This document shows, in pieces, positions 1-64,000 of a stretch of DNA of 64,000 nucleotides. Every line of letters begins with the position of its first letter. Positions within the stretch are counted from its first letter, which is position 1. Both the position numbers and the translations under genes were made by a program. The notes under the pieces are model-generated. The model ran no database searches. It was given only the letters and a program-made list of their open reading frames with translations, and had not been told where the DNA came from. Source of the DNA: an uncultured Clostridia bacterium (GTDB taxonomy: Bacteria; Bacillota; Clostridia; Oscillospirales; Acutalibacteraceae); assembly GCA_945876745.1 (NCBI GenBank), contig CAMCPL010000002.1:62001-126000 (forward strand), read 5' to 3'.

Positions 1-1
1 G

Positions 2-313
2 GCGACGATTAATCCTCCGAAGCTTCTGCTTTTAGACGAGCATACTGCCGCACTCGACCCCGCTACCGCCGAAAAGGTGCTCAATCTTACGACAAAAATT
101 GTCGAAGAAAACAAAATAACCTGCCTTATGATAACCCATAATATGCAGTCTGCTCTTGATTTGGGCAACCGTACAATTATGATGGATCATGGACAGATTA
201 TTTTTGACGCCGCCGACGAACAGCGAAGCGGACTTACTGTCGAGGATTTGCTTGAAAAATTCAAATCAAGTGTCGGGAAATCACTTAATAATGACAGAAT
301 GCTATTAAGCTAA
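2..313 (+). CDS. ABC transporter ATP-binding protein, C-terminal part (5' truncated by window edge)
   Basis: Only the last 103 codons are present. They begin just before the Walker B segment (LLLLDEH) and continue through the D-loop (ALDP) and the switch histidine (MITHN), followed by an 'RTIMMDHGQIIFD' strand typical of ABC ATPases. The tail 'LTVEDLLEKF' is characteristic of the COG1101 group, the ATPases that work with a TrpX-type lipoprotein and a permease in small-molecule uptake. That subfamily call rests on remembered family sequence and is moderately sure; the ABC fold is certain. The Walker A and signature motifs lie outside the window. The gene ends in a strong hairpin at 331-364. 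Confidence 0.85.
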   Translation, partial: ATINPPKLLLLDEHTAALDPATAEKVLNLTTKIVEENKITCLMITHNMQSALDLGNRTIMMDHGQIIFDAADEQRSGLTVEDLLEKFKSSVGKSLNNDRMLLS

Positions 314-330
314 AAATGAGATGAAAAACA

Positions 331-364
331 TAAACGGTTTAGATTTTGAAGTCTAAACCGTTTA
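331..364. terminator. Bidirectional hairpin terminator between convergent genes
   Basis: A perfect 13-bp stem (TAAACGGTTTAGA at 331-343, complement at 352-364) closes an 8-nt loop. It lies between the ABC ATPase gene and the convergent symporter gene, and the A/T-rich edges could serve both strands. Confidence 0.75.
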
Positions 365-378
365 ATTATGTGTTTGAT

Positions 379-1860
379 TTATTCTATCGTAATGCCTCGT
401 TTTTCGCGTTGTGCGGCAAGCTCTTTTTCCATTTTTATTTTGTTTTCGCCGCTGATTTTGTAGAAGAACATCGGGATTGCACACAGAAGCAGGCTTACAC
501 CCGGAACTATGGAAACGAGCGAGAACATTGCGAAGTTCTGGCTTTTTGCAAGGTCGGTTGCCGCCATAATTACGTCTGACGAAAGCATTTGAGACGGCTC
601 AAGACCTATTGCCATATACATAACAACTATGCCTGTCGTTGCAAAAGCGTTGCCCAATTTGTTTACAAAGCCCTGACAAGCCGAGCCGAGAGCGTTATCT
701 CTAAAGCCTGTTTTAAGCTCCATATAATCAAGGCAGTCGCCTATCATAGCGTATGTGATAACATTGAGTACGCCGAGCGGTATGCACGATACGAGAATGA
801 ACGGAATACATATATACAGATTCATCGTAAACCAGCCGATGAGCGTTGTAAAAATACTTGCAACAAAGCCCGAAAGACAGGTGACGATTACGATTTTTTT
901 GTAGTCAAACTTTTTCATCAGCACAGGCATAAACAGCATTGCGCCGAACATTCCGACTATTGCGCAAACCTGGAAGATTGTTTTAACCGTAGATACCGAA
1001 GCGTCGATTGCGGCAATTCTTTCCTCTGCCGACATTCCCTCAAGCGGCTTGCCGATATAAAATGCGTATCTTGCAACGTGAACTGCCGCCGCCTGAATCA
1101 TATATCTTCCGCTTGAAAGCACACCCATAAGAATTACGAGCATAAGCGGCTTGCACTTGAAAATTCTTGAAAGTGCAGAAGGCTCGCCCTTAACAGGCTT
1201 TTTGTCGGGAATGACAACTCTTTCCTTAACCTTGAAGTAAGACTGAGTGTAAAGCAGGATACCTATGCAAACCGTTATGACTGCCATAACGAGATATTTC
1301 GTTTTGTTGTATTCAAGACCGTCGCTTGTGCCTAATATTTTAGGAAGCACGAAGCCGATTACGAGGAACAACACCTCCGGAACTGCCGAACCGACGCCGT
1401 TTAGAGTTCTTGCAAAGGAAATAGTCGAGCTTCTTTCCTCGTTGTTTGCGGTAAGCACATTTGGCAGGCTCCAAAACGGAACGTCCGCCATTGTGTAAAT
1501 CATACCCCAAAGTACATAAACAACTGCTGTATATACCATAAGCGCCGTTTTGCTGATGTTCGGCGCAAAGTACATAAGCACCGTGAGTATGCCGATAGGT
1601 GCCGCCGCATAAATAATGTACGGCTTCATTTTACCTCTCTTTGTTGTGTGGTGGTCAACAATCATACCCATTAGCGGGTCGTTTATTGCGTCCCAAACTC
1701 TTGCAAGAAGCATAAGCAAGAGTACAAACATCGGTGCAAGCTGAAGCACGTTTAGATAATAGTCGCTGATGTAGCTTGACATCATTGCATATATCATACC
1801 CTGTCCCATAGCACCGACGCAGTATGACATACGCTCACTTTTGTTTATGTAGTTTTTCAT
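379..1860 (-). CDS. GPH-family sugar:cation symporter (MelB/XynP-like)
   Basis: This 493-residue polytopic membrane protein belongs to the glycoside-pentoside-hexuronide:cation symporter family of the major facilitator fold. The N-terminal 'SERMSYCVGAMGQGMIYAMMSSYISDYY' region and the early 'RVWDAINDPLMGMIVD' loop, with paired acidic residues that in MelB-type proteins bind the coupling cation, support this. About 12 hydrophobic segments are visible, and the C-terminus ends in a charged helix. Its substrate is probably a glycoside or oligosaccharide, but no adjacent glycosidase reveals it. A GGGGTT Shine-Dalgarno precedes the ATG at 1860. The upstream region carries two inverted repeats, so a local repressor is likely. 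Confidence 0.88.
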   Translation of the reverse strand: MKNYINKSERMSYCVGAMGQGMIYAMMSSYISDYYLNVLQLAPMFVLLLMLLARVWDAINDPLMGMIVDHHTTKRGKMKPYIIYAAAPIGILTVLMYFAPNISKTALMVYTAVVYVLWGMIYTMADVPFWSLPNVLTANNEERSSTISFARTLNGVGSAVPEVLFLVIGFVLPKILGTSDGLEYNKTKYLVMAVITVCIGILLYTQSYFKVKERVVIPDKKPVKGEPSALSRIFKCKPLMLVILMGVLSSGRYMIQAAAVHVARYAFYIGKPLEGMSAEERIAAIDASVSTVKTIFQVCAIVGMFGAMLFMPVLMKKFDYKKIVIVTCLSGFVASIFTTLIGWFTMNLYICIPFILVSCIPLGVLNVITYAMIGDCLDYMELKTGFRDNALGSACQGFVNKLGNAFATTGIVVMYMAIGLEPSQMLSSDVIMAATDLAKSQNFAMFSLVSIVPGVSLLLCAIPMFFYKISGENKIKMEKELAAQREKRGITIE

Positions 1861-1875
1861 TTTGTAACCCCTTTT

Positions 1876-1933
1876 TTACAATAATTCGATTTTGTATTGT
1901 AATCTACATAATATAATTTATCACTTTATGTAG
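1876..1933. promoter_or_regulatory. Two inverted repeats upstream of the sugar symporter (probable operators)
   Basis: TTACAATA (1876-1883) pairs with TATTGTAA (1895-1902), a perfect 8-bp arm palindrome spaced by 11 bp. A second pair, CTACATAA (1904-1911) and TTATGTAG (1926-1933), follows at once. Both lie in the 113-bp gap between the divergent symporter and DUF523 genes, where a LacI/GntR-type regulator would act. The cognate regulator is not in the window. Confidence 0.5.
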
Positions 1934-1973
1934 CATAAGTCAAATATTTGTGGTATATTTTTTCGGTGATTAT

Positions 1974-2417
1974 ATGAAAACGAAAATAATTGTATCAGCC
2001 TGCCTTTTGGGTTATGAGTGCCGATATGACGCAAAAAGCAATAAAAACGACGAGGTGCTTGCACTTGCTAATGAATATGAGCTTGTCAGCGTTTGTCCCG
2101 AATGCTTCGGCGGCTTGCCGACTCCCCGACCGCCTGCCGAAATAAAAAACGGCAGAGTTATAAATGTAAACGGCGAGGACGTGACGGATAATTTCGTTTC
2201 GGGAGCAGAGCAAACGCTCTATGTTGCAAAGGAATGTAACGCTCCCTGCGCCGTGCTGAAGGCAAACTCGCCCTCCTGCGGCTTCGGAAAAATTTATGAC
2301 GGCTCGTTTACAAAAACAAAAATTGACGCAAACGGCATTACGGCACAGCTTTTGTACGATAATGATATTCAAATTTTTACGGAAAACGAAATCAGACGTT
2401 TGAAAAATCTGTATTGA
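1974..2417 (+). CDS. DUF523 family protein (YbbK-like)
   Basis: The 147-residue product begins 'MKTKIIVSACLLGYECRYDAKS' and carries the conserved cysteine-rich blocks of DUF523: SACLLG near residue 9, 'VCPECFGGLPTPRPPAEI' near 44, and 'LKANSPSCGFG' near 96. The family is widespread and its biochemical role is unknown; the conserved cysteines suggest metal or redox chemistry. ATG at 1974 is preferred over an upstream GTG at 1950 because it begins at the conserved N-terminus and has GGTGAT at 1965-1970. A likely -10 (TATATT, 1953-1958) leaves a leader of only about 10 nt. The stop overlaps the -35 of the next gene. Confidence 0.85.
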   Translation: MKTKIIVSACLLGYECRYDAKSNKNDEVLALANEYELVSVCPECFGGLPTPRPPAEIKNGRVINVNGEDVTDNFVSGAEQTLYVAKECNAPCAVLKANSPSCGFGKIYDGSFTKTKIDANGITAQLLYDNDIQIFTENEIRRLKNLY

Positions 2418-2441
2418 CTTTTGGCTCGTATAAATTATAAT
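2414..2441 (+). promoter_or_regulatory. Promoter for the lipoprotein/acetyltransferase pair
   Basis: TTGACT (2414-2419), a 16-bp spacer and TATAAT (2436-2441). The -35 overlaps the DUF523 stop codon. Confidence 0.65.
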
Positions 2442-2480
2442 CATATTATAGTATGTTTTTTTCAGGGGGGAAAAAAGAAA

Positions 2481-2930
2481 ATGAAAAAGGTATTACCGAT
2501 TATTCTCTGCCTTGCAGTTATGCTCGGCGTATTCACCGCTTGCTCAAAGGCAAATGAGCAGGAAACAACCCAGCCGACATCCGAGGCTCAAACTACTGTT
2601 GAAAACCCTACTGATAAGGCTGTGATTAAAGAGGCGGACGCAGTTAATTTAGTTAAATCCTATTCCGACGAGGAGCTTGGCTTGACGCCTGAGGAGAGAG
2701 AGCAATGCTCATTTATGGTTGCAAGCACGGGCAAGGAGGTTAACGGCGAGGTTTATATCAATGTTATCGCAACGATAAAAACCGCTAACGAGCCGAATGA
2801 ACAGGGAACTGTTACATACAATCTCGACACAAGAGGCTCGTACTATATTTCGTTCGACGGTCAAAGAATAATGCGTGCCGACGGCGACAGCTATGTTGAT
2901 ATGCCTATGCACGAAGTGCCGAATAATTAA
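2481..2930 (+). CDS. Small secreted lipoprotein of unknown function
   Basis: The 149-residue protein begins with a typical lipoprotein signal (MKKVLPIILCLAVMLGVFTAC, with acylated Cys21), followed by a Thr/Glu/Gln-rich linker and a compact domain rich in beta strands (about residues 55-149). It should be tethered to the outer face of the membrane. No enzyme motif is visible and I do not recognise a characterised family. ATG at 2481 is chosen because AGGGGGG sits at 2464-2470 and the signal peptide starts there. The acetyltransferase gene follows after 17 bp, so the two are probably cotranscribed. Confidence 0.75.
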   Translation: MKKVLPIILCLAVMLGVFTACSKANEQETTQPTSEAQTTVENPTDKAVIKEADAVNLVKSYSDEELGLTPEEREQCSFMVASTGKEVNGEVYINVIATIKTANEPNEQGTVTYNLDTRGSYYISFDGQRIMRADGDSYVDMPMHEVPNN

Positions 2931-2947
2931 GGATAAGGTTTAAGATT

Positions 2948-3559
2948 ATGACTGAAACTGAAAGAATGAAAGCAGGCTTGATTTACGACTGCTCGTGTGA
3001 TGAAATTATGCAAAAGCAGACTGGCTATGTGCAATATATGAAGGAGTATAATACTCTCGGCTTGGGCGACGAAAAAAGAATGGCGGAGCTTTTGGAGCTT
3101 ATGTTTGCCGAGGTAGGCGAGGAAACTTATATTCAGCCGCCGTTTTATGCAAATTGGGGCGGACATAATGTACATCTGGGCAAATACGTTTTTGCGAATT
3201 TCGGCACAACCTTTGTTGACGACGGCAATATTTATATCGGAGACTATACTATGATTGCGCCGAATGTTACTATCGCAACGGCAGGTCACCCGATATATCC
3301 GCCGCTTCGTGAAAAGCAGCTTCAGTATAACGCCGACGTTCATATCGGCAGAAATGTTTGGATAGGCGCAGGTGCCGTTATTCTGCCGGGCGTAACTATC
3401 GGGGATAATGCGGTTATAGGCGCAGGCTCGGTGGTAAACAAGGATATTCCTGCAAACGTTGTCGCAGTCGGAAATCCCTGTCGTGTTCTGCGAGAAATAG
3501 ATGACCGCGACAAAGAGTATTATTTCCGTGATAAGAAAATTGATTTTGAAGTAGAATAA
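2948..3559 (+). CDS. Maltose/galactoside O-acetyltransferase-type hexapeptide acetyltransferase
   Basis: The 203-residue enzyme has the Maa/LacA layout: an N-terminal helical cap ('TETERMKAGLIYDCSCDE', the sugar acetyltransferase domain) and a left-handed beta-helix of hexapeptide turns ('VHIGRNVWIGAGAVILPGVTIG', residues about 132-155). The 'TAGHPIYPP' segment contains the catalytic histidine. It would move an acetyl group from acetyl-CoA to a sugar hydroxyl in the cytoplasm, a detoxification role in LacA and Maa. The exact sugar cannot be read. It is downstream of the lipoprotein gene and is followed by a strong terminator. Confidence 0.9.
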   Translation: MTETERMKAGLIYDCSCDEIMQKQTGYVQYMKEYNTLGLGDEKRMAELLELMFAEVGEETYIQPPFYANWGGHNVHLGKYVFANFGTTFVDDGNIYIGDYTMIAPNVTIATAGHPIYPPLREKQLQYNADVHIGRNVWIGAGAVILPGVTIGDNAVIGAGSVVNKDIPANVVAVGNPCRVLREIDDRDKEYYFRDKKIDFEVE

Positions 3560-3560
3560 A

Positions 3561-3600
3561 AAAGCTCAGGCTAACCGTTTTGGCAAGCCTGAGTTTTTTT
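3561..3600 (+). terminator. Intrinsic terminator after the acetyltransferase gene
   Basis: Stem CTCAGGCT (3565-3572) with AGCCTGAG (3586-3593), then a run of seven T (3594-3600). It is extended by flanking A/T pairs. Confidence 0.9.
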
Positions 3601-3641
3601 AGTGATATACGCCTTTTGACAATTTGATGATTGATTATAGT

Positions 3642-3795
3642 CTTTTATCCCCTCAGTCGGCAAAGCCGCCAGCTCCCCTTGATGACAAACCAAGGGGAGC
3701 CAAATTTAATAAGAAACGCTATTATAACGAATATAGGCTCCACTTTTAATGTTATAAAGGGGAGCTGTCAGCTACGCTGACTGAGGGGATAAAAG
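3642..3795. repeat. MITE-like palindromic repeat element, 154 bp
   Basis: The 37-bp terminal inverted repeats (3642-3678 and 3759-3795) match at 32 of 37 positions, sharing CTTTTATCCCCTCAGTC outside and AGCTCCCC inside. Each arm holds its own small hairpin (GGC-AAA-GCC on the left; GTCAGC-TAC-GCTGAC on the right). Inside the left arm, GCTCCCCTTG (3672-3681) pairs with CAAGGGGAGC (3691-3700). There is no coding capacity. From memory, elements with a 'CCCTCAGTC...AGCTCCCC' core are common in intergenic spaces of Ruminococcaceae-type genomes. No clear target duplication is seen. It lies in a 435-bp gene-poor stretch (3560-3994). Confidence 0.75.
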
Positions 3796-3828
3796 GCACG
3801 CTTTGCTCGCGATGAAAAGTTAAGGGCT

Positions 3829-3993
3829 TCAAGCGCTTTTTGTCATCTTCTGTTCTCCGATAAGAGTGTGGGTTTCTGCATCGAGAATACCGTTATCGGT
3901 TTCCCGTTTTGCTACTGCCGAAAGGGAAACACCCAATTTTTCGGAAAGCTGCTGTAATCGGTGTAAAAGAACGCATTTTTCTGTTGGACACAA
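3829..3993 (-). pseudogene. Decayed gene fragment with an XRE-like helix-turn-helix segment
   Basis: On the minus strand an open frame of about 55 codons has no good start; an in-frame stop lies just upstream, inside the DUF3021 end. It reads 'RLQQLSEKLGVSLSAVAKRE', which resembles an XRE-type helix-turn-helix, then 'DNGILDAETHTLIGE' and a stop at 3829. The lack of a start and the neighbouring MITE-like repeat suggest the remnant of a small regulator. It could also be chance coding. Confidence 0.35.
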
Positions 3994-3994
3994 C

Positions 3995-4459
3995 CTAATT
4001 CATATCTTTATCTTTTTTGAAGCAATCGTTCATTCTTTTTATCTTGCGTTTCCAACTCAGATACTGGGCAAGCCAAGCAATAACAAAAATCACAACGAAA
4101 ATGCCTACATAAGAAAGAACGCCGGCAATAGAATGTTTCATCCAGTTTGTTATATAGGCAATCGGAAACATAATAATACACGCAATCAAAAAGTATATTG
4201 CGCTTTGTTTGGCAAGACTCCACGAATCTACATCCCAAATAACAGAAGCCATCGCAAAACCCGAACCCATTATACCACAGAGAACAGTCTGTAAAATGAC
4301 GGCATTCAACTCATTACCCATCGAACTGATTAACTCCGGTGTGACAGGATAATAAAAGCCATTTCCGATGCAAGCGGAAATAATCAAGGTAATCACAAAA
4401 CCAATGGCTATTCCGACAGGAAAACCTATCAATCCAAGCTTAATAATCTGATTTTTCAT
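3995..4459 (-). CDS. DUF3021 family membrane protein (partner of LytTR regulator)
   Basis: The 154-residue protein has four hydrophobic segments (about residues 8-30, 50-75, 85-105 and 110-135) and a basic C-terminus ('SWKRKIKRMNDCFKKDKD'). The layout and the '...FPVGIAIGFVITLI' start match DUF3021. Such proteins occur directly downstream of small LytTR regulators and are thought to act as membrane-bound inhibitors or sensors, by analogy with HdrRM/BrsRM-type pairs in streptococci. The gene follows the LytTR gene with 9 bp between them, so they form an operon. Confidence 0.82.
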   Translation of the reverse strand: MKNQIIKLGLIGFPVGIAIGFVITLIISACIGNGFYYPVTPELISSMGNELNAVILQTVLCGIMGSGFAMASVIWDVDSWSLAKQSAIYFLIACIIMFPIAYITNWMKHSIAGVLSYVGIFVVIFVIAWLAQYLSWKRKIKRMNDCFKKDKDMN

Positions 4460-4468
4460 CTTAACACC

Positions 4469-4909
4469 TCATATTCCTAATAATTGTTTGATTTTGGCGA
4501 CATAGCGCCTCGAAACATAAGTTACCGTTCCGTTCGAAAGAGAAACACAAATGGTTCCTGTAAAGCTAAGGTCAAAGCCTTTTACTTTTTTTAGATTGAT
4601 GATTTCGGAATTTGATATTCGTACGAACGAATTGCTTGCAAGACGTTGCTCAATTTCATACAGTCTTAGCCTGATAACATATTTTTGAGTTTCTGTTTCG
4701 GCATATACTTTTCCGTTTGAAGCGAATATACGGTAAATTTGATTTGGCTCCAATATTGTCACTCGTTCATCTATAAATCCCGCAATTATTTGTTTTTGTT
4801 CCCCGGCAAGCTTTTTTATTATTTCATTAACCTCATCAGTCACCTTGTTTGTCACAATGGTGATTTTTGGTTCATTGCAGTATTCATCAATTTTTATCTC
4901 AATCTGCAT
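4469..4909 (-). CDS. LytTR-domain DNA-binding regulator
   Basis: The 146-residue regulator has no receiver domain. The N-terminal part (1-50) is a small beta/alpha region ('EVNEIIKKLAGEQKQIIAGFIDERVTILEPNQIYRI') and residues about 50-146 form a LytTR domain, with 'FVRISNSEIINLKKVKGF' and the C-terminal 'TYVSRRYVAKIKQLLGI' signatures. LytTR proteins bind paired 9-bp direct repeats about 21 bp apart. Such a repeat (ATAGGTGG twice, 21 bp apart) lies upstream of its own promoter, pointing to autoregulation. An AGGAGGT Shine-Dalgarno supports the start at 4909. Confidence 0.9.
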   Translation of the reverse strand: MQIEIKIDEYCNEPKITIVTNKVTDEVNEIIKKLAGEQKQIIAGFIDERVTILEPNQIYRIFASNGKVYAETETQKYVIRLRLYEIEQRLASNSFVRISNSEIINLKKVKGFDLSFTGTICVSLSNGTVTYVSRRYVAKIKQLLGI

Positions 4910-4934
4910 TTGCTTACCTCCTTTTCACGGCTTT

Positions 4935-5002
4935 AGTATAAGAATATCGGGAAACGAAGTCTACTGTCTCCCGATAGGTGGTTGTTATATGATTATAGGT
5001 GG
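4935..5002 (-). promoter_or_regulatory. LytTR operon promoter with direct repeats and an inverted repeat
   Basis: On the minus strand a -10 TATACT (plus 4935-4940) lies about 18 bp downstream of TAGACT. The plus-strand octamer ATAGGTGG occurs at 4974-4981 and 4995-5002, exactly 21 bp apart and just upstream of the -35, the spacing expected for two LytTR monomers on one DNA face. An inverted repeat (TATCGGGA 4945-4952, TCCCGATA 4969-4976) spans the -35 and spacer. Function is inferred. Confidence 0.55.
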
Positions 5003-5062
5003 CATATAGCGGATGCACGGGAATAGCTTTCTTGTGTTATGTTATTTTTCCATGCGTTTGTT

Positions 5063-5743
5063 CTATTTTATTTTAAGCGTTCGGATGTATTCTTTTTGTT
5101 CGGGTGTTATGCGATAGCTCTCTATTGCCTTTTGAAGCGACTTGTTGTGACAGAATTTTTGCATACAAGGTTTTTCAAAATACTTTATTGCATCATTCCA
5201 TTGCTTTGCGAGTGCTGTTGCAAAGTACCACGAAATCATCATATTGATGTAGTATTCGTCGCTTTTAATCTTTGAAATAAAATTCATTTGCTCCGGCTTG
5301 AAATCATTGTCTAAAAAATGCGACATAAACGTTTTTATTCCGAAACGGCAGGTGTAGGTGTGCTTGCTCTTGCACCATTCATATGCTTTCTGCTCAAGAG
5401 GCGTCTTGTTCCTTTTGAACGCCTTTGGCGAAAGACAGTCGCAAACTGCCCAGTTGTCGATATACGGCAAAAAGCGTTCAACCCTTTCAATACACTGCGC
5501 AAAATCCTTTTCTTCATTTAGAAGCATTGTGTGGAGCATATTTTCTTCATAATATTTGTGAGGTAGGGCGTTTAGAAAATCCTCGGCTTGCTTTGTGTTC
5601 TTTATTTCCTTTGCATAAGCTCTGACATCGGGATTTCGTACACCGATAAAAAAATCTCTTTCAACGCTCGGTGTTAGCTTTGCCTGAAATTCGGCATATT
5701 TTTCGTCCTTGAGACTGAATAATTTGTTTTGTATTTCGTTCAT
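5063..5743 (-). CDS. AlkD-family DNA alkylation repair protein
   Basis: The 226-residue protein matches the AlkD-like HEAT-repeat DNA glycosylases (COG4912) in length and in its conserved 'IGVRNPDVRAYAKEI', 'EENMLHTMLL', 'FLPYIDNWAVCDCLSPKAF' and 'CRFGIKTFMSHFLD' blocks. AlkD excises N3/N7-alkylated purines without base flipping. In the family the 'DNWAVCD' aspartate and neighbouring aromatics contact the lesion. A consensus promoter (TTGACA-N17-TATACT) lies so close that the leader is only about 10 nt, with GGGTGAT adjoining the ATG. It appears to be a single-gene unit. Confidence 0.88.
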   Translation of the reverse strand: MNEIQNKLFSLKDEKYAEFQAKLTPSVERDFFIGVRNPDVRAYAKEIKNTKQAEDFLNALPHKYYEENMLHTMLLNEEKDFAQCIERVERFLPYIDNWAVCDCLSPKAFKRNKTPLEQKAYEWCKSKHTYTCRFGIKTFMSHFLDNDFKPEQMNFISKIKSDEYYINMMISWYFATALAKQWNDAIKYFEKPCMQKFCHNKSLQKAIESYRITPEQKEYIRTLKIK

Positions 5744-5759
5744 ATTATCACCCGATAAC

Positions 5760-5788
5760 AGTATAATTTATTGCAGCTTTGCTGTCAA
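5760..5788 (-). promoter_or_regulatory. alkD-type gene promoter
   Basis: Minus-strand TTGACA (plus 5783-5788), 17-bp spacer, TATACT (plus 5760-5765). The predicted start of transcription is near 5753, about 10 nt before the ATG. Confidence 0.8.
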
Positions 5789-5820
5789 CGAAAGTAAATA
5801 ATATAAATTTTGTTTTTCTA

Positions 5821-5849
5821 TTGCAAAATAGTGTAAAATTATGTAAAAT
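5821..5849 (+). promoter_or_regulatory. Promoter of the iron alcohol dehydrogenase gene
   Basis: TTGCAA (5821-5826), 17-bp spacer, TAAAAT (5844-5849), in a very A/T-rich stretch. Confidence 0.6.
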
Positions 5850-5879
5850 ATATATAAAATATTAAAAGGAGGTTATGGA

Positions 5880-7091
5880 ATGCTCTGGACTTTGAAGAAA
5901 ATTTGGTACAGAATTTACCAAAATGTATTTAAGGTTGCTATGTGCTTTTTGGATTGGTCGGAGCCTACCTTGCTTGAGGGTGCCGGCTCGGTGCTTAAAT
6001 TGCCCGAGTTCATCAAAGGCAAGGGCGTAAATAAGGTTCTTGTTGTAACCGATAAGGGTCTTATGGGACTTCATATTCTTGACCCGTTGTTCGAGAAGCT
6101 CGATGAGGTTGGCGTTGAATATGTTGTTTACGACGGCGTTCAGCCTAATCCGACAATTCCGAACATTGAGGAATGTAAGGATATGTATATCCAAAACGGC
6201 TGCGAGGGTATTATCGCATTCGGCGGCGGTTCACCTATGGACTGTGCAAAGGCTGCCGGTGCAAGAGTTGTAAAGCCTAATCAGTCTGTTCGCGATATGA
6301 GAGGCCAGCTTAAAGTACATAAGAAGCTACCACCGTTTTTCGCAGTACCTACAACCGCAGGTACAGGCTCAGAAACTACAGTTGCCGCTGTTGTTTCCGA
6401 CCCCGAAACACACGAGAAAAATGCTATCAATGATACCTGTATTCGTCCTAAGTATGCTGTGCTTGACCCGGCTTTAACCGTAGGTCTGCCGCCACACATC
6501 ACTTCGACAACCGGTATGGATGCAATGACTCATGCTGTTGAGGCTTATATCGGAAGAAGCAACACAAAGGAGACAATTCGTGAGGCTGAGACTGCCGCAA
6601 AGCTAATTCATTCTAATCTTGAAATCGCTTATAACGACGGCAAAAATCTTGAAGCAAGGGGAAATATGCTCAAGGGCTCGTATTATGCCGGCAGAGCGTT
6701 TACACATGCCTATGTTGGCTATGTTCACGCTATTGCTCATAATTTGGGCGGCTTGTACGGCACTCCGCACGGTCTTGCAAATGCCGTAATTCTGCCGTAT
6801 GTTCTCGACTATTACGCAGACTCCGCTTATCCGAAGCTTGCAAAGCTCGCCGATATTATCGGAATTACAACTCCCGATATGTCGGTTGCCGATAAGGGCA
6901 AGGCATTTATTGCCGAGATTCGCAGAATGAATAAGGCTATGAACATTCCCGAAAAGTTCGATATGATTAAGGAGGAGGATATTCCGACTCTCGTTGAGCG
7001 TGCGCTTAAAGAGGGTAATCCGCTTTATCCCGTTCCGAAGATTATGGACAAGAAGGATTGTGAGGCTGTTATTCGCAAGCTTATGGCTTAA
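5880..7091 (+). CDS. Iron-containing alcohol dehydrogenase
   Basis: The 403-residue enzyme is a group III, metal-dependent NAD(P)H alcohol dehydrogenase. The N-terminal domain binds the nucleotide ('FGGGSPMDCAKAAGA', about residue 117; 'VPTTAGTGSETT', about 158). The C-terminal helical domain carries the metal ligands in 'DAMTHAVEAY' (about 219), 'VGYVHAIAHNLGG' (about 281) and 'GTPHGLANAV' (about 297). It probably reduces an aldehyde to an alcohol in fermentation or converts a diol or 1,2-propanediol product. AAAGGAGG at 5865-5872 supports this start. The first 20 residues are hydrophobic and basic and exceed the usual domain start. A terminator follows. Confidence 0.93.
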   Translation: MLWTLKKIWYRIYQNVFKVAMCFLDWSEPTLLEGAGSVLKLPEFIKGKGVNKVLVVTDKGLMGLHILDPLFEKLDEVGVEYVVYDGVQPNPTIPNIEECKDMYIQNGCEGIIAFGGGSPMDCAKAAGARVVKPNQSVRDMRGQLKVHKKLPPFFAVPTTAGTGSETTVAAVVSDPETHEKNAINDTCIRPKYAVLDPALTVGLPPHITSTTGMDAMTHAVEAYIGRSNTKETIREAETAAKLIHSNLEIAYNDGKNLEARGNMLKGSYYAGRAFTHAYVGYVHAIAHNLGGLYGTPHGLANAVILPYVLDYYADSAYPKLAKLADIIGITTPDMSVADKGKAFIAEIRRMNKAMNIPEKFDMIKEEDIPTLVERALKEGNPLYPVPKIMDKKDCEAVIRKLMA

Positions 7092-7096
7092 TAATT

Positions 7097-7134
7097 ATTT
7101 ACCGCAGGGCGCTTGTCCTGCGGTGATTTTTTGT
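7097..7134 (+). repeat. 38-bp direct repeat, copy 1, containing the adh terminator
   Basis: This stretch holds an intrinsic terminator (ACCGCAGGGC 7101-7110 pairing with GTCCTGCGGT 7115-7124, one G-T pair, GCTT loop, then a T run). It is identical base for base to 7630-7667. The two copies bracket the MNT/HEPN remnant, as if the module was inserted with, or duplicated, a terminator. Confidence 0.9.
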
Positions 7135-7162
7135 AATTAGCTTACTTCCGTGATTTATGTTC

Positions 7163-7192
7163 TTGACTTAACGGTGATAAAATGTATATAAT
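7163..7192 (+). promoter_or_regulatory. Promoter of the nucleotidyltransferase gene
   Basis: TTGACT (7163-7168), 18-bp spacer, TATAAT (7187-7192). AAAGGAGG follows at 7200-7207. Confidence 0.6.
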
Positions 7193-7209
7193 ATATTTGA
7201 AAAGGAGGT

Positions 7210-7554
7210 ATGCTTATGTGTACTGAAAGCCAATTGAATATTATCACATCTGCTGTTGCACAGGAAGCAAAAAACCTTCTTGGCGACAGGCTGGATTGCG
7301 TAGTCCTTTATGGTTCGTATTCGCGCGGAGACTATGATGACGAGTCCGACATTGATATTATGATTAGAATTTTTTGTCCTGTTGAAGCGTTAGAAAACTA
7401 TACCCACGATTTTAATTTGATCAGCAGCCGATTATCACTGGAAAACGATGTAACGGTTTCTATTATCTTAAGAGACAGCGATACATTTAATAAGTATAAG
7501 AATGTGTTGCCTTTCTATGAGAATATTGAAAGGGAGGGCGTTAAAATTGCTTGA
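7210..7554 (+). CDS. Minimal nucleotidyltransferase (MNT; MntA-like antitoxin type)
   Basis: The 114-residue protein has the polymerase-beta-type nucleotidyltransferase signature 'LYGSYSRGDYDDESDIDIMI' (about residues 34-53), with GSxxRG and the paired catalytic aspartates of the DxD motif intact, plus a third acidic position in 'ENDVTVSII'. Stand-alone MNT proteins usually pair with HEPN ribonucleases, which they neutralise by adding AMP to a tyrosine. Here the partner frame, whose ATG overlaps this stop (TGATG), is cut to 21 codons, leaving the antitoxin-like half alone. Start: MLMCTES at 7210, or ATG 7216. Confidence 0.85.
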   Translation: MLMCTESQLNIITSAVAQEAKNLLGDRLDCVVLYGSYSRGDYDDESDIDIMIRIFCPVEALENYTHDFNLISSRLSLENDVTVSIILRDSDTFNKYKNVLPFYENIEREGVKIA

Positions 7555-7619
7555 TGATGAAAGAAAAGCATTGGCAAAATTACGACTTGATAATGCAAAT
7601 GAAAGAAGTAAATTGTAAA
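7554..7619 (+). pseudogene. Truncated HEPN-domain toxin partner (21 codons)
   Basis: The frame begins with ATG at 7554, overlapping the MNT stop in the TGATG arrangement usual for MNT-HEPN pairs. It reads 'MMKRKALAKLRLDNANERSKL' and stops. 'LAKLRLDNANE' resembles the first helix of HEPN proteins (L-x-K-x-R-L-x-x-A-x-E). The rest of the domain, including any Rx4-6H active site, is absent, and the second 38-bp repeat begins 11 bp later. I read this as a deleted toxin gene. Confidence 0.55.
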
Positions 7620-7629
7620 ATGATGTTTA

Positions 7630-7667
7630 ATTTACCGCAGGGCGCTTGTCCTGCGGTGATTTTTTGT
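7630..7667 (+). repeat. 38-bp direct repeat, copy 2, with terminator
   Basis: Identical to 7097-7134. The hairpin at 7634-7657 with its T run ends the MNT transcript and directly abuts the -35 of the next gene. Confidence 0.9.
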
Positions 7668-7696
7668 TTGACTACTTTGGGCGGATAATATATAAT
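7668..7696 (+). promoter_or_regulatory. Promoter of the pseudouridine synthase gene (leaderless geometry)
   Basis: TTGACT (7668-7673), 17-bp spacer, TATAAT (7691-7696). The ATG is at 7704, seven bases after the -10, so the expected +1 falls on or just before the start codon. Confidence 0.75.
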
Positions 7697-7703
7697 AGTT
7701 TTT

Positions 7704-8663
7704 ATGAAAAGTATAGTAGTTAACTCAAACGACGCAGGGCAGAGGCTCGATAAGTTTTTGCAAAAGCATTTTGAAGGCTTACCGAAATCGTTGATGTTTA
7801 AGCAAATCAGGAAAAAGAATATTAAGGTTAATAAAAAGCGTTGCGAGGCTCAAACAGTGCTAAATGTGGGCGACGTTGTTGATTTGTATTTGCCCGATGA
7901 TGTGCTCGTTGAAAAAAAGGTGCACTACGATTTTTTGTCTGCACCGAAGAGTATCAGAATTATTTATGAGGACGAGAATATTATTCTGCTTGACAAAAGA
8001 CAGGGCGAGCTTTGTCACCCCGACGGTGACGAATATGTAAACACTCTTGTTTCCTCATTGAAAAGATATTTATACGAAAAAAAGGAATATTCGCCCGAAA
8101 ACGAAAATTCCTTTACGCCGTCGCTTGCAAACAGAATAGACAGAAACACCGGCGGTATAGTTATAGCTGCAAAGAATTATCAGTCACTCAAAATTCTTAA
8201 TCAAAAAATCAAGGACAGGGAAATAGATAAATATTATTTAACGGTTGTCCACGGTGTTCCCGAAAAGAAGAGTGATGTTTTAACGGGATATCTTACAAAA
8301 AACAACCAAAAGAATATGGTTACCGTGTCGAAAAAAGAGGTTGACGGCGGTAAATACATAAAAACGCAGTATACCGTGCTCGACAGCTACAACGATATGA
8401 GCCTTGTCGAAATAAAGCTTTTGACCGGCAGAACTCACCAAATAAGGGCGCACCTTGCGTCAATCGGTCATCCTCTTTTGAACGACGGAAAATACGGCAG
8501 AACCCACGGCAGATTTAAGCAGGAGCTTTATTCGTACAAGCTCAAATTCAATTTTACTACCGACGCAGGTATTCTTGAGTACCTTAACGGCAGGGAGTTT
8601 ACCTCGCAGTATTGCGAAATATTGAAGAAATTTAAGAACAGGGAATACGGTAATGAAAAGTAA
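7704..8663 (+). CDS. RluA-family pseudouridine synthase
   Basis: The 319-residue enzyme has an N-terminal S4 RNA-binding domain (about residues 10-75; 'AGQRLDKFLQKHF', 'IKVNKKR') and an RluA/RluD catalytic domain. The motif 'NRIDRNTGGIVIAAK' (about 147-161) carries the catalytic aspartate; the usual first histidine is asparagine. 'LLTGRTHQIRAHLASIGHPLLND' (about 240-262) is the second conserved block. It isomerises uridine in 23S rRNA or tRNA; the target site cannot be read. No Shine-Dalgarno precedes the ATG and the promoter sits at leaderless distance. The next gene overlaps its end by 11 bp. Confidence 0.92.
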   Translation: MKSIVVNSNDAGQRLDKFLQKHFEGLPKSLMFKQIRKKNIKVNKKRCEAQTVLNVGDVVDLYLPDDVLVEKKVHYDFLSAPKSIRIIYEDENIILLDKRQGELCHPDGDEYVNTLVSSLKRYLYEKKEYSPENENSFTPSLANRIDRNTGGIVIAAKNYQSLKILNQKIKDREIDKYYLTVVHGVPEKKSDVLTGYLTKNNQKNMVTVSKKEVDGGKYIKTQYTVLDSYNDMSLVEIKLLTGRTHQIRAHLASIGHPLLNDGKYGRTHGRFKQELYSYKLKFNFTTDAGILEYLNGREFTSQYCEILKKFKNREYGNEK

Positions 8664-9111
8664 GAATTACAAATTCGTCAGGTGCGTTTCGGTATTTGCG
8701 CTTGTTGTTACGATAATACTTGATGCGGCTTGCATAGTATTCAGCGTGTACGCAATAAGCGCCTTGAGAGAAAAAGCAGATTTTTGGGGAATAGCATTTG
8801 TTGTAATAATGCTTTTCAGCGATGTTTTAGGCGTGCTTTTTACAAAGGAAACGCTTTCAAACGGAGTAAAGTTTTTTGACGATTATGTTGAATTTACAGG
8901 CATTGACGAGAATAATGTTTATAAATATTCCGATATTGAAAGGATAGAGACCTCAAGGGATACAAAGGCGAGTTTTAGAAAAAACTTTGTCGACAGATAT
9001 TCTAATGTTACGCTTTATCTAAAGGACGAAAGCGTTGTGTGTATACAGCTCGGATTGACGTCGGGAAAAACGCTGAAAAAAATCACCGACGAGCTGACCT
9101 CACGTCTATAA
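8653..9111 (+). CDS. Unknown protein with two N-terminal membrane helices and a PH-like C-terminal domain
   Basis: The 152-residue protein has two hydrophobic helices (about residues 10-35 and 43-63) followed by a soluble beta-rich region ('VKFFDDYVEFTGIDENNVYKYSDIERIETSRD...NVTLYLKDESVVCIQLGLTSGKTLKKITDEL'). The second part looks like a bacterial PH-like domain. No catalytic motif is seen. The gene overlaps the pseudouridine synthase gene by 11 bp, so translation may be coupled. Function unknown. Confidence 0.7.
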   Translation: MKSKNYKFVRCVSVFALVVTIILDAACIVFSVYAISALREKADFWGIAFVVIMLFSDVLGVLFTKETLSNGVKFFDDYVEFTGIDENNVYKYSDIERIETSRDTKASFRKNFVDRYSNVTLYLKDESVVCIQLGLTSGKTLKKITDELTSRL

Positions 9112-9151
9112 TGTACAAGATTGTAATAATTGATTATATGGAAAGCAGAAT

Positions 9152-9982
9152 ATGAGAATTTTATTGGTGGCAGACGTCCACAGCAGACCGTTTGCAAAGC
9201 AGAAAGCGACGAGCAGAACTCTGTTTGGTCTTAAAGACGCAATCCAAAAGGCAAACGCCGATTTAATAGTTTTTTTAGGCGACATTGTTCACGGTCCCGA
9301 TTTTCAAAAAACAAACGAGCCGTATGAAAAATATTTACGCAGGGTGCTTGACTTAACAGGCAATACACCCTTTGCAACGGTTTTCGGCAATCACGACGAC
9401 GAGTGTAATGTGACAAAGGATGAAATACTTGATATAATTTCGACTTATCCCAATTCACTCACGAACGGTAGAAATTATACTGTCGATATGATGGGCGAAA
9501 GACTGCTTTTTATCGACAGCGGCTCATATTATGACGGTGATGAAAGCTATTATGACATTGTTGACGATGATACTGTCGCTTGGGCAAAAAATGAAATAGT
9601 TGGGCAAAAGGCAATTTTGTTCCAGCATATTATTGTGCCAGATATTATGACGCTGTGTGACGAAAAGCCGTACTATGTTCCGTTTTGGGCTTACGGCGAT
9701 AAGCGTTCGGTTAGATTAAAAAAGGATGTTGAGTATATCGGAAAAATGCGTGAAAGACCGTGTCCGCCGAGTATTCCGACCTCTGAGCTTACAGAGCTTT
9801 CGCCTTACTTAAAGGGCGCTTGCTTCGGTCACGACCACCTCAACGATTTTGAGCTTGAGCATATGGGTGTAAAAATAATTCAATGCCGTGGAGCAGGCTA
9901 CTGCTGTTACGATAATCATTTTCGCTCAGGCGTAAAAATCCTCGACACAAAATCAATGAAAACAGAAAGTATATATTACTGA
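9152..9982 (+). CDS. Calcineurin-like metallophosphoesterase (cytoplasmic)
   Basis: The 276-residue protein carries the complete two-metal phosphoesterase motif set: 'DVHSRPF' (residue 8), 'FLGDIVHG' (about 45), 'VFGNHDDE' (about 79), 'FQHIIVP' and 'GHDHLND' (about 229). Its shape, with a 'YYVPFWAYGDK' insert, resembles the Gram-positive relatives of plant PAP29-type phosphatases. It lacks a signal peptide. The substrate is unknown. GGAAAG precedes the ATG at 9152. Its product is a homologue of the convergent neighbour at 10027-11274. Confidence 0.88.
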   Translation: MRILLVADVHSRPFAKQKATSRTLFGLKDAIQKANADLIVFLGDIVHGPDFQKTNEPYEKYLRRVLDLTGNTPFATVFGNHDDECNVTKDEILDIISTYPNSLTNGRNYTVDMMGERLLFIDSGSYYDGDESYYDIVDDDTVAWAKNEIVGQKAILFQHIIVPDIMTLCDEKPYYVPFWAYGDKRSVRLKKDVEYIGKMRERPCPPSIPTSELTELSPYLKGACFGHDHLNDFELEHMGVKIIQCRGAGYCCYDNHFRSGVKILDTKSMKTESIYY

Positions 9983-9985
9983 AAA

Positions 9986-10017
9986 ATAAAATCCCATCGG
10001 ATCTCCGGTGGGATTTT
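9986..10017. terminator. Bidirectional terminator between two convergent phosphoesterase genes
   Basis: A 12-bp stem (AAATCCCATCGG 9989-10000, one G-T pair) closes an ATCT loop and ends in TTTT on the plus strand. A-rich sequence on the left gives the same on the minus strand. Confidence 0.85.
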
Positions 10018-10026
10018 GAATTACTG

Positions 10027-11274
10027 TTATTCAGCGTAATACGGTTGCATTGTAACCTGTTCTTTTTCAAGCACAGGCTGATATTTGTCTTGGTAGTAGT
10101 TCTCTTGACGAGATGTGAATGAGCCGTCGGGAGAAACAGTGATTACCTGACAGCCGCGCTGTGCGCCGTATTTGTCAAGGTCGGAATACGCAAGATAATC
10201 TATAGTAAAGCCGTATGAAAGCGTGATACCCTTGTATTCAAGTGCAATATTGTTCAAATGGTCGTGACCGAAGAACATACCTTTTGTCGAGCCTAATTCC
10301 AATGCCTTGTCGAACAGACCGTAGTTATAGTTGCTCGGATAAACAACGATATCCTTTTCACCTGCTTCGCCGTATAGATACTTTGTGTTTTCAGTGTCTG
10401 AAAAGCCGTTGTCACGGTAATCATAATATGCTTCCTGCATTTCGCGCGGCGGAATATGGAAGAATACCAGCGAGCTTGGCATAATACCGTAGTTTTGCTC
10501 GGTTAAGCTCTTGATTTGATTTTCGTACCATTCAACCTGATTTTCGTGCACACAGTCGTATTTCCATTCTATTCCGAAAATATCGCCGTCAACATACGAA
10601 TGACTGTCGAGCATAATTAACGCCTGAGTAATTTCACCTGTCGGCTTTTTAACCTTAACTATGTAATTGCCGTAGCCGTCGACAGCCTCGTCGCCTGTTT
10701 GAAAAAGACAGTGCGGATATTTTTCCTTGTTTGAGTAAAGCTCGGATATGCTTTCTCTTGAAAAATAGCTGTACGCCTCAGTATCGTGATTTCCATATGC
10801 TAAGCACCAATAAACGCCGAGCTGTTCCATTAATTCAGCCATCAAAACGGCTCCGTTTTTGTTATTGAGAGTTCCTGCAATATACGGTACGGGAAATGAT
10901 ATATCACCTGTAACAATAACTAAATCGGGCTTTTCTTCGGTAATCATACCTGCAACCGCATTTATTGCTTTAATATCATTTTCCTTGCTTAAAAAGCCTG
11001 CACCGAGGTGAACATCAGTAAGACGCAAAATCTTTAATTCTCTGTCGGTTGTAAAGGTGTAATAACCGTCGACCTCGTCAATTTTCGGTTCAAGACCTGC
11101 TGTTTCGACAGGTGAAAGCGTTTGAATAAAATCTCTGCTCGACTTAACGGAAGCTGTGTTTGCAATAGCTGTTGCAATAGCAATTACTGCAATAACGGCT
11201 ATAAAACACAGTAGTATACGAAGCAGAATTTTTCCTGCTTTTCCTTTTGCATTGGATTTTGTTTTTTCAGTCAT
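10027..11274 (-). CDS. Membrane-anchored metallophosphoesterase
   Basis: The 415-residue protein starts with a basic tail and one transmembrane helix (about residues 15-40), so the catalytic domain is probably extracytoplasmic. It keeps the metallophosphoesterase motifs 'LTDVHLGAG' (about 86), 'VTGDISFP' (about 123), 'YGNHDTEAY' (about 158), 'FFHIPPRE' (about 267) and 'GHDHLNN' (about 333). It aligns by eye with the cytoplasmic protein encoded at 9152-9982. The gene is last in a minus-strand run beginning at 16794 and follows metG by 29 bp. Confidence 0.87.
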   Translation of the reverse strand: MTEKTKSNAKGKAGKILLRILLCFIAVIAVIAIATAIANTASVKSSRDFIQTLSPVETAGLEPKIDEVDGYYTFTTDRELKILRLTDVHLGAGFLSKENDIKAINAVAGMITEEKPDLVIVTGDISFPVPYIAGTLNNKNGAVLMAELMEQLGVYWCLAYGNHDTEAYSYFSRESISELYSNKEKYPHCLFQTGDEAVDGYGNYIVKVKKPTGEITQALIMLDSHSYVDGDIFGIEWKYDCVHENQVEWYENQIKSLTEQNYGIMPSSLVFFHIPPREMQEAYYDYRDNGFSDTENTKYLYGEAGEKDIVVYPSNYNYGLFDKALELGSTKGMFFGHDHLNNIALEYKGITLSYGFTIDYLAYSDLDKYGAQRGCQVITVSPDGSFTSRQENYYQDKYQPVLEKEQVTMQPYYAE

Positions 11275-11303
11275 AATTATCCCTCAATGATTGATATTTA
11301 GTC

Positions 11304-13250
11304 TTATCTTATTTTTGTTCCTGCCGGCATATCGACAAAAACTACCTTAACGTCGTCTTCGCTTACATCACCTGCAAGAAGCATACCGTTGCTCATTTCT
11401 CCGCAGAGCTTTGCCGGCTTGAGATTTGCAACAATGATTACATTCTTTCCGATAAGGTCTTCGGGCTTGTACCACGGTGCAATGCCGGAAACGATTTGAC
11501 GGGGCTTATCCGTGCCGTCGTTCACTTGAAGCTTTAACAGCTTCTTTGCTCTTTTAATCGGCTCACATTCGGTAACGGTTGCTACTCTCAGTTCAACCTT
11601 TGCAAAATCGTCGAACTGAATTTCTGCAAGCCCTTCGATTTCGGGCTTTTGCTGTGCTTTCTGCGCTTGCTTTGCTTGCTTTTCTATAAGAGCGTTGAGC
11701 TCTTCGATTTCCTTGTCAACATCAATTCTCGGGAAGATAGCGTCTCCCTTTGCAACCTTAACATTTTGCGGCAGGACATTGAACTTTCCTGCATTTTCAT
11801 ATGTTATCAGGTCACTGTCTGCACCTATTTGCGCCCATACCTTCGGCATTGTTGACGGCATAAAGTTTGACAGCAGAGTAGTTGATATGCGTATTGCTTC
11901 AAGAAGATTATAAAGTACGCAGGCAAGTCTTGCTTTCTTTGTTTCGTCTTTGCCGAGAATCCACGGTGTAGTTTCGTCAATATATTTGTTTGCTCTTGAA
12001 ATAACCTTGAAAATCTCTGCCAAAGCGTTGTTGAGCTGCGTTTCATCCATATAGGCGTCAACCTTGTCACGCAAAGCAAGAGTCATATCAATAAGCTCGT
12101 TGTCGATATCGGCGCTTTCTTTTTCTGTCGGGATAACGCCGCCGAAATATTTTTCCACCATCGCAACAGTACGGGAAACAAGATTACCCAAATCGTTTGC
12201 AAGGTCGGAGTTGATTCTGTTAATCATAATTTCGTTTGAGAAAGAGCTGTCGGCGCCTAACGCCATTTCTCTTAAAATATGATATCTTATTGCGTCAGCG
12301 CCGTATCTTTCGCCCAAAACAAGCGGATCAACAACATTGCCGATTGACTTACTCATCTTTTGACCGTTAAAGGTAATCCAGCCGTGAACTGCAAGATGCT
12401 TTGGAAGCGGCAAATCAAGAGCCATAAGCATTGCCGGCCAAATAAGAGCGTGAAAGCGCATAATGTCCTTTGCAACCATATGAACATCTGCCGGCCAAAA
12501 CTTATTAAAATCATCATATTTTTCGTTGTTGTAGCCAAGGGCGGAAATGTAGTTTGAAAGCGCGTCAATCCAAACGTATACAATGTGCTTTTCATCAAAG
12601 GTTACAGGTACGCCCCATGTAAATGTTGTTCTTGATACGCATACATCCTCAAGACCGGGTTTGATGAAATTGTTTACAAGCTCAACTGCTCTTGATTTCG
12701 GCTGTAAATAATCTGTTTCAAGCAGGAGCTTTTCAAGTCTGTCGGAAAAGAGAGAAATTTTGAAGAAATATGCTTCCTCCTCTGCTTCCGTTACATCTCT
12801 GCCGCATTCGGGGCATTTTCCGTCAACAAGCTGGCTTTCAGTCCAGAAGCTTTCACACGGAGTACAGTATTTACCCTTATAAGTTCCCTTGTATATATAG
12901 CCCTTGTCATATAAATCCTTAAATATTTTTTGAACGGTTTCAATGTGATAATCGTCCGTTGTACGAATATATCTGTCGTAACTGATATTCATAAATTTCC
13001 AAAGGTTTTTGAAAATTTCTACTATCTCGTCTACATATTCTTTAGGTGTAACGCCTTTTTCCTTTGCTTTTTGCTCTATCTTTAGTCCGTGCTCGTCAGT
13101 GCCTGTTAGGAATATTACATCTTTGCCCTGCATTCTCCTGTATCTTGCGATTGAGTCGCAAGCAACGGTTGTGTAGCAATGACCTATGTGCGGATTTCCC
13201 GACGGATAATAAATAGGTGTTGTGATATAAAATGTTTCTTTATTTTCCAT
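11304..13250 (-). CDS. metG: Methionyl-tRNA synthetase
   Basis: The 648-residue class I synthetase attaches methionine to tRNA-Met. Visible are 'HIGH' (residues 21-24), the zinc-knuckle cysteines in 'YCTPCESFWTESQLVDGKCPECG' (about 127-149), 'KMSKSIGN' (about 297), an anticodon-binding helical domain, and a C-terminal EMAPII/Trbp111-type tRNA-binding domain from about residue 545 ('IQFDDFAKVELRVATV'). The length matches the Gram-positive dimeric form. AAGGAG lies ahead of the ATG at 13250. It sits within a minus-strand gene run, and no T-box leader fits in the 38-bp gap upstream. Confidence 0.97.
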   Translation of the reverse strand: MENKETFYITTPIYYPSGNPHIGHCYTTVACDSIARYRRMQGKDVIFLTGTDEHGLKIEQKAKEKGVTPKEYVDEIVEIFKNLWKFMNISYDRYIRTTDDYHIETVQKIFKDLYDKGYIYKGTYKGKYCTPCESFWTESQLVDGKCPECGRDVTEAEEEAYFFKISLFSDRLEKLLLETDYLQPKSRAVELVNNFIKPGLEDVCVSRTTFTWGVPVTFDEKHIVYVWIDALSNYISALGYNNEKYDDFNKFWPADVHMVAKDIMRFHALIWPAMLMALDLPLPKHLAVHGWITFNGQKMSKSIGNVVDPLVLGERYGADAIRYHILREMALGADSSFSNEIMINRINSDLANDLGNLVSRTVAMVEKYFGGVIPTEKESADIDNELIDMTLALRDKVDAYMDETQLNNALAEIFKVISRANKYIDETTPWILGKDETKKARLACVLYNLLEAIRISTTLLSNFMPSTMPKVWAQIGADSDLITYENAGKFNVLPQNVKVAKGDAIFPRIDVDKEIEELNALIEKQAKQAQKAQQKPEIEGLAEIQFDDFAKVELRVATVTECEPIKRAKKLLKLQVNDGTDKPRQIVSGIAPWYKPEDLIGKNVIIVANLKPAKLCGEMSNGMLLAGDVSEDDVKVVFVDMPAGTKIR

Positions 13251-13288
13251 AATTTTTCTCCTTGTCTGTATTTCTTCAGCGGCTTTTA

Positions 13289-13912
13289 CTAAAAGGCAAT
13301 TTCCTTTGAAATATCCTTTGTTTTGCCCTTGCTGTCTGTTTCTATTGCGTTTCCGTCGTAAATGTTTACCATAACGGTGTAAGCAATGGTCGTGCCATCT
13401 TCGTCATTTACGAAAACTGCATAGGCAATATTGTCGCCGTCCTTGTTATTCGGCTCATCGTAGTTTACAACATAGTCGTCGCCATAGTAGTTTTGAAGAA
13501 GATATAGCGCCAACGACTCTGTCAGCTTGTAATCGTCCATAGGCATATCGGGCGTTTCAATTGGCTGGTTAGCCGGGATTGTCGTAAAATGAGTAAGAGG
13601 CTCTGTTGTGTCCTCGTCATCGCTTGAGCCCTGTGGTTTATCGGTTCCGGAGTTGCCCGACGACTGAACTTTTTTTGTAACGGGATTACCGCTTTCGTCC
13701 TTTTTAATTACCGATTTTCCGTTTTCGTCAAGCTCGGTGACGTATTCTGTCACGTCTTCGACGCTTGTGAGCGAGCTTGATAATGAATTATTGTCGGCTT
13801 CGTTACCGCCTTTTTTCGTTGCTGCGACAATTGATATTCCGACTGCTATTGCAATAACGAGCACTACTGCAACGATTATTGCGATTTTTTTATTCTTGCT
13901 TAATTCTTTCAT
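13289..13912 (-). CDS. Unknown single-pass membrane protein with a low-complexity linker
   Basis: The 207-residue protein has one transmembrane helix (about residues 8-31), then a Ser/Thr/Asp-rich disordered stretch (about 35-115), and a compact C-terminal domain (about 120-207) rich in aromatic and acidic residues ('ALYLLQNYYGDDYVVNYDE...NIAYAVFVNDEDGTTIAYTVMVNIYDGNAIET'). The domain probably faces outside the cell. I recognise no family. It lies 17 bp after nagB in the same run. Confidence 0.65.
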   Translation of the reverse strand: MKELSKNKKIAIIVAVVLVIAIAVGISIVAATKKGGNEADNNSLSSSLTSVEDVTEYVTELDENGKSVIKKDESGNPVTKKVQSSGNSGTDKPQGSSDDEDTTEPLTHFTTIPANQPIETPDMPMDDYKLTESLALYLLQNYYGDDYVVNYDEPNNKDGDNIAYAVFVNDEDGTTIAYTVMVNIYDGNAIETDSKGKTKDISKEIAF

Positions 13913-13929
13913 TTTTTATTCTCCGTTTC

Positions 13930-14655
13930 TTATAGCAGAGACGCTGCTCCTTTGTCGAGCATAAGCGTTACATCGGTGTGGAACTGCAAAACCGAAGCAG
14001 GGCATTGAGGCGTAACGTTACCGTCAATAAGCTGCTTTATTGCTTTTGCCTTATGCTCGCCGAGTGCAATGATGAGTATTCTCTTTGCCTGCATTATTGA
14101 GCCGATTCCCATAGTCAGCGCTCTTGTCGGAACCTCGTCGATAGAATTGAAAAATCTCGAATTGTCTCTTATTGTACTTTCCTTGAGCTCAACAATGTGG
14201 CTCCAGCGCTGAAAGCTCTCGGCGGGTTCGTTAAACGCAATATGACCGTTTGAGCCGATACCCAAAAGCTGAATATCAATTCCGCCGCTTTTCTTAATTC
14301 GCTTTTCGTATGCCTTACATTCCGCTTCCAAATCCTCTGCGTTTCCGTCAAGGAAGTTGATGTTTTCTTCGGGAATGTTTATGTAGTCGAAAAGATTGTC
14401 GTGCATAAAGCTGTGATAGCTGTTTTTGTCGTTAACGTCAAGATGTACATATTCGTCAAGGTTAAAGGTTGTAACCTGCGAAAAATCAACTGCGCCCTTG
14501 TTGTAAAGCTCAATCATATGCTTGTATGCTCTGACAGGTGTTGAGCCTGTTGCAAGACCGAGCACGCTGTCCGGCTTTTGCAAAACCTGACCGCACATAT
14601 AGTAGCCGGCGGCAATTCCTATTTGCTCCTCTGTATCAAATGTAAGTACGTTCAT
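13930..14655 (-). CDS. nagB: Glucosamine-6-phosphate deaminase
   Basis: The 241-residue enzyme converts glucosamine-6-phosphate to fructose-6-phosphate and ammonia, bringing amino sugars into glycolysis. It has the phosphate-binding 'LGLATGSTPVRAY' (about 33-44), the catalytic 'FNLDEY' (Asp67) and 'GIGSNGHIAFNEP' (His138). ATG at 14655 is preferred over an in-frame TTG at 14661 because AGGAGG ends eight bases before it. That Shine-Dalgarno lies in the last codons of the VanZ gene, so the two are translationally linked. No nagA or amino-sugar transporter is adjacent. Confidence 0.95.
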   Translation of the reverse strand: MNVLTFDTEEQIGIAAGYYMCGQVLQKPDSVLGLATGSTPVRAYKHMIELYNKGAVDFSQVTTFNLDEYVHLDVNDKNSYHSFMHDNLFDYINIPEENINFLDGNAEDLEAECKAYEKRIKKSGGIDIQLLGIGSNGHIAFNEPAESFQRWSHIVELKESTIRDNSRFFNSIDEVPTRALTMGIGSIMQAKRILIIALGEHKAKAIKQLIDGNVTPQCPASVLQFHTDVTLMLDKGAASLL

Positions 14656-14657
14656 TT

Positions 14658-15128
14658 TCAATTCCTCCTGTTTTTTAGCTTCGGCAAGATTATTTTGCCG
14701 ATAAATATGTAAAATATCAAAAATATAACCAATCCTGTCACGGCGCCGGCTGTGTCAATCAGCCAGTCCGTGAATTGACAGCTTCTTCCGTCAACAAATA
14801 TTTGATGAACCTCGTCGGTTATTGCGTAAGCCGATGAGATTGCGGTGCCGAAAAACGCTTTTGTTTTGCCGCAGGTAAAATATAATGCGGCGTTTGAAAG
14901 AAGACTTAATCCCAAAAACTCGCAAAAATGCGCAAGTTTACGCACGACATAATCGGTTGTTGTGCTTATTCCGAAAATTCTTTCGATTATTTTGCGGATA
15001 AAGCCGCTTTGACTTGCGCTGATATCCGCACTTTGTGAGCTGAAATAAAAGATTGTTGCCATACAAAGCCCGACGCATATCCAAAAAAATATCGCAAGAG
15101 TTCGGTTTTTTTTATTCTCTTTCGGCAT
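14658..15128 (-). CDS. VanZ-like family membrane protein
   Basis: The 156-residue protein has about four transmembrane segments and the VanZ-like pattern: an early 'FYFSSQSAD' after the first helix, 'KLAHFCEFLGLSLL' (about 64-77) and 'DEVHQIFVDGRSCQFTDWLIDTAGAVTG' (about 105-132). VanZ itself confers low teicoplanin resistance, but the wider family has no settled function. The gene begins 17 bp inside the solute-binding gene and ends two bases before nagB. Confidence 0.85.
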   Translation of the reverse strand: MPKENKKNRTLAIFFWICVGLCMATIFYFSSQSADISASQSGFIRKIIERIFGISTTTDYVVRKLAHFCEFLGLSLLSNAALYFTCGKTKAFFGTAISSAYAITDEVHQIFVDGRSCQFTDWLIDTAGAVTGLVIFLIFYIFIGKIILPKLKNRRN

Positions 15129-16794
15129 TTACAAAGCTCACCCTTCCCGTTCCTGCGTGAAACTGAATATTAGTAACGCCCTTTGCACTTGCATAATAGC
15201 TGCTTTCATAAATAACCGGACAAACGGTGCAGGAGCTTATTATTTCGTTTTCTGCATTTTTCAGATTTTTTGCAATTTCGCCAAGCTCACCCGAAGACTG
15301 AGCCGCTTCAATATACGAGCTTACCCTGTCTTTGTCGTAATCTCCGTAGCCGCTTTCAACAACCGAGCTCAAAAATGATACTGCGCTGCTGTTGGTTGCC
15401 CTAAACGGCACAAGCGCAATATCGTATTCATTTTGGGCAATAGCCGATTTAATCTCGTTTTCGCTCATTAGCTCAACCTTTAGCGTCAGCTTTACGGCGT
15501 TTCCCTTTGAATCCTGAAAGGTCTCGCCTATACCGCTTTGAACACCCTGCAAAAGAAGTTTCGTGCTTTCTTCCATATAGTCGGGTGTAATTACCGTAAT
15601 GCTGATATCGTTTTGCTTGATTACGTTAAGACCCTTTTTCCAGTTTTTAATGCTTTCGCTCCTGTCGTAGGCATATGCCGTTGAACCTATTGCCAAGACG
15701 GCGTTGTTGCCGTTAATCAGGCTTGAAGCAGGAATGAGATTGCCTGCGGATTTGATATATTCTTTTCCAAAGTCGTCCTGCCTGCTGAAGCCCTCGCAAA
15801 ACGCTCTGCGAATAGACTCGGACTGCAATGCTTCGTCATTTGAATTAAGGATGAAAGCCCAAGTTGTGTCTTGATATTCTATATAAGAAATGCCCTTTGT
15901 TTTCTTAATACTTTCGCTGTCATGACCGCTGATAAAAGCAGCGTCATAATAGCCGTCTTCCAATTTCGATATTATTTCGTTTTTGTCTTCATCCTTGACA
16001 ATTTTCAGCGTGAGCTCCTTTGCTTTTGTCGGATATGCTCCCGTGTACTGCTTGTTTGCCTTGAGAAGATACGAGGACTCCAAAATTTGGTTTACATAAA
16101 ATTGTCCGTTGAACAAGGTGTATTTTGTATCAAGCCCGTACCTGCCGTTTGTTGCATTGAAAAATTCTTCGTTGCACGGCATTGCAACAGCTGAGGTTAG
16201 CGTGCTCATAAAGCTGTCGTCACGGTGCTCAAGAGTTATCGTAAGCAGATTAGGATTTGTCGCAACAACGCCGAGAGAATCTGCGCTCATTTTTCCCGAA
16301 TGAACGGCATTTGCATTTTTTATACAGGAAATTGTTGAAAACAGGGGACAATTTGTTTCGGGACTTGCCGCCCTTTGAAGCGCAAAAACAAAATCGTCTG
16401 CCGTAATGTCGGGATTAAATTCCTTACCCATCATTTGAAGCCTTTTGTCCTTGAACGTACCTGCATTTTCACCTGAGTCGTATTTGTCGGTGTTAATGTC
16501 CCATTTCATTCCTGCTTTAATATGAAATGTGTAGGTGAGACCGTCGTCGCTGACTTCCCATTTGTCAGCCATACCCTCGACAACACTTCCGTCGTCGTTT
16601 ATTCTTATCAGTCCCTCAAAGGTGTTTTCGATTATCAAAAACTCGTCTTGAGTTGAAGCAACCTGCGGGTCATAGCTTTTTATGTCGGCACCGAAGGGAT
16701 AAATGAAATCATATGCCGCCTCCGATTTTGAGCATCCTGCAAAGGCGCAGATTGTTATTATAACGCATAAAAAAAGAGATAAAATTCTTTTCAT
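15112..16794 (-). CDS. Peptide/oligopeptide-type ABC transporter substrate-binding lipoprotein
   Basis: The 560-residue protein has a lipoprotein signal ('FLCVIITICAFAGC', Cys20) and the SBP_bac_5 (OppA/DppA) fold, seen in 'SYDPQVASTQDEFLIIENTFEGLI' (about 40-63), 'DGLTYTFHIKAGMKWDIN' (about 89-106) and 'ADDFVFALQRAASPETNCP' (about 130). Members bind peptides or other oligomers for import. No permease or ATPase genes lie nearby, so it is an orphan binding protein. The first gene of a six-gene minus-strand run, it has its own TTGAAT-N17-TATAAT promoter. Confidence 0.9.
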   Translation of the reverse strand: MKRILSLFLCVIITICAFAGCSKSEAAYDFIYPFGADIKSYDPQVASTQDEFLIIENTFEGLIRINDDGSVVEGMADKWEVSDDGLTYTFHIKAGMKWDINTDKYDSGENAGTFKDKRLQMMGKEFNPDITADDFVFALQRAASPETNCPLFSTISCIKNANAVHSGKMSADSLGVVATNPNLLTITLEHRDDSFMSTLTSAVAMPCNEEFFNATNGRYGLDTKYTLFNGQFYVNQILESSYLLKANKQYTGAYPTKAKELTLKIVKDEDKNEIISKLEDGYYDAAFISGHDSESIKKTKGISYIEYQDTTWAFILNSNDEALQSESIRRAFCEGFSRQDDFGKEYIKSAGNLIPASSLINGNNAVLAIGSTAYAYDRSESIKNWKKGLNVIKQNDISITVITPDYMEESTKLLLQGVQSGIGETFQDSKGNAVKLTLKVELMSENEIKSAIAQNEYDIALVPFRATNSSAVSFLSSVVESGYGDYDKDRVSSYIEAAQSSGELGEIAKNLKNAENEIISSCTVCPVIYESSYYASAKGVTNIQFHAGTGRVSFVNAERE

Positions 16795-16824
16795 TTTTAT
16801 ATCCTTATAAATTTAGTACAAATA

Positions 16825-16853
16825 ATTATAACAAATCAGCCCGTGTAATTCAA
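16825..16853 (-). promoter_or_regulatory. Promoter of the minus-strand run (substrate-binding protein to phosphoesterase)
   Basis: Minus-strand TTGAAT (plus 16848-16853), 17-bp spacer, TATAAT (plus 16825-16830), about 30 bp upstream of the ATG at 16794. Confidence 0.7.
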
Positions 16854-17048
16854 TATAAAATTATAATTTATTTGATTATTTTTCATTAAATATGTCCGTT
16901 GCATTTTACATAAGCAGGGCGACTTTTATATAATAAAATACTAAACACACGGTGCCGTTGCTAAAATATTTTTTTATTTTAGCGGTGTTGAAAAAACACC
17001 TAAAAATTATGCAAAAATTAAATTTTTTTCTGATTTTGAAAATTTTTC
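16854..17048. other. Divergent intergenic region with two hairpins
   Basis: This A/T-rich part of the 399-bp space between the divergent binding-protein and rpoB genes holds no gene. GCTAAAATA (16960-16968) can pair with TATTTTAGC (16975-16983). Directly after, GGTGTT (16984-16989) pairs with AACACC (16995-17000). Their role is not clear, and neither is a typical terminator for a known gene. Confidence 0.4.
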
Positions 17049-17077
17049 TTGACTTTATAATATAAAGAGTGTAAAAT
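17049..17077 (+). promoter_or_regulatory. rpoBC promoter
   Basis: TTGACT (17049-17054), 17-bp spacer, TAAAAT (17072-17077). It leaves an rpoB leader of about 110 nt. Confidence 0.7.
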
Positions 17078-17193
17078 GTTACCACGATTGTATACTGGGA
17101 GTATGTCTGTATGCGGGCGTATATAATAAGCCTTAATAATATATAACTCTCGGTCTATCATTGAAATAACAAACGAATGGAGTGAATACCTAT

Positions 17194-20100
17194 ATGGTAA
17201 ATGTGAAGGATGTGCAGCTTGGCACAACTACACGAAAGAGCTTTGCTAAAATCAATGAAGTTATGCAAATGCCTAACTTGATTGAAGTGCAAAAGAAGTC
17301 TTACCAGTGGTTCCTTGACGAAGGCTTGAAGGAAGTATTTCGTGACATCGGCTCGATTACCGATAACAGCGAGAAGCTCATTCTCGACTTTATCGACTAC
17401 AGTATGGACGATGAGCCGAAGTATTCTATCGCAGAATGTAAGGCACGAGACGTAACCTACTCAAAGGCTTTGAAGCTTCAGGCTCGTCTTCGTAACACCG
17501 AAACAGGCGAGGTTAAGGAAAGCACTATTTACTGCGGTGATTTGCCGTTAATGACAGACTCCGGTACATTTGTCATCAACGGTGCAGAAAGATGTATCGT
17601 ATCTCAGCTTGTTCGTTCACCCGGCGTTTATTACGCTATGGATCACGACAAGACCGGTAAGGAGCTTTACACAAACACCGTTATTCCAAACAGAGGTGCT
17701 TGGCTCGAATACGAAACAGACGCAAACGATGTTTTCTATGTTCGTATCGACAAGAACAGAAAGATTTATATCACAACATTTCTTCGTTCTCTCGGCTTAG
17801 GCTCCGACGAGGAGCTTCGTGAGTATTTCGGCGACGACGAAAGACTTGAAGCAACTATCGAAAAGGATCTTACCAAAAACGAGGAAGAGGCTCTTCTTGA
17901 GGTCTACAAGAAGCTTCGTCCTGGCGAGCCGCCGACAGTTGATACTGCAAGGTCGCATATCGACGGACTTTTCTTCGATCCGAGAAGATACGACCTTTCG
18001 AGAGTCGGAAGATATAAGTACAACAAAAAGCTCGGCTTGGAGGAAAGACTTACAGGACAGGTTGCCGCACAGCCTATCATCTCACCTATGGGCGAGCTTC
18101 TTGCCGACGCAGGTGAGAAGATTACAGCCGAAAAAGCAAGAGAAATCGATAATTCAGGTGTTATGTCTGCATATATCGAGCTTGAATCCGGCAAGGTTAT
18201 CAAGGTTCTCGGCAACGGAATGGTTGACATTGACTGCTACGTAAGCGTTGACAAAAAGGCGCTGGGCATCAACGAAAAGGTTTCCTACCGCGTACTTAGC
18301 GAAATTATGGAAAAGGTCGGCGACGATCAAGAGGCTCTTGAGGCTGAAATTAAACTTCGCCGTGATGACCTTATTCCTAACCACATTATCGTAGACGATA
18401 TTTTTGCTTCTGTTGCATATTTGCTCAACCTTGCAAACGGCGTGGGCAAGACCGATGATATCGACCATCTCGGCAACCGTCGTATCCGTGCAGTAGGCGA
18501 GCTTCTCCAAAATCAGTTCCGTATCGGCTTTACACGTATGGAAAGAGTAATCAAGGAGAGAATGAATGTTCAGTCACAGGATGACGCAGAGGCAATCACT
18601 CCACAGGCAATAATCAACACGAGACCGGTAAATGCTGCTATTCGCGAGTTCTTCGGTTCATCACCGCTTTCGCAGTTTATGGATCAGAACAATCCGCTTG
18701 CAGAGCTTACCCATAAGAGAAGACTTTCGGCGCTCGGTCCGGGCGGTCTTTCAAGAGACCGTGCAGGCTTCGAGGTTCGTGACGTACACTATACCCACTA
18801 CGGTCGTATGTGTCCTATCGAAACACCTGAAGGTCCGAACATCGGCTTGATTTCATATTTGGCTTGCTATAGCCGACTTAACGAATACGGCTTTATCGAA
18901 GCTCCTTACCGTAAGGTAGACAAGCAGACAGGCGTAGTTACCGACGAGGTTGTTTATATGACAGCTGATATGGAGGATAACTTCGTAGTTGCACAGGCAA
19001 ACGAGCCGCTTGATTCAGAGGGCAGATTTGCAAATTCGAGAGTTACCTGCCGTTGCAAGGATGAATTTCTTACAGTCGCTCCCGAAAAGGTTGACTATAT
19101 GGACGTTTCTCCGAAGATGGTAGTTTCCGTTGCAACAGCAATGATTCCGTTCCTTGAAAACGACGACGCAAACCGTGCTCTTATGGGTGCGAACATGCAG
19201 CGTCAGGCAGTACCGCTTCTTAAAACAGAGGCTCCGATTGTAGGAACAGGTATGGAATATAAGGCAGCGTACGACTCAGGCGTTGTCGTAATAGCAAAAA
19301 GAGGCGGCGAGGTTGTCGCTCTTGATGCAAAAACAATCGAGATTAAAACTAAAAACGGCGAAATCGACAGATACGAGCTCATCAAGTTCTCCGGCTCCAA
19401 CCAGGGAACCTGTATTAACCAAAGACCTATCGTTTCGCTTCATCAAACAGTAGAGGACGGACAGGTTATCGCAGACGGTCCTGCAACCTGCAACGGTGAG
19501 ATTTCAATCGGTAAGAACGCTCTCATCGGCTTTATGACCTGGGAGGGCTACAACTACGAGGACGCCGTTCTCATTAACGAAAAAATCGTTCGTGATGATG
19601 TTTACACATCTATCCACATTATCGAGCACGAGGTTGAAGCCCGTGATACAAAGCTCGGAGCAGAGGAAATTACAAGAGATATTCCTAATGTCGGCGAGGA
19701 CGCACTTAAGGATTTGGACGAGGACGGTATTATCCGTGTCGGCGCAGAGGTTCGTTCGGGTGATATCCTTGTAGGTAAGGTAACGCCAAAGGGTGAAACG
19801 GAGCTTACAAGCGAGGAGAGACTTCTTCGTGCAATCTTCGGCGAAAAGGCAAGAGAGGTTAGAGATACCTCTATGAAGGTGCCTCACGGTGAATACGGTA
19901 TCGTTGTTGACGTTAAGGTGTTCACAAGAGCAAACCACGACGAGCTTAACGCAGGCGTAAACAAGGTTGTTCGTGTTTATATCGCACAAAAGAGAAAGAT
20001 TCAGGCCGGCGATAAGATGGCAGGCCGTCACGGTAACAAGGGCGTTGTTTCCCGTGTACTTCCTCAGGAGGATATGCCGTTCCTTCCGGACGGTCGTCCG

Positions 20101-20940
20101 CTTGATATCGTGCTTAATCCTCTCGGCGTACCTTCACGTATGAACATCGGTCAGGTGCTTGAGGTTCATCTCGGCTATGCGGCTATGGCTCTCGGCTGGA
20201 AGATGATGACTCCTGTATTCGACGGCGCTCATGAGGAGGACATCAGAGAATGTCTTAAGCTCGCAGACATCGGTTACTATGTAGACGAAAACGGCAACAA
20301 GATTTATGACGGTAAGGTTCAGCTTACAGACGGCAGAACAGGTGAGAAGTTCGATAACCGTGTAACAGTAGGTTATATGTACTATCTTAAGCTCCATCAC
20401 CTCGTTGACGATAAGATTCACGCACGTTCAACAGGTCCTTACAGCCTTGTAACTCAACAGCCTCTCGGCGGTAAGGCACAGTTCGGCGGACAGAGATTCG
20501 GTGAGATGGAGGTTTGGGCACTTGAAGCGTACGGTGCAGCTTACACTCTTCAGGAAATCATCACAGTTAAGTCCGACGACGTTGTAGGTCGTGTTAAGAC
20601 TTATGAAGCTATCGTAAAGGGCGAGAACATTCCGCCGGCAGGAACTCCGGAAGCGTTTAAGGTATTGTTTAAGGAATTGCAGGCTCTCGGTCTTGATACA
20701 AGACTTTATGACGAGTCGGGCGAAGAGGTTATTCTCAAGCAGGATCTTGATGACGACGGTATTCCGACTGTCAGCGACGATAAGGCATTTACAGAGGTAA
20801 ATGATTTTGACAATCAAGAGGGCTACGGTTTCCTTGATGAAAACGGTGACGAAATAAAGGAAGCAAATCAGGATGACGATGTTGATTTGTTTGCATCGGA
20901 CGACGATGCTTATGACGACGATTTCGATGATTTTGAATAA
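17194..20940 (+). CDS. rpoB: DNA-directed RNA polymerase subunit beta
   Basis: The 1,248-residue subunit forms half of the RNA polymerase active cleft. The rifampicin pocket '[26 protein letters not shown]' (about residues 485-510) has the wild-type residues, so resistance is not expected. '[10 protein letters not shown]' and '[13 protein letters not shown]' are also present. The C-terminus is an extended acidic tail ('[22 protein letters not shown]'). ATG at 17194 is chosen over GTG 17182 because GGAG at 17179-17182 fits only the later codon. rplJ/rplL, common upstream partners of rpoB, are not here. rpoC follows after 61 bp with the same GGAG-to-ATG spacing. Confidence 0.98.
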
Positions 20941-21001
20941 TTGTCTTCAACACGATTTTGATTAACTTTCAATTAATAATAGAAAAGGAGTGCTTCCGTA
21001 T

Positions 21002-24000
21002 ATGGATAATAATTCAACAAATGAATTCAGTTCAATAAAAATCGGTCTTGCTTCGCCCGAAGCCATTCGTTCATGGTCATACGGCGAGGTAACAAAGCCC
21101 GAAACTATAAATTACAGAACTCTCAAGCCTGAAATCGGCGGTTTATTCTGCGAAAGAATTTTCGGTCCTATGAAGGACTGGGAATGTCATTGCGGCAAAT
21201 ACAAGAGAGTTCGTTATAAGGGCAAGGTTTGCGAGCGCTGCGGAGTAGAAATTACACGTGCAAAGGTTCGTCGTGAGCGTATGGGTCACATCGAGCTTGC
21301 TGCTCCCGTATCTCATATTTGGTATTTCAAGGGTATTCCGAGCCGTATCGGTCAGGTACTTGATATCAACCAGAGAAACCTTGAAAAGGTATTGTACTTC
21401 GGTCTTTATATCGTAACGGATCCGGGCGATACTCCGCTTCAAAAGAAGCAGACGCTTACCGAAAAAGAGTATCAGGATATGCGTGAAAGATACGAGGATG
21501 ACTTTAAGGCAGGAATGGGTGCAGAGGCTATTAAAGAGCTTCTCTCCGAAATTGACGCCAAGGAGCTCCGCGACGAGCTTGCCAAGGAGCTTGAGACAGC
21601 TACCGGACAAAAGAGAACAAAGCTTCTTAAGAGACTTGATGTTGTTGACGCTTTCGTAAACAGCGGCAATAAGCTTGAGTGGATGATACTTGACGTTCTT
21701 CCGGTAATTCCTCCGGATATTCGTCCTATGGTACAGCTTGACGGCGGCAGATTCGCAACCTCCGACCTTAACGATTTGTACAGACGTGTTATCAACAGAA
21801 ATAACAGACTTAAGAGATTGATGGAGCTTCACGCACCGGATATCATTATCAGAAACGAAAAGAGAATGCTTCAGGAGTCGGTTGACGCTCTTATCGACAA
21901 CGGTCGTAGAGGCAGACCTGTAACAGGTCCGAACAACCGTCCGCTTAAATCTCTTTCGGATATGCTTAAGGGTAAGCAGGGACGCTTCCGTCAGAACCTT
22001 TTGGGTAAGCGTGTTGACTACTCCGGTCGTTCGGTTATCGTAGTAGGTCCCGAGCTTAAGATGTACCAGTGCGGTCTTCCGAAGGAAATGGCTATCGAGC
22101 TGTTCAAGCCGTTTGTTATGAAACGCCTTGTTGAAACAGGCGTTGCTTCAAATATCAAGCAGGCTCGTAAAATGGTAGAAAAGGCAAACCGCAGCGAGGT
22201 TTGGGACGCATTAGAGGTTGTAATTAAGGATCACCCTGTAATGCTCAACCGTGCTCCCACACTTCACAGACTTGGTATTCAGGCATTTGAGCCTGTGCTC
22301 GTTGAAGGTAGAGCTATCAAGCTTCATCCGCTTGCTTGTACAGCGTTTAACGCCGACTTCGACGGTGACCAAATGGCTGTTCATGTACCGCTTTCGGCAG
22401 AGGCTCAGGCAGAGGCTCGTATGCTTATGCTCGCTTCCAACAACCTTTTGAAGCCGTCAGACGGTAAGCCTGTTGCCGTTCCGTCGCAGGATATGGTTAT
22501 CGGTTCATACTATCTTACAATGATTAAAGACGGTGAGCCGGGCTGTCCTACAAAGGAAATTATCGACGGTGAAGAGGTTACAAAATACAGAATTTTCCGT
22601 GATGTAGACGAGGCTATGATGGCTTACCAAGAGGGCTCACTCGGTCTTCATTCGGAATGTAAGATTCGCTTTACCGGTGAGGTTGACGGCGAAATGAAGT
22701 CTTCAATCGTTGTTACAACAATCGGTCGAGTTATCTTCAATAAGCCTATTCCGCAGGATCTCGGCTTTGTTGACAGAACTATTCCGGGTAACGAATTTGT
22801 TCCTGAGGTTAGCTTCGTTGTTAAGAAAGGCGGTCTCGGAAAGATTGCCGACGCTTGTATTCGTACACACGGCGTTTCCATTGCTTCAAAGGTGCTTGAC
22901 GATATCAAGAATCAGGGCTATAAATATTCAACTGTTTCGGGTACAACGGTAGCCGTTATCGACGCACTTATCCCTGAAAAGAAGAAAGAATTTCTTGCTC
23001 AGGCAGAAGCAAAGGTTGACGAAATTACAACTAACTATAACTACGGTCTTATCACGAACGAGGAGCGTTATTCACAGGTTATTAAGGCTTGGGAAAAATG
23101 TACAAACCTTGTTTCCGATGAGCTTACAAATAACTTCGACGGTACTCACAACCCGATTCATATGATGGTAGACTCAGGTGCTCGTGGTAGTACATCACAG
23201 CTTCGTCAGCTTGCAGGTATGAGAGGTCTTATCGCAAATACATCGGGTGCTACAATCGAAATTCCTATCCGTGCTAATTACCGTGAGGGTCTTAACATTT
23301 TGGAATACTTCATTTCCTCACGTGGTGCGCGTAAGGGTCTTACCGATACTGCGCTTCGTACAGCCGACTCCGGTTACCTTACACGTCGTCTTGTTGACGT
23401 ATCGCAGGATGTTATCATCCGTGACGACGACTGCGGCTGTCACGACGGTATTGAGGTTTACGCTATTATGGACGGCAACCGTGTTCTTGAAAGCCTTGAA
23501 GAAAGACTTGTAGGAAGATTTGCCGCAGAGCCTATTGTTGATCCTAACACCGGCGAGGTGCTTATGGATACCGACAGAATTATGAACGAGGAGGATGCCG
23601 CACGCATTACCGCGGCAGGTATCACAACCGTTAAAATTCGTTCGCTCATTACCTGTAAGTCACGCCACGGCGTTTGCCGCAAGTGCTACGGCTCCAACCT
23701 TGCATTCAACGAGCCTGTTCAGGTCGGCGAGGCAGTAGGTATCATTGCCGCACAGTCAATCGGTGAACCGGGTACACAGCTTACAATGAGAACCTTCCAT
23801 ACCGGCGGTGTTGCAGGAGGCGAGGACATTACACAGGGTCTTCCGAGAGTCGAGGAATTGTTCGAGGCAAGAAAGCCCAAGCAGCTTGCGATTCTTTCCG
23901 AAATCGACGGTGTTGTAAGATTTGAGGAAATCAAAAAGACTCGTCACGTTGTTGTATTCAATCAGGAGACAGGCGAGGAAAGAAAGTATCTCATTCCTTA

Positions 24001-24655
24001 CGGTTACAGACTTTGCGAAAATATCGTAGAGGGTGCATATATCGAAAAGGGTACCGAGCTTACACTCGGCTCAAAGAATCCTCACGACGTACTTGCTATT
24101 CTCGGTGAAGAGGCTGTATATAATTACCTTATTAAAGAGGTACAGTACGCATACCGTACACAGGGTGTTGATATCAACGATAAGCATATCGAGGTTATCG
24201 TTCGTCAGATGCTCAAGAAGTGCATTGTTGACGACGCAGGAAGCACCGATTTGATTTCGGGCACTAATGTAGACGTTTCGGCTGTTGCCGAGGCAAACGA
24301 CGCTATCGACGCAAGAATCGCCGCAGGCGAGGAGGGCTTGAAGCACGCAACCTACATTCCGCTTCTTCTCGGTATTACCAAGGCTTCTCTTGCAACCGAT
24401 TCATTCCTTAGCGCTGCTTCGTTCCAGGAAACAACGAGAGTTCTTACAGATGCAGCTATCAGAGGAAAGAGTGATCCGCTTCTCGGTCTTAAGGAGAACG
24501 TTCTTATCGGTAAGCTTGTTCCGGCAGGTACAGGTATGAGCGTATTCAGAGACGTTGACGTTGTTCCGAGCTATTTTGCAAGTGATAATGCAAGCAATAT
24601 CGAAATAAAAGATTTAGAACAATTGCAACAACTCTTGACAAACAGCGAGAATTAA
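21002..24655 (+). CDS. rpoC: DNA-directed RNA polymerase subunit beta'
   Basis: The 1,217-residue subunit carries the catalytic loop '[12 protein letters not shown]', whose three aspartates bind the active-site magnesium, and the N-terminal zinc ribbon '[20 protein letters not shown]' (about residues 62-81). A second zinc site (CGCHDG... [13 protein letters not shown]) and the '[17 protein letters not shown]' trigger-loop region lie in the C-terminal half. ATG at 21002 follows AAAGGAG (20984-20990) by 11 bp; the GTG at 20990 has no suitable site. The end of the gene contains the -35 of the downstream str-type operon promoter. Confidence 0.98.
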
Positions 24656-24663
24656 GTTATAAT
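24635..24663 (+). promoter_or_regulatory. Consensus promoter for rpsL-rpsG-fusA, overlapping the end of rpoC
   Basis: TTGACA (24635-24640), exactly 17 bp, TATAAT (24658-24663): both hexamers are perfect. The -35 lies in the last rpoC codons and the -10 just past its stop. The expected start is near 24670, giving a leader of about 190 nt. Confidence 0.85.
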
Positions 24664-24726
24664 ATCAAGCTGTGTGCGAATAATTTTGTAGGAATATACA
24701 AAATTTAGTGCTTTAATTTGTTAAAA

Positions 24727-24764
24727 TTGTCTATCGAGGCGGAGAAATCCGTCTCGGTAGATAA
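24727..24764 (+). ncRNA. Long GAAA-capped hairpin in the rpsL leader
   Basis: A 17-bp stem (24727-24743 with 24748-24764, three G-T pairs) closes a GAAA tetraloop. No U run follows, so it is not an ordinary terminator. It lies in the middle of the predicted 5' leader of the rpsL operon and may bind a ribosomal protein, steer RNase processing or stabilise the mRNA. It matches no leader that I recognise. Confidence 0.6.
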
Positions 24765-24860
24765 CGCAGTTTATATATTTGATATCAAAGTATATTTGGT
24801 ATGAAATATGTATATTGCGTGTTCGCATTGTGCATAAATAAATGAAAGGAGAATAAACTA

Positions 24861-25280
24861 TTGCCTACCTTTAACCAATTAGTCAGAACAGGACGTAAGT
24901 CCCTTGAGAAGAAGTCAAAGACTCCTGCTCTCAACAGAGGCCTTAACACAAAGAAGAATGTTATGACAAATACATCGTCCCCACAAAAGCGCGGCGTTTG
25001 TACAGCAGTTAAAACAGCAACACCTAAGAAGCCTAACTCAGCTCTTCGTAAGATTGCCAGAGTTCGTCTTACAAACGGTATGGAAGTTTCTGCGTACATT
25101 CCTGGTGTAGGCCATAACCTTCAGGAGCACTCCGTAGTTATGGTTCGTGGCGGAAGAGTTAAGGACCTTCCCGGTGTTCGTTACCACATCATTCGTGGTA
25201 CACTTGATACACAGGGCGTTAACGGCAGAATGCAGAGCCGTTCAAAGTACGGTGCAAAGAGACCTAAGGTTAAGAAGTAA
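24861..25280 (+). CDS. rpsL: 30S ribosomal protein S12
   Basis: The 139-residue protein of the decoding centre contains '[11 protein letters not shown]' (about residues 54-64) and '[13 protein letters not shown]' (about 101-113). Both lysine-containing loops are wild type for streptomycin sensitivity. Compared with the 124-residue E. coli protein it carries an insertion near residues 17-38, usual in Gram-positives. The start is TTG at 24861, placed 9 bp after AAAGGAG (24845-24851). It is first gene of the rpsL-rpsG-fusA-tuf group. Confidence 0.97.
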
Positions 25281-25420
25281 TCCGAGTCCTGCACGTTAAC
25301 ATTAATCGAGGAAACCCGACAATAGTTTATTTATTCATATAAATCGGCTTTTGTTGGCTCCACGGAAAAACCGAGTACCTATGAACTCATATTAAATATT
25401 AATGAAGGAGGGAAGCGAAG
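25281..25420 (+). other. rpsL-rpsG intercistronic region
   Basis: This 140-nt gap is long for a ribosomal operon. In E. coli the S12-S7 gap is where S7 binds to repress translation. Here TCGG near 25347 can pair with CCGA near 25371 around an imperfect U/A stem, but I cannot show the S7 fold. GGAGGG precedes the rpsG ATG. Confidence 0.35.
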
Positions 25421-25891
25421 ATGCCAAGAAGAGGCCAGATCGCTAAGCGTGATGTTTTACCTGATCCGATGTACAACTCAAAGGTTGTTACTCGTTTGAT
25501 CAACAACATCATGTTAGATGGTAAGAAGGGCGTTGCACAGAAGATTGTGTACGGCGCATTCGACATCATTCAAGAAAAGACAGGTAACGATCCGCTTGAA
25601 GTTTTTGAAGCTGCAATGGAAAACGTAATGCCTGTATTGGAAGTAAAGGCTCGTCGTATCGGCGGTGCAACATATCAGGTTCCGTTAGAGGTTCGTCCTG
25701 AAAGAAGACAGACATTAGGTCTTAGATGGATTACTCTGTATGCAAGACAGAGAAGTGAAAGAACTATGAAGGAACGTCTTGCAGCTGAGCTTATGGACGC
25801 TGCAAACAAAACAGGCGGTGCAGTTAAGAAGTGTGACGATACACACAAGATGGCAGAAGCAAACAAGGCTTTTGCTCATTTCAGATACTAA
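25421..25891 (+). CDS. rpsG: 30S ribosomal protein S7
   Basis: The 156-residue protein nucleates assembly of the 30S head and lines the E/P tRNA sites. It starts '[21 protein letters not shown]' and carries '[27 protein letters not shown]' (about residues 76-102), the classic S7 signature. Length matches the family. The ATG follows GGAGGG by a normal distance. fusA starts 21 bp later. Confidence 0.98.
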
Positions 25892-25912
25892 TCTGCCCAA
25901 CAGGAGGATATT

Positions 25913-28021
25913 ATGCCAAGAAAAGTGTCTCTTGAACAAACAAGAAATATTGGTATTATGGCTCATATTGATGCCGGTAAGACTACGACAACAGAGCGTA
26001 TTCTCTACTACACCGGTATTAACCATAAAATCGGCGAAACCCACGAGGGTGCCGCTACAATGGACTGGATGGAGCAGGAGCAGGAAAGAGGTATTACAAT
26101 CACCTCCGCTGCTACAACCTGTTTCTGGAAGGGCCACAGAATTAACATCATTGATACACCGGGTCACGTTGACTTCACAGTAGAGGTTCAGCGTTCACTT
26201 CGTGTGCTTGACGGCTCCGTAACCGTACTTTGTGCAAAGGGCGGTGTTGAGCCGCAGTCTGAAACCGTATGGCGTCAGGCTGACGAATACAAAGTACCCC
26301 GTATGATTTTTGTAAACAAGATGGACATTATGGGCGCAGATTTCTATAATGTACTTTCTATGGTGCTTGACCGCTTTAAGTGTAATGCACTTCCTATCCA
26401 GCTTCCTATCGGCAGCGAGGATACATTCGAGGGTATTGTTGACCTTATCAATAATAAGGAAATCGTTTATATCGACCCTGCAAAGAATAACGGCAGCGTT
26501 ATTGAGGAAAGAGAAATTCGTCCGGAGCTTGCAGATAAGGCAGCCGAGTACAGAACAAAGCTCATAGAGTTTATCGCAGAGCAGGACGAAGAACTTATGG
26601 AAAAATACTTTGAAGAAGGCGAAGACGCAATCAGCGTTGACGACATTAAGAAGTATATCCGTAAGTGCACAATTTCAGGCGAGATGGTTCCTGTTTGCTG
26701 TGGTACAGCTTACAGAAATATGGGCGTTCAGCCGCTTCTCGACGCTATTGTTGACTTTATGCCGGCTCCTACCGACGTTGAGTCAATTAAGGGTATTAAC
26801 CCTGACACAGACGAAGAGGAATTCCGTCATTCATCCGATGACGAGCCGTTCTCTGCTTTGGCATTTAAGATTGCAACTGACCCGTTCGTTGGTAAGATTT
26901 GCTACTTCAGAGTATATTCGGGTACTATCGAAGCAGGTACACCTTGCTACAACTCTGTTAAGGGCAGTAAGGAAAGAATGGGTAGAATTCTTCAGATGCA
27001 CGCAAACCACAGAGAGGATATTCCGATTTGTTATGCAGGTGATATCGCAGCAGCAGTTGGCTTGAAGAACACTACAACAGGTGATACTCTCTGCGACGAA
27101 AATCATCCTATTATCCTTGAATCAATGAACTTCCCGGAGCCTGTTATTCGTGTTGCTATCGAGCCGAAGACAAAGGCAGGTCAGGAGAAGATGGGTATCG
27201 CACTTGCAAAGCTTGCTGAAGAAGACCCGACCTTTAAGGCTTACACAGACGAAGAAACAGGACAAACCATTATTGCAGGTATGGGTGAGCTTCATCTTGA
27301 GATTATCGTTGACCGTTTGCTTCGTGAATTTAAGGTTGAGGCAAATGTAGGCGCACCTCAGGTTGCATATAAGGAAACAATTACTGCTGAATCTATGTCC
27401 GATACGAAGTACAAGAAGCAGTCGGGCGGTAGCGGTCAGTACGGTCACTGTAAGATTCGTCTCTTCCCGAACCTTGATGAAAACGGTATCGGTCAGGGCT
27501 ATGCTTTTGAAAACCAAATCGTCGGCGGTGCTATTCCGAAGGAATATATTCCTGCTGTTGATGCAGGTATTCAGGCAGCTATGAAGAGCGGTATTCTCGC
27601 AGGATATCCTGTTGTTGACGTTCGTGTTGAGCTTTATGACGGTTCTTATCACGAGGTTGACTCATCAGAAATGGCATTTAAGATTGCCGGCTCAATGGCA
27701 TTCAAGGACGCTGCAAAGAAAGCAAAGCCGGTTATCCTTGAGCCGATGATGAAGGTAACAGTAATTGTACCTGAGGAATATATGGGCGACGTTATCGGCG
27801 ACCTCAACTCTCGCCGTGGTCAAATTCAGGGTATGGACGACAGAGCAGGTGCAAAGCAGATTAATGCAAGAGTACCTCTTTCCGAGATGTTCGGTTATGT
27901 AAACGACCTTCGTTCCAAGACACAGGGACGTGGTCAGTATACAATGGAGCCGGACGGCTACGACCAGGTACCGAAGTCAATTTCGGAGTCTATCATCAGC
28001 GAACGCGCAAAGAAAGACTAA
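25913..28021 (+). CDS. fusA: Elongation factor G
   Basis: The 702-residue translocation GTPase has the G1 loop '[15 protein letters not shown]' (about residues 17-31), switch II 'DTPGHVDF', and G4 'NKMD'. Domain IV carries '[10 protein letters not shown]' and '[18 protein letters not shown]', and domain V is complete. A single EF-G of standard length follows rpsG by 21 bp with GGAGG ahead. Confidence 0.98.
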
Positions 28022-28035
28022 TTATTAAAAAATAC

Positions 28036-28064
28036 TTGATATTTATCATAGTTTTTGATATGAT
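28036..28064 (+). promoter_or_regulatory. Separate promoter of tuf
   Basis: TTGATA (28036-28041), 17-bp spacer, TATGAT (28059-28064) in the fusA-tuf gap. It would allow extra EF-Tu production. Confidence 0.65.
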
Positions 28065-28109
28065 ATTAGTAACAAATTTTTATTAAAATTTATTAGGGAG
28101 GAAATTCCA

Positions 28110-29303
28110 ATGGCAAAAGAACATTTTAATCGTACCAAGCCACACGTAAACATTGGTACAATCGGTCACGTTGACCACGGTAAGACTACTCTTACAGCCG
28201 CTATCACAAAGTATTTGGCAAACAAGGGTCTCGCTAAGTTCGAGGACTATGCAGATATCGATAAGGCTCCTGAAGAGAGAGAGCGTGGTATCACAATCAA
28301 CACAGCTCACGTTGAGTACGAGACAGAAGCTCGTCACTATGCTCACGTTGACTGCCCGGGTCACGCTGACTACATCAAGAACATGATTACAGGTGCTGCA
28401 CAGATGGACGGCGCTATCCTTGTAATCGCATCAACAGACGGTCCTATGGCTCAGACTAAGGAGCACCTTCTCCTTGCTCGTCAGGTAGGCGTTCCTGCAA
28501 TCATCGTATTCATGAACAAGACTGACCAAGTTGACGACGAAGAGCTTCTTGAGCTTGTTGAAATGGAAATCAGAGAAACTCTTGCTGAGTATGAGTTTGA
28601 TGATGAGTGCCCAATCATTAAGGGTTCTGCTCTTAAGGCACTTGAGGCTCCGTCAAACGACGATCCTGCTTGCGCTTGCATCCAGGAGCTCATGGACGCA
28701 GTAGATTCTTATATTCCTACTCCTGACCGTAAGGCAGACCTTCCTTTCCTTATGCCTGTTGAGGACGTATTCACAATTACAGGTCGTGGTACAGTTGCTA
28801 CAGGTAGAGTTGAGAGAGGCCAGCTTAAGACAAACGACACAGTAGAAATCGTTGGTCTTGAGGAAGAAAGCAAGTCAACAGTTTGCACAGGTATCGAGAT
28901 GTTCCGTAAGATTCTTGACTACGCTGAGGCTGGTGACAACATCGGTTGTCTTCTTCGTGGTATTCAGAGAACTGAAATCAAGAGAGGTCAGGTTCTTTCT
29001 GCTCCGGGTTCAATTCACCCACACACAAAGTTCACAGGTCAGGTTTACGTTCTTTCAAAGGACGAGGGTGGCCGTCATACTCCTTTCTTCAACAACTATC
29101 GTCCTCAGTTCTATTTCAGAACAACTGACGTAACAGGTGTTATCACTCTTCCGGAAGGCGTAGAGATGTGTATGCCTGGCGATAACGTTGATATGAATGT
29201 TGAGCTTATCACTCCTATCGCTATCGAAGAAGGTCTTCGTTTCGCTATCCGTGAAGGCGGTAGAACAGTAGGTTCAGGCGTTGTTGTATCAATCGCTGAA
29301 TAA
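28110..29303 (+). CDS. tuf: Elongation factor Tu
   Basis: The 397-residue GTPase delivers aminoacyl-tRNA to the ribosome. G1 '[10 protein letters not shown]' (about residues 19-28), switch II 'DCPGHADY' and G4 'NKTD' are intact, followed by the two beta-barrel domains ending '[18 protein letters not shown]'. The codons are strongly biased, as expected for a very highly expressed gene. It has its own promoter in front and a strong terminator behind. Confidence 0.98.
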
Positions 29304-29318
29304 TCTGTAATTATTTTT

Positions 29319-29350
29319 CAAGAGTAGGCATTTTGCCTACTCTTTTTTCT
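29319..29350 (+). terminator. Intrinsic terminator after tuf
   Basis: Stem AGAGTAGGCA (29321-29330), loop TTT, TGCCTACTCT (29334-29343), then six T. Confidence 0.93.
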
Positions 29351-29384
29351 TACATTTATTGGTTTTGTGGGTGGATATTCTGTT

Positions 29385-29413
29385 TTGCATTTTGTGTGCT
29401 TATGTGTTATAAT
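29385..29413 (+). promoter_or_regulatory. recD2 promoter
   Basis: TTGCAT (29385-29390), 17-bp spacer, TATAAT (29408-29413). The leader would be about 13 nt with AGAGG at 29420-29424. Confidence 0.75.
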
Positions 29414-29432
29414 TGTCGCAGAGGTTTTTTGT

Positions 29433-31658
29433 ATGGAAAATGAAAGACAGGAAAAGTTAATAGGTACTGTTGAGGATGTCACCTTTTATAACGAAAGCAC
29501 GGGCTTTTGCGTTGCCGAGATAAATACGGGAGAAGAAGCGGTGACTGTTGTCGGAGCAGTCGGACAGCTTGCGGTCGGTACTGAGGTTGAATGTTGCGGA
29601 AAATGGGATTTTCATCGTAGCTTCGGCAGACAGTTCAAGGCAGAGTCGGTAATTCAGCGACTTCCCGCCGATATAAACGGAATACTTGCGTATTTGTCGT
29701 CGGGTATTGTAAGGGGAGTGCGCAGTGCGACTGCTCAAAAAATAGTCGAAGCCTTTGGAACGCAGACCTTTGAGGTTCTTGAAAATGAACCCGAAAGATT
29801 AGCAAAAATCAAGGGTATTTCTTCTTCAAAGGCAAAGGAAATATCAAAGGATTTTAAGTGTCAGTTTGCCTCTCGTGAAACGCTGACGGGATTGATTTCT
29901 CTCGGCTTTACCCAAAACGAAGCGCTTAAAACATATAATATGCTCAAGGGTGAGGCGCTTGATATTGTAAAGGCTAACCCTTATGCGCTCATAGGTGAGC
30001 AAACCGGAATAACATTTTTGCGTGCCGATGAAATTGTTGAGCATTTGAGTGAAAAGCCGCCGTTTGATTACAGAGCGCAGGCAGGTATTTGCTACATATT
30101 GCGTCATAATTTGGGCAACGGTCATACCTGTATTCCAAGGGATAAAATATTTGCGCCGGCAAAAGAGTTGCTTGAATGTAACGATGACGATGTTGATATG
30201 GCAATAGATAACGCTATTGAGAGCAAAGCAATAGTTCAAAAAAAGGTTGATGGCAGAGATTTTTTGTTTTTGCCTTATATTTACAGATGCGAGCGTGACG
30301 TTGCCGACAGAATAAAAATAATGGCTGAATATCCGCCTGTAAAAAACGAAATTCAGTCTTCGGAGATATTTGCCTTTGAAAGCAGCAGTAATATTAAGTT
30401 TGACGAGAAACAGCGGCAGGCTGTTGAAATCGCTGTCAACAAAGGACTTCTTATCCTTACAGGCGGTCCCGGTACAGGTAAAACGACGACGGTCAAGGGA
30501 ATAATTCAGCTTATGAAAAACCGCGGCTTAAAGGTTGCACTTGCCGCACCGACAGGCAGAGCCGCACAACGAATGGAGGAGCTTACAGGATATGAAGCCA
30601 AAACCATTCACCGTCTTTTAGAGGTAGAGTACAAGGAGGGCGAAAGCACACAGAGCTTCGTTCACGATTTGCGCAATCCGCTTGATTGCGACGCCGTAAT
30701 CGTTGATGAGCTTTCGATGGTTGATATAACTTTGTTTTGCGCATTGCTTGATGCTCTTCCGCTTCATTGCAGACTGATTATGGTAGGCGACCAAAACCAG
30801 CTTCCGCCTGTCGGTGCAGGCAATGTACTTCGCGATATGATAGACAGCGGTCTTATCAGTACGGTGGTGCTTGACAAGGTTTTCCGTCAGGCAATGAAAA
30901 GCAAGATTGTTACAAATGCCCACAGAGTTGTTCACGGCGAGATGCCCGAATTTGACAACAGCGGCGAGAGTGATTTCTTTATGCTTCGTGAGGTTAACCG
31001 TTATAATGCGCTGAACAAAATTAAAGACCTTGTGATTTCGAGATTGCCCGCAGGGTACGGCTTGGAGCCTATGGGTGACATTCAGGTTTTGTGCCCCGGA
31101 AGAAAGGGCGAGCTTGGCACCGAAACTATTAATACAGTGCTTCAAGCACAGCTTAATCCGCCCGACAAAACGAAGCAGGAAATTCGTTACAAGGGTTATA
31201 TTTTGCGTGAGGGCGACAGAGTTATGCAGATTAAAAATAACTACGACGTCCCGTGGTTCAAAAACGGTGAAAGCGGCTCCGGAGTTTTCAACGGTGATAT
31301 AGGAATACTTACGAGAATTGACAGGGCAAACGATATTATTAATGTTCGCTATGATGACAAGGAAGCAATGTACAGCGTTGAGAACATTAATCAGCTTGAG
31401 CTTGCTTATGCTATGACAGTTCATAAGTCGCAGGGAAGCGAATTTGAGTGTGTTGTAATGCCGGTTTTGTCAGTTCCGCCGATGCTCGCATACCGTAATC
31501 TTTTTTATACAGCACTTACGAGGGCGAAGCGTCTTATCGTTCTTGTAGGTGATGAGGCAACGATAAAAAAGATGGTTGATAATGATAAAAAATCGAGAAG
31601 ATACAGTGCGCTCCAGTATTTTATTATGAATGATGAGAATGATTTGAGCTTGTATTGA
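29433..31658 (+). CDS. recD2: RecD2-type ATP-dependent 5'-3' DNA helicase
   Basis: The 741-residue superfamily 1B helicase has an N-terminal OB-like part ('GTVEDVTFYNESTGFCVAEI'), helix-hairpin-helix repeats ('IKGISSSKAKEIS'), and a motor with Walker A 'LTGGPGTGKTTT' (about residue 342), 'VDELSMVD' (motif II), 'VGDQNQLPPVGAGNVLRD' (motif III) and 'AYAMTVHKSQGSEFECV' (motif V/VI). RecD2 acts apart from RecBC in repair and fork maintenance. ATG at 29433 is chosen; the hydrophobic upstream extension is promoter sequence. Confidence 0.93.
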   Translation: MENERQEKLIGTVEDVTFYNESTGFCVAEINTGEEAVTVVGAVGQLAVGTEVECCGKWDFHRSFGRQFKAESVIQRLPADINGILAYLSSGIVRGVRSATAQKIVEAFGTQTFEVLENEPERLAKIKGISSSKAKEISKDFKCQFASRETLTGLISLGFTQNEALKTYNMLKGEALDIVKANPYALIGEQTGITFLRADEIVEHLSEKPPFDYRAQAGICYILRHNLGNGHTCIPRDKIFAPAKELLECNDDDVDMAIDNAIESKAIVQKKVDGRDFLFLPYIYRCERDVADRIKIMAEYPPVKNEIQSSEIFAFESSSNIKFDEKQRQAVEIAVNKGLLILTGGPGTGKTTTVKGIIQLMKNRGLKVALAAPTGRAAQRMEELTGYEAKTIHRLLEVEYKEGESTQSFVHDLRNPLDCDAVIVDELSMVDITLFCALLDALPLHCRLIMVGDQNQLPPVGAGNVLRDMIDSGLISTVVLDKVFRQAMKSKIVTNAHRVVHGEMPEFDNSGESDFFMLREVNRYNALNKIKDLVISRLPAGYGLEPMGDIQVLCPGRKGELGTETINTVLQAQLNPPDKTKQEIRYKGYILREGDRVMQIKNNYDVPWFKNGESGSGVFNGDIGILTRIDRANDIINVRYDDKEAMYSVENINQLELAYAMTVHKSQGSEFECVVMPVLSVPPMLAYRNLFYTALTRAKRLIVLVGDEATIKKMVDNDKKSRRYSALQYFIMNDENDLSLY

Positions 31659-31687
31659 TTGACTTTTTAATACGTCTGTTGTAATAT
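31659..31687 (+). promoter_or_regulatory. Promoter of the mreB-like/cobO pair
   Basis: TTGACT (31659-31664) directly follows the recD2 stop; 17-bp spacer, then TAATAT (31682-31687). Confidence 0.65.
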
Positions 31688-31716
31688 ATTATATATTTTG
31701 TTTAAGGGTGTATATG

Positions 31717-32745
31717 ATGTTTGGTTATGATTTAGGTATAGATTTGGGAACGAGCAATGTTGTAATAACCGTTCCGAACAAGGGCGTTGTTATTAACGAG
31801 CCAAGCTATGTTGCATATAATACCGAGACCGAAAAAATGCTTTATGCCGGCAGAAGAGCCTATTATTTGGAGGGCAGAGAGCCTGCCGGAATTACAGTTA
31901 TGCAGCCGCTTCGAAACGGTGTAATCAGCTCGTATAATATGACTCAGCAGATGATTAGATATTTCATTTCAAGAGTAATAAAAAAGAGTATTTTTAAGCC
32001 GAGGGTTGTTGCGAGCGTACCTGCGCTTGCAACCGATGTAGAAAAAAGAACGATAGTGTCGGTTATTATTTCGGCAGGCGCAAGGTCGGTTTGTCTTGTT
32101 GAAGAGCCGCTTTGTGCGGCATTCGGCGCAGGCGTTGACCTCTTACAGCCAAACGGTGCTTTTGTAATAAATATCGGCGGCGGAACCACCGATATGGCGG
32201 TCGTTTCGCAGGGCACTATGAGCCAGTGTGAAAATGTCAAAATCGCAGGAAATACCTTTGATGAGGAAATCGCAAAATTTATAAAGGAAAAATACGACGT
32301 ACTTGTCGGAATTCGTACCGCCGAGGAAATTAAAAAGCAGATAGGCTCCGCTATTCCCCGTGAGGATAAGATTACTATGACGGTTAAGGGAAGAAGTGTA
32401 AAGGACGGTATGCCGACTACCGTTGAGGTGTCGTCGTCGGAGATATATCATTGTCTTAAACCGCTATTGCAGGAAATTGTTGCGGCGGCGCAGATAATGT
32501 TTGAAAGAACCTCGCCTCAGCTTGTTGCAGATATCGTGTCGTCACATATTATTTTAACAGGCGGCTCCGCCGAAATGTACGGAATTGATAAGCTATTCGC
32601 ACAGGAGCTCGACGTTGATGTTGAGGTTGCTCCTTTTCCGAGCCTTTGCGCCGGCAAGGGTGCAACGGTTGCACTTAACAAAATGCGCTTGCTCGATAGC
32701 TACGGCTACAGATTTAAGACAAAGGAAGAAGTCAGAATAAGATGA
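31717..32745 (+). CDS. MreB/Mbl-family actin-like protein (divergent)
   Basis: The 342-residue protein has the actin-fold phosphate loops of MreB: 'DLGIDLGTSNVVI' (about 5-17), 'FVINIGGGTTDMAVVS' (about 150-165) and the adenosine motif 'IILTGGSAEMYGID' (about 285-298). MreB polymers guide wall synthesis. It lacks the usual mreC/mreD neighbours and many positions deviate ('ALATDVEKRTIVSV', 'MYGID'), so it is probably an additional paralogue. AAGGGTG (31704-31710) favours ATG 31717; ATG 31714 is possible. It overlaps the cobO start by 4 bp (ATGA). Confidence 0.85.
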   Translation: MFGYDLGIDLGTSNVVITVPNKGVVINEPSYVAYNTETEKMLYAGRRAYYLEGREPAGITVMQPLRNGVISSYNMTQQMIRYFISRVIKKSIFKPRVVASVPALATDVEKRTIVSVIISAGARSVCLVEEPLCAAFGAGVDLLQPNGAFVINIGGGTTDMAVVSQGTMSQCENVKIAGNTFDEEIAKFIKEKYDVLVGIRTAEEIKKQIGSAIPREDKITMTVKGRSVKDGMPTTVEVSSSEIYHCLKPLLQEIVAAAQIMFERTSPQLVADIVSSHIILTGGSAEMYGIDKLFAQELDVDVEVAPFPSLCAGKGATVALNKMRLLDSYGYRFKTKEEVRIR

Positions 32746-33209
32746 TTCATTATTATTACGGCTTCGGCAAGGGAAAAACAAGCTCGGCACTCGGCGTCGG
32801 TCTGCGTGCAAGGGGCAACGGTATGAGTGTTTTGCTCGTTCGCTTTTTCAAGGATAATAATTCAAGCGAGCTTGCTTCGGCACCGTTTGATATTTATCCT
32901 GCGCCCGATAAAATACCGTTCAATGTCGGCGTTGAGGAATATCTGCCTTGGGTGAAAAATGCGCTTGATTATATTAGCAAATGTGAAAGTGATGTAATCA
33001 TACTCGATGAATTTGCCGATTTAGTTCCCAAATTTATATCGTTTGACGAGGCAAAGTCGGTTGTAGCCGATAGCAGCAGAGAATATATCATAACCGGTCA
33101 TTACCACAATGAAGCTCTGCACGAGCTTGCCGATTATGTCACACGTTTTGAAAAAGAAAAACACCCTTATGATAACGGCGTTCAGGCTCGTAAGGGTATT
33201 GAATACTGA
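32742..33209 (+). CDS. cobO: Cob(I)yrinic acid a,c-diamide adenosyltransferase-type protein (CobO/BtuR)
   Basis: The 155-residue protein has the P-loop 'YYYGFGKGKTSSALG' (about residues 4-18), 'VIILDEFADL' (about 86) and the C-terminal 'YDNGVQARKGIEY' expected of CobA/CobO/BtuR enzymes, which transfer the 5'-deoxyadenosyl group of ATP to cob(I)alamin or a precursor. It is shorter than typical members (about 180-200), mainly missing the N-terminal extension. It is translationally coupled to an MreB-like gene, a pairing I have not seen described, and lies 3.4 kb before a cobalamin riboswitch. Confidence 0.82.
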   Translation: MIHYYYGFGKGKTSSALGVGLRARGNGMSVLLVRFFKDNNSSELASAPFDIYPAPDKIPFNVGVEEYLPWVKNALDYISKCESDVIILDEFADLVPKFISFDEAKSVVADSSREYIITGHYHNEALHELADYVTRFEKEKHPYDNGVQARKGIEY

Positions 33210-33215
33210 AAAAGT

Positions 33216-33246
33216 TTAACGGCTCGGGGATTTCCGAGCCGTTTTG
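33216..33246. terminator. Terminator between cobO and the convergent asparaginase gene
   Basis: A 10-bp stem (AACGGCTCGG 33218-33227; complement 33234-33243) with a 6-nt loop and TTTT after. Confidence 0.8.
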
Positions 33247-33251
33247 TAAAT

Positions 33252-34040
33252 TTATTCTAATATTGAAATTGCGAAGGCGTTTTCGATTGTGCAGTTGAAA
33301 ATTATGTTTTTCAAACCTGCCGAAGTGATATAATCCGCGCTTGATTTGTGGGTTACGAAATGATAGGGAATATCTGTGTTTTTGCAAAATTCTGCAATTT
33401 GTTTCGGCACTGTTGCGCTGTGATACATTTCAAACAGTATTTCGTCAACCTTTGAAAAATCGAATACGCTCATATCAATATCGGGATATGGCTTGATAAT
33501 CAGCACGTTTTTGTTGCTGATTTTTCTTTTGCCTGTCGGAGAAACTGTACTTTCAAGTGCAAAAAATCGGTCGTTGATGTCGGCACTCGTTATACAGCTT
33601 GCTTTGAAAATTCCGTCGTACGATACAAAAACGCCGTTTTCGCCGCTTTTGATATGCTTCACGGCGGCGTTGAAATTTCGTATGCCGTTGCTATTAGGCT
33701 CATCAATAGGCTTGTCACTCGCAGTCAAAACGATATTTTTATCGAAAAATGCATTAGCAATTATTGACGATGTGTAGGCAAGTGTGTCGCTTCCGTGAAG
33801 AATGATAACGCCTTTGTATTTTTCAAAGTCTGTTTGTTCAATACAGTCAATGAGCGCCTGCCAATTAGCACTTGTGATATTTTCGCTTAAAATCGCAAAG
33901 GGTGAAATTGTAACAAATTCAACGTCTTCACCCTTGTAACAGTCGATAACACGAGCAGGATTTTCGCCGAGTGTAATACTCTGCTTTCTTACGCTTGCGA
34001 TAGTTCCGCCGAGCGCAATGACAAGAATTTTGTCGGTCAT
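33252..34040 (-). CDS. L-asparaginase-family protein (short)
   Basis: The 262-residue protein keeps both asparaginase signature sites: 'ALGGTIASV' (Thr13) and 'ILHGSDTLAYTSSI' (about 80-93), plus 'LTASDKPIDEPNSNGIRNF'. These form the two catalytic threonine/aspartate/lysine sets that hydrolyse asparagine to aspartate. It is clearly shorter than the usual 320-340 residues. No signal peptide, so it is cytoplasmic. Its ATG overlaps the GH95 stop by one base and its Shine-Dalgarno lies inside that gene. Pairing with a fucosidase is unexpected. Confidence 0.85.
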   Translation of the reverse strand: MTDKILVIALGGTIASVRKQSITLGENPARVIDCYKGEDVEFVTISPFAILSENITSANWQALIDCIEQTDFEKYKGVIILHGSDTLAYTSSIIANAFFDKNIVLTASDKPIDEPNSNGIRNFNAAVKHIKSGENGVFVSYDGIFKASCITSADINDRFFALESTVSPTGKRKISNKNVLIIKPYPDIDMSVFDFSKVDEILFEMYHSATVPKQIAEFCKNTDIPYHFVTHKSSADYITSAGLKNIIFNCTIENAFAISILE

Positions 34041-36124
34041 TATTCTGTTATCTCTCCGTTTTCAAATCTGATATTGAGCTCTGTTCCGTCCTTGCGCTTG
34101 ATACCTCTTGCATAGCCTGTCCAATTTTTCGGTATTGCGCCTCTTACGAGCATTTCGGCAATACCTGCCGTAACGCCGAAGTTTCCGTCAATTTGGAACG
34201 GCGGGTGAGCGTCGAATAAGTTGGGATAGCTTCCACCTCCGGGGCGTTTAATGCCTCGCGGATTTATAGGACGAAGCTGATTTTTGATGAGAGTGAGTGC
34301 GTTTTCGGCGTTGTCAAGTCTTGCCCATAAGCAAACCTTCCAACCGAGAGCCCAACCCGTGCCGTCAAAGCCACGCTTGTAAAGCGACTTCTCACAAGCC
34401 TTGCGAATTTCTTCGCTTTGCTCAATTGCCGACGGATAAACGCAGTAAAGATGACTGACATGACGGTGTGTGACCTCTGCTTCGCCGTATTCCTGCGCCC
34501 ACTCGTTAATTCTGCCGTCCGAGCCTATCGGAATGTCGGGAATTTCGGGGACGTCAAAGCCAAACTCCTTGCAGTTCATAAAGAACTCCTGCAAAATTCC
34601 GATATCCATAGTCGGCATATATGTCAGATTTGCTCTTGTACCGTTATCAATATATGTGTTTTCAGGCGAAATATTCGGACAGGTAACGAGCTTTCCGTCG
34701 TGCTCAATAAGAAAATCGTTGTAAAAATCAAGCACCATTTTGAAATACTGCTTCATATCCTCGAATAATGCTTCGTCCTTTGTGTAACGGTAATGCTCGA
34801 ACACCTGATTGAGCATCCACGGCAACGCACTTTGCCAGCATGCATAGCTTTCTGTATCTGCCTTTGCAAGCGGATCACCTGCCGGATAGCTTGCTCCCCA
34901 AATGTCGCTGTTGTGATGAGCGCACGAGCCGGAGCAGTTGTAATAATCCTTTGCCGTAACCTGACCGTTTATGCACATTTTTTTTACTTGCTCGTAAAAC
35001 GGCTCAAAACATTCCGAAAGATTGCATATATCCGTGCACCAGTAGTTCATTTCGGTGTTGATATTAACCGTATAGCTTGACGACCACGGCGCACGAAGAT
35101 GAGGGTTGAAAATTCCCTGTAAGGTCATAGCGTTCGTGCCCGGACGTGAACAGGCAATGGTCAAATATCTTCCGTATTGGAAAAGAAGCGCAATGAGATT
35201 GTTGTCGTCGGCACCCTTTTTGAATTGCTTTAATCTCTTGTTTGTAGGAACGTCGGCTCTCTCGCTTCCGAAGTCAAGCTCAACTCTGTCGAACAAAGCC
35301 CTGTGGTCGGCAATATGCTCTTCAAGAAGCGTTTTGTACGGCTTGATGTTCTCAAAATACTTCATAGCCTTATCAAGCGGATTGCCCTGCGGCATAGTTT
35401 TGAAATCGACAAAATTTGTTGCAAGCGAAACAAGAAGCGTAAGCTCGTCATTATGTGAGGCTCTTATGTAGTCCTGCTCAAAAACGGCATTGCCGAGCAC
35501 CTTGACTGCCCCTGCAAATTTCATTCCGCCCTTGCCGTAATCGAATGCGTTAGGTGCGATGTGATATGGCGGCATACAAATTTCGGGAGCCTCACCCTCG
35601 ATAATAAGAGTGTCCTGCTCAGTTCTGCAACGGTGATGAAGCTTGCTCGTGAGCTTGATATTTACCGATACGGAAGCGTGGAATTTTATATTAACAACCA
35701 TAAGCTGCGCAGGGTGGCTGACAAAAACGCTCTGTGTAACAAGATTGCTTTCGGTTACGCTGACGCCCTTTGAAATGTCCAGCGTTCTTTTGTAGCCCGA
35801 CCTCGTGCTTTTTGAATATTCGATAATAAGGTCGCCGAAGGGCAGATAAGCCTCGCTCCAATGACCTCTGAAATCGGTGTTTCCGATTTTCTTTGCTGTT
35901 TTTCGGTCTCCGCTGAAAATTGCGTTTCGCATAGGCTCAAGATATTTGAAAGCGTCCTTTTTGTTAAGGTCCTTCGGATAACCCGACCATAAGCTGTCCT
36001 CGTTGAGAATGATTCTCTCGGTTTTGAGATTTCCGAAAACCATACCGCCTATTCTTCCGTTGCCGACCGGTAATGCTTCCTCCCAAACCTTTGCCTTTGA
36101 TTTATAAAATAAGGTGTTGTTCAT
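34040..36124 (-). CDS. Glycoside hydrolase family 95 (alpha-L-fucosidase/galactosidase type)
   Basis: The 694-residue enzyme matches GH95 from its N-terminal 'ALPVGNGRIGGMVFGNLKTERIILNEDSLWSG' (about 17-48) through the (alpha/alpha)6 barrel: 'NTEMNYWCTDICNLSECFEPF', 'HHNSDIWG', 'PNLFDAHPPFQIDGNFGVTAGIAEML' near the C-terminus. GH95 enzymes remove alpha-1,2-fucose or alpha-L-galactose from glycans. There is no signal peptide, so it would act on imported oligosaccharides. It has a GGGG Shine-Dalgarno and its own promoter, and leads a two-gene operon with the asparaginase. Confidence 0.92.
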   Translation of the reverse strand: MNNTLFYKSKAKVWEEALPVGNGRIGGMVFGNLKTERIILNEDSLWSGYPKDLNKKDAFKYLEPMRNAIFSGDRKTAKKIGNTDFRGHWSEAYLPFGDLIIEYSKSTRSGYKRTLDISKGVSVTESNLVTQSVFVSHPAQLMVVNIKFHASVSVNIKLTSKLHHRCRTEQDTLIIEGEAPEICMPPYHIAPNAFDYGKGGMKFAGAVKVLGNAVFEQDYIRASHNDELTLLVSLATNFVDFKTMPQGNPLDKAMKYFENIKPYKTLLEEHIADHRALFDRVELDFGSERADVPTNKRLKQFKKGADDNNLIALLFQYGRYLTIACSRPGTNAMTLQGIFNPHLRAPWSSSYTVNINTEMNYWCTDICNLSECFEPFYEQVKKMCINGQVTAKDYYNCSGSCAHHNSDIWGASYPAGDPLAKADTESYACWQSALPWMLNQVFEHYRYTKDEALFEDMKQYFKMVLDFYNDFLIEHDGKLVTCPNISPENTYIDNGTRANLTYMPTMDIGILQEFFMNCKEFGFDVPEIPDIPIGSDGRINEWAQEYGEAEVTHRHVSHLYCVYPSAIEQSEEIRKACEKSLYKRGFDGTGWALGWKVCLWARLDNAENALTLIKNQLRPINPRGIKRPGGGSYPNLFDAHPPFQIDGNFGVTAGIAEMLVRGAIPKNWTGYARGIKRKDGTELNIRFENGEITE

Positions 36125-36153
36125 AATTTTTCCCCTTTAATACTGATACTTAT

Positions 36154-36182
36154 ATTTTAATATATAAAGCAAAGTATTGCAA
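36154..36182 (-). promoter_or_regulatory. GH95 operon promoter
   Basis: Minus-strand TTGCAA (plus 36177-36182), 17-bp spacer, TAAAAT (plus 36154-36159). It lies back to back with the riboswitch promoter. Confidence 0.6.
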
Positions 36183-36189
36183 GTATCTG

Positions 36190-36217
36190 TTGACAAATAA
36201 AGCGATTGTGCTATAAT
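36190..36217 (+). promoter_or_regulatory. Promoter of the cobalamin-riboswitch transcript
   Basis: TTGACA (36190-36195), 16-bp spacer, TATAAT (36212-36217). Transcription would start near 36224, just ahead of the riboswitch. Confidence 0.8.
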
Positions 36218-36225
36218 AATTTCGA

Positions 36226-36459
36226 TACAAACGGAATCAAGTGAGAATCTTGAGCAACAGCCATTACTGTGTTTGATGAAAGAGTTGCACATCCATTGGG
36301 CGAAAGCCTGAGAAGGAGCAGCTCCCCGATTGTTCGCATCATAAGTCAGGAGACGCGTATCAAAATAATTTTCGCTTTTGGGCAGGGGAAAGTACGGAAA
36401 TTCAGCGACGATATTATCGTCTTTTTTCTGCGTTCTCTGTCGTGTGACAGAGTTTTTTT
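36226..36459 (+). ncRNA. Cobalamin riboswitch with intrinsic-terminator expression platform
   Basis: The conserved cobalamin aptamer pieces occur in order: GGAATC...GTGAGAATC (36233-36249), GAGC...ACAGCCATTACTGTG (36252-36271), CCATTGGG...GAGAAGG (36293-36316) and the B12 box AAGTCAGGAGAC (36343-36354). A terminator hairpin follows (CTCTGTC 36435-36441, GTGT loop, GACAGAG 36446-36452, seven T). The family senses adenosyl- or methylcobalamin and usually shuts off expression when the ligand is plentiful. It controls the surface-protein gene at 36491. Confidence 0.9.
36435..36459 (+). terminator. Riboswitch-controlled intrinsic terminator
   Basis: A 7-bp stem with GTGT loop followed by seven T, 31 bp before the start codon. 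It is the likely off-switch of the cobalamin riboswitch. Confidence 0.85.
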
Positions 36460-36490
36460 ATTGCGAAAAACAGAAAGGAAATGTGATAAA

Positions 36491-37555
36491 ATGAAAAAAG
36501 TAACATCATTATTATTGTCGCTGATTGTATTAGCTTCTGCGGTGCTTCCGTTAACGGCTTTTGCCGAAACGAAAAAAGAAGCGCTCACCAGTCAGGTGAA
36601 CGAGGATATTGCGGGGCAGGTTGAATTTTTGAATATCACTCCGAGTCTTGACGCGGCTGTTGATGCGTACACTCTTTTTAGGGCAGACCAAAGTAAAAAG
36701 GATATTTTTCTTGCCGAGCTTAATCAAAATCTTACCGACAATTTGGGAAAAATCGTTGTAAGCGGCAGACAGGACGCAGTCGTTTACGCTTGTGTAATCA
36801 ACATTTTGACCCTGTTCGGCGAAAATGTCGAAAGCTATAACGGCGTAAATATCAAAGCCGATTTTGAAGGTCTGTCGGACAAAACAGTTTCAAACCCATA
36901 TTATTATAGGGTTGTAACCGAGGCGTGCAAAAATATCGGCAACACCACGCTCGGTCATCACTTTGTTGACGAGCTTATCGCAAACTATTATACACTCGGT
37001 CAGGGTATGGATTACTACGGCTTTTCGTGCGATAATACTGCGGCTTTTCTTGCTTCAATAGCACCGTATAAAGAGGATTACGCCGTTTATGTTGAAGATG
37101 CAAAGACTGTAATAAACGGCTTTACTACCGACGAAGGTTGCTTTTATGACAGCGTTTATACAGACGTTTCGCCCGATTCGACAGCAATGGCTATGCTTGC
37201 TTATGCTTCGATAGGTGAACACAAAACGGCGAAAACACTTTACGATTGCCTTATGAAAGGCTTTGAAAGTCCGAATTATAATGGCGTAATTATGGCGTGG
37301 GGAGCAGAAAACGCCTACACTACAAAGGAAGCGCTGATGGCGCTGACTTATTTTGAGCCGTCCTTGGCAGTTGATGACGAACCTCTCGTTGAAAACACAA
37401 ATAACCAAAATGGTACTCAAACAGCTTCAAAAGAAAATAATTCTGACGACAACACAATAAGGTCGCCGCAGACGGGTGCAAGCGTTGTATTCGGCTTCGC
37501 GGCTGTGACTGTCGGTACAGCTGTGCTTGCGCTTTCAAAAAGAAAAAATGACTGA
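36491..37555 (+). CDS. Secreted, probably wall-anchored protein of unknown function under cobalamin control
   Basis: The 354-residue protein has a signal peptide (residues 1-25, 'LTAFA' cleavage), a helical domain of about 270 residues, a disordered Asn/Ser-rich linker, and a C-terminal sorting-type end: 'SPQTGA', a hydrophobic helix and 'KRKND'. SPQTG resembles LPXTG/NPQTG motifs. In the helical domain, repeated 'DNTAAFLASIAPYKED' and 'DSTAMAMLAYASIGE' blocks with intervening 'GCFYDS' turns look like an alpha/alpha-toroid (terpenoid cyclase/prenyltransferase-like) fold, the same fold class as the main domain of human intrinsic factor and transcobalamin. The riboswitch suggests cobalamin capture. 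ATG 36491 follows AAAGGA. Confidence 0.75.
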   Translation: MKKVTSLLLSLIVLASAVLPLTAFAETKKEALTSQVNEDIAGQVEFLNITPSLDAAVDAYTLFRADQSKKDIFLAELNQNLTDNLGKIVVSGRQDAVVYACVINILTLFGENVESYNGVNIKADFEGLSDKTVSNPYYYRVVTEACKNIGNTTLGHHFVDELIANYYTLGQGMDYYGFSCDNTAAFLASIAPYKEDYAVYVEDAKTVINGFTTDEGCFYDSVYTDVSPDSTAMAMLAYASIGEHKTAKTLYDCLMKGFESPNYNGVIMAWGAENAYTTKEALMALTYFEPSLAVDDEPLVENTNNQNGTQTASKENNSDDNTIRSPQTGASVVFGFAAVTVGTAVLALSKRKND

Positions 37556-37568
37556 AATTAAGTAAAAT

Positions 37569-37627
37569 TGAAATGCTCACTTCTATGATTGAATTTGTAA
37601 AATCAATCAGAAGTGAGCATTTTTTAT
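37569..37627 (+). terminator. Terminator after the surface-protein gene
   Basis: A 14-bp outer stem (37571-37584 with 37609-37622) is extended by an inner GATTGA/TCAATC pair (37587-37592 with 37603-37608). A T run follows. Confidence 0.88.
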
Positions 37628-37672
37628 TTGCTTTTTTAGCATAATACACAGTGCAATATATTATTTTTGCAC

Positions 37673-37728
37673 GAATTTGACGAGAATAACGGCTCACTAT
37701 TGACTGAATTTGACCGAAAGGTTATAAT
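37673..37728 (+). promoter_or_regulatory. fru operon promoter with a 9-bp direct repeat
   Basis: TTGACT (37700-37705), 17-bp spacer, TATAAT (37723-37728). GAATTTGAC occurs at 37673-37681 and 37706-37714, 33 bp (about three turns) apart, and the second copy lies between -35 and -10. DeoR-family regulators bind such direct repeats, so this is a likely FruR site. Confidence 0.6.
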
Positions 37729-37757
37729 TGAAGCATAAAAGACAGGTGGTGAAAACG

Positions 37758-38504
37758 ATGCTCACACAGGACAGACGAGAGCAGATACTTGATTTTATAT
37801 TGGAAAATGGTTCGGCGGCAGTTTCGGAGCTTTGCGAAAAATTCGACACCTCCGAAAGTACAATCAGACGAGATTTAGTTGCGCTTTCAAAGGCGGGTAA
37901 AATAAATAAGGTGCACGGCGGAGCAACTGTTTTGCCTCAGGAATTTATAAAAAACGAGGACAACGTTCACGAAAAATTCCTGAAAAACATCGACGAAAAG
38001 CTCCTTATTGCACAGTATTGTGCACAGCAGGTTAACGACGACGATTTCGTTTTTATAGACGCCGGAACAAGCACGTATCTTATGCTTGATTACTTAAAGG
38101 ACTCTAAAGCGACGTTTGTAACAAACGGCATATCCCACGGCAAACGGTTTGCACAGCTCGGTTGTAAGGCGTTTGTAATCGGCGGTGAAATAAAGGATAA
38201 AACAGACGCGATTATTGGACTTGTCGCCGCCACGAATCTGCAAAAATACAATTTTTCAAAATCGTTTATCGGAGTAAACGGAATAAGCGAAAAGCAGGGC
38301 TTTACTACTCCCGATACAGACGAGGCGATGTTGAAGGCTGTCGCTATCGAACGAAGCTTTGTAAGCTACGCACTTGCCGATCATACAAAATTCGGCAAGG
38401 TTTCGGCAGTAACCTTTGCACAGATTGATTCGGCGTGTATAGTTTGCGACAGATGTGACGATGATATTATAAAAAGCAGGGCGGTTGTTAAGGAGCTTTC
38501 CTAA
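37758..38504 (+). CDS. fruR: DeoR-family regulator of the fructose operon
   Basis: The 248-residue regulator has a DeoR helix-turn-helix ('LTQDRREQILDFILENGSAAVSELCEKFDTSESTIRRDLVALSKAGKINKVHGGA', residues 2-56) and a sugar-isomerase-like sensor domain ('FIDAGTSTYLMLDYL', 'VTNGI', 'GVNGISEKQGFTTPDTDEAMLKA'). FruR repressors respond to fructose-1-phosphate, the product of the neighbouring PTS. ATG 37758 is chosen because AGGTGGTG precedes it by seven bases. fruK follows after 21 bp. Confidence 0.92.
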   Translation: MLTQDRREQILDFILENGSAAVSELCEKFDTSESTIRRDLVALSKAGKINKVHGGATVLPQEFIKNEDNVHEKFLKNIDEKLLIAQYCAQQVNDDDFVFIDAGTSTYLMLDYLKDSKATFVTNGISHGKRFAQLGCKAFVIGGEIKDKTDAIIGLVAATNLQKYNFSKSFIGVNGISEKQGFTTPDTDEAMLKAVAIERSFVSYALADHTKFGKVSAVTFAQIDSACIVCDRCDDDIIKSRAVVKELS

Positions 38505-38525
38505 TCTGAAAATGAAGGTGATTTT

Positions 38526-39428
38526 ATGATTTATACAGTTACTCTTAATCCTGCACTTGATTATGTAATGAAGGTCGGAAATATCAGATATGATGATATT
38601 AACCGTTCGGAGAGTGAGGAAATATATTACGGCGGCAAGGGAATAAACGTTTCCGTAATACTAACTCGACTCGGTGTTGAAAATAAGGCGCTCGGTTTTG
38701 TCGGCGGCTTTACGGGCGAGAAGCTATATGAGATGCTGAAAAAAGACGGTATTGACTGTGATTTCAATATTCTCAAAAACGGCTACACGAGAATTAATGT
38801 TAAAATTAAGGCGCAAACAGAGCTTGACGTTAATGCGCAGGGACCTGCTATCGACGAGGAGGATATTGCACTTCTTCTCGAAAAGCTGGACGGAATAAAA
38901 CAAGGGGATTTCCTTGTTCTTGCAGGCTCAATTCCAAACACCCTGCCCGATGATATTTACGAAAGGATATTGTCACGCCTTGACGGCAGAGGAATAAATT
39001 TTGTTGTTGACGCAACGGGCGACTTGCTCAAAAATGTTTTGAAGTATAAGCCGTTTTTGATAAAGCCGAATCATCACGAGCTCGGCGACTTGTTCAAAGT
39101 TGAAGCAAAATCGGAGCAGGATATAGTTTTTTATGCAAAGAAATTGCAGGAAATGGGTGCAAGAAATGTGCTTGTTTCGCGTGCTAAGGACGGTGCAACG
39201 CTGATTGACGAGCAGAAAAACGTTACAACCTTTGAAAATGTTGAGGGCGAGCTTGTCAATTCCGTTGGCTGCGGCGACAGTATGGTCGGTGGATTTCTTG
39301 CAGGTTGGATAGAAAAGGGCGATTATTCTTACGCCTTAAAGTTAGGTGCGGCTTGCGGAAATGCAACTGCCTTTTCGCAGGAGCTTGCAACCGCTGATGA
39401 AATAAGAAACGTATTTGACATAATGTAA
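38526..39428 (+). CDS. fruK: 1-phosphofructokinase
   Basis: The 300-residue PfkB-family kinase phosphorylates fructose-1-phosphate to fructose-1,6-bisphosphate with ATP. It starts 'MIYTVTLNPALDYVM', has 'YYGGKGINVSVILTRLG' (about residues 34-50) and the ATP/anion-hole motif 'NSVGCGDSMVGGFLAGW' (about 241-257, catalytic Asp248), with Cys replacing the usual Ala. AAGGTGAT lies upstream. It sits between fruR and fruA. Confidence 0.95.
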   Translation: MIYTVTLNPALDYVMKVGNIRYDDINRSESEEIYYGGKGINVSVILTRLGVENKALGFVGGFTGEKLYEMLKKDGIDCDFNILKNGYTRINVKIKAQTELDVNAQGPAIDEEDIALLLEKLDGIKQGDFLVLAGSIPNTLPDDIYERILSRLDGRGINFVVDATGDLLKNVLKYKPFLIKPNHHELGDLFKVEAKSEQDIVFYAKKLQEMGARNVLVSRAKDGATLIDEQKNVTTFENVEGELVNSVGCGDSMVGGFLAGWIEKGDYSYALKLGAACGNATAFSQELATADEIRNVFDIM

Positions 39429-39479
39429 AATACGATAAAAAATTATTCAAATTATTCTAATATAAACGGAGGGAAAAAT

Positions 39480-41435
39480 ATGAGAATAATTGATTTGCTT
39501 AAACCGAATGCAATTGATTTGAATGCTTCGGTACAAACAAAGGACGAGGCGATAGATAAATTAGTGTCGCTTCACGCACAGGCAGGCAATCTAAATGATG
39601 CCGAAGCCTACAAGCAGGCTATTTACGCAAGGGAAGCGCAGGGTACAACTGCTATCGGTGAGGGAATTGCCGTTCCGCACGCAAAAAGCGACAGCGTAAA
39701 AACGCCGGGCTTGAGCGCAATCACCGTTGCAAATGGCGTTGATTATAACGCTCCCGACGGTAAAAACAGCGATATTCTGTTTATGATTGCCGCAACCATG
39801 GATGGAGATTTGCATTTGGAAATTCTTTCCCGACTTATGGTTATGCTTATGAAAAGCGATTTCTGCAATGCACTTCGCAGTGCAAAAACAGTTGATGAAT
39901 TTCTCGAAATAATCGACAAAAAGGAAAGCGAGAAATATCCAAATGAGGCAAAGGCAACGGCTCAGCAAAAGCAGGGCTATAAGATTTTAGCCGTAACAGC
40001 CTGCCCGACAGGTATTGCCCATACTTATATGGCGGCAGAGGCACTTGAAAAAGCGGCTGAAAAAATGGGATTTTCGCTCAAGGCAGAAACAAACGGTTCC
40101 GGCGGTGCAAAGAATGTTCTTACAAAGGCAGAAATCGCAGAATGTGACGGTATTATTATTGCCGCAGATAAGAATGTTGAAATGGCACGCTTCGACGGTA
40201 AGCCTGTTGTAAAAACCTCTGTATCAAACGGTATTAACAAGCCTGAGGAGCTTATTCAAAGAATACTTGACGGCAAGGCTCCCGTTTATCACAACGACGG
40301 CGCAGTATCTCAAAGTGACGACGATTTAGACAAGGAGGGCTTCGGACACAAGGTGTATAAGCACCTTATGAACGGCGTTTCACATATGCTTCCGTTCGTA
40401 GTAGGCGGCGGTGTACTGATTGCTCTTGGCTTCCTTATTGATACTCTTTTGGGCAATGCGGTAATGCCCGACGGCTCGGCAAACGGCGCATTCGGATTTA
40501 CAAGCTTTGCGGCTTCCGTTCCGTTTTGGATAGGAAAAATCGTGTTCGGCTTTATGCTTCCGATTTTGTCGGGATATATCGCACAGTCAATTGCAGACAG
40601 ACCCGGCTTGCTTCCCGGTATGCTCGGCGGTATGATTGCCGCAAACGGCTTCACCTTTAATTCAATGTTTGAAAATCAAAATATGGTCGGCGACGGCTCG
40701 GCTGTTTCGGGATTTTTGGGCGCATTGTTTGCAGGCTTCGCCGCAGGCTTAATCGTAAACGGACTCAAAAAGGTATTCGCTTGGCTTCCAAAAGCAATGG
40801 ATGGTATTAAGCCGGTATTCCTTTATCCGCTTTTCGGCTCGTTCCTTGTAGGAGCGCTTATGTGTCTGCTTAATCCGATTATCGGAACAGTAAACACAGC
40901 CGTATCAAATTTGCTTTCGTCACTCGGTGCAACAAGCCAGATTCTTCTTTCAATCGTTCTTGCGGCTATGATGGCAACCGATATGGGCGGTCCTTTCAAC
41001 AAGGCGGCTTACGTTTTCGGAACTGCCGCTATCGCAGACGGCAACACTTGGATTATGGCGGCTGTTATGATAGGCGGTATGGTACCTCCTATTGCAATCG
41101 CTCTTTCGACCACCTTTGCAAAGAAAAAGTGGACAGATGAGGAAAGAAAGAACGGACCTGTTAACTATCTTATGGGACTTTGCTTCATTACTGAGGGCGC
41201 AATTCCTTACGCTGCCTCCGACCCGCTTCGTGTAATTCCGTCATGTATGGCAGGCTCGGCAGTCGCAGGTGCACTCACGGCATTGTTCAAGGTTAAATGC
41301 CCTGCACCTCACGGCGGTATCTTCACCTTTGCAGTTTGTGAGCATCCGCTTCTCTACATTGCGGCACTCGTTGCAGGCTCGCTTGTAGGCGCACTTGTTC
41401 TGACGCTTCTCAAGAAAAACAAAACTCAAAACTAA
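39480..41435 (+). CDS. fruA: Fructose PTS transporter, EIIABC
   Basis: The 651-residue transporter imports fructose and phosphorylates it at C1. Domains run EIIA (1-145, phosphorylated His67 in 'IAVPHAKSD'), EIIB (about 167-265, Cys175 in 'AVTACPTGIAHTY') and a membrane EIIC (about 285-640, 'VGGGVLIALGFLID', 'PGLLPGMLGGMIAANGF', 'TEGAIPYAASDPLRVIP'). All are fused in one chain, the common Firmicute arrangement. GGAGGG precedes the ATG. Confidence 0.95.
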   Translation: MRIIDLLKPNAIDLNASVQTKDEAIDKLVSLHAQAGNLNDAEAYKQAIYAREAQGTTAIGEGIAVPHAKSDSVKTPGLSAITVANGVDYNAPDGKNSDILFMIAATMDGDLHLEILSRLMVMLMKSDFCNALRSAKTVDEFLEIIDKKESEKYPNEAKATAQQKQGYKILAVTACPTGIAHTYMAAEALEKAAEKMGFSLKAETNGSGGAKNVLTKAEIAECDGIIIAADKNVEMARFDGKPVVKTSVSNGINKPEELIQRILDGKAPVYHNDGAVSQSDDDLDKEGFGHKVYKHLMNGVSHMLPFVVGGGVLIALGFLIDTLLGNAVMPDGSANGAFGFTSFAASVPFWIGKIVFGFMLPILSGYIAQSIADRPGLLPGMLGGMIAANGFTFNSMFENQNMVGDGSAVSGFLGALFAGFAAGLIVNGLKKVFAWLPKAMDGIKPVFLYPLFGSFLVGALMCLLNPIIGTVNTAVSNLLSSLGATSQILLSIVLAAMMATDMGGPFNKAAYVFGTAAIADGNTWIMAAVMIGGMVPPIAIALSTTFAKKKWTDEERKNGPVNYLMGLCFITEGAIPYAASDPLRVIPSCMAGSAVAGALTALFKVKCPAPHGGIFTFAVCEHPLLYIAALVAGSLVGALVLTLLKKNKTQN

Positions 41436-41466
41436 AAGTAATTGAATTAATCAGAGAGGTATAATT

Positions 41467-41733
41467 ATGGTATCAAAGGAATTTACACTCAAGAATAAAA
41501 TGGGATTTCATATGAGACCTGCTAATGTATTTGTAACCGAAATGACAAAGTTTTCGTCCGATATAAATATAATTTTCAACGGAAAAACAATAAACGGCAA
41601 GAGTATTATGAACATTATGGCGGCTTGTATTAAATGCGGCAGTACAATAACTGTTGAGTGCAGCGGTGCCGATGAAAACGAAATGCTCAATGCGGCTTCG
41701 ACACTTATAGAAGACGGCTTCGGCGAAGAATAA
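41467..41733 (+). CDS. ptsH: Phosphocarrier protein HPr
   Basis: The 88-residue protein carries phosphate from EI to EIIA. The active-site His15 is in 'GFHMRPAN' (usual 'GxHARPA', here Met for Ala) and the regulatory Ser46 in 'NGKSIMNIM' is present, so HPr kinase control could act. It lies 31 bp after fruA rather than in a separate pts operon. Confidence 0.93.
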   Translation: MVSKEFTLKNKMGFHMRPANVFVTEMTKFSSDINIIFNGKTINGKSIMNIMAACIKCGSTITVECSGADENEMLNAASTLIEDGFGEE

Positions 41734-41757
41734 AAAAATTTGAAAAGAGGTATTCCT

Positions 41758-43371
41758 ATGTTAAAGGGTATTGGCTCTTCGGGTGGCTACGGAATAGGAA
41801 AAGCGGTAATCATAAGGGATTGCACGCTTGATTACAAATCGGTCAAGTACACCACCGCAGATGATGAAAAATCAAGGCTTCGCAGTGCCGTTGAACGTTT
41901 TGAGCAGGAAACGAGAAGTCTGGTTGAGGACTTAAAGGAAAACGCCGGAGAAAAGGAAGCAGAGATACTCGAAGGTCATCTTATGATGCTTCAGGACCCG
42001 TTTATGCTGTCTCAAATGGAGGAGGGCATTGATGCGGGCAGTGTTGCAGAAGCGGCGGTTGACTCAGTTTGCACAATGTTTATTGATATGTTTTCGTCGG
42101 TTGACGACGAGCTTACACGTCAGCGTGCGAGTGATGTTAAGGATATTAAAAACAGTCTGCTTGAAATACTTCTCGGCGTTGAGAAAACCGATATTTCAAG
42201 CGTTGCGAAAAACAGTATTCTTATCGCAAAGGATTTTACTCCGTCTATGACATCGCGTATTAATGCAAAAAATGTTTGCGCAATTGTAACCGAGGTGGGC
42301 GGTGTGACGAGCCACAGCGCAATTCTTGCAAGGGCTATGGGAATACCTGCCGTTATGTCAGTAGTAGGTGCTACCGAAGTTATTGCAGACGGCGAGGAGC
42401 TTATTGTTGACGGCTTCAAGGGTAAAATTATTACCAATCCGACGAGTAACGAACTTGCCTTATACAAGCAAAAATATAATGATTTTTTGCAGGAAAAGGA
42501 GAGCCTTAACGAATATTTCGGCAAGGCTACCGTTACAAAAAGCGGCGTTGTAAAAAAGGTTTACGGAAATATCGGCAGACCTGAGGATGTTCAAAATGTG
42601 CTCCAGTCGTCGGGCGAGGGAATAGGACTTTTCAGAACGGAATTTCTCTTTATGGACAGAGACAGATGTCCTACCGAGGACGAGCAGTTTGAGGCGTATT
42701 CAACAGTTGCTCGCGCTATGGGCGACAAAGAGGTAATTATCCGAACTCTTGACATCGGCGGCGACAAGGCTATTGAATATCTCAAAATCGAAAGGGAGGA
42801 AAATCCGTTTCTCGGTCACAGAGCAATTCGCTATTGCCTCGATAATACGGAGCTTTACAAGACGCAGCTTAAAGCGATTTTGAGAGCAGGTCAGTTCGGC
42901 GATATAAAAATTATGCTTCCTCTTGTAACTACTCTTGACGAGGTTAGACGTGCCAAGGCACTCATTGACGAGTGTTGTGACGAACTCGAACAACAGGGCA
43001 AGCGTTACAAAAAAGCACCTCTCGGCGTTATGATAGAAACTCCGTCTGCTGCGCTGATTTCGGATTTGCTTGCTAAAGAGGTTGAATTCTTCTCGATAGG
43101 CACCAATGACCTAACAGGCTACATTATGGCGGTCGACCGAGGAAACGCAAATGTAAGCAGCTTGTATGATGTATTTCAGCCGTCTGTTCTTCGTGCGATA
43201 GAAATGACGATTAAAAATGCAAAAGCCGCAGGTATAACTGTCGGTATGTGCGGAGAGGCCGCTGCTCACGCAGATTTAATACCGAAGCTTGTTGAATGGG
43301 GACTTGACGAATTCAGCGTTTCGCCGTCGTCAATTCTTCAAACAAGAAAGTATATCTGCTCGTGTAAATAA
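41758..43371 (+). CDS. ptsI: PTS enzyme I
   Basis: The 537-residue enzyme transfers phosphate from phosphoenolpyruvate to HPr. The phospho-histidine is in 'GGVTSHSAILARAMGIPAV' (about residue 184). The C-terminal PEP-binding barrel has 'GIGLFRTEFLFMDRDRCPTEDEQ', 'IRTLDIGGDKA' and 'GMCGEAAA'. ATG 41758 is chosen over TTG 41740. It closes the fru operon, which therefore carries a complete PEP-to-fructose phosphorylation chain. Confidence 0.95.
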   Translation: MLKGIGSSGGYGIGKAVIIRDCTLDYKSVKYTTADDEKSRLRSAVERFEQETRSLVEDLKENAGEKEAEILEGHLMMLQDPFMLSQMEEGIDAGSVAEAAVDSVCTMFIDMFSSVDDELTRQRASDVKDIKNSLLEILLGVEKTDISSVAKNSILIAKDFTPSMTSRINAKNVCAIVTEVGGVTSHSAILARAMGIPAVMSVVGATEVIADGEELIVDGFKGKIITNPTSNELALYKQKYNDFLQEKESLNEYFGKATVTKSGVVKKVYGNIGRPEDVQNVLQSSGEGIGLFRTEFLFMDRDRCPTEDEQFEAYSTVARAMGDKEVIIRTLDIGGDKAIEYLKIEREENPFLGHRAIRYCLDNTELYKTQLKAILRAGQFGDIKIMLPLVTTLDEVRRAKALIDECCDELEQQGKRYKKAPLGVMIETPSAALISDLLAKEVEFFSIGTNDLTGYIMAVDRGNANVSSLYDVFQPSVLRAIEMTIKNAKAAGITVGMCGEAAAHADLIPKLVEWGLDEFSVSPSSILQTRKYICSCK

Positions 43372-43392
43372 TCTACTGTCTAATTAACATAT

Positions 43393-43435
43393 ATTGCCGC
43401 AGAGTTGTCGAAGTTCGTTACTCTGCGGCACTTTT
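43393..43435 (+). terminator. Terminator after ptsI
   Basis: An 11-bp stem (TGCCGCAGAGT 43395-43405; ACTCTGCGGCA 43420-43430), 14-nt loop, then CTTTTG. Confidence 0.75.
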
Positions 43436-43450
43436 GCGTGATAAATTATG

Positions 43451-43479
43451 TTGACAAAGGAAAAAATTTTACTTATAAT
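43451..43479 (+). promoter_or_regulatory. Perfect-consensus promoter of the membrane protein/hypBA operon
   Basis: TTGACA (43451-43456), 17-bp spacer, TATAAT (43474-43479). Confidence 0.85.
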
Positions 43480-43508
43480 TTAGATAGTATTACAAAGGGG
43501 TGACTTTT

Positions 43509-44285
43509 ATGTCAGAAGCAACAAAGAAAAAGGATAATGTTTTAGGAATCCTTGCGCTTGCTATTATCGTAGGCGCTTACGGAATTGAAAAGATTGTCGA
43601 AGCGTTTATAACTCCGTCAAAAACCGTCGGAATTTTGAGCGCTGTCGCAGTAACCTGTCTTTTAGCACTTGTGCTTGCCTTGATTTCAAAGTGCAAGAGT
43701 GCGTTTTTCGGGCTTTTGGCTTCCATTGTCGGCTTTAAGATGATGCCCGTTCCGATTACATATCTTTCAAAGGTGTCGCCGGACGCAGGTATTCTTTACT
43801 ATTTGCTTCAAAGAATGGCGATGATTTTCTTCATTTTGATGATAATAAAGATATATAAGAGCCAAAGTGAGAATAGGGAAAAAATTAAGCTTATTCCTGT
43901 AATGGCACTTATTGTCTGCGTTCCGTTCTTTACGGAAACCTCGTATTATATCGGCAGATATTTTATGGCGGTTATGGGCAATATGCTGTATTTGTATTTT
44001 ACACAGTTTGCATTTTATGCGCTTGCAATGCTTGTAATCATTTTGGTTTGTGTTCGTACAAATTACACAACGTCACGCTTTGTTGCGTATTATGAATTTG
44101 TTGCGCTGGGTATTAATATATTGAGAAAATCGTGCGCAATTGCAGTATTGAGTATTCAAGGCGAGCACGTAAGCGCAAGCCTGTACTGCTGGATTGCTAT
44201 TTTTGCAATTTTCATTGTAGTGTTTGCAGTATTTAAGAATATAGAAAAGAAAAAATATCTTCAGGCTAATGCGCTTAACGCATAA
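43509..44285 (+). CDS. Unknown polytopic membrane protein upstream of hypBA
   Basis: The 258-residue protein has about seven hydrophobic segments and a short charged C-terminus ('FKNIEKKKYLQANALNA'). I recognise no transporter signature. AAAGGGGTGA lies before ATG 43509. hypB starts 26 bp after its stop, and all three genes share one perfect promoter, so a link to nickel delivery or hydrogenase assembly is possible but unproven. No His-rich or Cys metal motif is obvious. Confidence 0.7.
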   Translation: MSEATKKKDNVLGILALAIIVGAYGIEKIVEAFITPSKTVGILSAVAVTCLLALVLALISKCKSAFFGLLASIVGFKMMPVPITYLSKVSPDAGILYYLLQRMAMIFFILMIIKIYKSQSENREKIKLIPVMALIVCVPFFTETSYYIGRYFMAVMGNMLYLYFTQFAFYALAMLVIILVCVRTNYTTSRFVAYYEFVALGINILRKSCAIAVLSIQGEHVSASLYCWIAIFAIFIVVFAVFKNIEKKKYLQANALNA

Positions 44286-44311
44286 AATGCCTGAGCGAAA
44301 GGAATAATAAA

Positions 44312-44983
44312 ATGGACGAATTTAAGGTAATTGAAATAAAAAGATCTGTTTTTGAAAATAACGACAAAGAGGCTGACGAGGTACGCCGTCAGTTAAAAAA
44401 GGACAAAACCTTTTTGTTGAATTTGATGTCGGCGCCCGGTTCGGGAAAAACAACTACGCTTAAAGCAACGCTCAAAGCGTTGATGAACGATTACAAAATC
44501 GGTGTTATGGAGGCTGATATTGACAGCGACGTTGACGCAAGAGCTATCGAACAGGCAGGAATCCGCTCTATTCAGCTTCACACCGGTGGTATGTGCCATC
44601 TTGACGCAGGTATGACAAAGCAGGGACTTGACTCATTTAATGCCGAGGAATACGATTTCGTTGTGCTTGAAAATGTCGGCAATCTCGTTTGTCCTGCCGA
44701 ATTTGATACAGGCGCAAGCAAAAACGCTATGATTTTATCGGTTCCTGAGGGTGACGATAAGCCGCTTAAATATCCGCTTATGTTCACCGTCAGCGACTGC
44801 GTTTTGATTAACAAGATTGATACTAAAAGCGTTTTCGATTTCGACGACGAAGCTGTTGTTGAAAGAATTAAAAGGCTTAATCCAAACGCAGAAATTTTCT
44901 TCATCAGCGCAAAAACAGGCGAGGGTGTGGATAAATGGGTTGATTGGCTTCGCGCTCAGATCGACGAATGGAACGCCGACTGA
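44312..44983 (+). CDS. hypB: Nickel-incorporation GTPase HypB
   Basis: The 223-residue GTPase helps insert nickel into [NiFe]-hydrogenase precursors. The P-loop 'SAPGSGKTTTLKATL' (about 40-54), 'EADIDSDVDA' and the metal-binding Cys-His of 'TGGMCHLDAGM' (about 91-101) are present, with 'NKIDT' for guanine specificity. The N-terminal His-rich stretch of some HypB proteins is absent. It is followed by hypA with overlapping TGATG. Confidence 0.94.
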   Translation: MDEFKVIEIKRSVFENNDKEADEVRRQLKKDKTFLLNLMSAPGSGKTTTLKATLKALMNDYKIGVMEADIDSDVDARAIEQAGIRSIQLHTGGMCHLDAGMTKQGLDSFNAEEYDFVVLENVGNLVCPAEFDTGASKNAMILSVPEGDDKPLKYPLMFTVSDCVLINKIDTKSVFDFDDEAVVERIKRLNPNAEIFFISAKTGEGVDKWVDWLRAQIDEWNAD

Positions 44984-45324
44984 TGCATGAGCTTGGCTTG
45001 ATTTATCAGGTTGTAAAAACTGTTGACGAAATAAAAGAAGAGCAAAGCTTGACGGAGGTTAGCTCGATTACTCTGCAAATCGGGGAAATGAGCGACGTTG
45101 TGCCGAATTATATTGAGCAGGCGTGGCTTACCGCAAAGGAAAATACGGCTTACGAAAATACGGCTTTGGTTGTAGAGGTTGTTAAGGCAAGGGCAAAATG
45201 CCTTGACTGCGGCTTTGAGGGAAGCGTAAAATCCTTTGGCTTCGTTTGTCCCGAATGTGCTTCGCAACGTCTTAAAATAATCTCCGGCAGAGAATTTTTA
45301 ATTAAAGAAATTTCAGCAAGATAA
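44983..45324 (+). CDS. hypA: Hydrogenase/nickel maturation protein HypA
   Basis: The 113-residue protein starts 'MHELGLIYQVV', where His2 and nearby atoms bind nickel, and has the zinc site Cys73/Cys76/Cys89/Cys92. ATG 44983 is clear because the motif must begin the protein, and it overlaps the hypB stop. It has no hypCDEF or hydrogenase genes in the window. Confidence 0.93.
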   Translation: MHELGLIYQVVKTVDEIKEEQSLTEVSSITLQIGEMSDVVPNYIEQAWLTAKENTAYENTALVVEVVKARAKCLDCGFEGSVKSFGFVCPECASQRLKIISGREFLIKEISAR

Positions 45325-45335
45325 TTATATTTTAG

Positions 45336-45365
45336 CAAAAAACCGAGTAATTGGCTCGGTTTTCG
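45336..45365 (+). terminator. Terminator after hypA
   Basis: AAAACCGAG (45339-45347) pairs with CTCGGTTTT (45355-45363). Confidence 0.8.
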
Positions 45366-45383
45366 CTGTATTTGAGGTGTGTT

Positions 45384-46298
45384 ATGGAATATTTGAAAAT
45401 AGGCGGCGAGGTTGAAGCGTCGCGCGTCAGCCTTGGCTGTATGCGAATGAGAGACAAGACAAAGAAAGAGGTTTTTGACGTTATAGATACTGCCGTTGAG
45501 TGCGGTATTACTCACTTTGACCATGCCGATATTTACGGCGCAGGCTTAAGCGAGGAGCTTTTCGGCGAGTATATAAAGGCTAATCCGTCGTTTAGGGATA
45601 AAATTGTTTTGCAGTCGAAATGCGCTATTCGTAAGGGCTTTTACGATTTTTCAAAGGAGCATATTATTTCAAGTGTTGAAGGCTCGCTTAAAAGGCTGAA
45701 TACCGACCGCCTTGATGTTTTGCTTCTTCACAGACCCGATACTCTTATGGAGCCTGAGGAGGTTGCCGAAGCGTTTGACGAGCTTCAGTCAAGCGGTAAG
45801 GTGCTGAATTTCGGCGTATCAAATCATAATAAGTACCAAATTGATTTACTTAAAACTGCCGTCAAGCAGCCGATTATTGCAAACCAGCTTCAGTTCAGTA
45901 TAACCGAGTGCGGTATGGTATCGTCAGGACTTAATGTGAATATGAAAAACGACGAGTCTGTTATGCACGACGGCGGACTGCTTGAATACAGCAGAATAAA
46001 TAATATCACTATTCAAACGTGGTCGCCGTTTCAGGCAGGATTTTTCAAGTCGCCGTTTATCGATAACGACGATTATCCCGAAGTTAATGCAAAATTGCAG
46101 GAGCTTGCCGATAAGTATAATACTACAAAAACGGCAATTGCTTCGGCTTGGATTTTGCGCCACCCTGCAAAAATGCAGTTAATCTGCGGCTCAATGACGC
46201 CCGACAGAATCAGACAGGTGTGCGAGGGTGCGAATATTACCTTGAGCCGTGAGGAATGGTACGGCATATACCGTGCGGCAGGCTACCGTTTGCCGTGA
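45384..46298 (+). CDS. Aldo/keto reductase (YdhF-like)
   Basis: The 304-residue TIM-barrel oxidoreductase has the catalytic tetrad: Asp and Tyr in 'THFDHADIYGAG' (about residues 43-54), Lys in 'LQSKCAI' (about 75), His in 'LLLHRPD' (about 113). The C-terminal 'CGSMTPDRIRQVCEGANITLSREEWYGIYRAA' matches the YdhF-type NADPH-binding end. Substrate unknown. GAGGTG precedes ATG 45384, which starts at the conserved N-terminus. Confidence 0.92.
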   Translation: MEYLKIGGEVEASRVSLGCMRMRDKTKKEVFDVIDTAVECGITHFDHADIYGAGLSEELFGEYIKANPSFRDKIVLQSKCAIRKGFYDFSKEHIISSVEGSLKRLNTDRLDVLLLHRPDTLMEPEEVAEAFDELQSSGKVLNFGVSNHNKYQIDLLKTAVKQPIIANQLQFSITECGMVSSGLNVNMKNDESVMHDGGLLEYSRINNITIQTWSPFQAGFFKSPFIDNDDYPEVNAKLQELADKYNTTKTAIASAWILRHPAKMQLICGSMTPDRIRQVCEGANITLSREEWYGIYRAAGYRLP

Positions 46299-46308
46299 TT
46301 GAAAAAAC

Positions 46309-46346
46309 ATAATGCTCGAAGTTCATATGAACTTCGAGCATTTTTC
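46309..46346. terminator. Palindromic terminator between convergent genes
   Basis: A 14-bp perfect stem (46311-46324 with 46329-46342), ATAT loop, then TTT. Serves the aldo/keto reductase gene and probably the convergent symporter gene. Confidence 0.88.
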
Positions 46347-46358
46347 TGCTTTAATACT

Positions 46359-47834
46359 TTATTTGTTGTTTTTCTTTCTGCCTGTCAGCAATGATACTCC
46401 GAAGATTACCGCCAACAAAAGCAATGCAAATGCCATCCATAAAATGCGTACGGTTGTCTGCTCACCGACAAAGAAATCGTAATAACCCTTTAGGTACACA
46501 ACGGTCACGATAATAGGCAGAATATATTGCATATAAGCCCGTGACCATTTAGGAAACCTTAATCCGCTTCCCGTGTTTGCTTCTTTCAGGAAGTTATTAA
46601 AGCCCCAACCGTTTTTTCTCACACAGAACATAACGAAAAGCAGGCTTCCCAAAGGAAGAAGATTGTAGGAAACGATGAAATCCTCCAAGTCCATTATTCC
46701 CGTGCCGTCACCCAAGGGCTGAATTTTTGACAGAACATTGAAGCCTAAAATTGCCGGAATTGAAATAGCGGTTACTATTACGAAATTTACTCCAACCGAT
46801 TTTGAACGCTTCCAGCCGTTCATATCCATAAAGGTTGCAATAAGATTTTCAAATACCGCAACGATTGTTGAAAGCGCCGCAAATGACATAAACACAAAGA
46901 ACATTGCGCCCCAAATTTTACCGCCTGCCATTTGATTAAACAAATTCGGCAGGGTGATGAAAAGAAGGGACGGACCGCTGTCGGGCTGAACTCCGAAAGC
47001 AAAGCAGGCGGGAATGATGATAAAGCCTGCCGTCAGCGCAACAAAGGTGTCGAGTGCCATAACGCTTATGGCTTCTCCGCCGAGCTTCTTTTCTTTTCCG
47101 AGATAGCTTCCGAAAATTTCCATAGCGCCGATACCAAGGCTCAGTGTAAAGAATGCGTGGGACATAGCCGCAAATATTGCGGTGCCGAGCCCTTGTTCCT
47201 TTACGCCCTTGAAATCAGGCACAAGATAAAACCGATATCCATCGCCTGCATTTGGCAGAGTTGCGGAGTGAATTGCGAGCGCGACCATAAGCACAATAAG
47301 AAGCGACATCATTATTTTCGTTATTTTTTCAACTCCGTTTTTAACACCGAGAGCACATATACCAAACGAAATTACTATTGCAATAAATGCCCAAAAGCCC
47401 ATTGTCAGCGGTTGTCCGAGCATTTCGGTGAATACTCCGCCGACCTGTTCAACCGATAAGCCGGACAATCTTCCCGATATTTCAAGATATGCATAATAAA
47501 GCATCCAACCGCCTACCATTGTATAAAACGACATCAGCAAAAAACAGCCCACTATGCTTATCCATTTCAGGTTGTGCCATTTTGTACCCTTCGGTTCGAG
47601 CTTTTCAAATGCTCTGCCCATACCGAACCGGCTTCCTCTGCCGACTGCAAATTCCGACACTAAAATCGGAAAGCCAAGCAAAACAAGGAATATGAGATAC
47701 ATAACGATAAATGCGGCACCGCCGTACATCCCGCAGATATAGGGAAATTTCCATACATTTCCTATGCCTATCGCACAGCCGGCAGAAACTAAAATAAAAC
47801 CGAGCCTTGAAGCAAAGGCTTCTCTTTTTTCCAT
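46359..47834 (-). CDS. Neurotransmitter:sodium symporter family transporter (LeuT fold)
   Basis: The 491-residue protein starts 'MEKREAFASRLGFILVSAGCAIGIGNVWKFPYICGMYGGAAF', the helix 1 region that forms the sodium and substrate site in LeuT-type proteins. About eleven to twelve transmembrane helices are visible. Bacterial members import amino acids with sodium; the substrate cannot be read. GAGGT precedes the ATG. Confidence 0.93.
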   Translation of the reverse strand: MEKREAFASRLGFILVSAGCAIGIGNVWKFPYICGMYGGAAFIVMYLIFLVLLGFPILVSEFAVGRGSRFGMGRAFEKLEPKGTKWHNLKWISIVGCFLLMSFYTMVGGWMLYYAYLEISGRLSGLSVEQVGGVFTEMLGQPLTMGFWAFIAIVISFGICALGVKNGVEKITKIMMSLLIVLMVALAIHSATLPNAGDGYRFYLVPDFKGVKEQGLGTAIFAAMSHAFFTLSLGIGAMEIFGSYLGKEKKLGGEAISVMALDTFVALTAGFIIIPACFAFGVQPDSGPSLLFITLPNLFNQMAGGKIWGAMFFVFMSFAALSTIVAVFENLIATFMDMNGWKRSKSVGVNFVIVTAISIPAILGFNVLSKIQPLGDGTGIMDLEDFIVSYNLLPLGSLLFVMFCVRKNGWGFNNFLKEANTGSGLRFPKWSRAYMQYILPIIVTVVYLKGYYDFFVGEQTTVRILWMAFALLLLAVIFGVSLLTGRKKNNK

Positions 47835-47952
47835 AACAGACCTCTCAATTTTTATTATTTGGTAAGTTTATATTAACAAAACACATTGTATAGGTCAAGA
47901 CTTATTTAGCTGATTATCGAATGAGAATATGCCAATACTTTTATATATAACA

Positions 47953-47980
47953 TTGATTTTTTGTATCTCTATGGTATAAT
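47953..47980 (+). promoter_or_regulatory. Promoter of the M16C protease gene
   Basis: TTGATT (47953-47958), 16-bp spacer, TATAAT (47975-47980). Confidence 0.65.
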
Positions 47981-48010
47981 TGATATGTTAACACTTTTCG
48001 GAGGTTGATT

Positions 48011-50866
48011 ATGAAAACTAATGAGATAATGAACGGATTTGAAATAATTGATATAAAACAGGAAAAGGAGCTTAACGGTCGAGCCGTGCAAATGAAGCAC
48101 ATTAAGTCGGGTGCAAGACTGCTTTGGTTCGACAGACCTGATGTTAACAAGACTTTTTCGATTACATTTCGCACCGTGCCGAGTGACGACACAGGTATTT
48201 TTCATATTTTGGAGCACAGTGTGCTTTGCGGCTCGGAGAAATATCCGCTTAAAGAGCCGTTTGTTGAGCTTATCAAAAACAGTATGAACACCTTTCTCAA
48301 CGCCTTGACCTTCAGCGACAAAACGATGTACCCTATCTCAAGCAAGAATGACAAGGATTTCTTCAATCTTATGGACGTTTATCTTGACGCCGTTTTTAAT
48401 CCGCTGATTTACAAAAAACCCGAAATTTTTTATCAGGAGGGCTGGCATTATGAAATCGGTAAAAACGACGCCGTTAGCTACAAGGGCGTTGTGTTCAACG
48501 AAATGAAGGGCGTTTATGCCGACAGCGAATCGGTTAAGGAAAGCGCCGTGCTTGCCGGTCTTTTCCCCGACAGCTGTTACAGCTTTGAGTCGGGCGGTCA
48601 TCCTACGCATATTCCCGATTTGACCTATGAACAGTTTGTTGACGGTCACAGAAAGTTTTATCACCCGTCAAACAGCTATATCATTCTTGACGGCGACTTG
48701 GATATAGAAAAGGTAACGGCACATATCGACTCAAATTATCTTTGCAAATACGAAAGCATTGAGCCTTGCCCGATGCCTGAAATGCAAAAGCCCGTAAAAT
48801 CGGAAATGAACGAGGTTTATTTTGAACAGTCAAAGGATATGCCTCTTGAAAACCGAAGCTCGCTTGAGCTTGGCTTTGTTATCGGCAAATTTGATGAAAA
48901 AGAAAAGATTTATGCAGCTCGTATTTTGAGCGATATACTTTGCGACAATAATCAGTCGTATCTTACGAGCTCGCTTTTGTCAAAGGGCTTGGCAGAGGAT
49001 GTAAGTATTCATATTATTGACGGAATTTTGCAGCCTTGCGGGGTGATTGATATAAAAAATATCAAGGACGGCTCTGCTTCACAGGTTCGCAAAACAGTTA
49101 TGGAATTGCTTTCAGAGCTTTGCGAAAAGGGAATTGACCGCAGCGAGCTTGAAGCGGCGGTATCAAATTTTGAATTTCAGCTTAAGGAAAAGGATTTCGG
49201 TTTTCCGAGAGGACTTTATAACGCAATGTGCGCTATGGAAACATGGCTTTATGACGGCAATCCGCTTGATAATATCATTACGGGCAGCATTTTTGACGAC
49301 CTGCGTGAAAAGGCTGATAACGGATATTTTGAGGATTTAATCAAGGAATTGTTTATTGACAATGCTCATTCGTGCAGTGTTCTCGCAAAGCCGTCGTATA
49401 CGGCAGGCGAGCAGGCTGTTAAAAAGGAAAACGACAGAATTAACGCCGTTACTTCAAGCTGGAACGATGCTCAAAGGCAGTATTATCTTGACGAGCAAAA
49501 AAGACTTGACGAATGGCAGTCGAGCGTTGATACTCCCGAAGCACTTGCAAAGATCCCGACTATAACTCTTGATGATATCAGTATTGAGCCGGAGGAGCTT
49601 CCGACTCAAATTGAGGGTAATATCCTAAAGCATAATGTTCAAACCGACGGCATAGTTTATGTCAATATGTATTTTGACGTAACCTCGATTGAAGAGGAAA
49701 AGCTGTCCGAAATGAGACTTTTGTGCTCGCTTCTCGGTGAGGTGGCAACCGAAAATTATTCTGCAAAGGAGCTTAAAACACAGCTTCTTACAAAATGCGG
49801 AAGCTACTCGGTTAGTCTTTTGCCGTTTGCAAAGCTCGGAAAAATGAACGAGGGAACGATAAAAATTAAGGTGTCCTTCAGCGCACTTGAAAGATATGTA
49901 AGCGACGCCGCCGAGTTGATAAGAGAGATGATAACCTCCTCAAAATTTGACGATAAGTCCTGTATTATCGATATTATCCGTCAAATTAAACAGGCTACGT
50001 ATCAAAGCTATGTTACCTCCGGCTCGACACACGCAATGCGCAGAGCGTCGGCGTACTTCGGTTATGAGGGCGTTGTGGGTGAACGCACGGGCGGAATTGA
50101 ATATTATCAATGGCTGAAGCTTCAGGAAAATGAGCCGAGTGTTATTTCAAGGCTTTCAAGTCTGCTCAAGTCCGCCTTTTGTAAGGATAACGTTATCATA
50201 AGCGTGACAAACGACAATGCCGAAAAATATGTTGATTTGGCAAAGAAAATTGTTGACGGACTCGCAGACTCACAGTATACCGATGAGCTTAAAATCAAGC
50301 CTTGGAAAAAGTCAAATGACGGAATTATTATACCGGGTGATATATCGTTCTCCGGTATGTGCGGCGACTTAGGGCTTTATGACGGAAAAGCGCTTCTTAT
50401 GAGCCATATTATATCGCTTGATTATCTTTGGAATGAGGTCAGAGTAAAGGGCGGCGCTTACGGTACCGGTCTGAGAAATTCTACAAACGGATCGGTCAGC
50501 GCATATTCCTACCGTGACCCTGATTCGAGCACATCCCTTTCGGTTTATTTGAAATCGGGCGAGTATCTTCGTTCACTTGTGAAATCACAAAAAAGTTTGC
50601 TTGGATTTATCATAGGCGCTTTTTCCTCCGTATCACCCTTGCTTACTCCGTCGCTGACAGGCTTTTCGGCAGATGTAAACTATATTAAGGGCGTCAGCGA
50701 GGACTTCAGGCGCGAATTTCGCAGACAGCTCGTCGGCACGACATTGCAGGATTTGAACGAGCTTTCGTACAGGCTTGACGATGCGCTGAGTAACGGTTGC
50801 TTTTGTATTGTCGGCTCACAGGGACAGATCGACAAAGCAAGGCTCGACAATATTTATTCGTTATAA
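48011..50866 (+). CDS. M16C-family zinc metallopeptidase (presequence-protease-like)
   Basis: The 951-residue protease has the inverted zinc motif 'HILEHSVLCGSEKYP' (HxxEH, about residues 62-66) with the distal Glu expected about 75 residues later ('NEMKGVYAD'). Two halves fold into a closed chamber that cuts short peptides. The C-terminal 'EVRVKGGAYG' and 'YSYRDP' are the substrate-binding Arg/Tyr motifs. It is cytoplasmic (no signal). GGAGG sits 6 bp before ATG 48011. Confidence 0.93.
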   Translation: MKTNEIMNGFEIIDIKQEKELNGRAVQMKHIKSGARLLWFDRPDVNKTFSITFRTVPSDDTGIFHILEHSVLCGSEKYPLKEPFVELIKNSMNTFLNALTFSDKTMYPISSKNDKDFFNLMDVYLDAVFNPLIYKKPEIFYQEGWHYEIGKNDAVSYKGVVFNEMKGVYADSESVKESAVLAGLFPDSCYSFESGGHPTHIPDLTYEQFVDGHRKFYHPSNSYIILDGDLDIEKVTAHIDSNYLCKYESIEPCPMPEMQKPVKSEMNEVYFEQSKDMPLENRSSLELGFVIGKFDEKEKIYAARILSDILCDNNQSYLTSSLLSKGLAEDVSIHIIDGILQPCGVIDIKNIKDGSASQVRKTVMELLSELCEKGIDRSELEAAVSNFEFQLKEKDFGFPRGLYNAMCAMETWLYDGNPLDNIITGSIFDDLREKADNGYFEDLIKELFIDNAHSCSVLAKPSYTAGEQAVKKENDRINAVTSSWNDAQRQYYLDEQKRLDEWQSSVDTPEALAKIPTITLDDISIEPEELPTQIEGNILKHNVQTDGIVYVNMYFDVTSIEEEKLSEMRLLCSLLGEVATENYSAKELKTQLLTKCGSYSVSLLPFAKLGKMNEGTIKIKVSFSALERYVSDAAELIREMITSSKFDDKSCIIDIIRQIKQATYQSYVTSGSTHAMRRASAYFGYEGVVGERTGGIEYYQWLKLQENEPSVISRLSSLLKSAFCKDNVIISVTNDNAEKYVDLAKKIVDGLADSQYTDELKIKPWKKSNDGIIIPGDISFSGMCGDLGLYDGKALLMSHIISLDYLWNEVRVKGGAYGTGLRNSTNGSVSAYSYRDPDSSTSLSVYLKSGEYLRSLVKSQKSLLGFIIGAFSSVSPLLTPSLTGFSADVNYIKGVSEDFRREFRRQLVGTTLQDLNELSYRLDDALSNGCFCIVGSQGQIDKARLDNIYSL

Positions 50867-50871
50867 TGCTT

Positions 50872-50903
50872 ACAAAAACCGTCGAATTTTCGGCGGTTTT
50901 TCG
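50872..50903 (+). terminator. Terminator after the M16C gene
   Basis: A 12-bp stem with one G-T pair (50874-50885; 50890-50901) ending in five T. Confidence 0.85.
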
Positions 50904-50931
50904 GTTTGTTATTGCCTTATAAACAAAAATA

Positions 50932-50960
50932 TTGACTTGAAGCGTGAAATTTATTATAAT
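50932..50960 (+). promoter_or_regulatory. Promoter of the amino-acid ABC transporter operon
   Basis: TTGACT (50932-50937), 17-bp spacer, TATAAT (50955-50960). Confidence 0.75.
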
Positions 50961-50995
50961 AGTATCATTAAATTTATAAAAAGGAAGGAAAAAAT

Positions 50996-51766
50996 ATGAA
51001 AAAGACTTTCAAGAGAATTGCAGCCTTGGTATTGGCAATACTCACAGTAACCGCTGTATTTGCAGGCTGCTCAAACGCAAAGAAGACAGATGTTGACTAC
51101 ATTATCGCAACTGACACAACCTTTAAGCCGTTTGAATATACTGACGCAAACGGAGATTTCGTTGGTATCGACGTTGATATTCTTGCTGCTATCGCAGAGG
51201 ATCAGGGCTTTACTTACGAGCTTAAGTCACTCGGTTGGGACGCTTCAATTGCCGCTTGTCAGGCAGGACAGGCTAACGGTATGATTGCCGGCGCTTCAAT
51301 TACAGACGAGCGTAAGAGCACAGGTTGGATTTTCTCCGACTCTTACTACACAGCTACACAGTGTGTTGCAGTAGGCAAGGATTCTGCAATCGACTCAATC
51401 GCAGACATCAAGGGCGCAACAGTTGCCGTAAAGACAGGCACACAGGGCGCAAGCTATGCCGAATCAATCAAGGACGAGTACGAATTAAAGCTTACTTATT
51501 TCGAGGATAGCCCGACAATGTATCAGGCTGTTACAGGCGGTCAGTGTGTTGCTTGCTTCGAGGACACTCCGATTATGGCTGCTTCAATTAAGGACGGCGA
51601 TCTTGCTATGAAGATTTTGACCGACTCCGAAAACGAGGGTGCAGGCTACGGCTTTGCAATCTTTGATGCAAAGAATCAGGAGCTTGTTGACAAGTTCAAT
51701 GCAGGTCTTAAGAACATTAAGGCTAACGGCAAGTACGACGAAATTATTGCTAAGTATCTCGGCTAA
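50996..51766 (+). CDS. Amino-acid ABC transporter substrate-binding lipoprotein
   Basis: The 256-residue SBP_bac_3 protein has a lipoprotein signal (lipobox 'VFAGC', Cys25) and ligand-binding 'ATDTTFKPFEYTDANGDFVGIDVDILAAIAE' (about 38-68) plus 'AGASITDERKSTGWIFSDSYY'. It should bind a polar or branched amino acid outside the membrane. AAGGAAGG precedes the ATG. Permease and ATPase genes follow. Confidence 0.94.
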   Translation: MKKTFKRIAALVLAILTVTAVFAGCSNAKKTDVDYIIATDTTFKPFEYTDANGDFVGIDVDILAAIAEDQGFTYELKSLGWDASIAACQAGQANGMIAGASITDERKSTGWIFSDSYYTATQCVAVGKDSAIDSIADIKGATVAVKTGTQGASYAESIKDEYELKLTYFEDSPTMYQAVTGGQCVACFEDTPIMAASIKDGDLAMKILTDSENEGAGYGFAIFDAKNQELVDKFNAGLKNIKANGKYDEIIAKYLG

Positions 51767-51796
51767 TAAATGAGCGACTTATGTCGTAACAATTTC

Positions 51797-51836
51797 AGCC
51801 ACCCGACCGACGGCGTTCGGAAACGGTGGCTTTATT
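51797..51836 (+). terminator. Intergenic stem-loop between binding protein and permease (attenuator-like)
   Basis: AGCCACC (51797-51803) pairs with GGTGGCT (51825-51831) with an inner CCGA/TCGG stem, then TTTATT. It probably protects or ends part of the transcripts, giving more binding protein than permease. Confidence 0.6.
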
Positions 51837-51895
51837 GCTTACCTATTACTAACGGTAAAGCGTTTGTTCTTTGGTAAATGGGAGGAGTTAATTCT

Positions 51896-52570
51896 ATGGC
51901 TTCAATCATAGAAAATTTCGGCGGTATTCTTTTGACCGCTATGGGTAAAACGCTGATTATGGCGTTGTACGGGCTTTTCTTTGCCTGTATTATTGGTTTG
52001 ATTTTCGGTATTTTATCTGTACTTAAAAATAAGGTGTGCAATGTGATTTATCGACTTTTTGTCGACATAATCCGCGGTGTGCCTATGATAGTTTTGGCGT
52101 TCTTTATTTACTTCGGTATTCCGCTTGCAATAAACAAGGTTATATCGGGCAATTTTACATTGAGCGCCTTGCAGGCAGGTATTGTGGCGCTTGCGCTTAA
52201 CTGTGGCGCTTATATGGCTGAAATTATCCGTGCAGGTATTCAATCCGTTGATATCGGTCAGATGGAAGCCGCAAGAAGCCTCGGTATGTCCTACGGTAAG
52301 GCTATGCGTAAGGTTGTGCTTCCGCAGGCTATCAGAACTATGGTTCCGTCAATTATCAATCAGTTCATCATAACCTTAAAGGATACCTCGATTTTGTCGG
52401 TTATCGGCTTTCCGGAGCTTGTTAATCAGGCAAAGAACGTTGTTGCTATAACTATGGATGCGTTTTCCGTTTGGGCGATAGTTGCCGTTATGTATCTTAT
52501 CGCCATTACGATTCTTTCGTATTCTGCAAAACTTCTTGAAAGGAGATTGAACCGTGGCCGTAAATTATGA
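51896..52570 (+). CDS. Amino-acid ABC transporter permease (GlnP/HisM-type)
   Basis: The 224-residue permease has five to six helices and the ATPase-coupling EAA loop '[30 protein letters not shown]' (about residues 125-154). ATG 51896 is chosen because GGGAGGAG (51880-51887) precedes it; an upstream ATG at 51878 is part of that region. Its end overlaps the ATPase gene by 17 bp. Confidence 0.94.
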
Positions 52571-53300
52571 TAATGTAAAAATCCATGTTTCCCATTTGAA
52601 AAAATCATTTGGAAAGACAGAAGTGCTCAAGGATATTACAACCGATATTTATGAGGGCGAGGTAGTTGTTATTCTCGGTCCGTCGGGCTGTGGAAAATCA
52701 ACCTTTTTGAGATGCATAAACCGTCTTGAAGATATCACCGGCGGTGAAATGGTCGTTGACGGAAACCATATGGATGACAAAAAGATTGATATAAACAAGG
52801 CTCGTGAAAATGTCGGAATGGTATTTCAGCATTTCAATCTTTTCAATAACCTCAATGTTATCGACAACCTCACTCTTGCACCTATTCAGGTCAAGAAAAT
52901 GAAAAAAGAGGACGCAACGGCGCTCGCTCTTGAAATGCTCAGAAAGGTTGGCTTGGAGGAAAAGGCAAACGAATATCCCGCAATGCTCTCCGGCGGTCAA
53001 AAGCAGAGAGTTGCTATTGCAAGAGCGCTTTGTATGAATCCCGATATTATGCTTTTCGACGAGCCTACTTCGGCACTTGACCCTGAAATGGTAGGCGAGG
53101 TTCTCGGCGTTATGCGCGAGCTTGCCGAGGAAGGTATGACAATGGTTATCGTAACCCACGAAATCGGCTTTGCCCGTGAGGTAGCAAACCGTGTACTCTT
53201 CATCTACGACGGCAAGATATTGGAGGAGGGAACTCCGCAGGAGGTTATTTATAACCCTCAGCAGGAAAGAGCAAGGGACTTCTTCAATAAGGTGTTATGA
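52554..53300 (+). CDS. Amino-acid ABC transporter ATP-binding protein (GlnQ-type)
   Basis: The 248-residue ATPase has Walker A '[10 protein letters not shown]' (about residues 42-51), Q-loop 'FQHFNLF', signature '[15 protein letters not shown]' (about 140), Walker B '[13 protein letters not shown]' and switch His 'THEIG'. The start is GTG at 52554, inside the permease gene and 9 bp after AGGAG. With the two preceding genes it forms a complete polar amino-acid importer. Confidence 0.96.
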
Positions 53301-53331
53301 TACAGTTACAATAATTGAATTATGTAAAAAA

Positions 53332-53386
53332 ACAATGCTTCGGTTTACTTTGACAGTATTCCGAAGCATTTTGCATTTTTTATTCA
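53332..53386 (+). terminator. Terminator after the amino-acid transporter operon
   Basis: AATGCTTCGG (53334-53343) with CCGAAGCATT (53361-53370), then T-rich sequence. Confidence 0.85.
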
Positions 53387-53391
53387 TAAAA

Positions 53392-53505
53392 TGTCGAATT
53401 TTGACAAATGTGAAAATTTTTCACATAAATTGTTGAAAAACACTTGATTTTTGTTTTCGAGCGTGGTAATATGTGGAAGCGTCGACGATGTGAATATATT
53501 TCACA
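53392..53505 (+). promoter_or_regulatory. spo0A control region: 0A box, promoter and two matching palindromes
   Basis: A perfect 0A box (TGTCGAA, 53392-53398) is the known Spo0A recognition sequence. A promoter follows (TTGATT 53444-53449, N17, TAATAT 53467-53472). Two TGTGAA-N5-TTCACA palindromes lie at 53409-53425 and 53489-53505, centres exactly 80 bp apart, one on each side of the promoter. They could bind an unknown repressor by looping. No sigma-H element is certain. Confidence 0.65.
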
Positions 53506-53532
53506 ATATTTTATCGAAAGGAAGAACATTTT

Positions 53533-54312
53533 ATGACAAACGAAAAAATGAAGGTATTAATTGCGGACGACACGGCTGAATTTGGAAAAGCCTGTCAAAG
53601 AGAAATGGCGCTGCTCGGAATGGAAGCGGTGCTTACTAAAAAGGACGGCAGAAGCGTAATCGAGTGCATTGAGGCGCAACGCTTTGACGCAGTGATTTTT
53701 GATGTGTTTATGAGCGGAGTTGACGGTATCGAGGTAATGGAGTATATTTCCCAAAGTTTTACTCAAAAGCCGATAATTATGGTTATTTCGGCGGTTGACA
53801 GCGCCGAGTTTGAAAGCAGGATTATTTCTTCGGGAGCAGATTTCTATTTCTTAAAGCCTGTTGATGCGAAGGCTATTTCAAAAAGACTTCAAAGCATCGC
53901 AAGCTGGAACCGTGAAAAGCTGAAAATAAGTGTGCCCGTACAAAGAGATACCGAGCTTATTATCTCTGACATTATGCGACAAATCGGCGTTCCCGCCCAT
54001 ATCAAGGGTTATCAGTATTTACGAAGCGCTATCGAACTTTGTATTGACGACAAGGAAATGCTTGAAAGCGTAACGAAACTGCTTTATCCTACCGTTGCGA
54101 AGATGTATTCTACAACCTCGTCAAGAGTTGAGCGTGCAATTCGCCACGCAATTGAGGTTGCGTGGGACAGAGGCGACGTTGACGTGCTTTCCTCGTATTT
54201 CGGCTATACAATTCAATCTAACAGAGGTAAGCCGACAAACAGCGAATTTATCGCAATGATTAGCGACAGAATAAAGCTAATGATGAATAATTCAAAGGTA
54301 ATTAACGGTTGA
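53533..54312 (+). CDS. spo0A: Sporulation master response regulator Spo0A
   Basis: The 259-residue regulator has a receiver domain with acidic pocket 'ADD' (12-13), phosphorylated Asp57 in 'VIFDVFMSGVDG' and Lys in 'FLKPVD' (about 108). The C-terminal Spo0A DNA-binding domain is diagnostic: 'IGVPAHIKGYQYLRSAIEL', 'TTSSRVERAIRHAIEVAWDRGD' and 'KPTNSEFIAMISDRI'. Spo0A~P controls entry into sporulation in Bacilli and Clostridia. The usual neighbour spoIVB is not here. GAAAGGAAG precedes the ATG. Confidence 0.97.
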   Translation: MTNEKMKVLIADDTAEFGKACQREMALLGMEAVLTKKDGRSVIECIEAQRFDAVIFDVFMSGVDGIEVMEYISQSFTQKPIIMVISAVDSAEFESRIISSGADFYFLKPVDAKAISKRLQSIASWNREKLKISVPVQRDTELIISDIMRQIGVPAHIKGYQYLRSAIELCIDDKEMLESVTKLLYPTVAKMYSTTSSRVERAIRHAIEVAWDRGDVDVLSSYFGYTIQSNRGKPTNSEFIAMISDRIKLMMNNSKVING

Positions 54313-54337
54313 AGTAGTGACTTGGATGTAGTATAAT
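54309..54337 (+). promoter_or_regulatory. Promoter of the histidine phosphatase gene (leaderless geometry)
   Basis: TTGAAG (54309-54314) at the spo0A stop, 17-bp spacer, TATAAT (54332-54337). The expected +1 is about 54343-54345, on the ATG at 54344. Confidence 0.7.
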
Positions 54338-54343
54338 CGGCTT

Positions 54344-55090
54344 ATGGAGGCGGGATTGAACCCGATTATATTTATGAGACTGATTATTATTCGACACGGT
54401 GACCCCGATTATTCAATTGATTCATTAACCGAAAAAGGTTGGCGTGAGGCGGAGCTGCTGTCCGACAGAATATCAAAGCTTGACGTAACGGCGTTTTACT
54501 GTTCGCCGCTCGGCAGAGCAAAGGACACGGCATCATTCACGCTTGAGAAGATGAACGCAAAGGCAAAAACACTTTCTTGGCTTCAGGAATTTCGCGGTAA
54601 GGTAAAAATTGACGGCGAAAAGAAGGGTGCGTGGGACAGATTTCCCGAAGAGTGGACGGATAACGACGACTTTTATTGTCCCGAACGCTGGCTTGAAACC
54701 GATATAATGCAAAGCGGAAATGTCAAAAAAATGTATAAACAGGTTTGCAACGGCGTTGATAAGCTCCTTGCAAAGCACGGATATGTTCACGAAGGCAGAC
54801 ATTTCAGGGTGGAAAATTCAAATCACGATACGATTGTTCTGTTCTGTCATTTCGGTGTTGAGTGTGTTATATTGAGCCATATTTTCGGTTGTTCGCCAAT
54901 GGTGCTTTGGCATAATTTCGTTGCGCTTCCGACATCTGTGACGACGCTTATTACCGAGGAAAGACGTAAGGGAACAGCCGTTTTCAGAACACAGCAATTC
55001 GGCGATATAAGTCATCTATACGTTGCGAATGAAGAGCCTGCGTTTGCGGCACGGTTTTGCGAATGTTTCGACGACGATACAAGGCATTAG
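54344..55090 (+). CDS. Histidine phosphatase superfamily protein (phosphoglycerate-mutase-like)
   Basis: The 248-residue protein has the phosphohistidine motif 'LIIIRHGDPDY' (about residues 13-23), 'FYCSPLGRAKDTA' (about 52-64) and a second catalytic His in 'VLFCHFGVECVI' (about 167). Substrate unknown. Three starts are possible: ATG 54344, at the expected +1; TTG 54356, five bases after GGAGG; and ATG 54374, where the family usually begins. Confidence 0.87.
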   Translation: MEAGLNPIIFMRLIIIRHGDPDYSIDSLTEKGWREAELLSDRISKLDVTAFYCSPLGRAKDTASFTLEKMNAKAKTLSWLQEFRGKVKIDGEKKGAWDRFPEEWTDNDDFYCPERWLETDIMQSGNVKKMYKQVCNGVDKLLAKHGYVHEGRHFRVENSNHDTIVLFCHFGVECVILSHIFGCSPMVLWHNFVALPTSVTTLITEERRKGTAVFRTQQFGDISHLYVANEEPAFAARFCECFDDDTRH

Positions 55091-55134
55091 CTTTTGAGAA
55101 TGTACAATTTTACAAACGCATTACATATTTGTAA

Positions 55135-55163
55135 TTGATTTTGCGTATATAGTCTTGTATAAT
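55135..55163 (+). promoter_or_regulatory. uppP promoter
   Basis: TTGATT (55135-55140), 17-bp spacer, TATAAT (55158-55163). Confidence 0.75.
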
Positions 55164-55193
55164 AATGTTAAATTCTGAAAAGAGGTTTTGTTT

Positions 55194-56069
55194 ATGGTAG
55201 TCGGAAAAACAATAATTGAATTAATAAAAGCCATTGTACTCGGCGTTGTTGAGGGTATAACCGAGTGGCTTCCTATTAGCTCAACCGGTCATATGATTTT
55301 GGTTGATGAGTTTTTGAGGCTTGACGTCAGCGAGGAATTTAAGGAAATGTTCCTTGTTGTAATTCAGCTCGGTGCAATACTTGCGGTTGTCGTTTTGTAC
55401 TGGAAAAAGCTATGGCCTTTTGGAATTAAGGACAAAAAGCCTTATGCAAAAAGAGATATATGGTCGATGTGGTTCAAGGTAATAGTGTCGTGTATTCCTG
55501 CCGTTATTATCGGTGTTTTGGACGAAATGGAATGGTTTTGCGGCAAGACTATCGACAGCGTTTTTTATAACTGGCAGACTGTTTCGATTATGCTCATTTT
55601 GTTCGGTGTTCTGTTCATCGTTGTTGAGAATGTAAACAAAAATAAGCAGCCGAAAACTAACTCAATAGCAGAGCTTACATACACCTCGGCGCTTATAATC
55701 GGTGCGTTTCAATGCATTGCCGCAGTATTTCCCGGAACATCAAGAAGCGGTGCGACAATTCTCGGAGCAATCCTTATCGGCGTTTCAAGAACGGTTGCGG
55801 CTGAATATACGTTTTTCCTTGCAGTGCCCGTAATGGTCGGTGCAAGCGGTTTGAAGCTGCTAAAATACGTAAAGGACTTTGGCTTTGACTTCGGCGGCGA
55901 ATTTATTTATCTTATCGTCGGAATGGCGGTTGCCTTCGTTGTTTCGGTTATTGCAATAAAGTTCCTTATGTCGTATATCAAAAAGCACGATTTCAAGGCT
56001 TTCGGCGTATATCGAATTGTACTCGGCGCAGTAGTTATCGGATATTTTGCAGTTAAGGCGCTCGTATAA
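55194..56069 (+). CDS. uppP: Undecaprenyl-diphosphatase
   Basis: The 291-residue membrane enzyme recycles undecaprenyl diphosphate, the lipid carrier of wall synthesis. The motifs '[21 protein letters not shown]' (about residues 17-37) and '[18 protein letters not shown]' (about 174-191) hold the catalytic Glu, His, Ser and Arg of the UppP/BacA family. Overproduction in other bacteria gives bacitracin resistance. ATG 55194 follows AGAGG by 8 bp. Confidence 0.95.
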
Positions 56070-56078
56070 TAATGAAAT

Positions 56079-56113
56079 TTCGCACGGCATTCGCTTTGCC
56101 GTGCGTATTTCTT
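56079..56113 (+). terminator. Hairpin after uppP
   Basis: CGCACGGCA (56081-56089) with TGCCGTGCG (56097-56105), then TATTTCTT. Confidence 0.65.
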
Positions 56114-56258
56114 ATCTTACAATATGTCAAAATCGACAAATTTCAAAATTTATTAACATTATTAAATAAAATACTTGACATTACTGAAAAATTTTTATAT
56201 AATCTTTGCGATATCAAAATTATCAAATAACCCCCGATGGTCGGAGGGAGGGAATACA

Positions 56259-56435
56259 GTGAGTCAGGTAAAAGTTAAGGAAAATGAATCTCTCGACAGC
56301 GCGCTCAGAAGATTTAAGAGACAGACCTCTCGTGACGGAATTATCCAAGAGGTAAGAAAGAGAGAGCATTACGAAAAGCCTTCTGTTGCTCGTAAGAAGA
56401 AGAGCGAAGCTGCTCGTAAGAGAAAGTACAAATAA
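56259..56435 (+). CDS. rpsU: 30S ribosomal protein S21
   Basis: The 58-residue protein reads '[41 protein letters not shown]', the S21 family sequence, with a basic Lys/Arg-rich tail. S21 helps initiation by aiding contact of 16S rRNA with mRNA. The start is GTG at 56259, 7 bp after GGAGGGAGG. A strong terminator follows. Confidence 0.96.
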
Positions 56436-56447
56436 GGTACATAATCA

Positions 56448-56481
56448 GTTTAAGGGACGAGCGTCGTCCCTTAATTTTTTT
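56448..56481 (+). terminator. Terminator after rpsU, touching the aroQ ribosome-binding site
   Basis: An 11-bp perfect stem (56450-56460 with 56464-56474), GCG loop, seven T (56475-56481). The aroQ Shine-Dalgarno begins at 56482. Confidence 0.93.
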
Positions 56482-56493
56482 GGAGAGAATGAT

Positions 56494-56928
56494 ATGAAAA
56501 TACTCATACTAAACGGTCCTAATCTGAATATGACCGGAATAAGAAAAAAGAATGTCTACGGCGCACAGACGCTTGACGATATCAATGCCGAGCTTTTGAA
56601 ATATGCAAACGAAAAGGGCTTTGAAGCGGATTTTTATCAGTCCAATCATGAGGGCGATATTATCGACAAAATTCATGAAAGCAAGGATAAATACGACGGC
56701 GTTGTAATCAACGCAGGAGCATATACTCATTATTCTTATGCCATTCGTGACGCTATCGAGGCTGTAAGCGACTACACGCCTTTTGTTGAGGTTCATATGA
56801 GCGATATCCATAAAAGAGAGGATTTTCGCAAAATTTCGGTTATTACAGAGGTTTGTGTAAAGCAAATATCCGGATTTGGCAAAGATAGTTATAAAATGGG
56901 TATTGATTTATTGGAAGAAATATTATAA
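56494..56928 (+). CDS. aroQ: Type II 3-dehydroquinate dehydratase
   Basis: The 144-residue enzyme removes water from 3-dehydroquinate in the shikimate pathway. It has 'ILNGPNLNMTG' (about residues 4-14), Tyr22 in 'NVYG', 'INAGAYTHYSYAIRDA' (about 73-88) and 'VEVHMSDIHKREDFR' (about 97-111, catalytic His). The loop around 'IRKKNVYG' is slightly altered from 'GxREPxxYG'. GGAGAG precedes ATG 56494. Confidence 0.93.
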   Translation: MKILILNGPNLNMTGIRKKNVYGAQTLDDINAELLKYANEKGFEADFYQSNHEGDIIDKIHESKDKYDGVVINAGAYTHYSYAIRDAIEAVSDYTPFVEVHMSDIHKREDFRKISVITEVCVKQISGFGKDSYKMGIDLLEEIL

Positions 56929-56964
56929 AATAAAAAAGTAATAATATATACGGAGGTATAAAAT

Positions 56965-57522
56965 ATGATTAGTGCAGGTGATTTCAGAAACGGCGTTACC
57001 TTTGAAGAGGACGGAAATGTTTTGCAGGTTGTTGAATTTCAGCATGTAAAGCCGGGTAAGGGTGCCGCTTTTGTAAGAACAAAGACAAAGAACGTAATTA
57101 CCGGTTCGGTAGTTGAAAAGTCATACAACCCGTCGGCTAAATTCCCGACAGCGTATATCGAAAGAAAGGATATGGCTTATTCATACAGCGACGACGGACT
57201 TTACTACTTTATGGATAACGAAACATTCGATATGATTCCTGTATCGGAGGCTGATTTGCCGGATTCATTCCGTTTCGTAAAGGAAAACGACGTTTGCAAG
57301 ATTTTGTCATATAAGGGCAAGGTTTTCGGTGTTGAGCCGCCTACCTTTGTAACTCTTGAGGTTACTGCAACAGAGCCGGGTGTAAAGGGTAATACAGCTA
57401 CTAATACCTTAAAGCCTGCAACCGTTGAAACAGGTGCAGAGATTCGTGTTCCGTTGTTCATCAACGAGGGCGATATGATTCGTATCGACACACGTACCTG
57501 TGAATATATGGAAAGAGCATAA
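56965..57522 (+). CDS. efp: Elongation factor P
   Basis: The 185-residue protein rescues ribosomes stalled at polyproline. It has the KOW-like domain I with the tip lysine (Lys32) in 'KPGKGAAF', then two OB domains ('[30 protein letters not shown]' and '[27 protein letters not shown]'). GGAGG precedes the ATG. Confidence 0.97.
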
Positions 57523-57560
57523 TAATATAATTAATTCATAATTTGAAAGGTTGAATTACT

Positions 57561-57974
57561 ATGGAAACAACAGAGAGCTTGGGCTATCTTAAAGGTCTTA
57601 TGGACGGTCTTGATTTGGACCCTAACAAGAAAGAAACAAAGGTGTTTAATGCAATTATCAGTGTTCTCGAAAACCTTACCGAGGATATTGACGATATGAC
57701 AGAGGGTCTTGAGCTCGTTGCCGATCAGATTGATAAGGTTGACGAGGATTTGGCTGATTTGGAAGATTTCGTTTATGAAGACGATTATGATGATTGCGAT
57801 TGCTGTGATGACGAGGAATACGAGGTAGTATGTCCTTGCTGCGGCGAGGAAATCGTTGTTGATGACGAAACTATCGAGCAGGGCAAGTTTGAATGTCCTA
57901 ACTGCGGCGAGGTTTTGGAATTTGATTTCGACTGCGACGACGAAGGCTGCTGCGATTGCGAGGATTGTGAATAA
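57561..57974 (+). CDS. CD1247-type acidic zinc-ribbon protein
   Basis: The 137-residue protein has an N-terminal helix pair ('LGYLKGLMDGLDLDPNKKETKVFNAIISVLENLTEDIDDM') typical of the CD1247 family of Clostridia, a long acidic coil, and a CPCC...CPNC zinc ribbon (about 92-116). It ends in a Cys/Asp-rich stretch. Function is unknown; the form suggests a protein- or nucleic-acid-contact factor. It follows efp by 38 bp. Confidence 0.8.
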   Translation: METTESLGYLKGLMDGLDLDPNKKETKVFNAIISVLENLTEDIDDMTEGLELVADQIDKVDEDLADLEDFVYEDDYDDCDCCDDEEYEVVCPCCGEEIVVDDETIEQGKFECPNCGEVLEFDFDCDDEGCCDCEDCE

Positions 57975-57989
57975 TCAAAGGCAGTAAAA

Positions 57990-58031
57990 ATTAGGCAAAT
58001 TAAGGCGAAAAGCCTCGATTTGCCTTTTTTA
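57990..58031 (+). terminator. Terminator after the CD1247-type gene
   Basis: AGGCAAAT (57993-58000) with ATTTGCCT (58018-58025), an inner AGGC/GCCT stem, then six T. Confidence 0.85.
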
Positions 58032-58063
58032 TACGATTAGTATAAACCGTTATTACAACAATG

Positions 58064-58090
58064 TACAAGTAGGGACAGTCCCTACTTGTA
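58064..58090. repeat. 27-bp perfect palindrome before the antiporter gene
   Basis: TACAAGTAGGGAC (58064-58076) and its complement (58078-58090) flank a single A. It begins 45 bp before the antiporter ATG. No T run follows, so it is not a plain terminator. It could be a dimeric operator, an mRNA structure or a small dispersed palindromic repeat. Confidence 0.6.
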
Positions 58091-58108
58091 TAAAATCGAG
58101 GGAAAAGT

Positions 58109-59185
58109 ATGGAATTTTTGGAAACTTTTTTTGCACAGGCAAATATTTTTGTCGTTGTTGCATTGTTCATTGTCGGCTTGATTTTTATTATCAAGGGTGG
58201 CGACTGGTTTGTTGATAGCGCAAGCTGGATTGCAGAGGTTTTGGGTGTTCCCAAGTTTGTAATAGGTGCAACGATTGTGTCGTTAGCGACTACATTGCCT
58301 GAAATGATTGTATCCGTTGTTGCGGCGGCGGACGGCAAGGTTGATATGGCGGCAGGTAACGCCGTCGGCTCCGTTACTGCAAATACTGCGATGATAATGG
58401 GTATTTTTATCGTATGTATGCCGTTTGCGGTAAAGCGTAAGGAATTTGCACCGAAAGCTCTTATGATGCTTGCGGCTACTGTTGCGCTTACGCTCGGCTC
58501 TGCGCTTACCGGCTTGATTGACGTTCCCGGTCTTGAGGGTAAGTATCACACCCTTTCGACAGTAGGCGTAGTTATTCTCTTTGTTATCTTCATTGCTTTC
58601 TTTATCGAAAACTTTATTTCTATGAAGAACAGTTCGGTTCAGCTTGAGCCAAGTCCGGATAATATCGGCTTGCAGGAGGAGGACAATATTGTTCCTACCA
58701 AAGAAAGCGCAACCGGTTCTGACTGGGTAAAGAACATCGTTATGTTCGTTGTGGGCGCTGTTTGTATCGTTATCGGCGCACAGCTTCTTATCAACGGCGG
58801 AACAAGAATTGCAAAGGAAATGAATATCAGCGAAAGAGTAATAGCAGTTATTGCGGTTGCTATCGGTACTTCGCTTCCGGAGCTTGTTACTACGATTACT
58901 GCGCTTCGCAAAAAAGAGGGTGCACTGTCTGTCGGCAATATTCTCGGTGCAAATATTATTGACCTTACTCTTATTCTTCCGATTTGTTCGTTCGTTTCTA
59001 TGGGCAAGGGACAGGGCCCGCTTGTTGTCTCAACAGGCTCTGTGTTCGATATGATAATTTGTATTTGCGCTGTTTCAATTGCAGTTATTCCGACATTGTT
59101 TACGAAGAAGCTCCAGCGTTGGCAGGGCGTTTTGTCGCTCGGAGGATATTTGGCTTATGTAATTTATACCTTCGTTGCGGCATAA
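58109..59185 (+). CDS. Calcium/sodium antiporter family protein (YrbG-like)
   Basis: The 358-residue protein of the CaCA family has ten to eleven helices and the two inverted alpha repeats: 'GATIVSLATTLPEMIVSVVAA' with 'GNAVGSVTANTAMIMG' (about 53-95) and 'AVAIGTSLPELVTTITAL' with 'GNILGANIIDLTLIL' (about 250-292). The paired Glu residues are the ion site. It probably exports calcium against sodium or protons. Confidence 0.92.
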   Translation: MEFLETFFAQANIFVVVALFIVGLIFIIKGGDWFVDSASWIAEVLGVPKFVIGATIVSLATTLPEMIVSVVAAADGKVDMAAGNAVGSVTANTAMIMGIFIVCMPFAVKRKEFAPKALMMLAATVALTLGSALTGLIDVPGLEGKYHTLSTVGVVILFVIFIAFFIENFISMKNSSVQLEPSPDNIGLQEEDNIVPTKESATGSDWVKNIVMFVVGAVCIVIGAQLLINGGTRIAKEMNISERVIAVIAVAIGTSLPELVTTITALRKKEGALSVGNILGANIIDLTLILPICSFVSMGKGQGPLVVSTGSVFDMIICICAVSIAVIPTLFTKKLQRWQGVLSLGGYLAYVIYTFVAA

Positions 59186-59206
59186 GGCAACAAAAGAGGA
59201 TAGAAT

Positions 59207-60406
59207 ATGTCAAAAAATAAGGATTTCAAAAGCAAATGGCTTCCTGTTTTAATTCCTGTTATTGCCGCCGTTGTTGTTGTCAGCGGTCTTGCAATAAGCG
59301 GAAATGTGACTAAGAATAAGAATGCCGATGCTGTTTCTCAGCAAACGCAGACAACCGAAGCGCAGACGCAGGTTCAACCCGATACAAAGGTAACGCTTGT
59401 TGCAGTCGGTGATAACCTAATTCATAATACGCTTATTGACGCAGGCTTGCAGGAGGACGGCACGAGGGATTATAACTCGTTTTATGAAAATATTTCTCCG
59501 TACGTTAAGCAGGCAGATATAGCGTGTATTGATAACGAAACCTTGCTCGGCGGCTCGGAATTTGAGTATTCCGGCTATCCTTGCTTCAATACTCCGTGGG
59601 AGGTCGGCGAAGCGGCTATAAACGCAGGCTTCGACGTTTTCACCTGCGCTACAAATCATGTTCTTGATATGCAGGGCTTTAAGGGATTGAGCAAGGAAAT
59701 CGAGTTCTTTTCAAACCACCCTGAGGTAACCTATATCGGCATCAATGCAACCGAGGAGGAATCGCAGAGTATCAAGTATATCGAGAAAAACGGTATAAAA
59801 TTTGCTTTGCTTAATTACACCTACGGCACAAACGGAATACCGCTTCCGTCCGAACAGCCATGGTGCGTAAATATGCTTGACGAGGAAAAGGTTGCCGCCG
59901 ATATAAAAATCGCAAGAGAAAACGCCGATGTTGTCATTTTCTTCCCACATTGGGGAACGGAGGACAGCCACGAGGTTAACGACGAGCAACGCAGTTATGT
60001 TCAGCTTTGCTCCGATTTGGGTGTTGATATCGTTATTGGCGGACATCCTCACGTGCTTCAGCCGGTGGAATGGGTAGTAAACGAGGAAACAGGAAAGAAA
60101 ATGATAGTTTACTATTCGCTCGGAAATTTCATTTCTCACCAAATTAAGCTCAAGCAGATGTGCGGCGGAATGGCAGAAATTACCGTTGAGCGAAAAAACG
60201 GCGAGATTGAGATAACCTCGGCGAAGCTTGCGCCTGTTATTGATTTTTATACAAGGACGGGCTCCGGCTTCAGATTTTCGGTATACAGACTGTCCGATTA
60301 CAATAACGACCTTGCTTCAAAGCAGGCGCAAAGCGGCGCAACTGTTGAATACTTTACCGATTTGGCAAAGAGTGTTGTCAGCGAGGAATTTTTAGATTTA
60401 ACATAA
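59207..60406 (+). CDS. CapA-family (PGA_cap) metallophosphoesterase-like protein
   Basis: The 399-residue protein has one N-terminal transmembrane helix (about residues 11-33), a Thr/Gln linker, then the PGA_cap domain 'LVAVGDNLIHNTL', 'NETLLGG', 'CATNHVLDM', 'FFPHWGTED', 'IGGHPHVLQPVE' and 'SLGNFI'. It lies outside the membrane. CapA acts in poly-gamma-glutamate export in Bacillus, but most homologues are untested. No capBC genes are adjacent. Confidence 0.9.
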   Translation: MSKNKDFKSKWLPVLIPVIAAVVVVSGLAISGNVTKNKNADAVSQQTQTTEAQTQVQPDTKVTLVAVGDNLIHNTLIDAGLQEDGTRDYNSFYENISPYVKQADIACIDNETLLGGSEFEYSGYPCFNTPWEVGEAAINAGFDVFTCATNHVLDMQGFKGLSKEIEFFSNHPEVTYIGINATEEESQSIKYIEKNGIKFALLNYTYGTNGIPLPSEQPWCVNMLDEEKVAADIKIARENADVVIFFPHWGTEDSHEVNDEQRSYVQLCSDLGVDIVIGGHPHVLQPVEWVVNEETGKKMIVYYSLGNFISHQIKLKQMCGGMAEITVERKNGEIEITSAKLAPVIDFYTRTGSGFRFSVYRLSDYNNDLASKQAQSGATVEYFTDLAKSVVSEEFLDLT

Positions 60407-60433
60407 TAATATATAATGGGAGAGGGAATTATT

Positions 60434-61777
60434 ATGAGTAGGCTTACAAAGGAGCAGATTTTACAGCAGGCGAGAGAAAGCGGCGTTGAGTTTATACGTC
60501 TTCAGTTCACCGATTTGTTCGGAATTATGAAGAACGTTGCCATCACTCTTTCACAGCTTGAAAAGGCGCTTAATAACGACTGTATGTTCGACGGCTCGTC
60601 AATTGACGGCTTCGTTAGAATTGACGAGTCCGATATGTATTTGCACCCTGATTATGACACATGGGCAATTTTTCCGTGGAGAAAGCATCTTAACGCTCAA
60701 ACCGCAAGATTGATTTGCTCTGTTTATAAAACAGACAATGTTACCCCGTTTGAGGGCGACCCGAGAAACGTTCTTCAAAAGGTAATCAACGAAGCGGCTG
60801 AAATGGGCTACGGCTTTAACGTAGGACCTGAATGTGAATTTTTCCTTTTCAAGCTGGATGAAAACGGCGTTCCGACTCTTCAAACAGGCGATGAAGCAGG
60901 CTATTTTGACCTTAATCCTATTGATCACGGCGAAAACTGCCGTAGAGATATTTGCCTCGCGCTTGAGGAAATGGGATATACTATCGAGGCTTCTCACCAC
61001 GAGGTTGCACAGGGACAGCACGAGATTGACTTCCAGTTCGGTGAGGTTATGACCTCCGCCGACAGAGTTATGACCTTTAAGCACGTTGTTAAAACCTATG
61101 CAACAAAGCACGGACTTCACGCAACCTTTATGCCAAAGCCTGTTGAGGGAATTTGCGGTTCAGGTATGCACACAAATATGTCGCTTTATGATTTGAAGAC
61201 AGGCGAGAATGTTTTTGATGACCCGAACGGTGAAATGGGACTTTCCGACACGGCTTACGCTTTTATAGCGGGAATTATGGCTCACGTTAAGGGTATGTGC
61301 GTTTTCTCAAATCCGACTGTTAATTCGTACAAGAGATTGGTTCCCGGCTATGAAGCGCCTACGTATATGGTTTGGTCAACCTCAAACCGTTCAACACTCG
61401 TTCGTATCCCTGCTTCAAGAGGCAAGGGAACAAGAGTTGAGCTTCGTTCAGCTGACCCGTCGTGTAATCCATATCTTGAAATGGCACTTTGCCTTGCCGC
61501 AGGTCTTGACGGTATCAAAAAAGGAATGAAGCCTGCACCGTCCTACGACAGCAACGTTTATGAGCTTAGCGAAAGCGAGCTTCAGCAGCAGGGTATCGAA
61601 TGTCTGCCGGACTCATTGGAGGAAGCTATTAATGCCGCTATCGCCGATCCGTTTATTAAAGAAACTCTCGGCGACCATGTTTTCAATAACTACATTGAGG
61701 GCAAGAGGGCAGAATGGAATTCATACAAGACCTATGTAACTCAATGGGAAATTGATAGATATATGATTAATTATTAA
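60434..61777 (+). CDS. glnA: Glutamine synthetase type I
   Basis: The 447-residue enzyme makes glutamine from glutamate, ammonia and ATP. '[18 protein letters not shown]' (about 51-68), 'GPECEFFLF', '[17 protein letters not shown]' (about 297-313) and '[24 protein letters not shown]' are present. Length and sequence fit the GSI-alpha form, which is feedback-inhibited rather than adenylylated. ATG 60434 follows GGGAGAGGG by 7 bp. Confidence 0.96.
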
Positions 61778-61785
61778 ATTGATGT

Positions 61786-63156
61786 ATGAAAATAGATTTA
61801 TCTAATGCTCAACAATTGCAAGTCTTAAAGGGCTGGGGAACTTCTGCGTGCTGGTGGAGCCAGGCGTGTCCAAAGGGTGAAATTACCGACGATATTGTAA
61901 ATCTGCTTTACTCAAAGCAGGGTCTTAATCTCAATATTTACCGCTATAACGTCGGCGGCGGAGTGAACGGCGACGATTGCCGAATTGCTAACCCTTGGCG
62001 AAAAACAGAGAGCTTTTTGGATTTTGATACAGAAAAAGAGGAATATAGCTGGGATTTTTCAAGGGATAAAAATGCCGTAAACGTTATGAAGCGCGCATTG
62101 GAGCTTGGGAATATTGATACTCTGATTTTCTTTGCCAACTCTCCGCATTGGTCGCATTGCTCAACAGGTCAGGCCTCGGGCAGCTTTTTGTATCACACCT
62201 GTAATATTCCGAAAATGAACTACAAAAAATTTGTCGATTACTTTTTGGACGTAACTCAGCATTTTATAGACGAGGGCTATCCCGTAAAATATGTCAGCCC
62301 CATTAACGAGCCTCAATGGAAGTGGGGCGGCAAATATGTTTGGCAGGAGGGCTGTCATTATGAAACTCAGGAGCTTGTCGAAATTTATCACCTTTTCGCC
62401 GAGGAAATATTAAGACGAAATATGACTGTAAGGCTTTACGGTCCCGAAAGCGGCGAAATACTCGGTCTTACACCCGAATACTTAAATGCGCTGATTGAAG
62501 ATGAAACTATTATGAAGGTGCTTGATGTTTTTGCGTTTCATTCTTATCACGCTGATGATAATCCGAGCATTAGAACAGAATTCAAGCAAAGATGTGTTGA
62601 TGCGCATCCCGAACTTCGATTTGATATGAGCGAATGGTGCGAACTGCCTAATAAGAGCCATACGAAAGATTTTAAGGGCGCTTTGATTACCGCAAGAATT
62701 ATAGGTCAGGATATTGCGCTTGCAGGTGCCGAAAGCTGGACCTCGTGGGTTGCTGTAAATAACTTTGCAATAAATGAAGACGGCTTCGATTATTCCGACG
62801 CTTTGATTACTGCAAATCACGATTTCTCCGAATGGTATGTTGCCGAAAGGTATTACGGTGTTGCCCATTTTTCAAAATATATTCCGGTAGGCTCGTATTG
62901 CCTTTATTTGGGCATTTTACCTGATAGCGAGCATAACACATTTAATGCTTTCGGTTTTGAAACGCCCGACGGCGAAACGGTTTTGGTTATAGTTAATGAG
63001 GGTGACGATAAAAGCGTTGAAATAAACGGCGATTTTTCAAATATGAAAATCATCGAAAGCACTGCCGAAAGAAAGCTTGATACCGTATATAACAGTGCAA
63101 TGCTTAAAAAAATCACTTCAAAAGCTAACAGTATTCTCACCGTTATTATGAAATAA
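61786..63156 (+). CDS. Glycoside hydrolase family 30-type enzyme
   Basis: The 456-residue enzyme has a TIM barrel starting 'LKGWGTSACWWSQA' and the GH30 acid/base 'VSPINEPQWKWGG' (about residues 170-182) and nucleophile region 'LRFDMSEWCELP' (about 280-291), followed by a C-terminal beta domain ('TFNAFGFETPDGETVLVIVNEG'). Members cut beta-1,6-galactan, beta-1,6-glucan, xylan or glucosylceramide; the 'NEPQW' form resembles GH30_5 galactanases. There is no signal peptide. It begins 8 bp after glnA and has no clear Shine-Dalgarno. Confidence 0.87.
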   Translation: MKIDLSNAQQLQVLKGWGTSACWWSQACPKGEITDDIVNLLYSKQGLNLNIYRYNVGGGVNGDDCRIANPWRKTESFLDFDTEKEEYSWDFSRDKNAVNVMKRALELGNIDTLIFFANSPHWSHCSTGQASGSFLYHTCNIPKMNYKKFVDYFLDVTQHFIDEGYPVKYVSPINEPQWKWGGKYVWQEGCHYETQELVEIYHLFAEEILRRNMTVRLYGPESGEILGLTPEYLNALIEDETIMKVLDVFAFHSYHADDNPSIRTEFKQRCVDAHPELRFDMSEWCELPNKSHTKDFKGALITARIIGQDIALAGAESWTSWVAVNNFAINEDGFDYSDALITANHDFSEWYVAERYYGVAHFSKYIPVGSYCLYLGILPDSEHNTFNAFGFETPDGETVLVIVNEGDDKSVEINGDFSNMKIIESTAERKLDTVYNSAMLKKITSKANSILTVIMK

Positions 63157-63160
63157 AAAA

Positions 63161-63199
63161 TAAAAGTCTTGCGATTGGATTTGCAAGACTTTGTTTTTT
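63161..63199. terminator. Terminator between GH30 and the minus-strand gene
   Basis: AAAGTCTTGC (63163-63172) pairs with GCAAGACTTT (63183-63192), followed by GTTTTTTG; the A-rich left side may serve the minus strand. Confidence 0.85.
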
Positions 63200-63201
63200 G
63201 T

Positions 63202-63684
63202 CTATTCAAATTTCAATACATCCGACTTCGTCAACTCCTGCTCACCGCAGTAAAGTGAGCTGTCTTTGACGGTCAATTCAAATTCCTTTATAGGAATTTC
63301 GTCGGGCAGGTATTCAAGAATTATTGCATTTTCGTTTTGCCTGTAAACGCTGTAACCGCTGTGAACAATCTTGCCGTCAAAAAAGTAAATATCAACCCTG
63401 TTGTTTTCGCTGAATTTGAAGGCGTAGTGACTGATTTCGTCTGTATTAAGAAGCCAGTAGCAGTTTTCAATTTGACTTAAGCTGTCATTATTTGAGCTGT
63501 CAAAGCCCTGTATGTCGCTTTGCTCAAATTGAAGCGGATGTTCGGGCACGGTTGTTACGGGGGCGTTTACCTGTGTGTTGTCCAATACCGTGCGTTCGCC
63601 GTTTATTGTAAATGCGATTATAATTGTAAACACGACAACCCAAAATACCGCAAGCACGGCATTAAGCCGATTTTGATTTTTCAT
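63202..63684 (-). CDS. Unknown single-pass membrane protein
   Basis: The 160-residue protein has one N-terminal helix (about residues 8-28), a short Pro/Thr/Ser-rich linker, and an extracytoplasmic beta-rich domain ('CYWLLNTDEISHYAFKFSENNRVDIYFFDGKIVHSGYSVYRQNENAIILEYLPDEIPIKEFEL') that could be a lipocalin-like or DUF5640-like sheet. I do not recognise it. Its start shares one base with the DUF1858 stop. Confidence 0.7.
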   Translation of the reverse strand: MKNQNRLNAVLAVFWVVVFTIIIAFTINGERTVLDNTQVNAPVTTVPEHPLQFEQSDIQGFDSSNNDSLSQIENCYWLLNTDEISHYAFKFSENNRVDIYFFDGKIVHSGYSVYRQNENAIILEYLPDEIPIKEFELTVKDSSLYCGEQELTKSDVLKFE

Positions 63685-63884
63685 TATTTGCTTGCGAGGT
63701 ATTCGTTGATTTTTGCGAGAACCTCGTCGGCGTCAAGACCGTGTACCATACACGCTTCCTCCAACGATTCACCGATGCTTGCAGGACAGCCTACACAGTG
63801 CATACCCGACTCCATAAGCACAACTGCAATTCCTCTGTCATATTCAATCATTTCACCCATTTTTGTTTGTTTTGTAATTTCCAT
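63684..63884 (-). CDS. DUF1858 family small redox-disulfide protein
   Basis: The 66-residue protein fits DUF1858 (hybrid-cluster-protein-associated redox disulfide domain): 'KMGEMIEYDRGIAVVLMESGMHCVGCPASIGESLEEACMVHG', with Cys30-x-x-Cys33. Such proteins are common in anaerobes; function is not settled. GAAAGGA is upstream of the ATG. Confidence 0.9.
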   Translation of the reverse strand: MEITKQTKMGEMIEYDRGIAVVLMESGMHCVGCPASIGESLEEACMVHGLDADEVLAKINEYLASK

Positions 63885-63953
63885 AATATGTTTTCCTTTC
63901 AGTATTTTTCATCGGATATACTACCACAACAAGAATTGATAGTCAATACCGTA

Positions 63954-64000
63954 TCATTTCTCAATTTGCTCAACAGGGTATTCCAAATCATTTTTAGTAA
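63954..64000 (-). CDS. Possible 3' end of a gene entering from the right edge
   Basis: On the minus strand the last 14 codons of an open frame read 'TKNDLEYPVEQIEK' and stop at 63954. The sequence looks coding and lies upstream of DUF1858 in the same direction, but too little is present to identify it. Confidence 0.35.
   Translation of the reverse strand, partial: TKNDLEYPVEQIEK

Follow-up and report, generated by a model that had tools for sequence, protein, structure and literature searches.

What does a cobalamin riboswitch control when the gene behind it encodes a putative cell-wall protein? The question arises from a window of 64,000 nucleotides, the whole stretch of DNA analysed here, belonging to genome G000 of an uncultured Clostridia bacterium. 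A sequence-only reading had described a helical wall protein that might capture B12. The computational evidence presented below makes it probable that this 354-residue protein is a riboswitch-controlled, wall-anchored B12 (corrinoid) catcher, built on the design of intrinsic factor and transcobalamin and feeding a CbrT-type importer.

The forward strand carries, in this order, a promoter, a cobalamin riboswitch, two terminator-like hairpins and a 354-codon gene. The sigma-70 promoter (TTGACA-N16-TATAAT, 36190–36217) agrees with the consensus at 12/12 positions and has a TG ahead of the -10 element. The riboswitch aptamer (RF00174, 36194–36376) scores 54.7 bits (E 7.5e-11), the gathering score being 31.5; it is the only Rfam match above gathering score in the 64-kb window and the only RF00174 match in the 1.93-Mb genome (98.6% complete, 18 contigs). 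The 5' strand of helix P1 in the Rfam alignment overlaps the promoter, and a shorter P1 located just past the -10 element fits better: its likely 5' strand, TTTCGATAC (36220–36228, + strand, found by eye with the letters checked), has as its partner the likely 3' strand GTATCAAAA (36357–36365, + strand, by eye). Since this shorter helix begins immediately after the -10 element, the transcript seems to start at the aptamer edge. A hairpin scan of the same strand placed one terminator-like hairpin at 36407–36421 followed by U6 (36407–36427 in all) and another, the expression platform, at 36435–36452 followed by U7 (36435–36459). The latter forms as scanned in the minimum-energy fold of 36378–36500, whereas in that fold a longer hairpin replaces the former and absorbs its U-tract. 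The riboswitch upstream of the toroid gene would act as an OFF switch for adenosylcobalamin. The promoter and aptamer had been recognised correctly from the letters. The terminator platform described alongside them holds in that two terminator-like hairpins were found, but the first is absent from the minimum-energy fold; similarly, the span given for the whole unit (36190–37555) does contain the elements, but coding begins only at 36491.

The open reading frame (P0001, 36491–37555, + strand) encodes a signal peptide (residues 1–25, 36491–36565, cleavage after AFA, by eye), an alpha/alpha-toroid domain (residues 27–304, 36569–37402), a polar linker rich in Asn/Gln/Ser/Thr (residues 305–324, 37403–37462, by eye) and a sorting signal (37463–37552) composed of SPQTG (residues 325–329, 37463–37477), a hydrophobic stretch and the tail KRKND. 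An xPxTG motif, hydrophobic stretch and basic tail are thus combined with sortase in the genome (three matches), and the protein is predicted to be attached to the cell wall by sortase; the Pfam anchor model scored 13.2 bits, under its cut-off of 20. No Pfam or NCBIfam domain exceeded its cut-off on this protein, the rows below cut-off being mostly anchor-type tails, and a PDB sequence search with the protein alone returned nothing useful. Directly downstream (37728–43371, + strand), the genes for a DeoR-type regulator, 1-phosphofructokinase, PTS enzyme II, HPr and enzyme I look by eye like a fructose PTS operon, apparently unrelated.

Residues 27–304 were modelled as an alpha/alpha toroid with a pLDDT of 95.9. 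The fold class suggested earlier, with structure prediction as its check, is thereby borne out, as are the helical domain of about 270 residues, the signal peptide, the SPQTG motif and the basic tail; the stretches DNTAAFLAS and DSTAMAMLA pointed out in that reading are present and in part conserved across 44 aligned rows. In these rows, S179 is conserved in 43/44 and D181, S230 and T231 in 44/44 each, and the conserved stretches YYG-SCDNT, NADSTA, TGxF and ATxDAL are candidate ligand contacts. Among the matches listed for the model, the nearest solved toroids were GH105/GH88, epimerases and terpene cyclases, and no alpha domain of intrinsic factor or transcobalamin appeared among the best 50 structure matches listed. 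PF01122 (Cobalamin_bind) had no match over cut-off in nine genomes including G000, a set in which no control genome has a member. Searched against the PDB, the profile of the genus toroids (A1) found no match, and that of toroids linked to the domain DUF4430 (A8) retrieved squalene-hopene cyclases but neither intrinsic factor nor transcobalamin. The acid motif of class II terpene cyclases is DxDD; at the position of its first Asp, matched by eye, the aligned rows have Ser (43/44) or Gly (1/44), and with Asp in 0/44 rows a class II terpene cyclase function was judged unlikely.

The distribution of the gene was surveyed in 60 genomes, comprising 37 (G000 included) from the genus to which E. coprostanoligenes belongs, Eubacterium_R in GTDB, and 23 others. 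The toroid gene is found in 33/37 genus genomes, being missing from G008, G010, G020 and G024, and is carried by the cultured relative E. coprostanoligenes ATCC 51222; the sole match in the 23 non-genus genomes was a weak one in G039. RF00174 occurs in 36/37 genus genomes, mostly in single copy. Of the 33 that have the toroid gene, 32 (all but G032) carry the riboswitch no more than 3 kb upstream of that gene and in the same orientation; the cobalamin riboswitch that the sequence-only reading had proposed to look for near homologues is therefore there. Scanning of the fetched loci (cmscan, L002–L031) gave a riboswitch in 27/30; two of the other three are cut by contig ends (L003 and L017) and one (L027) belongs to G032. 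The genus homologues share 24–39% identity with the toroid domain encoded in the window, so the association with the riboswitch persists among proteins that differ widely in sequence. The toroid is the constant part of these homologues and the tails vary, with SPxTG in 13/30, choline-binding repeats in 2/30 and other endings in the rest; Fn3 domains were detected in 6/10 homologues scanned. No relatives were confirmed in viral contigs. At the 5' end of L003 (match strand), an open frame starts with residues resembling sequencing-adapter read-through, which makes an artefactual contig end likely.

In transcobalamin, a toroid and a beta-grasp domain sandwich one B12 (PMC1796856). Of the binding site known from intrinsic factor and transcobalamin, the 354-residue protein has just the alpha half, with no DUF4430-type beta domain in its chain, and genome G000 encodes DUF4430 as a separate lipoprotein. 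The 30 homologues divide into 19 with the toroid and no extra N-terminal domain, nine with a further N-terminal region and two that are truncated. When the extra N-terminal domain (9/30) was modelled for one homologue, its best PDB matches were the beta domains of transcobalamin and haptocorrin (Foldseek E 1.3e-3). A sequence-profile search with the beta half of relatives ranked one bacterial DUF4430-like protein first and intrinsic factor and transcobalamin-1 next, but some transcobalamin-2 chains (E 1.2) came after unrelated entries, which started at E 0.3; profile A6, representing the N-terminal domain, found no match. Compared with DUF4430 by hhalign, the first N-terminal domain alone gave a probability of 54 (E 1.3e-4) and the whole N-terminal region one of 0.4.

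A DUF4430 lipoprotein gene adjoins the toroid gene in 13/19 unfused homologues versus 0/9 fused ones, counts that ignore phylogeny, omit toroid genes without a full-length fetched locus (e.g. G014 and G028) and score G032 as not adjacent, its DUF4430 gene adjoining the riboswitch and its toroid gene lying elsewhere. All nine fused cases have DUF4430 on a contig other than that of the toroid gene, and in G014 and G028 a DUF4430 gene lies beside the riboswitch. The cobalamin riboswitch of G032 (L103, 9350–9525, - strand) is located next to a divergent DUF4430 gene, and the 1.5 kb that follow it contain no ORF longer than 93 aa in the riboswitch orientation, while the toroid gene, on a different contig, lacks a riboswitch match. 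No toroid gene is detectable in the genus members G020 and G024; both encode riboswitch-linked DUF4430 surface proteins, of 1311 aa (L160, 1490–5425, - strand) and 1250 aa (L161, 5505–9257, - strand), respectively.

Toroid and DUF4430 also occur in one chain, in G008 and G035 within the genus and in G039, G044, G053 and G057 from other families. An hhalign comparison of the genus toroids (A1) with seven DUF4430-linked toroids (A8) gave a probability of 99 and an E-value of 9.4e-18, and the two groups are thus homologous. G008 has a riboswitch before the gene (L102, 1844–9685, - strand) for a 2613-aa protein with DUF4430, a C-terminal toroid and an SPLTG tail, and the divergent gene set encodes a DUF4430 lipoprotein, ECF T and ECF AA-S. 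The G044 locus runs from a riboswitch through DUF4430, an Ig-like stretch and the toroid to an NPYTG tail. The order in G039, a genome with no RF00174 match, is toroid, membrane segment and DUF4430, followed by ECF T, AA and S-like genes (S by Pfam). The toroid-DUF4430-ECF clusters of G039 and G008 fit delivery to an importer. G049 encodes a 1159-residue toroid protein without DUF4430, with a separate DUF4430 gene close by.

Class-wide, a toroid-profile match was obtained in 80/391 genomes (G000 included), many of them weak and partial. At the 29 wider-family loci inspected, one per genome with about 1.5 kb on each side, a DUF4430-like domain lay in or beside the toroid match in 18 cases, its E-values referring to small sets of frames, and a cobalamin riboswitch was present in four. 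The fused toroids of G044 (L101, 8440–10440, - strand) and G039 (L107, 9365–11179, + strand) resemble the NCBIfam SCO2321 family membrane protein far under the cut-off (E 1.9e-9 and 1.4e-6), a likeness hinting at relatives in Streptomyces. G051 combines a riboswitch, a small membrane-anchored DUF4430 protein and a small ECF S-like protein (L165, 4993–6244, + strand), and a secreted toroid protein of Anaerolineae, outside Clostridia, matches the profile in part (L159, 3129–4205, + strand; E 1.9e-11, calculated over a small number of frames).

Concerning uptake, the earlier idea of an importer partner stands in that the genus has a CbrT-type ECF B12 importer, but not in the form of btuFCD: the FecCD (BtuC) permease had 0 matches in G000, against a control that found FecCD in 13/14 genomes, and BtuFCD was ruled out as the partner on this ground. 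Contig 10 of G000 contains an ECF-like cluster, in which the ECF T gene, with no Pfam match at 1e-5, was assigned by position. A six-sequence profile of the S component (G000 and five relatives) matched 6fnp_A at E 7.6e-17; this is ECF-CbrT (PDB 6FNP), a characterised B12 ECF transporter (PMC5997447). S-component homologues are present in 33/37 genus genomes, and sequence comparison indicates that the importer of G000 is likely a CbrT-type ECF transporter, not BtuFCD. In G000, the toroid gene and the importer genes do not share an operon. A CobA/BtuR cob(I)alamin adenosyltransferase (155 aa, 32742–33209, + strand; PF02572, E 3.3e-33) is encoded 3 kb upstream of the riboswitch, providing functional context on a separate transcript; in the genus, CobA/BtuR occurs in 17/37 genomes, and in 13 of these 17 the S gene follows it in the same orientation at a distance of 2.3–2.4 kb. 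The sole PF02310 match in G000 is a MetH-type methionine synthase with B12-binding domains. CbiC, the one biosynthesis marker searched, had no match in G000, so the organism is likely a B12 auxotroph.

The toroid, its homology to DUF4430-linked toroids, the beta partner, the importer family, CobA, MetH and the riboswitch were all identified computationally, and they can be assembled into the following scheme. At low cellular adenosylcobalamin, the riboswitch would permit transcription past the terminator(s), and the toroid protein would then be made, secreted and attached to the wall by sortase. Its alpha/alpha toroid would correspond to the alpha domain found in intrinsic factor and transcobalamin; the beta domain (DUF4430) would be supplied as a separate lipoprotein in this species and in those genus members whose toroid stands alone, and as an N-terminal fusion in others. 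B12 is the presumed ligand of both halves, which may assemble on it, hold it at the cell surface and hand it over to the CbrT-type ECF importer. Once imported, B12 would be converted to adenosylcobalamin by CobA, with MetH as one user. More specifically, and only tentatively, we suggest a split intrinsic factor, in which a peptidoglycan-fixed alpha toroid and a membrane-bound beta-grasp lipoprotein close on one B12 and pass it to the CbrT ECF transporter. If so, an ECF transporter in which the S component is described as the substrate-binding protein would also have an extracellular two-part receptor, and a single genus would contain the machine in both its fused and its split form.

Other functions for the toroid have to be weighed against this scheme. 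The protein might store B12 at the wall, act as a decoy or strip B12 from other carriers without feeding an importer of its own cell. This would suit the position of the gene, the only one behind RF00174 in G000 and outside the importer operon, and the surface protein BtuG2 of Bacteroides can take B12 off intrinsic factor (PMC6977713); the clustering of toroid, DUF4430 and ECF genes in G039 and G008 speaks against it, and we regard it as improbable. That the toroid is instead a surface enzyme repressed by B12, hydrolase or cyclase-like and for example a B12-independent substitute, appears quite improbable: the missing DxDD and the failure of any enzyme family to match by sequence argue against it, and it leaves unexplained why transcobalamin-beta-like domains are fused to the toroid or encoded next to it, even though the nearest solved toroids among the matches listed are GH105/GH88, epimerases and terpene cyclases and cobalamin riboswitches are known to control B12-independent isozymes (PMC3766115).

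Very improbable, finally, is a role with another ligand or surface (an adhesin, or a binder of heme or another tetrapyrrole), the riboswitch merely marking B12 status. The tails do vary among sortase signals, choline-binding repeats and Fn3-like ends, and the C-terminus shows weak similarity to sortase-dependent surface proteins including IsdC, but this similarity is limited to the anchor region, and searches with the beta-domain partners place B12 carriers first or nearly so.

The reading of the wall protein as a B12 catcher has precedents. The general idea of bacterial transcobalamin-like B12 scavengers has been known since 2007, when Burroughs et al. described SLBB/transcobalamin-like domains fused to alpha/alpha toroids in surface proteins of low-GC Gram-positive bacteria, with the toroid before or after the SLBB, some proteins wall-anchored, an occasional second SLBB protein in the operon and operons containing CbiO/CbiQ-like transport genes; B12 scavenging was proposed, together with the acquisition of the carrier design by animals from Gram-positive bacteria (PMC1796856). 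The proteins described there are fusions, whereas here the toroid stands alone and the beta half is elsewhere or adjacent; the word riboswitch is missing from the main text of that paper, and the S component here is CbrT-like, the profile of G000 and five relatives matching the transporter described in PMC5997447. Intrinsic factor, transcobalamin and haptocorrin share with the present system the design of alpha/alpha toroid plus beta-grasp (DUF4430), but here the halves are separate, or fused in reverse order in the genus, are predicted to be anchored to wall or membrane, lie behind a riboswitch, and include an alpha domain without a PF01122 match. BtuG and BtuH of gut Bacteroidetes are likewise additional surface B12-binding proteins, encoded together with riboswitches and assisting an importer; unlike the toroid, BtuG is a beta-propeller working with outer-membrane BtuB, and the sections of the reports covered make no mention of a toroid and DUF4430 design. 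In E. siraeum, a BtuH homologue is encoded close to a predicted transporter of the ECF type for cobamides (PMC8941943).

In the literature searched, which included few subscription papers, a toroid protein that stands alone, its beta half being a lipoprotein of its own, appears to be new; likewise not found there were a toroid gene behind the only cobalamin riboswitch of a genome, a transcobalamin-like N-terminal domain unnamed by Pfam, and the linkage to CbrT and CobA. If the proposed function is correct, an unannotated family would provide bacteria with the alpha half of a B12 receptor built on the design of the human carriers, and the 2007 proposal that this design passed from Gram-positive bacteria to animals could be put to a concrete test.
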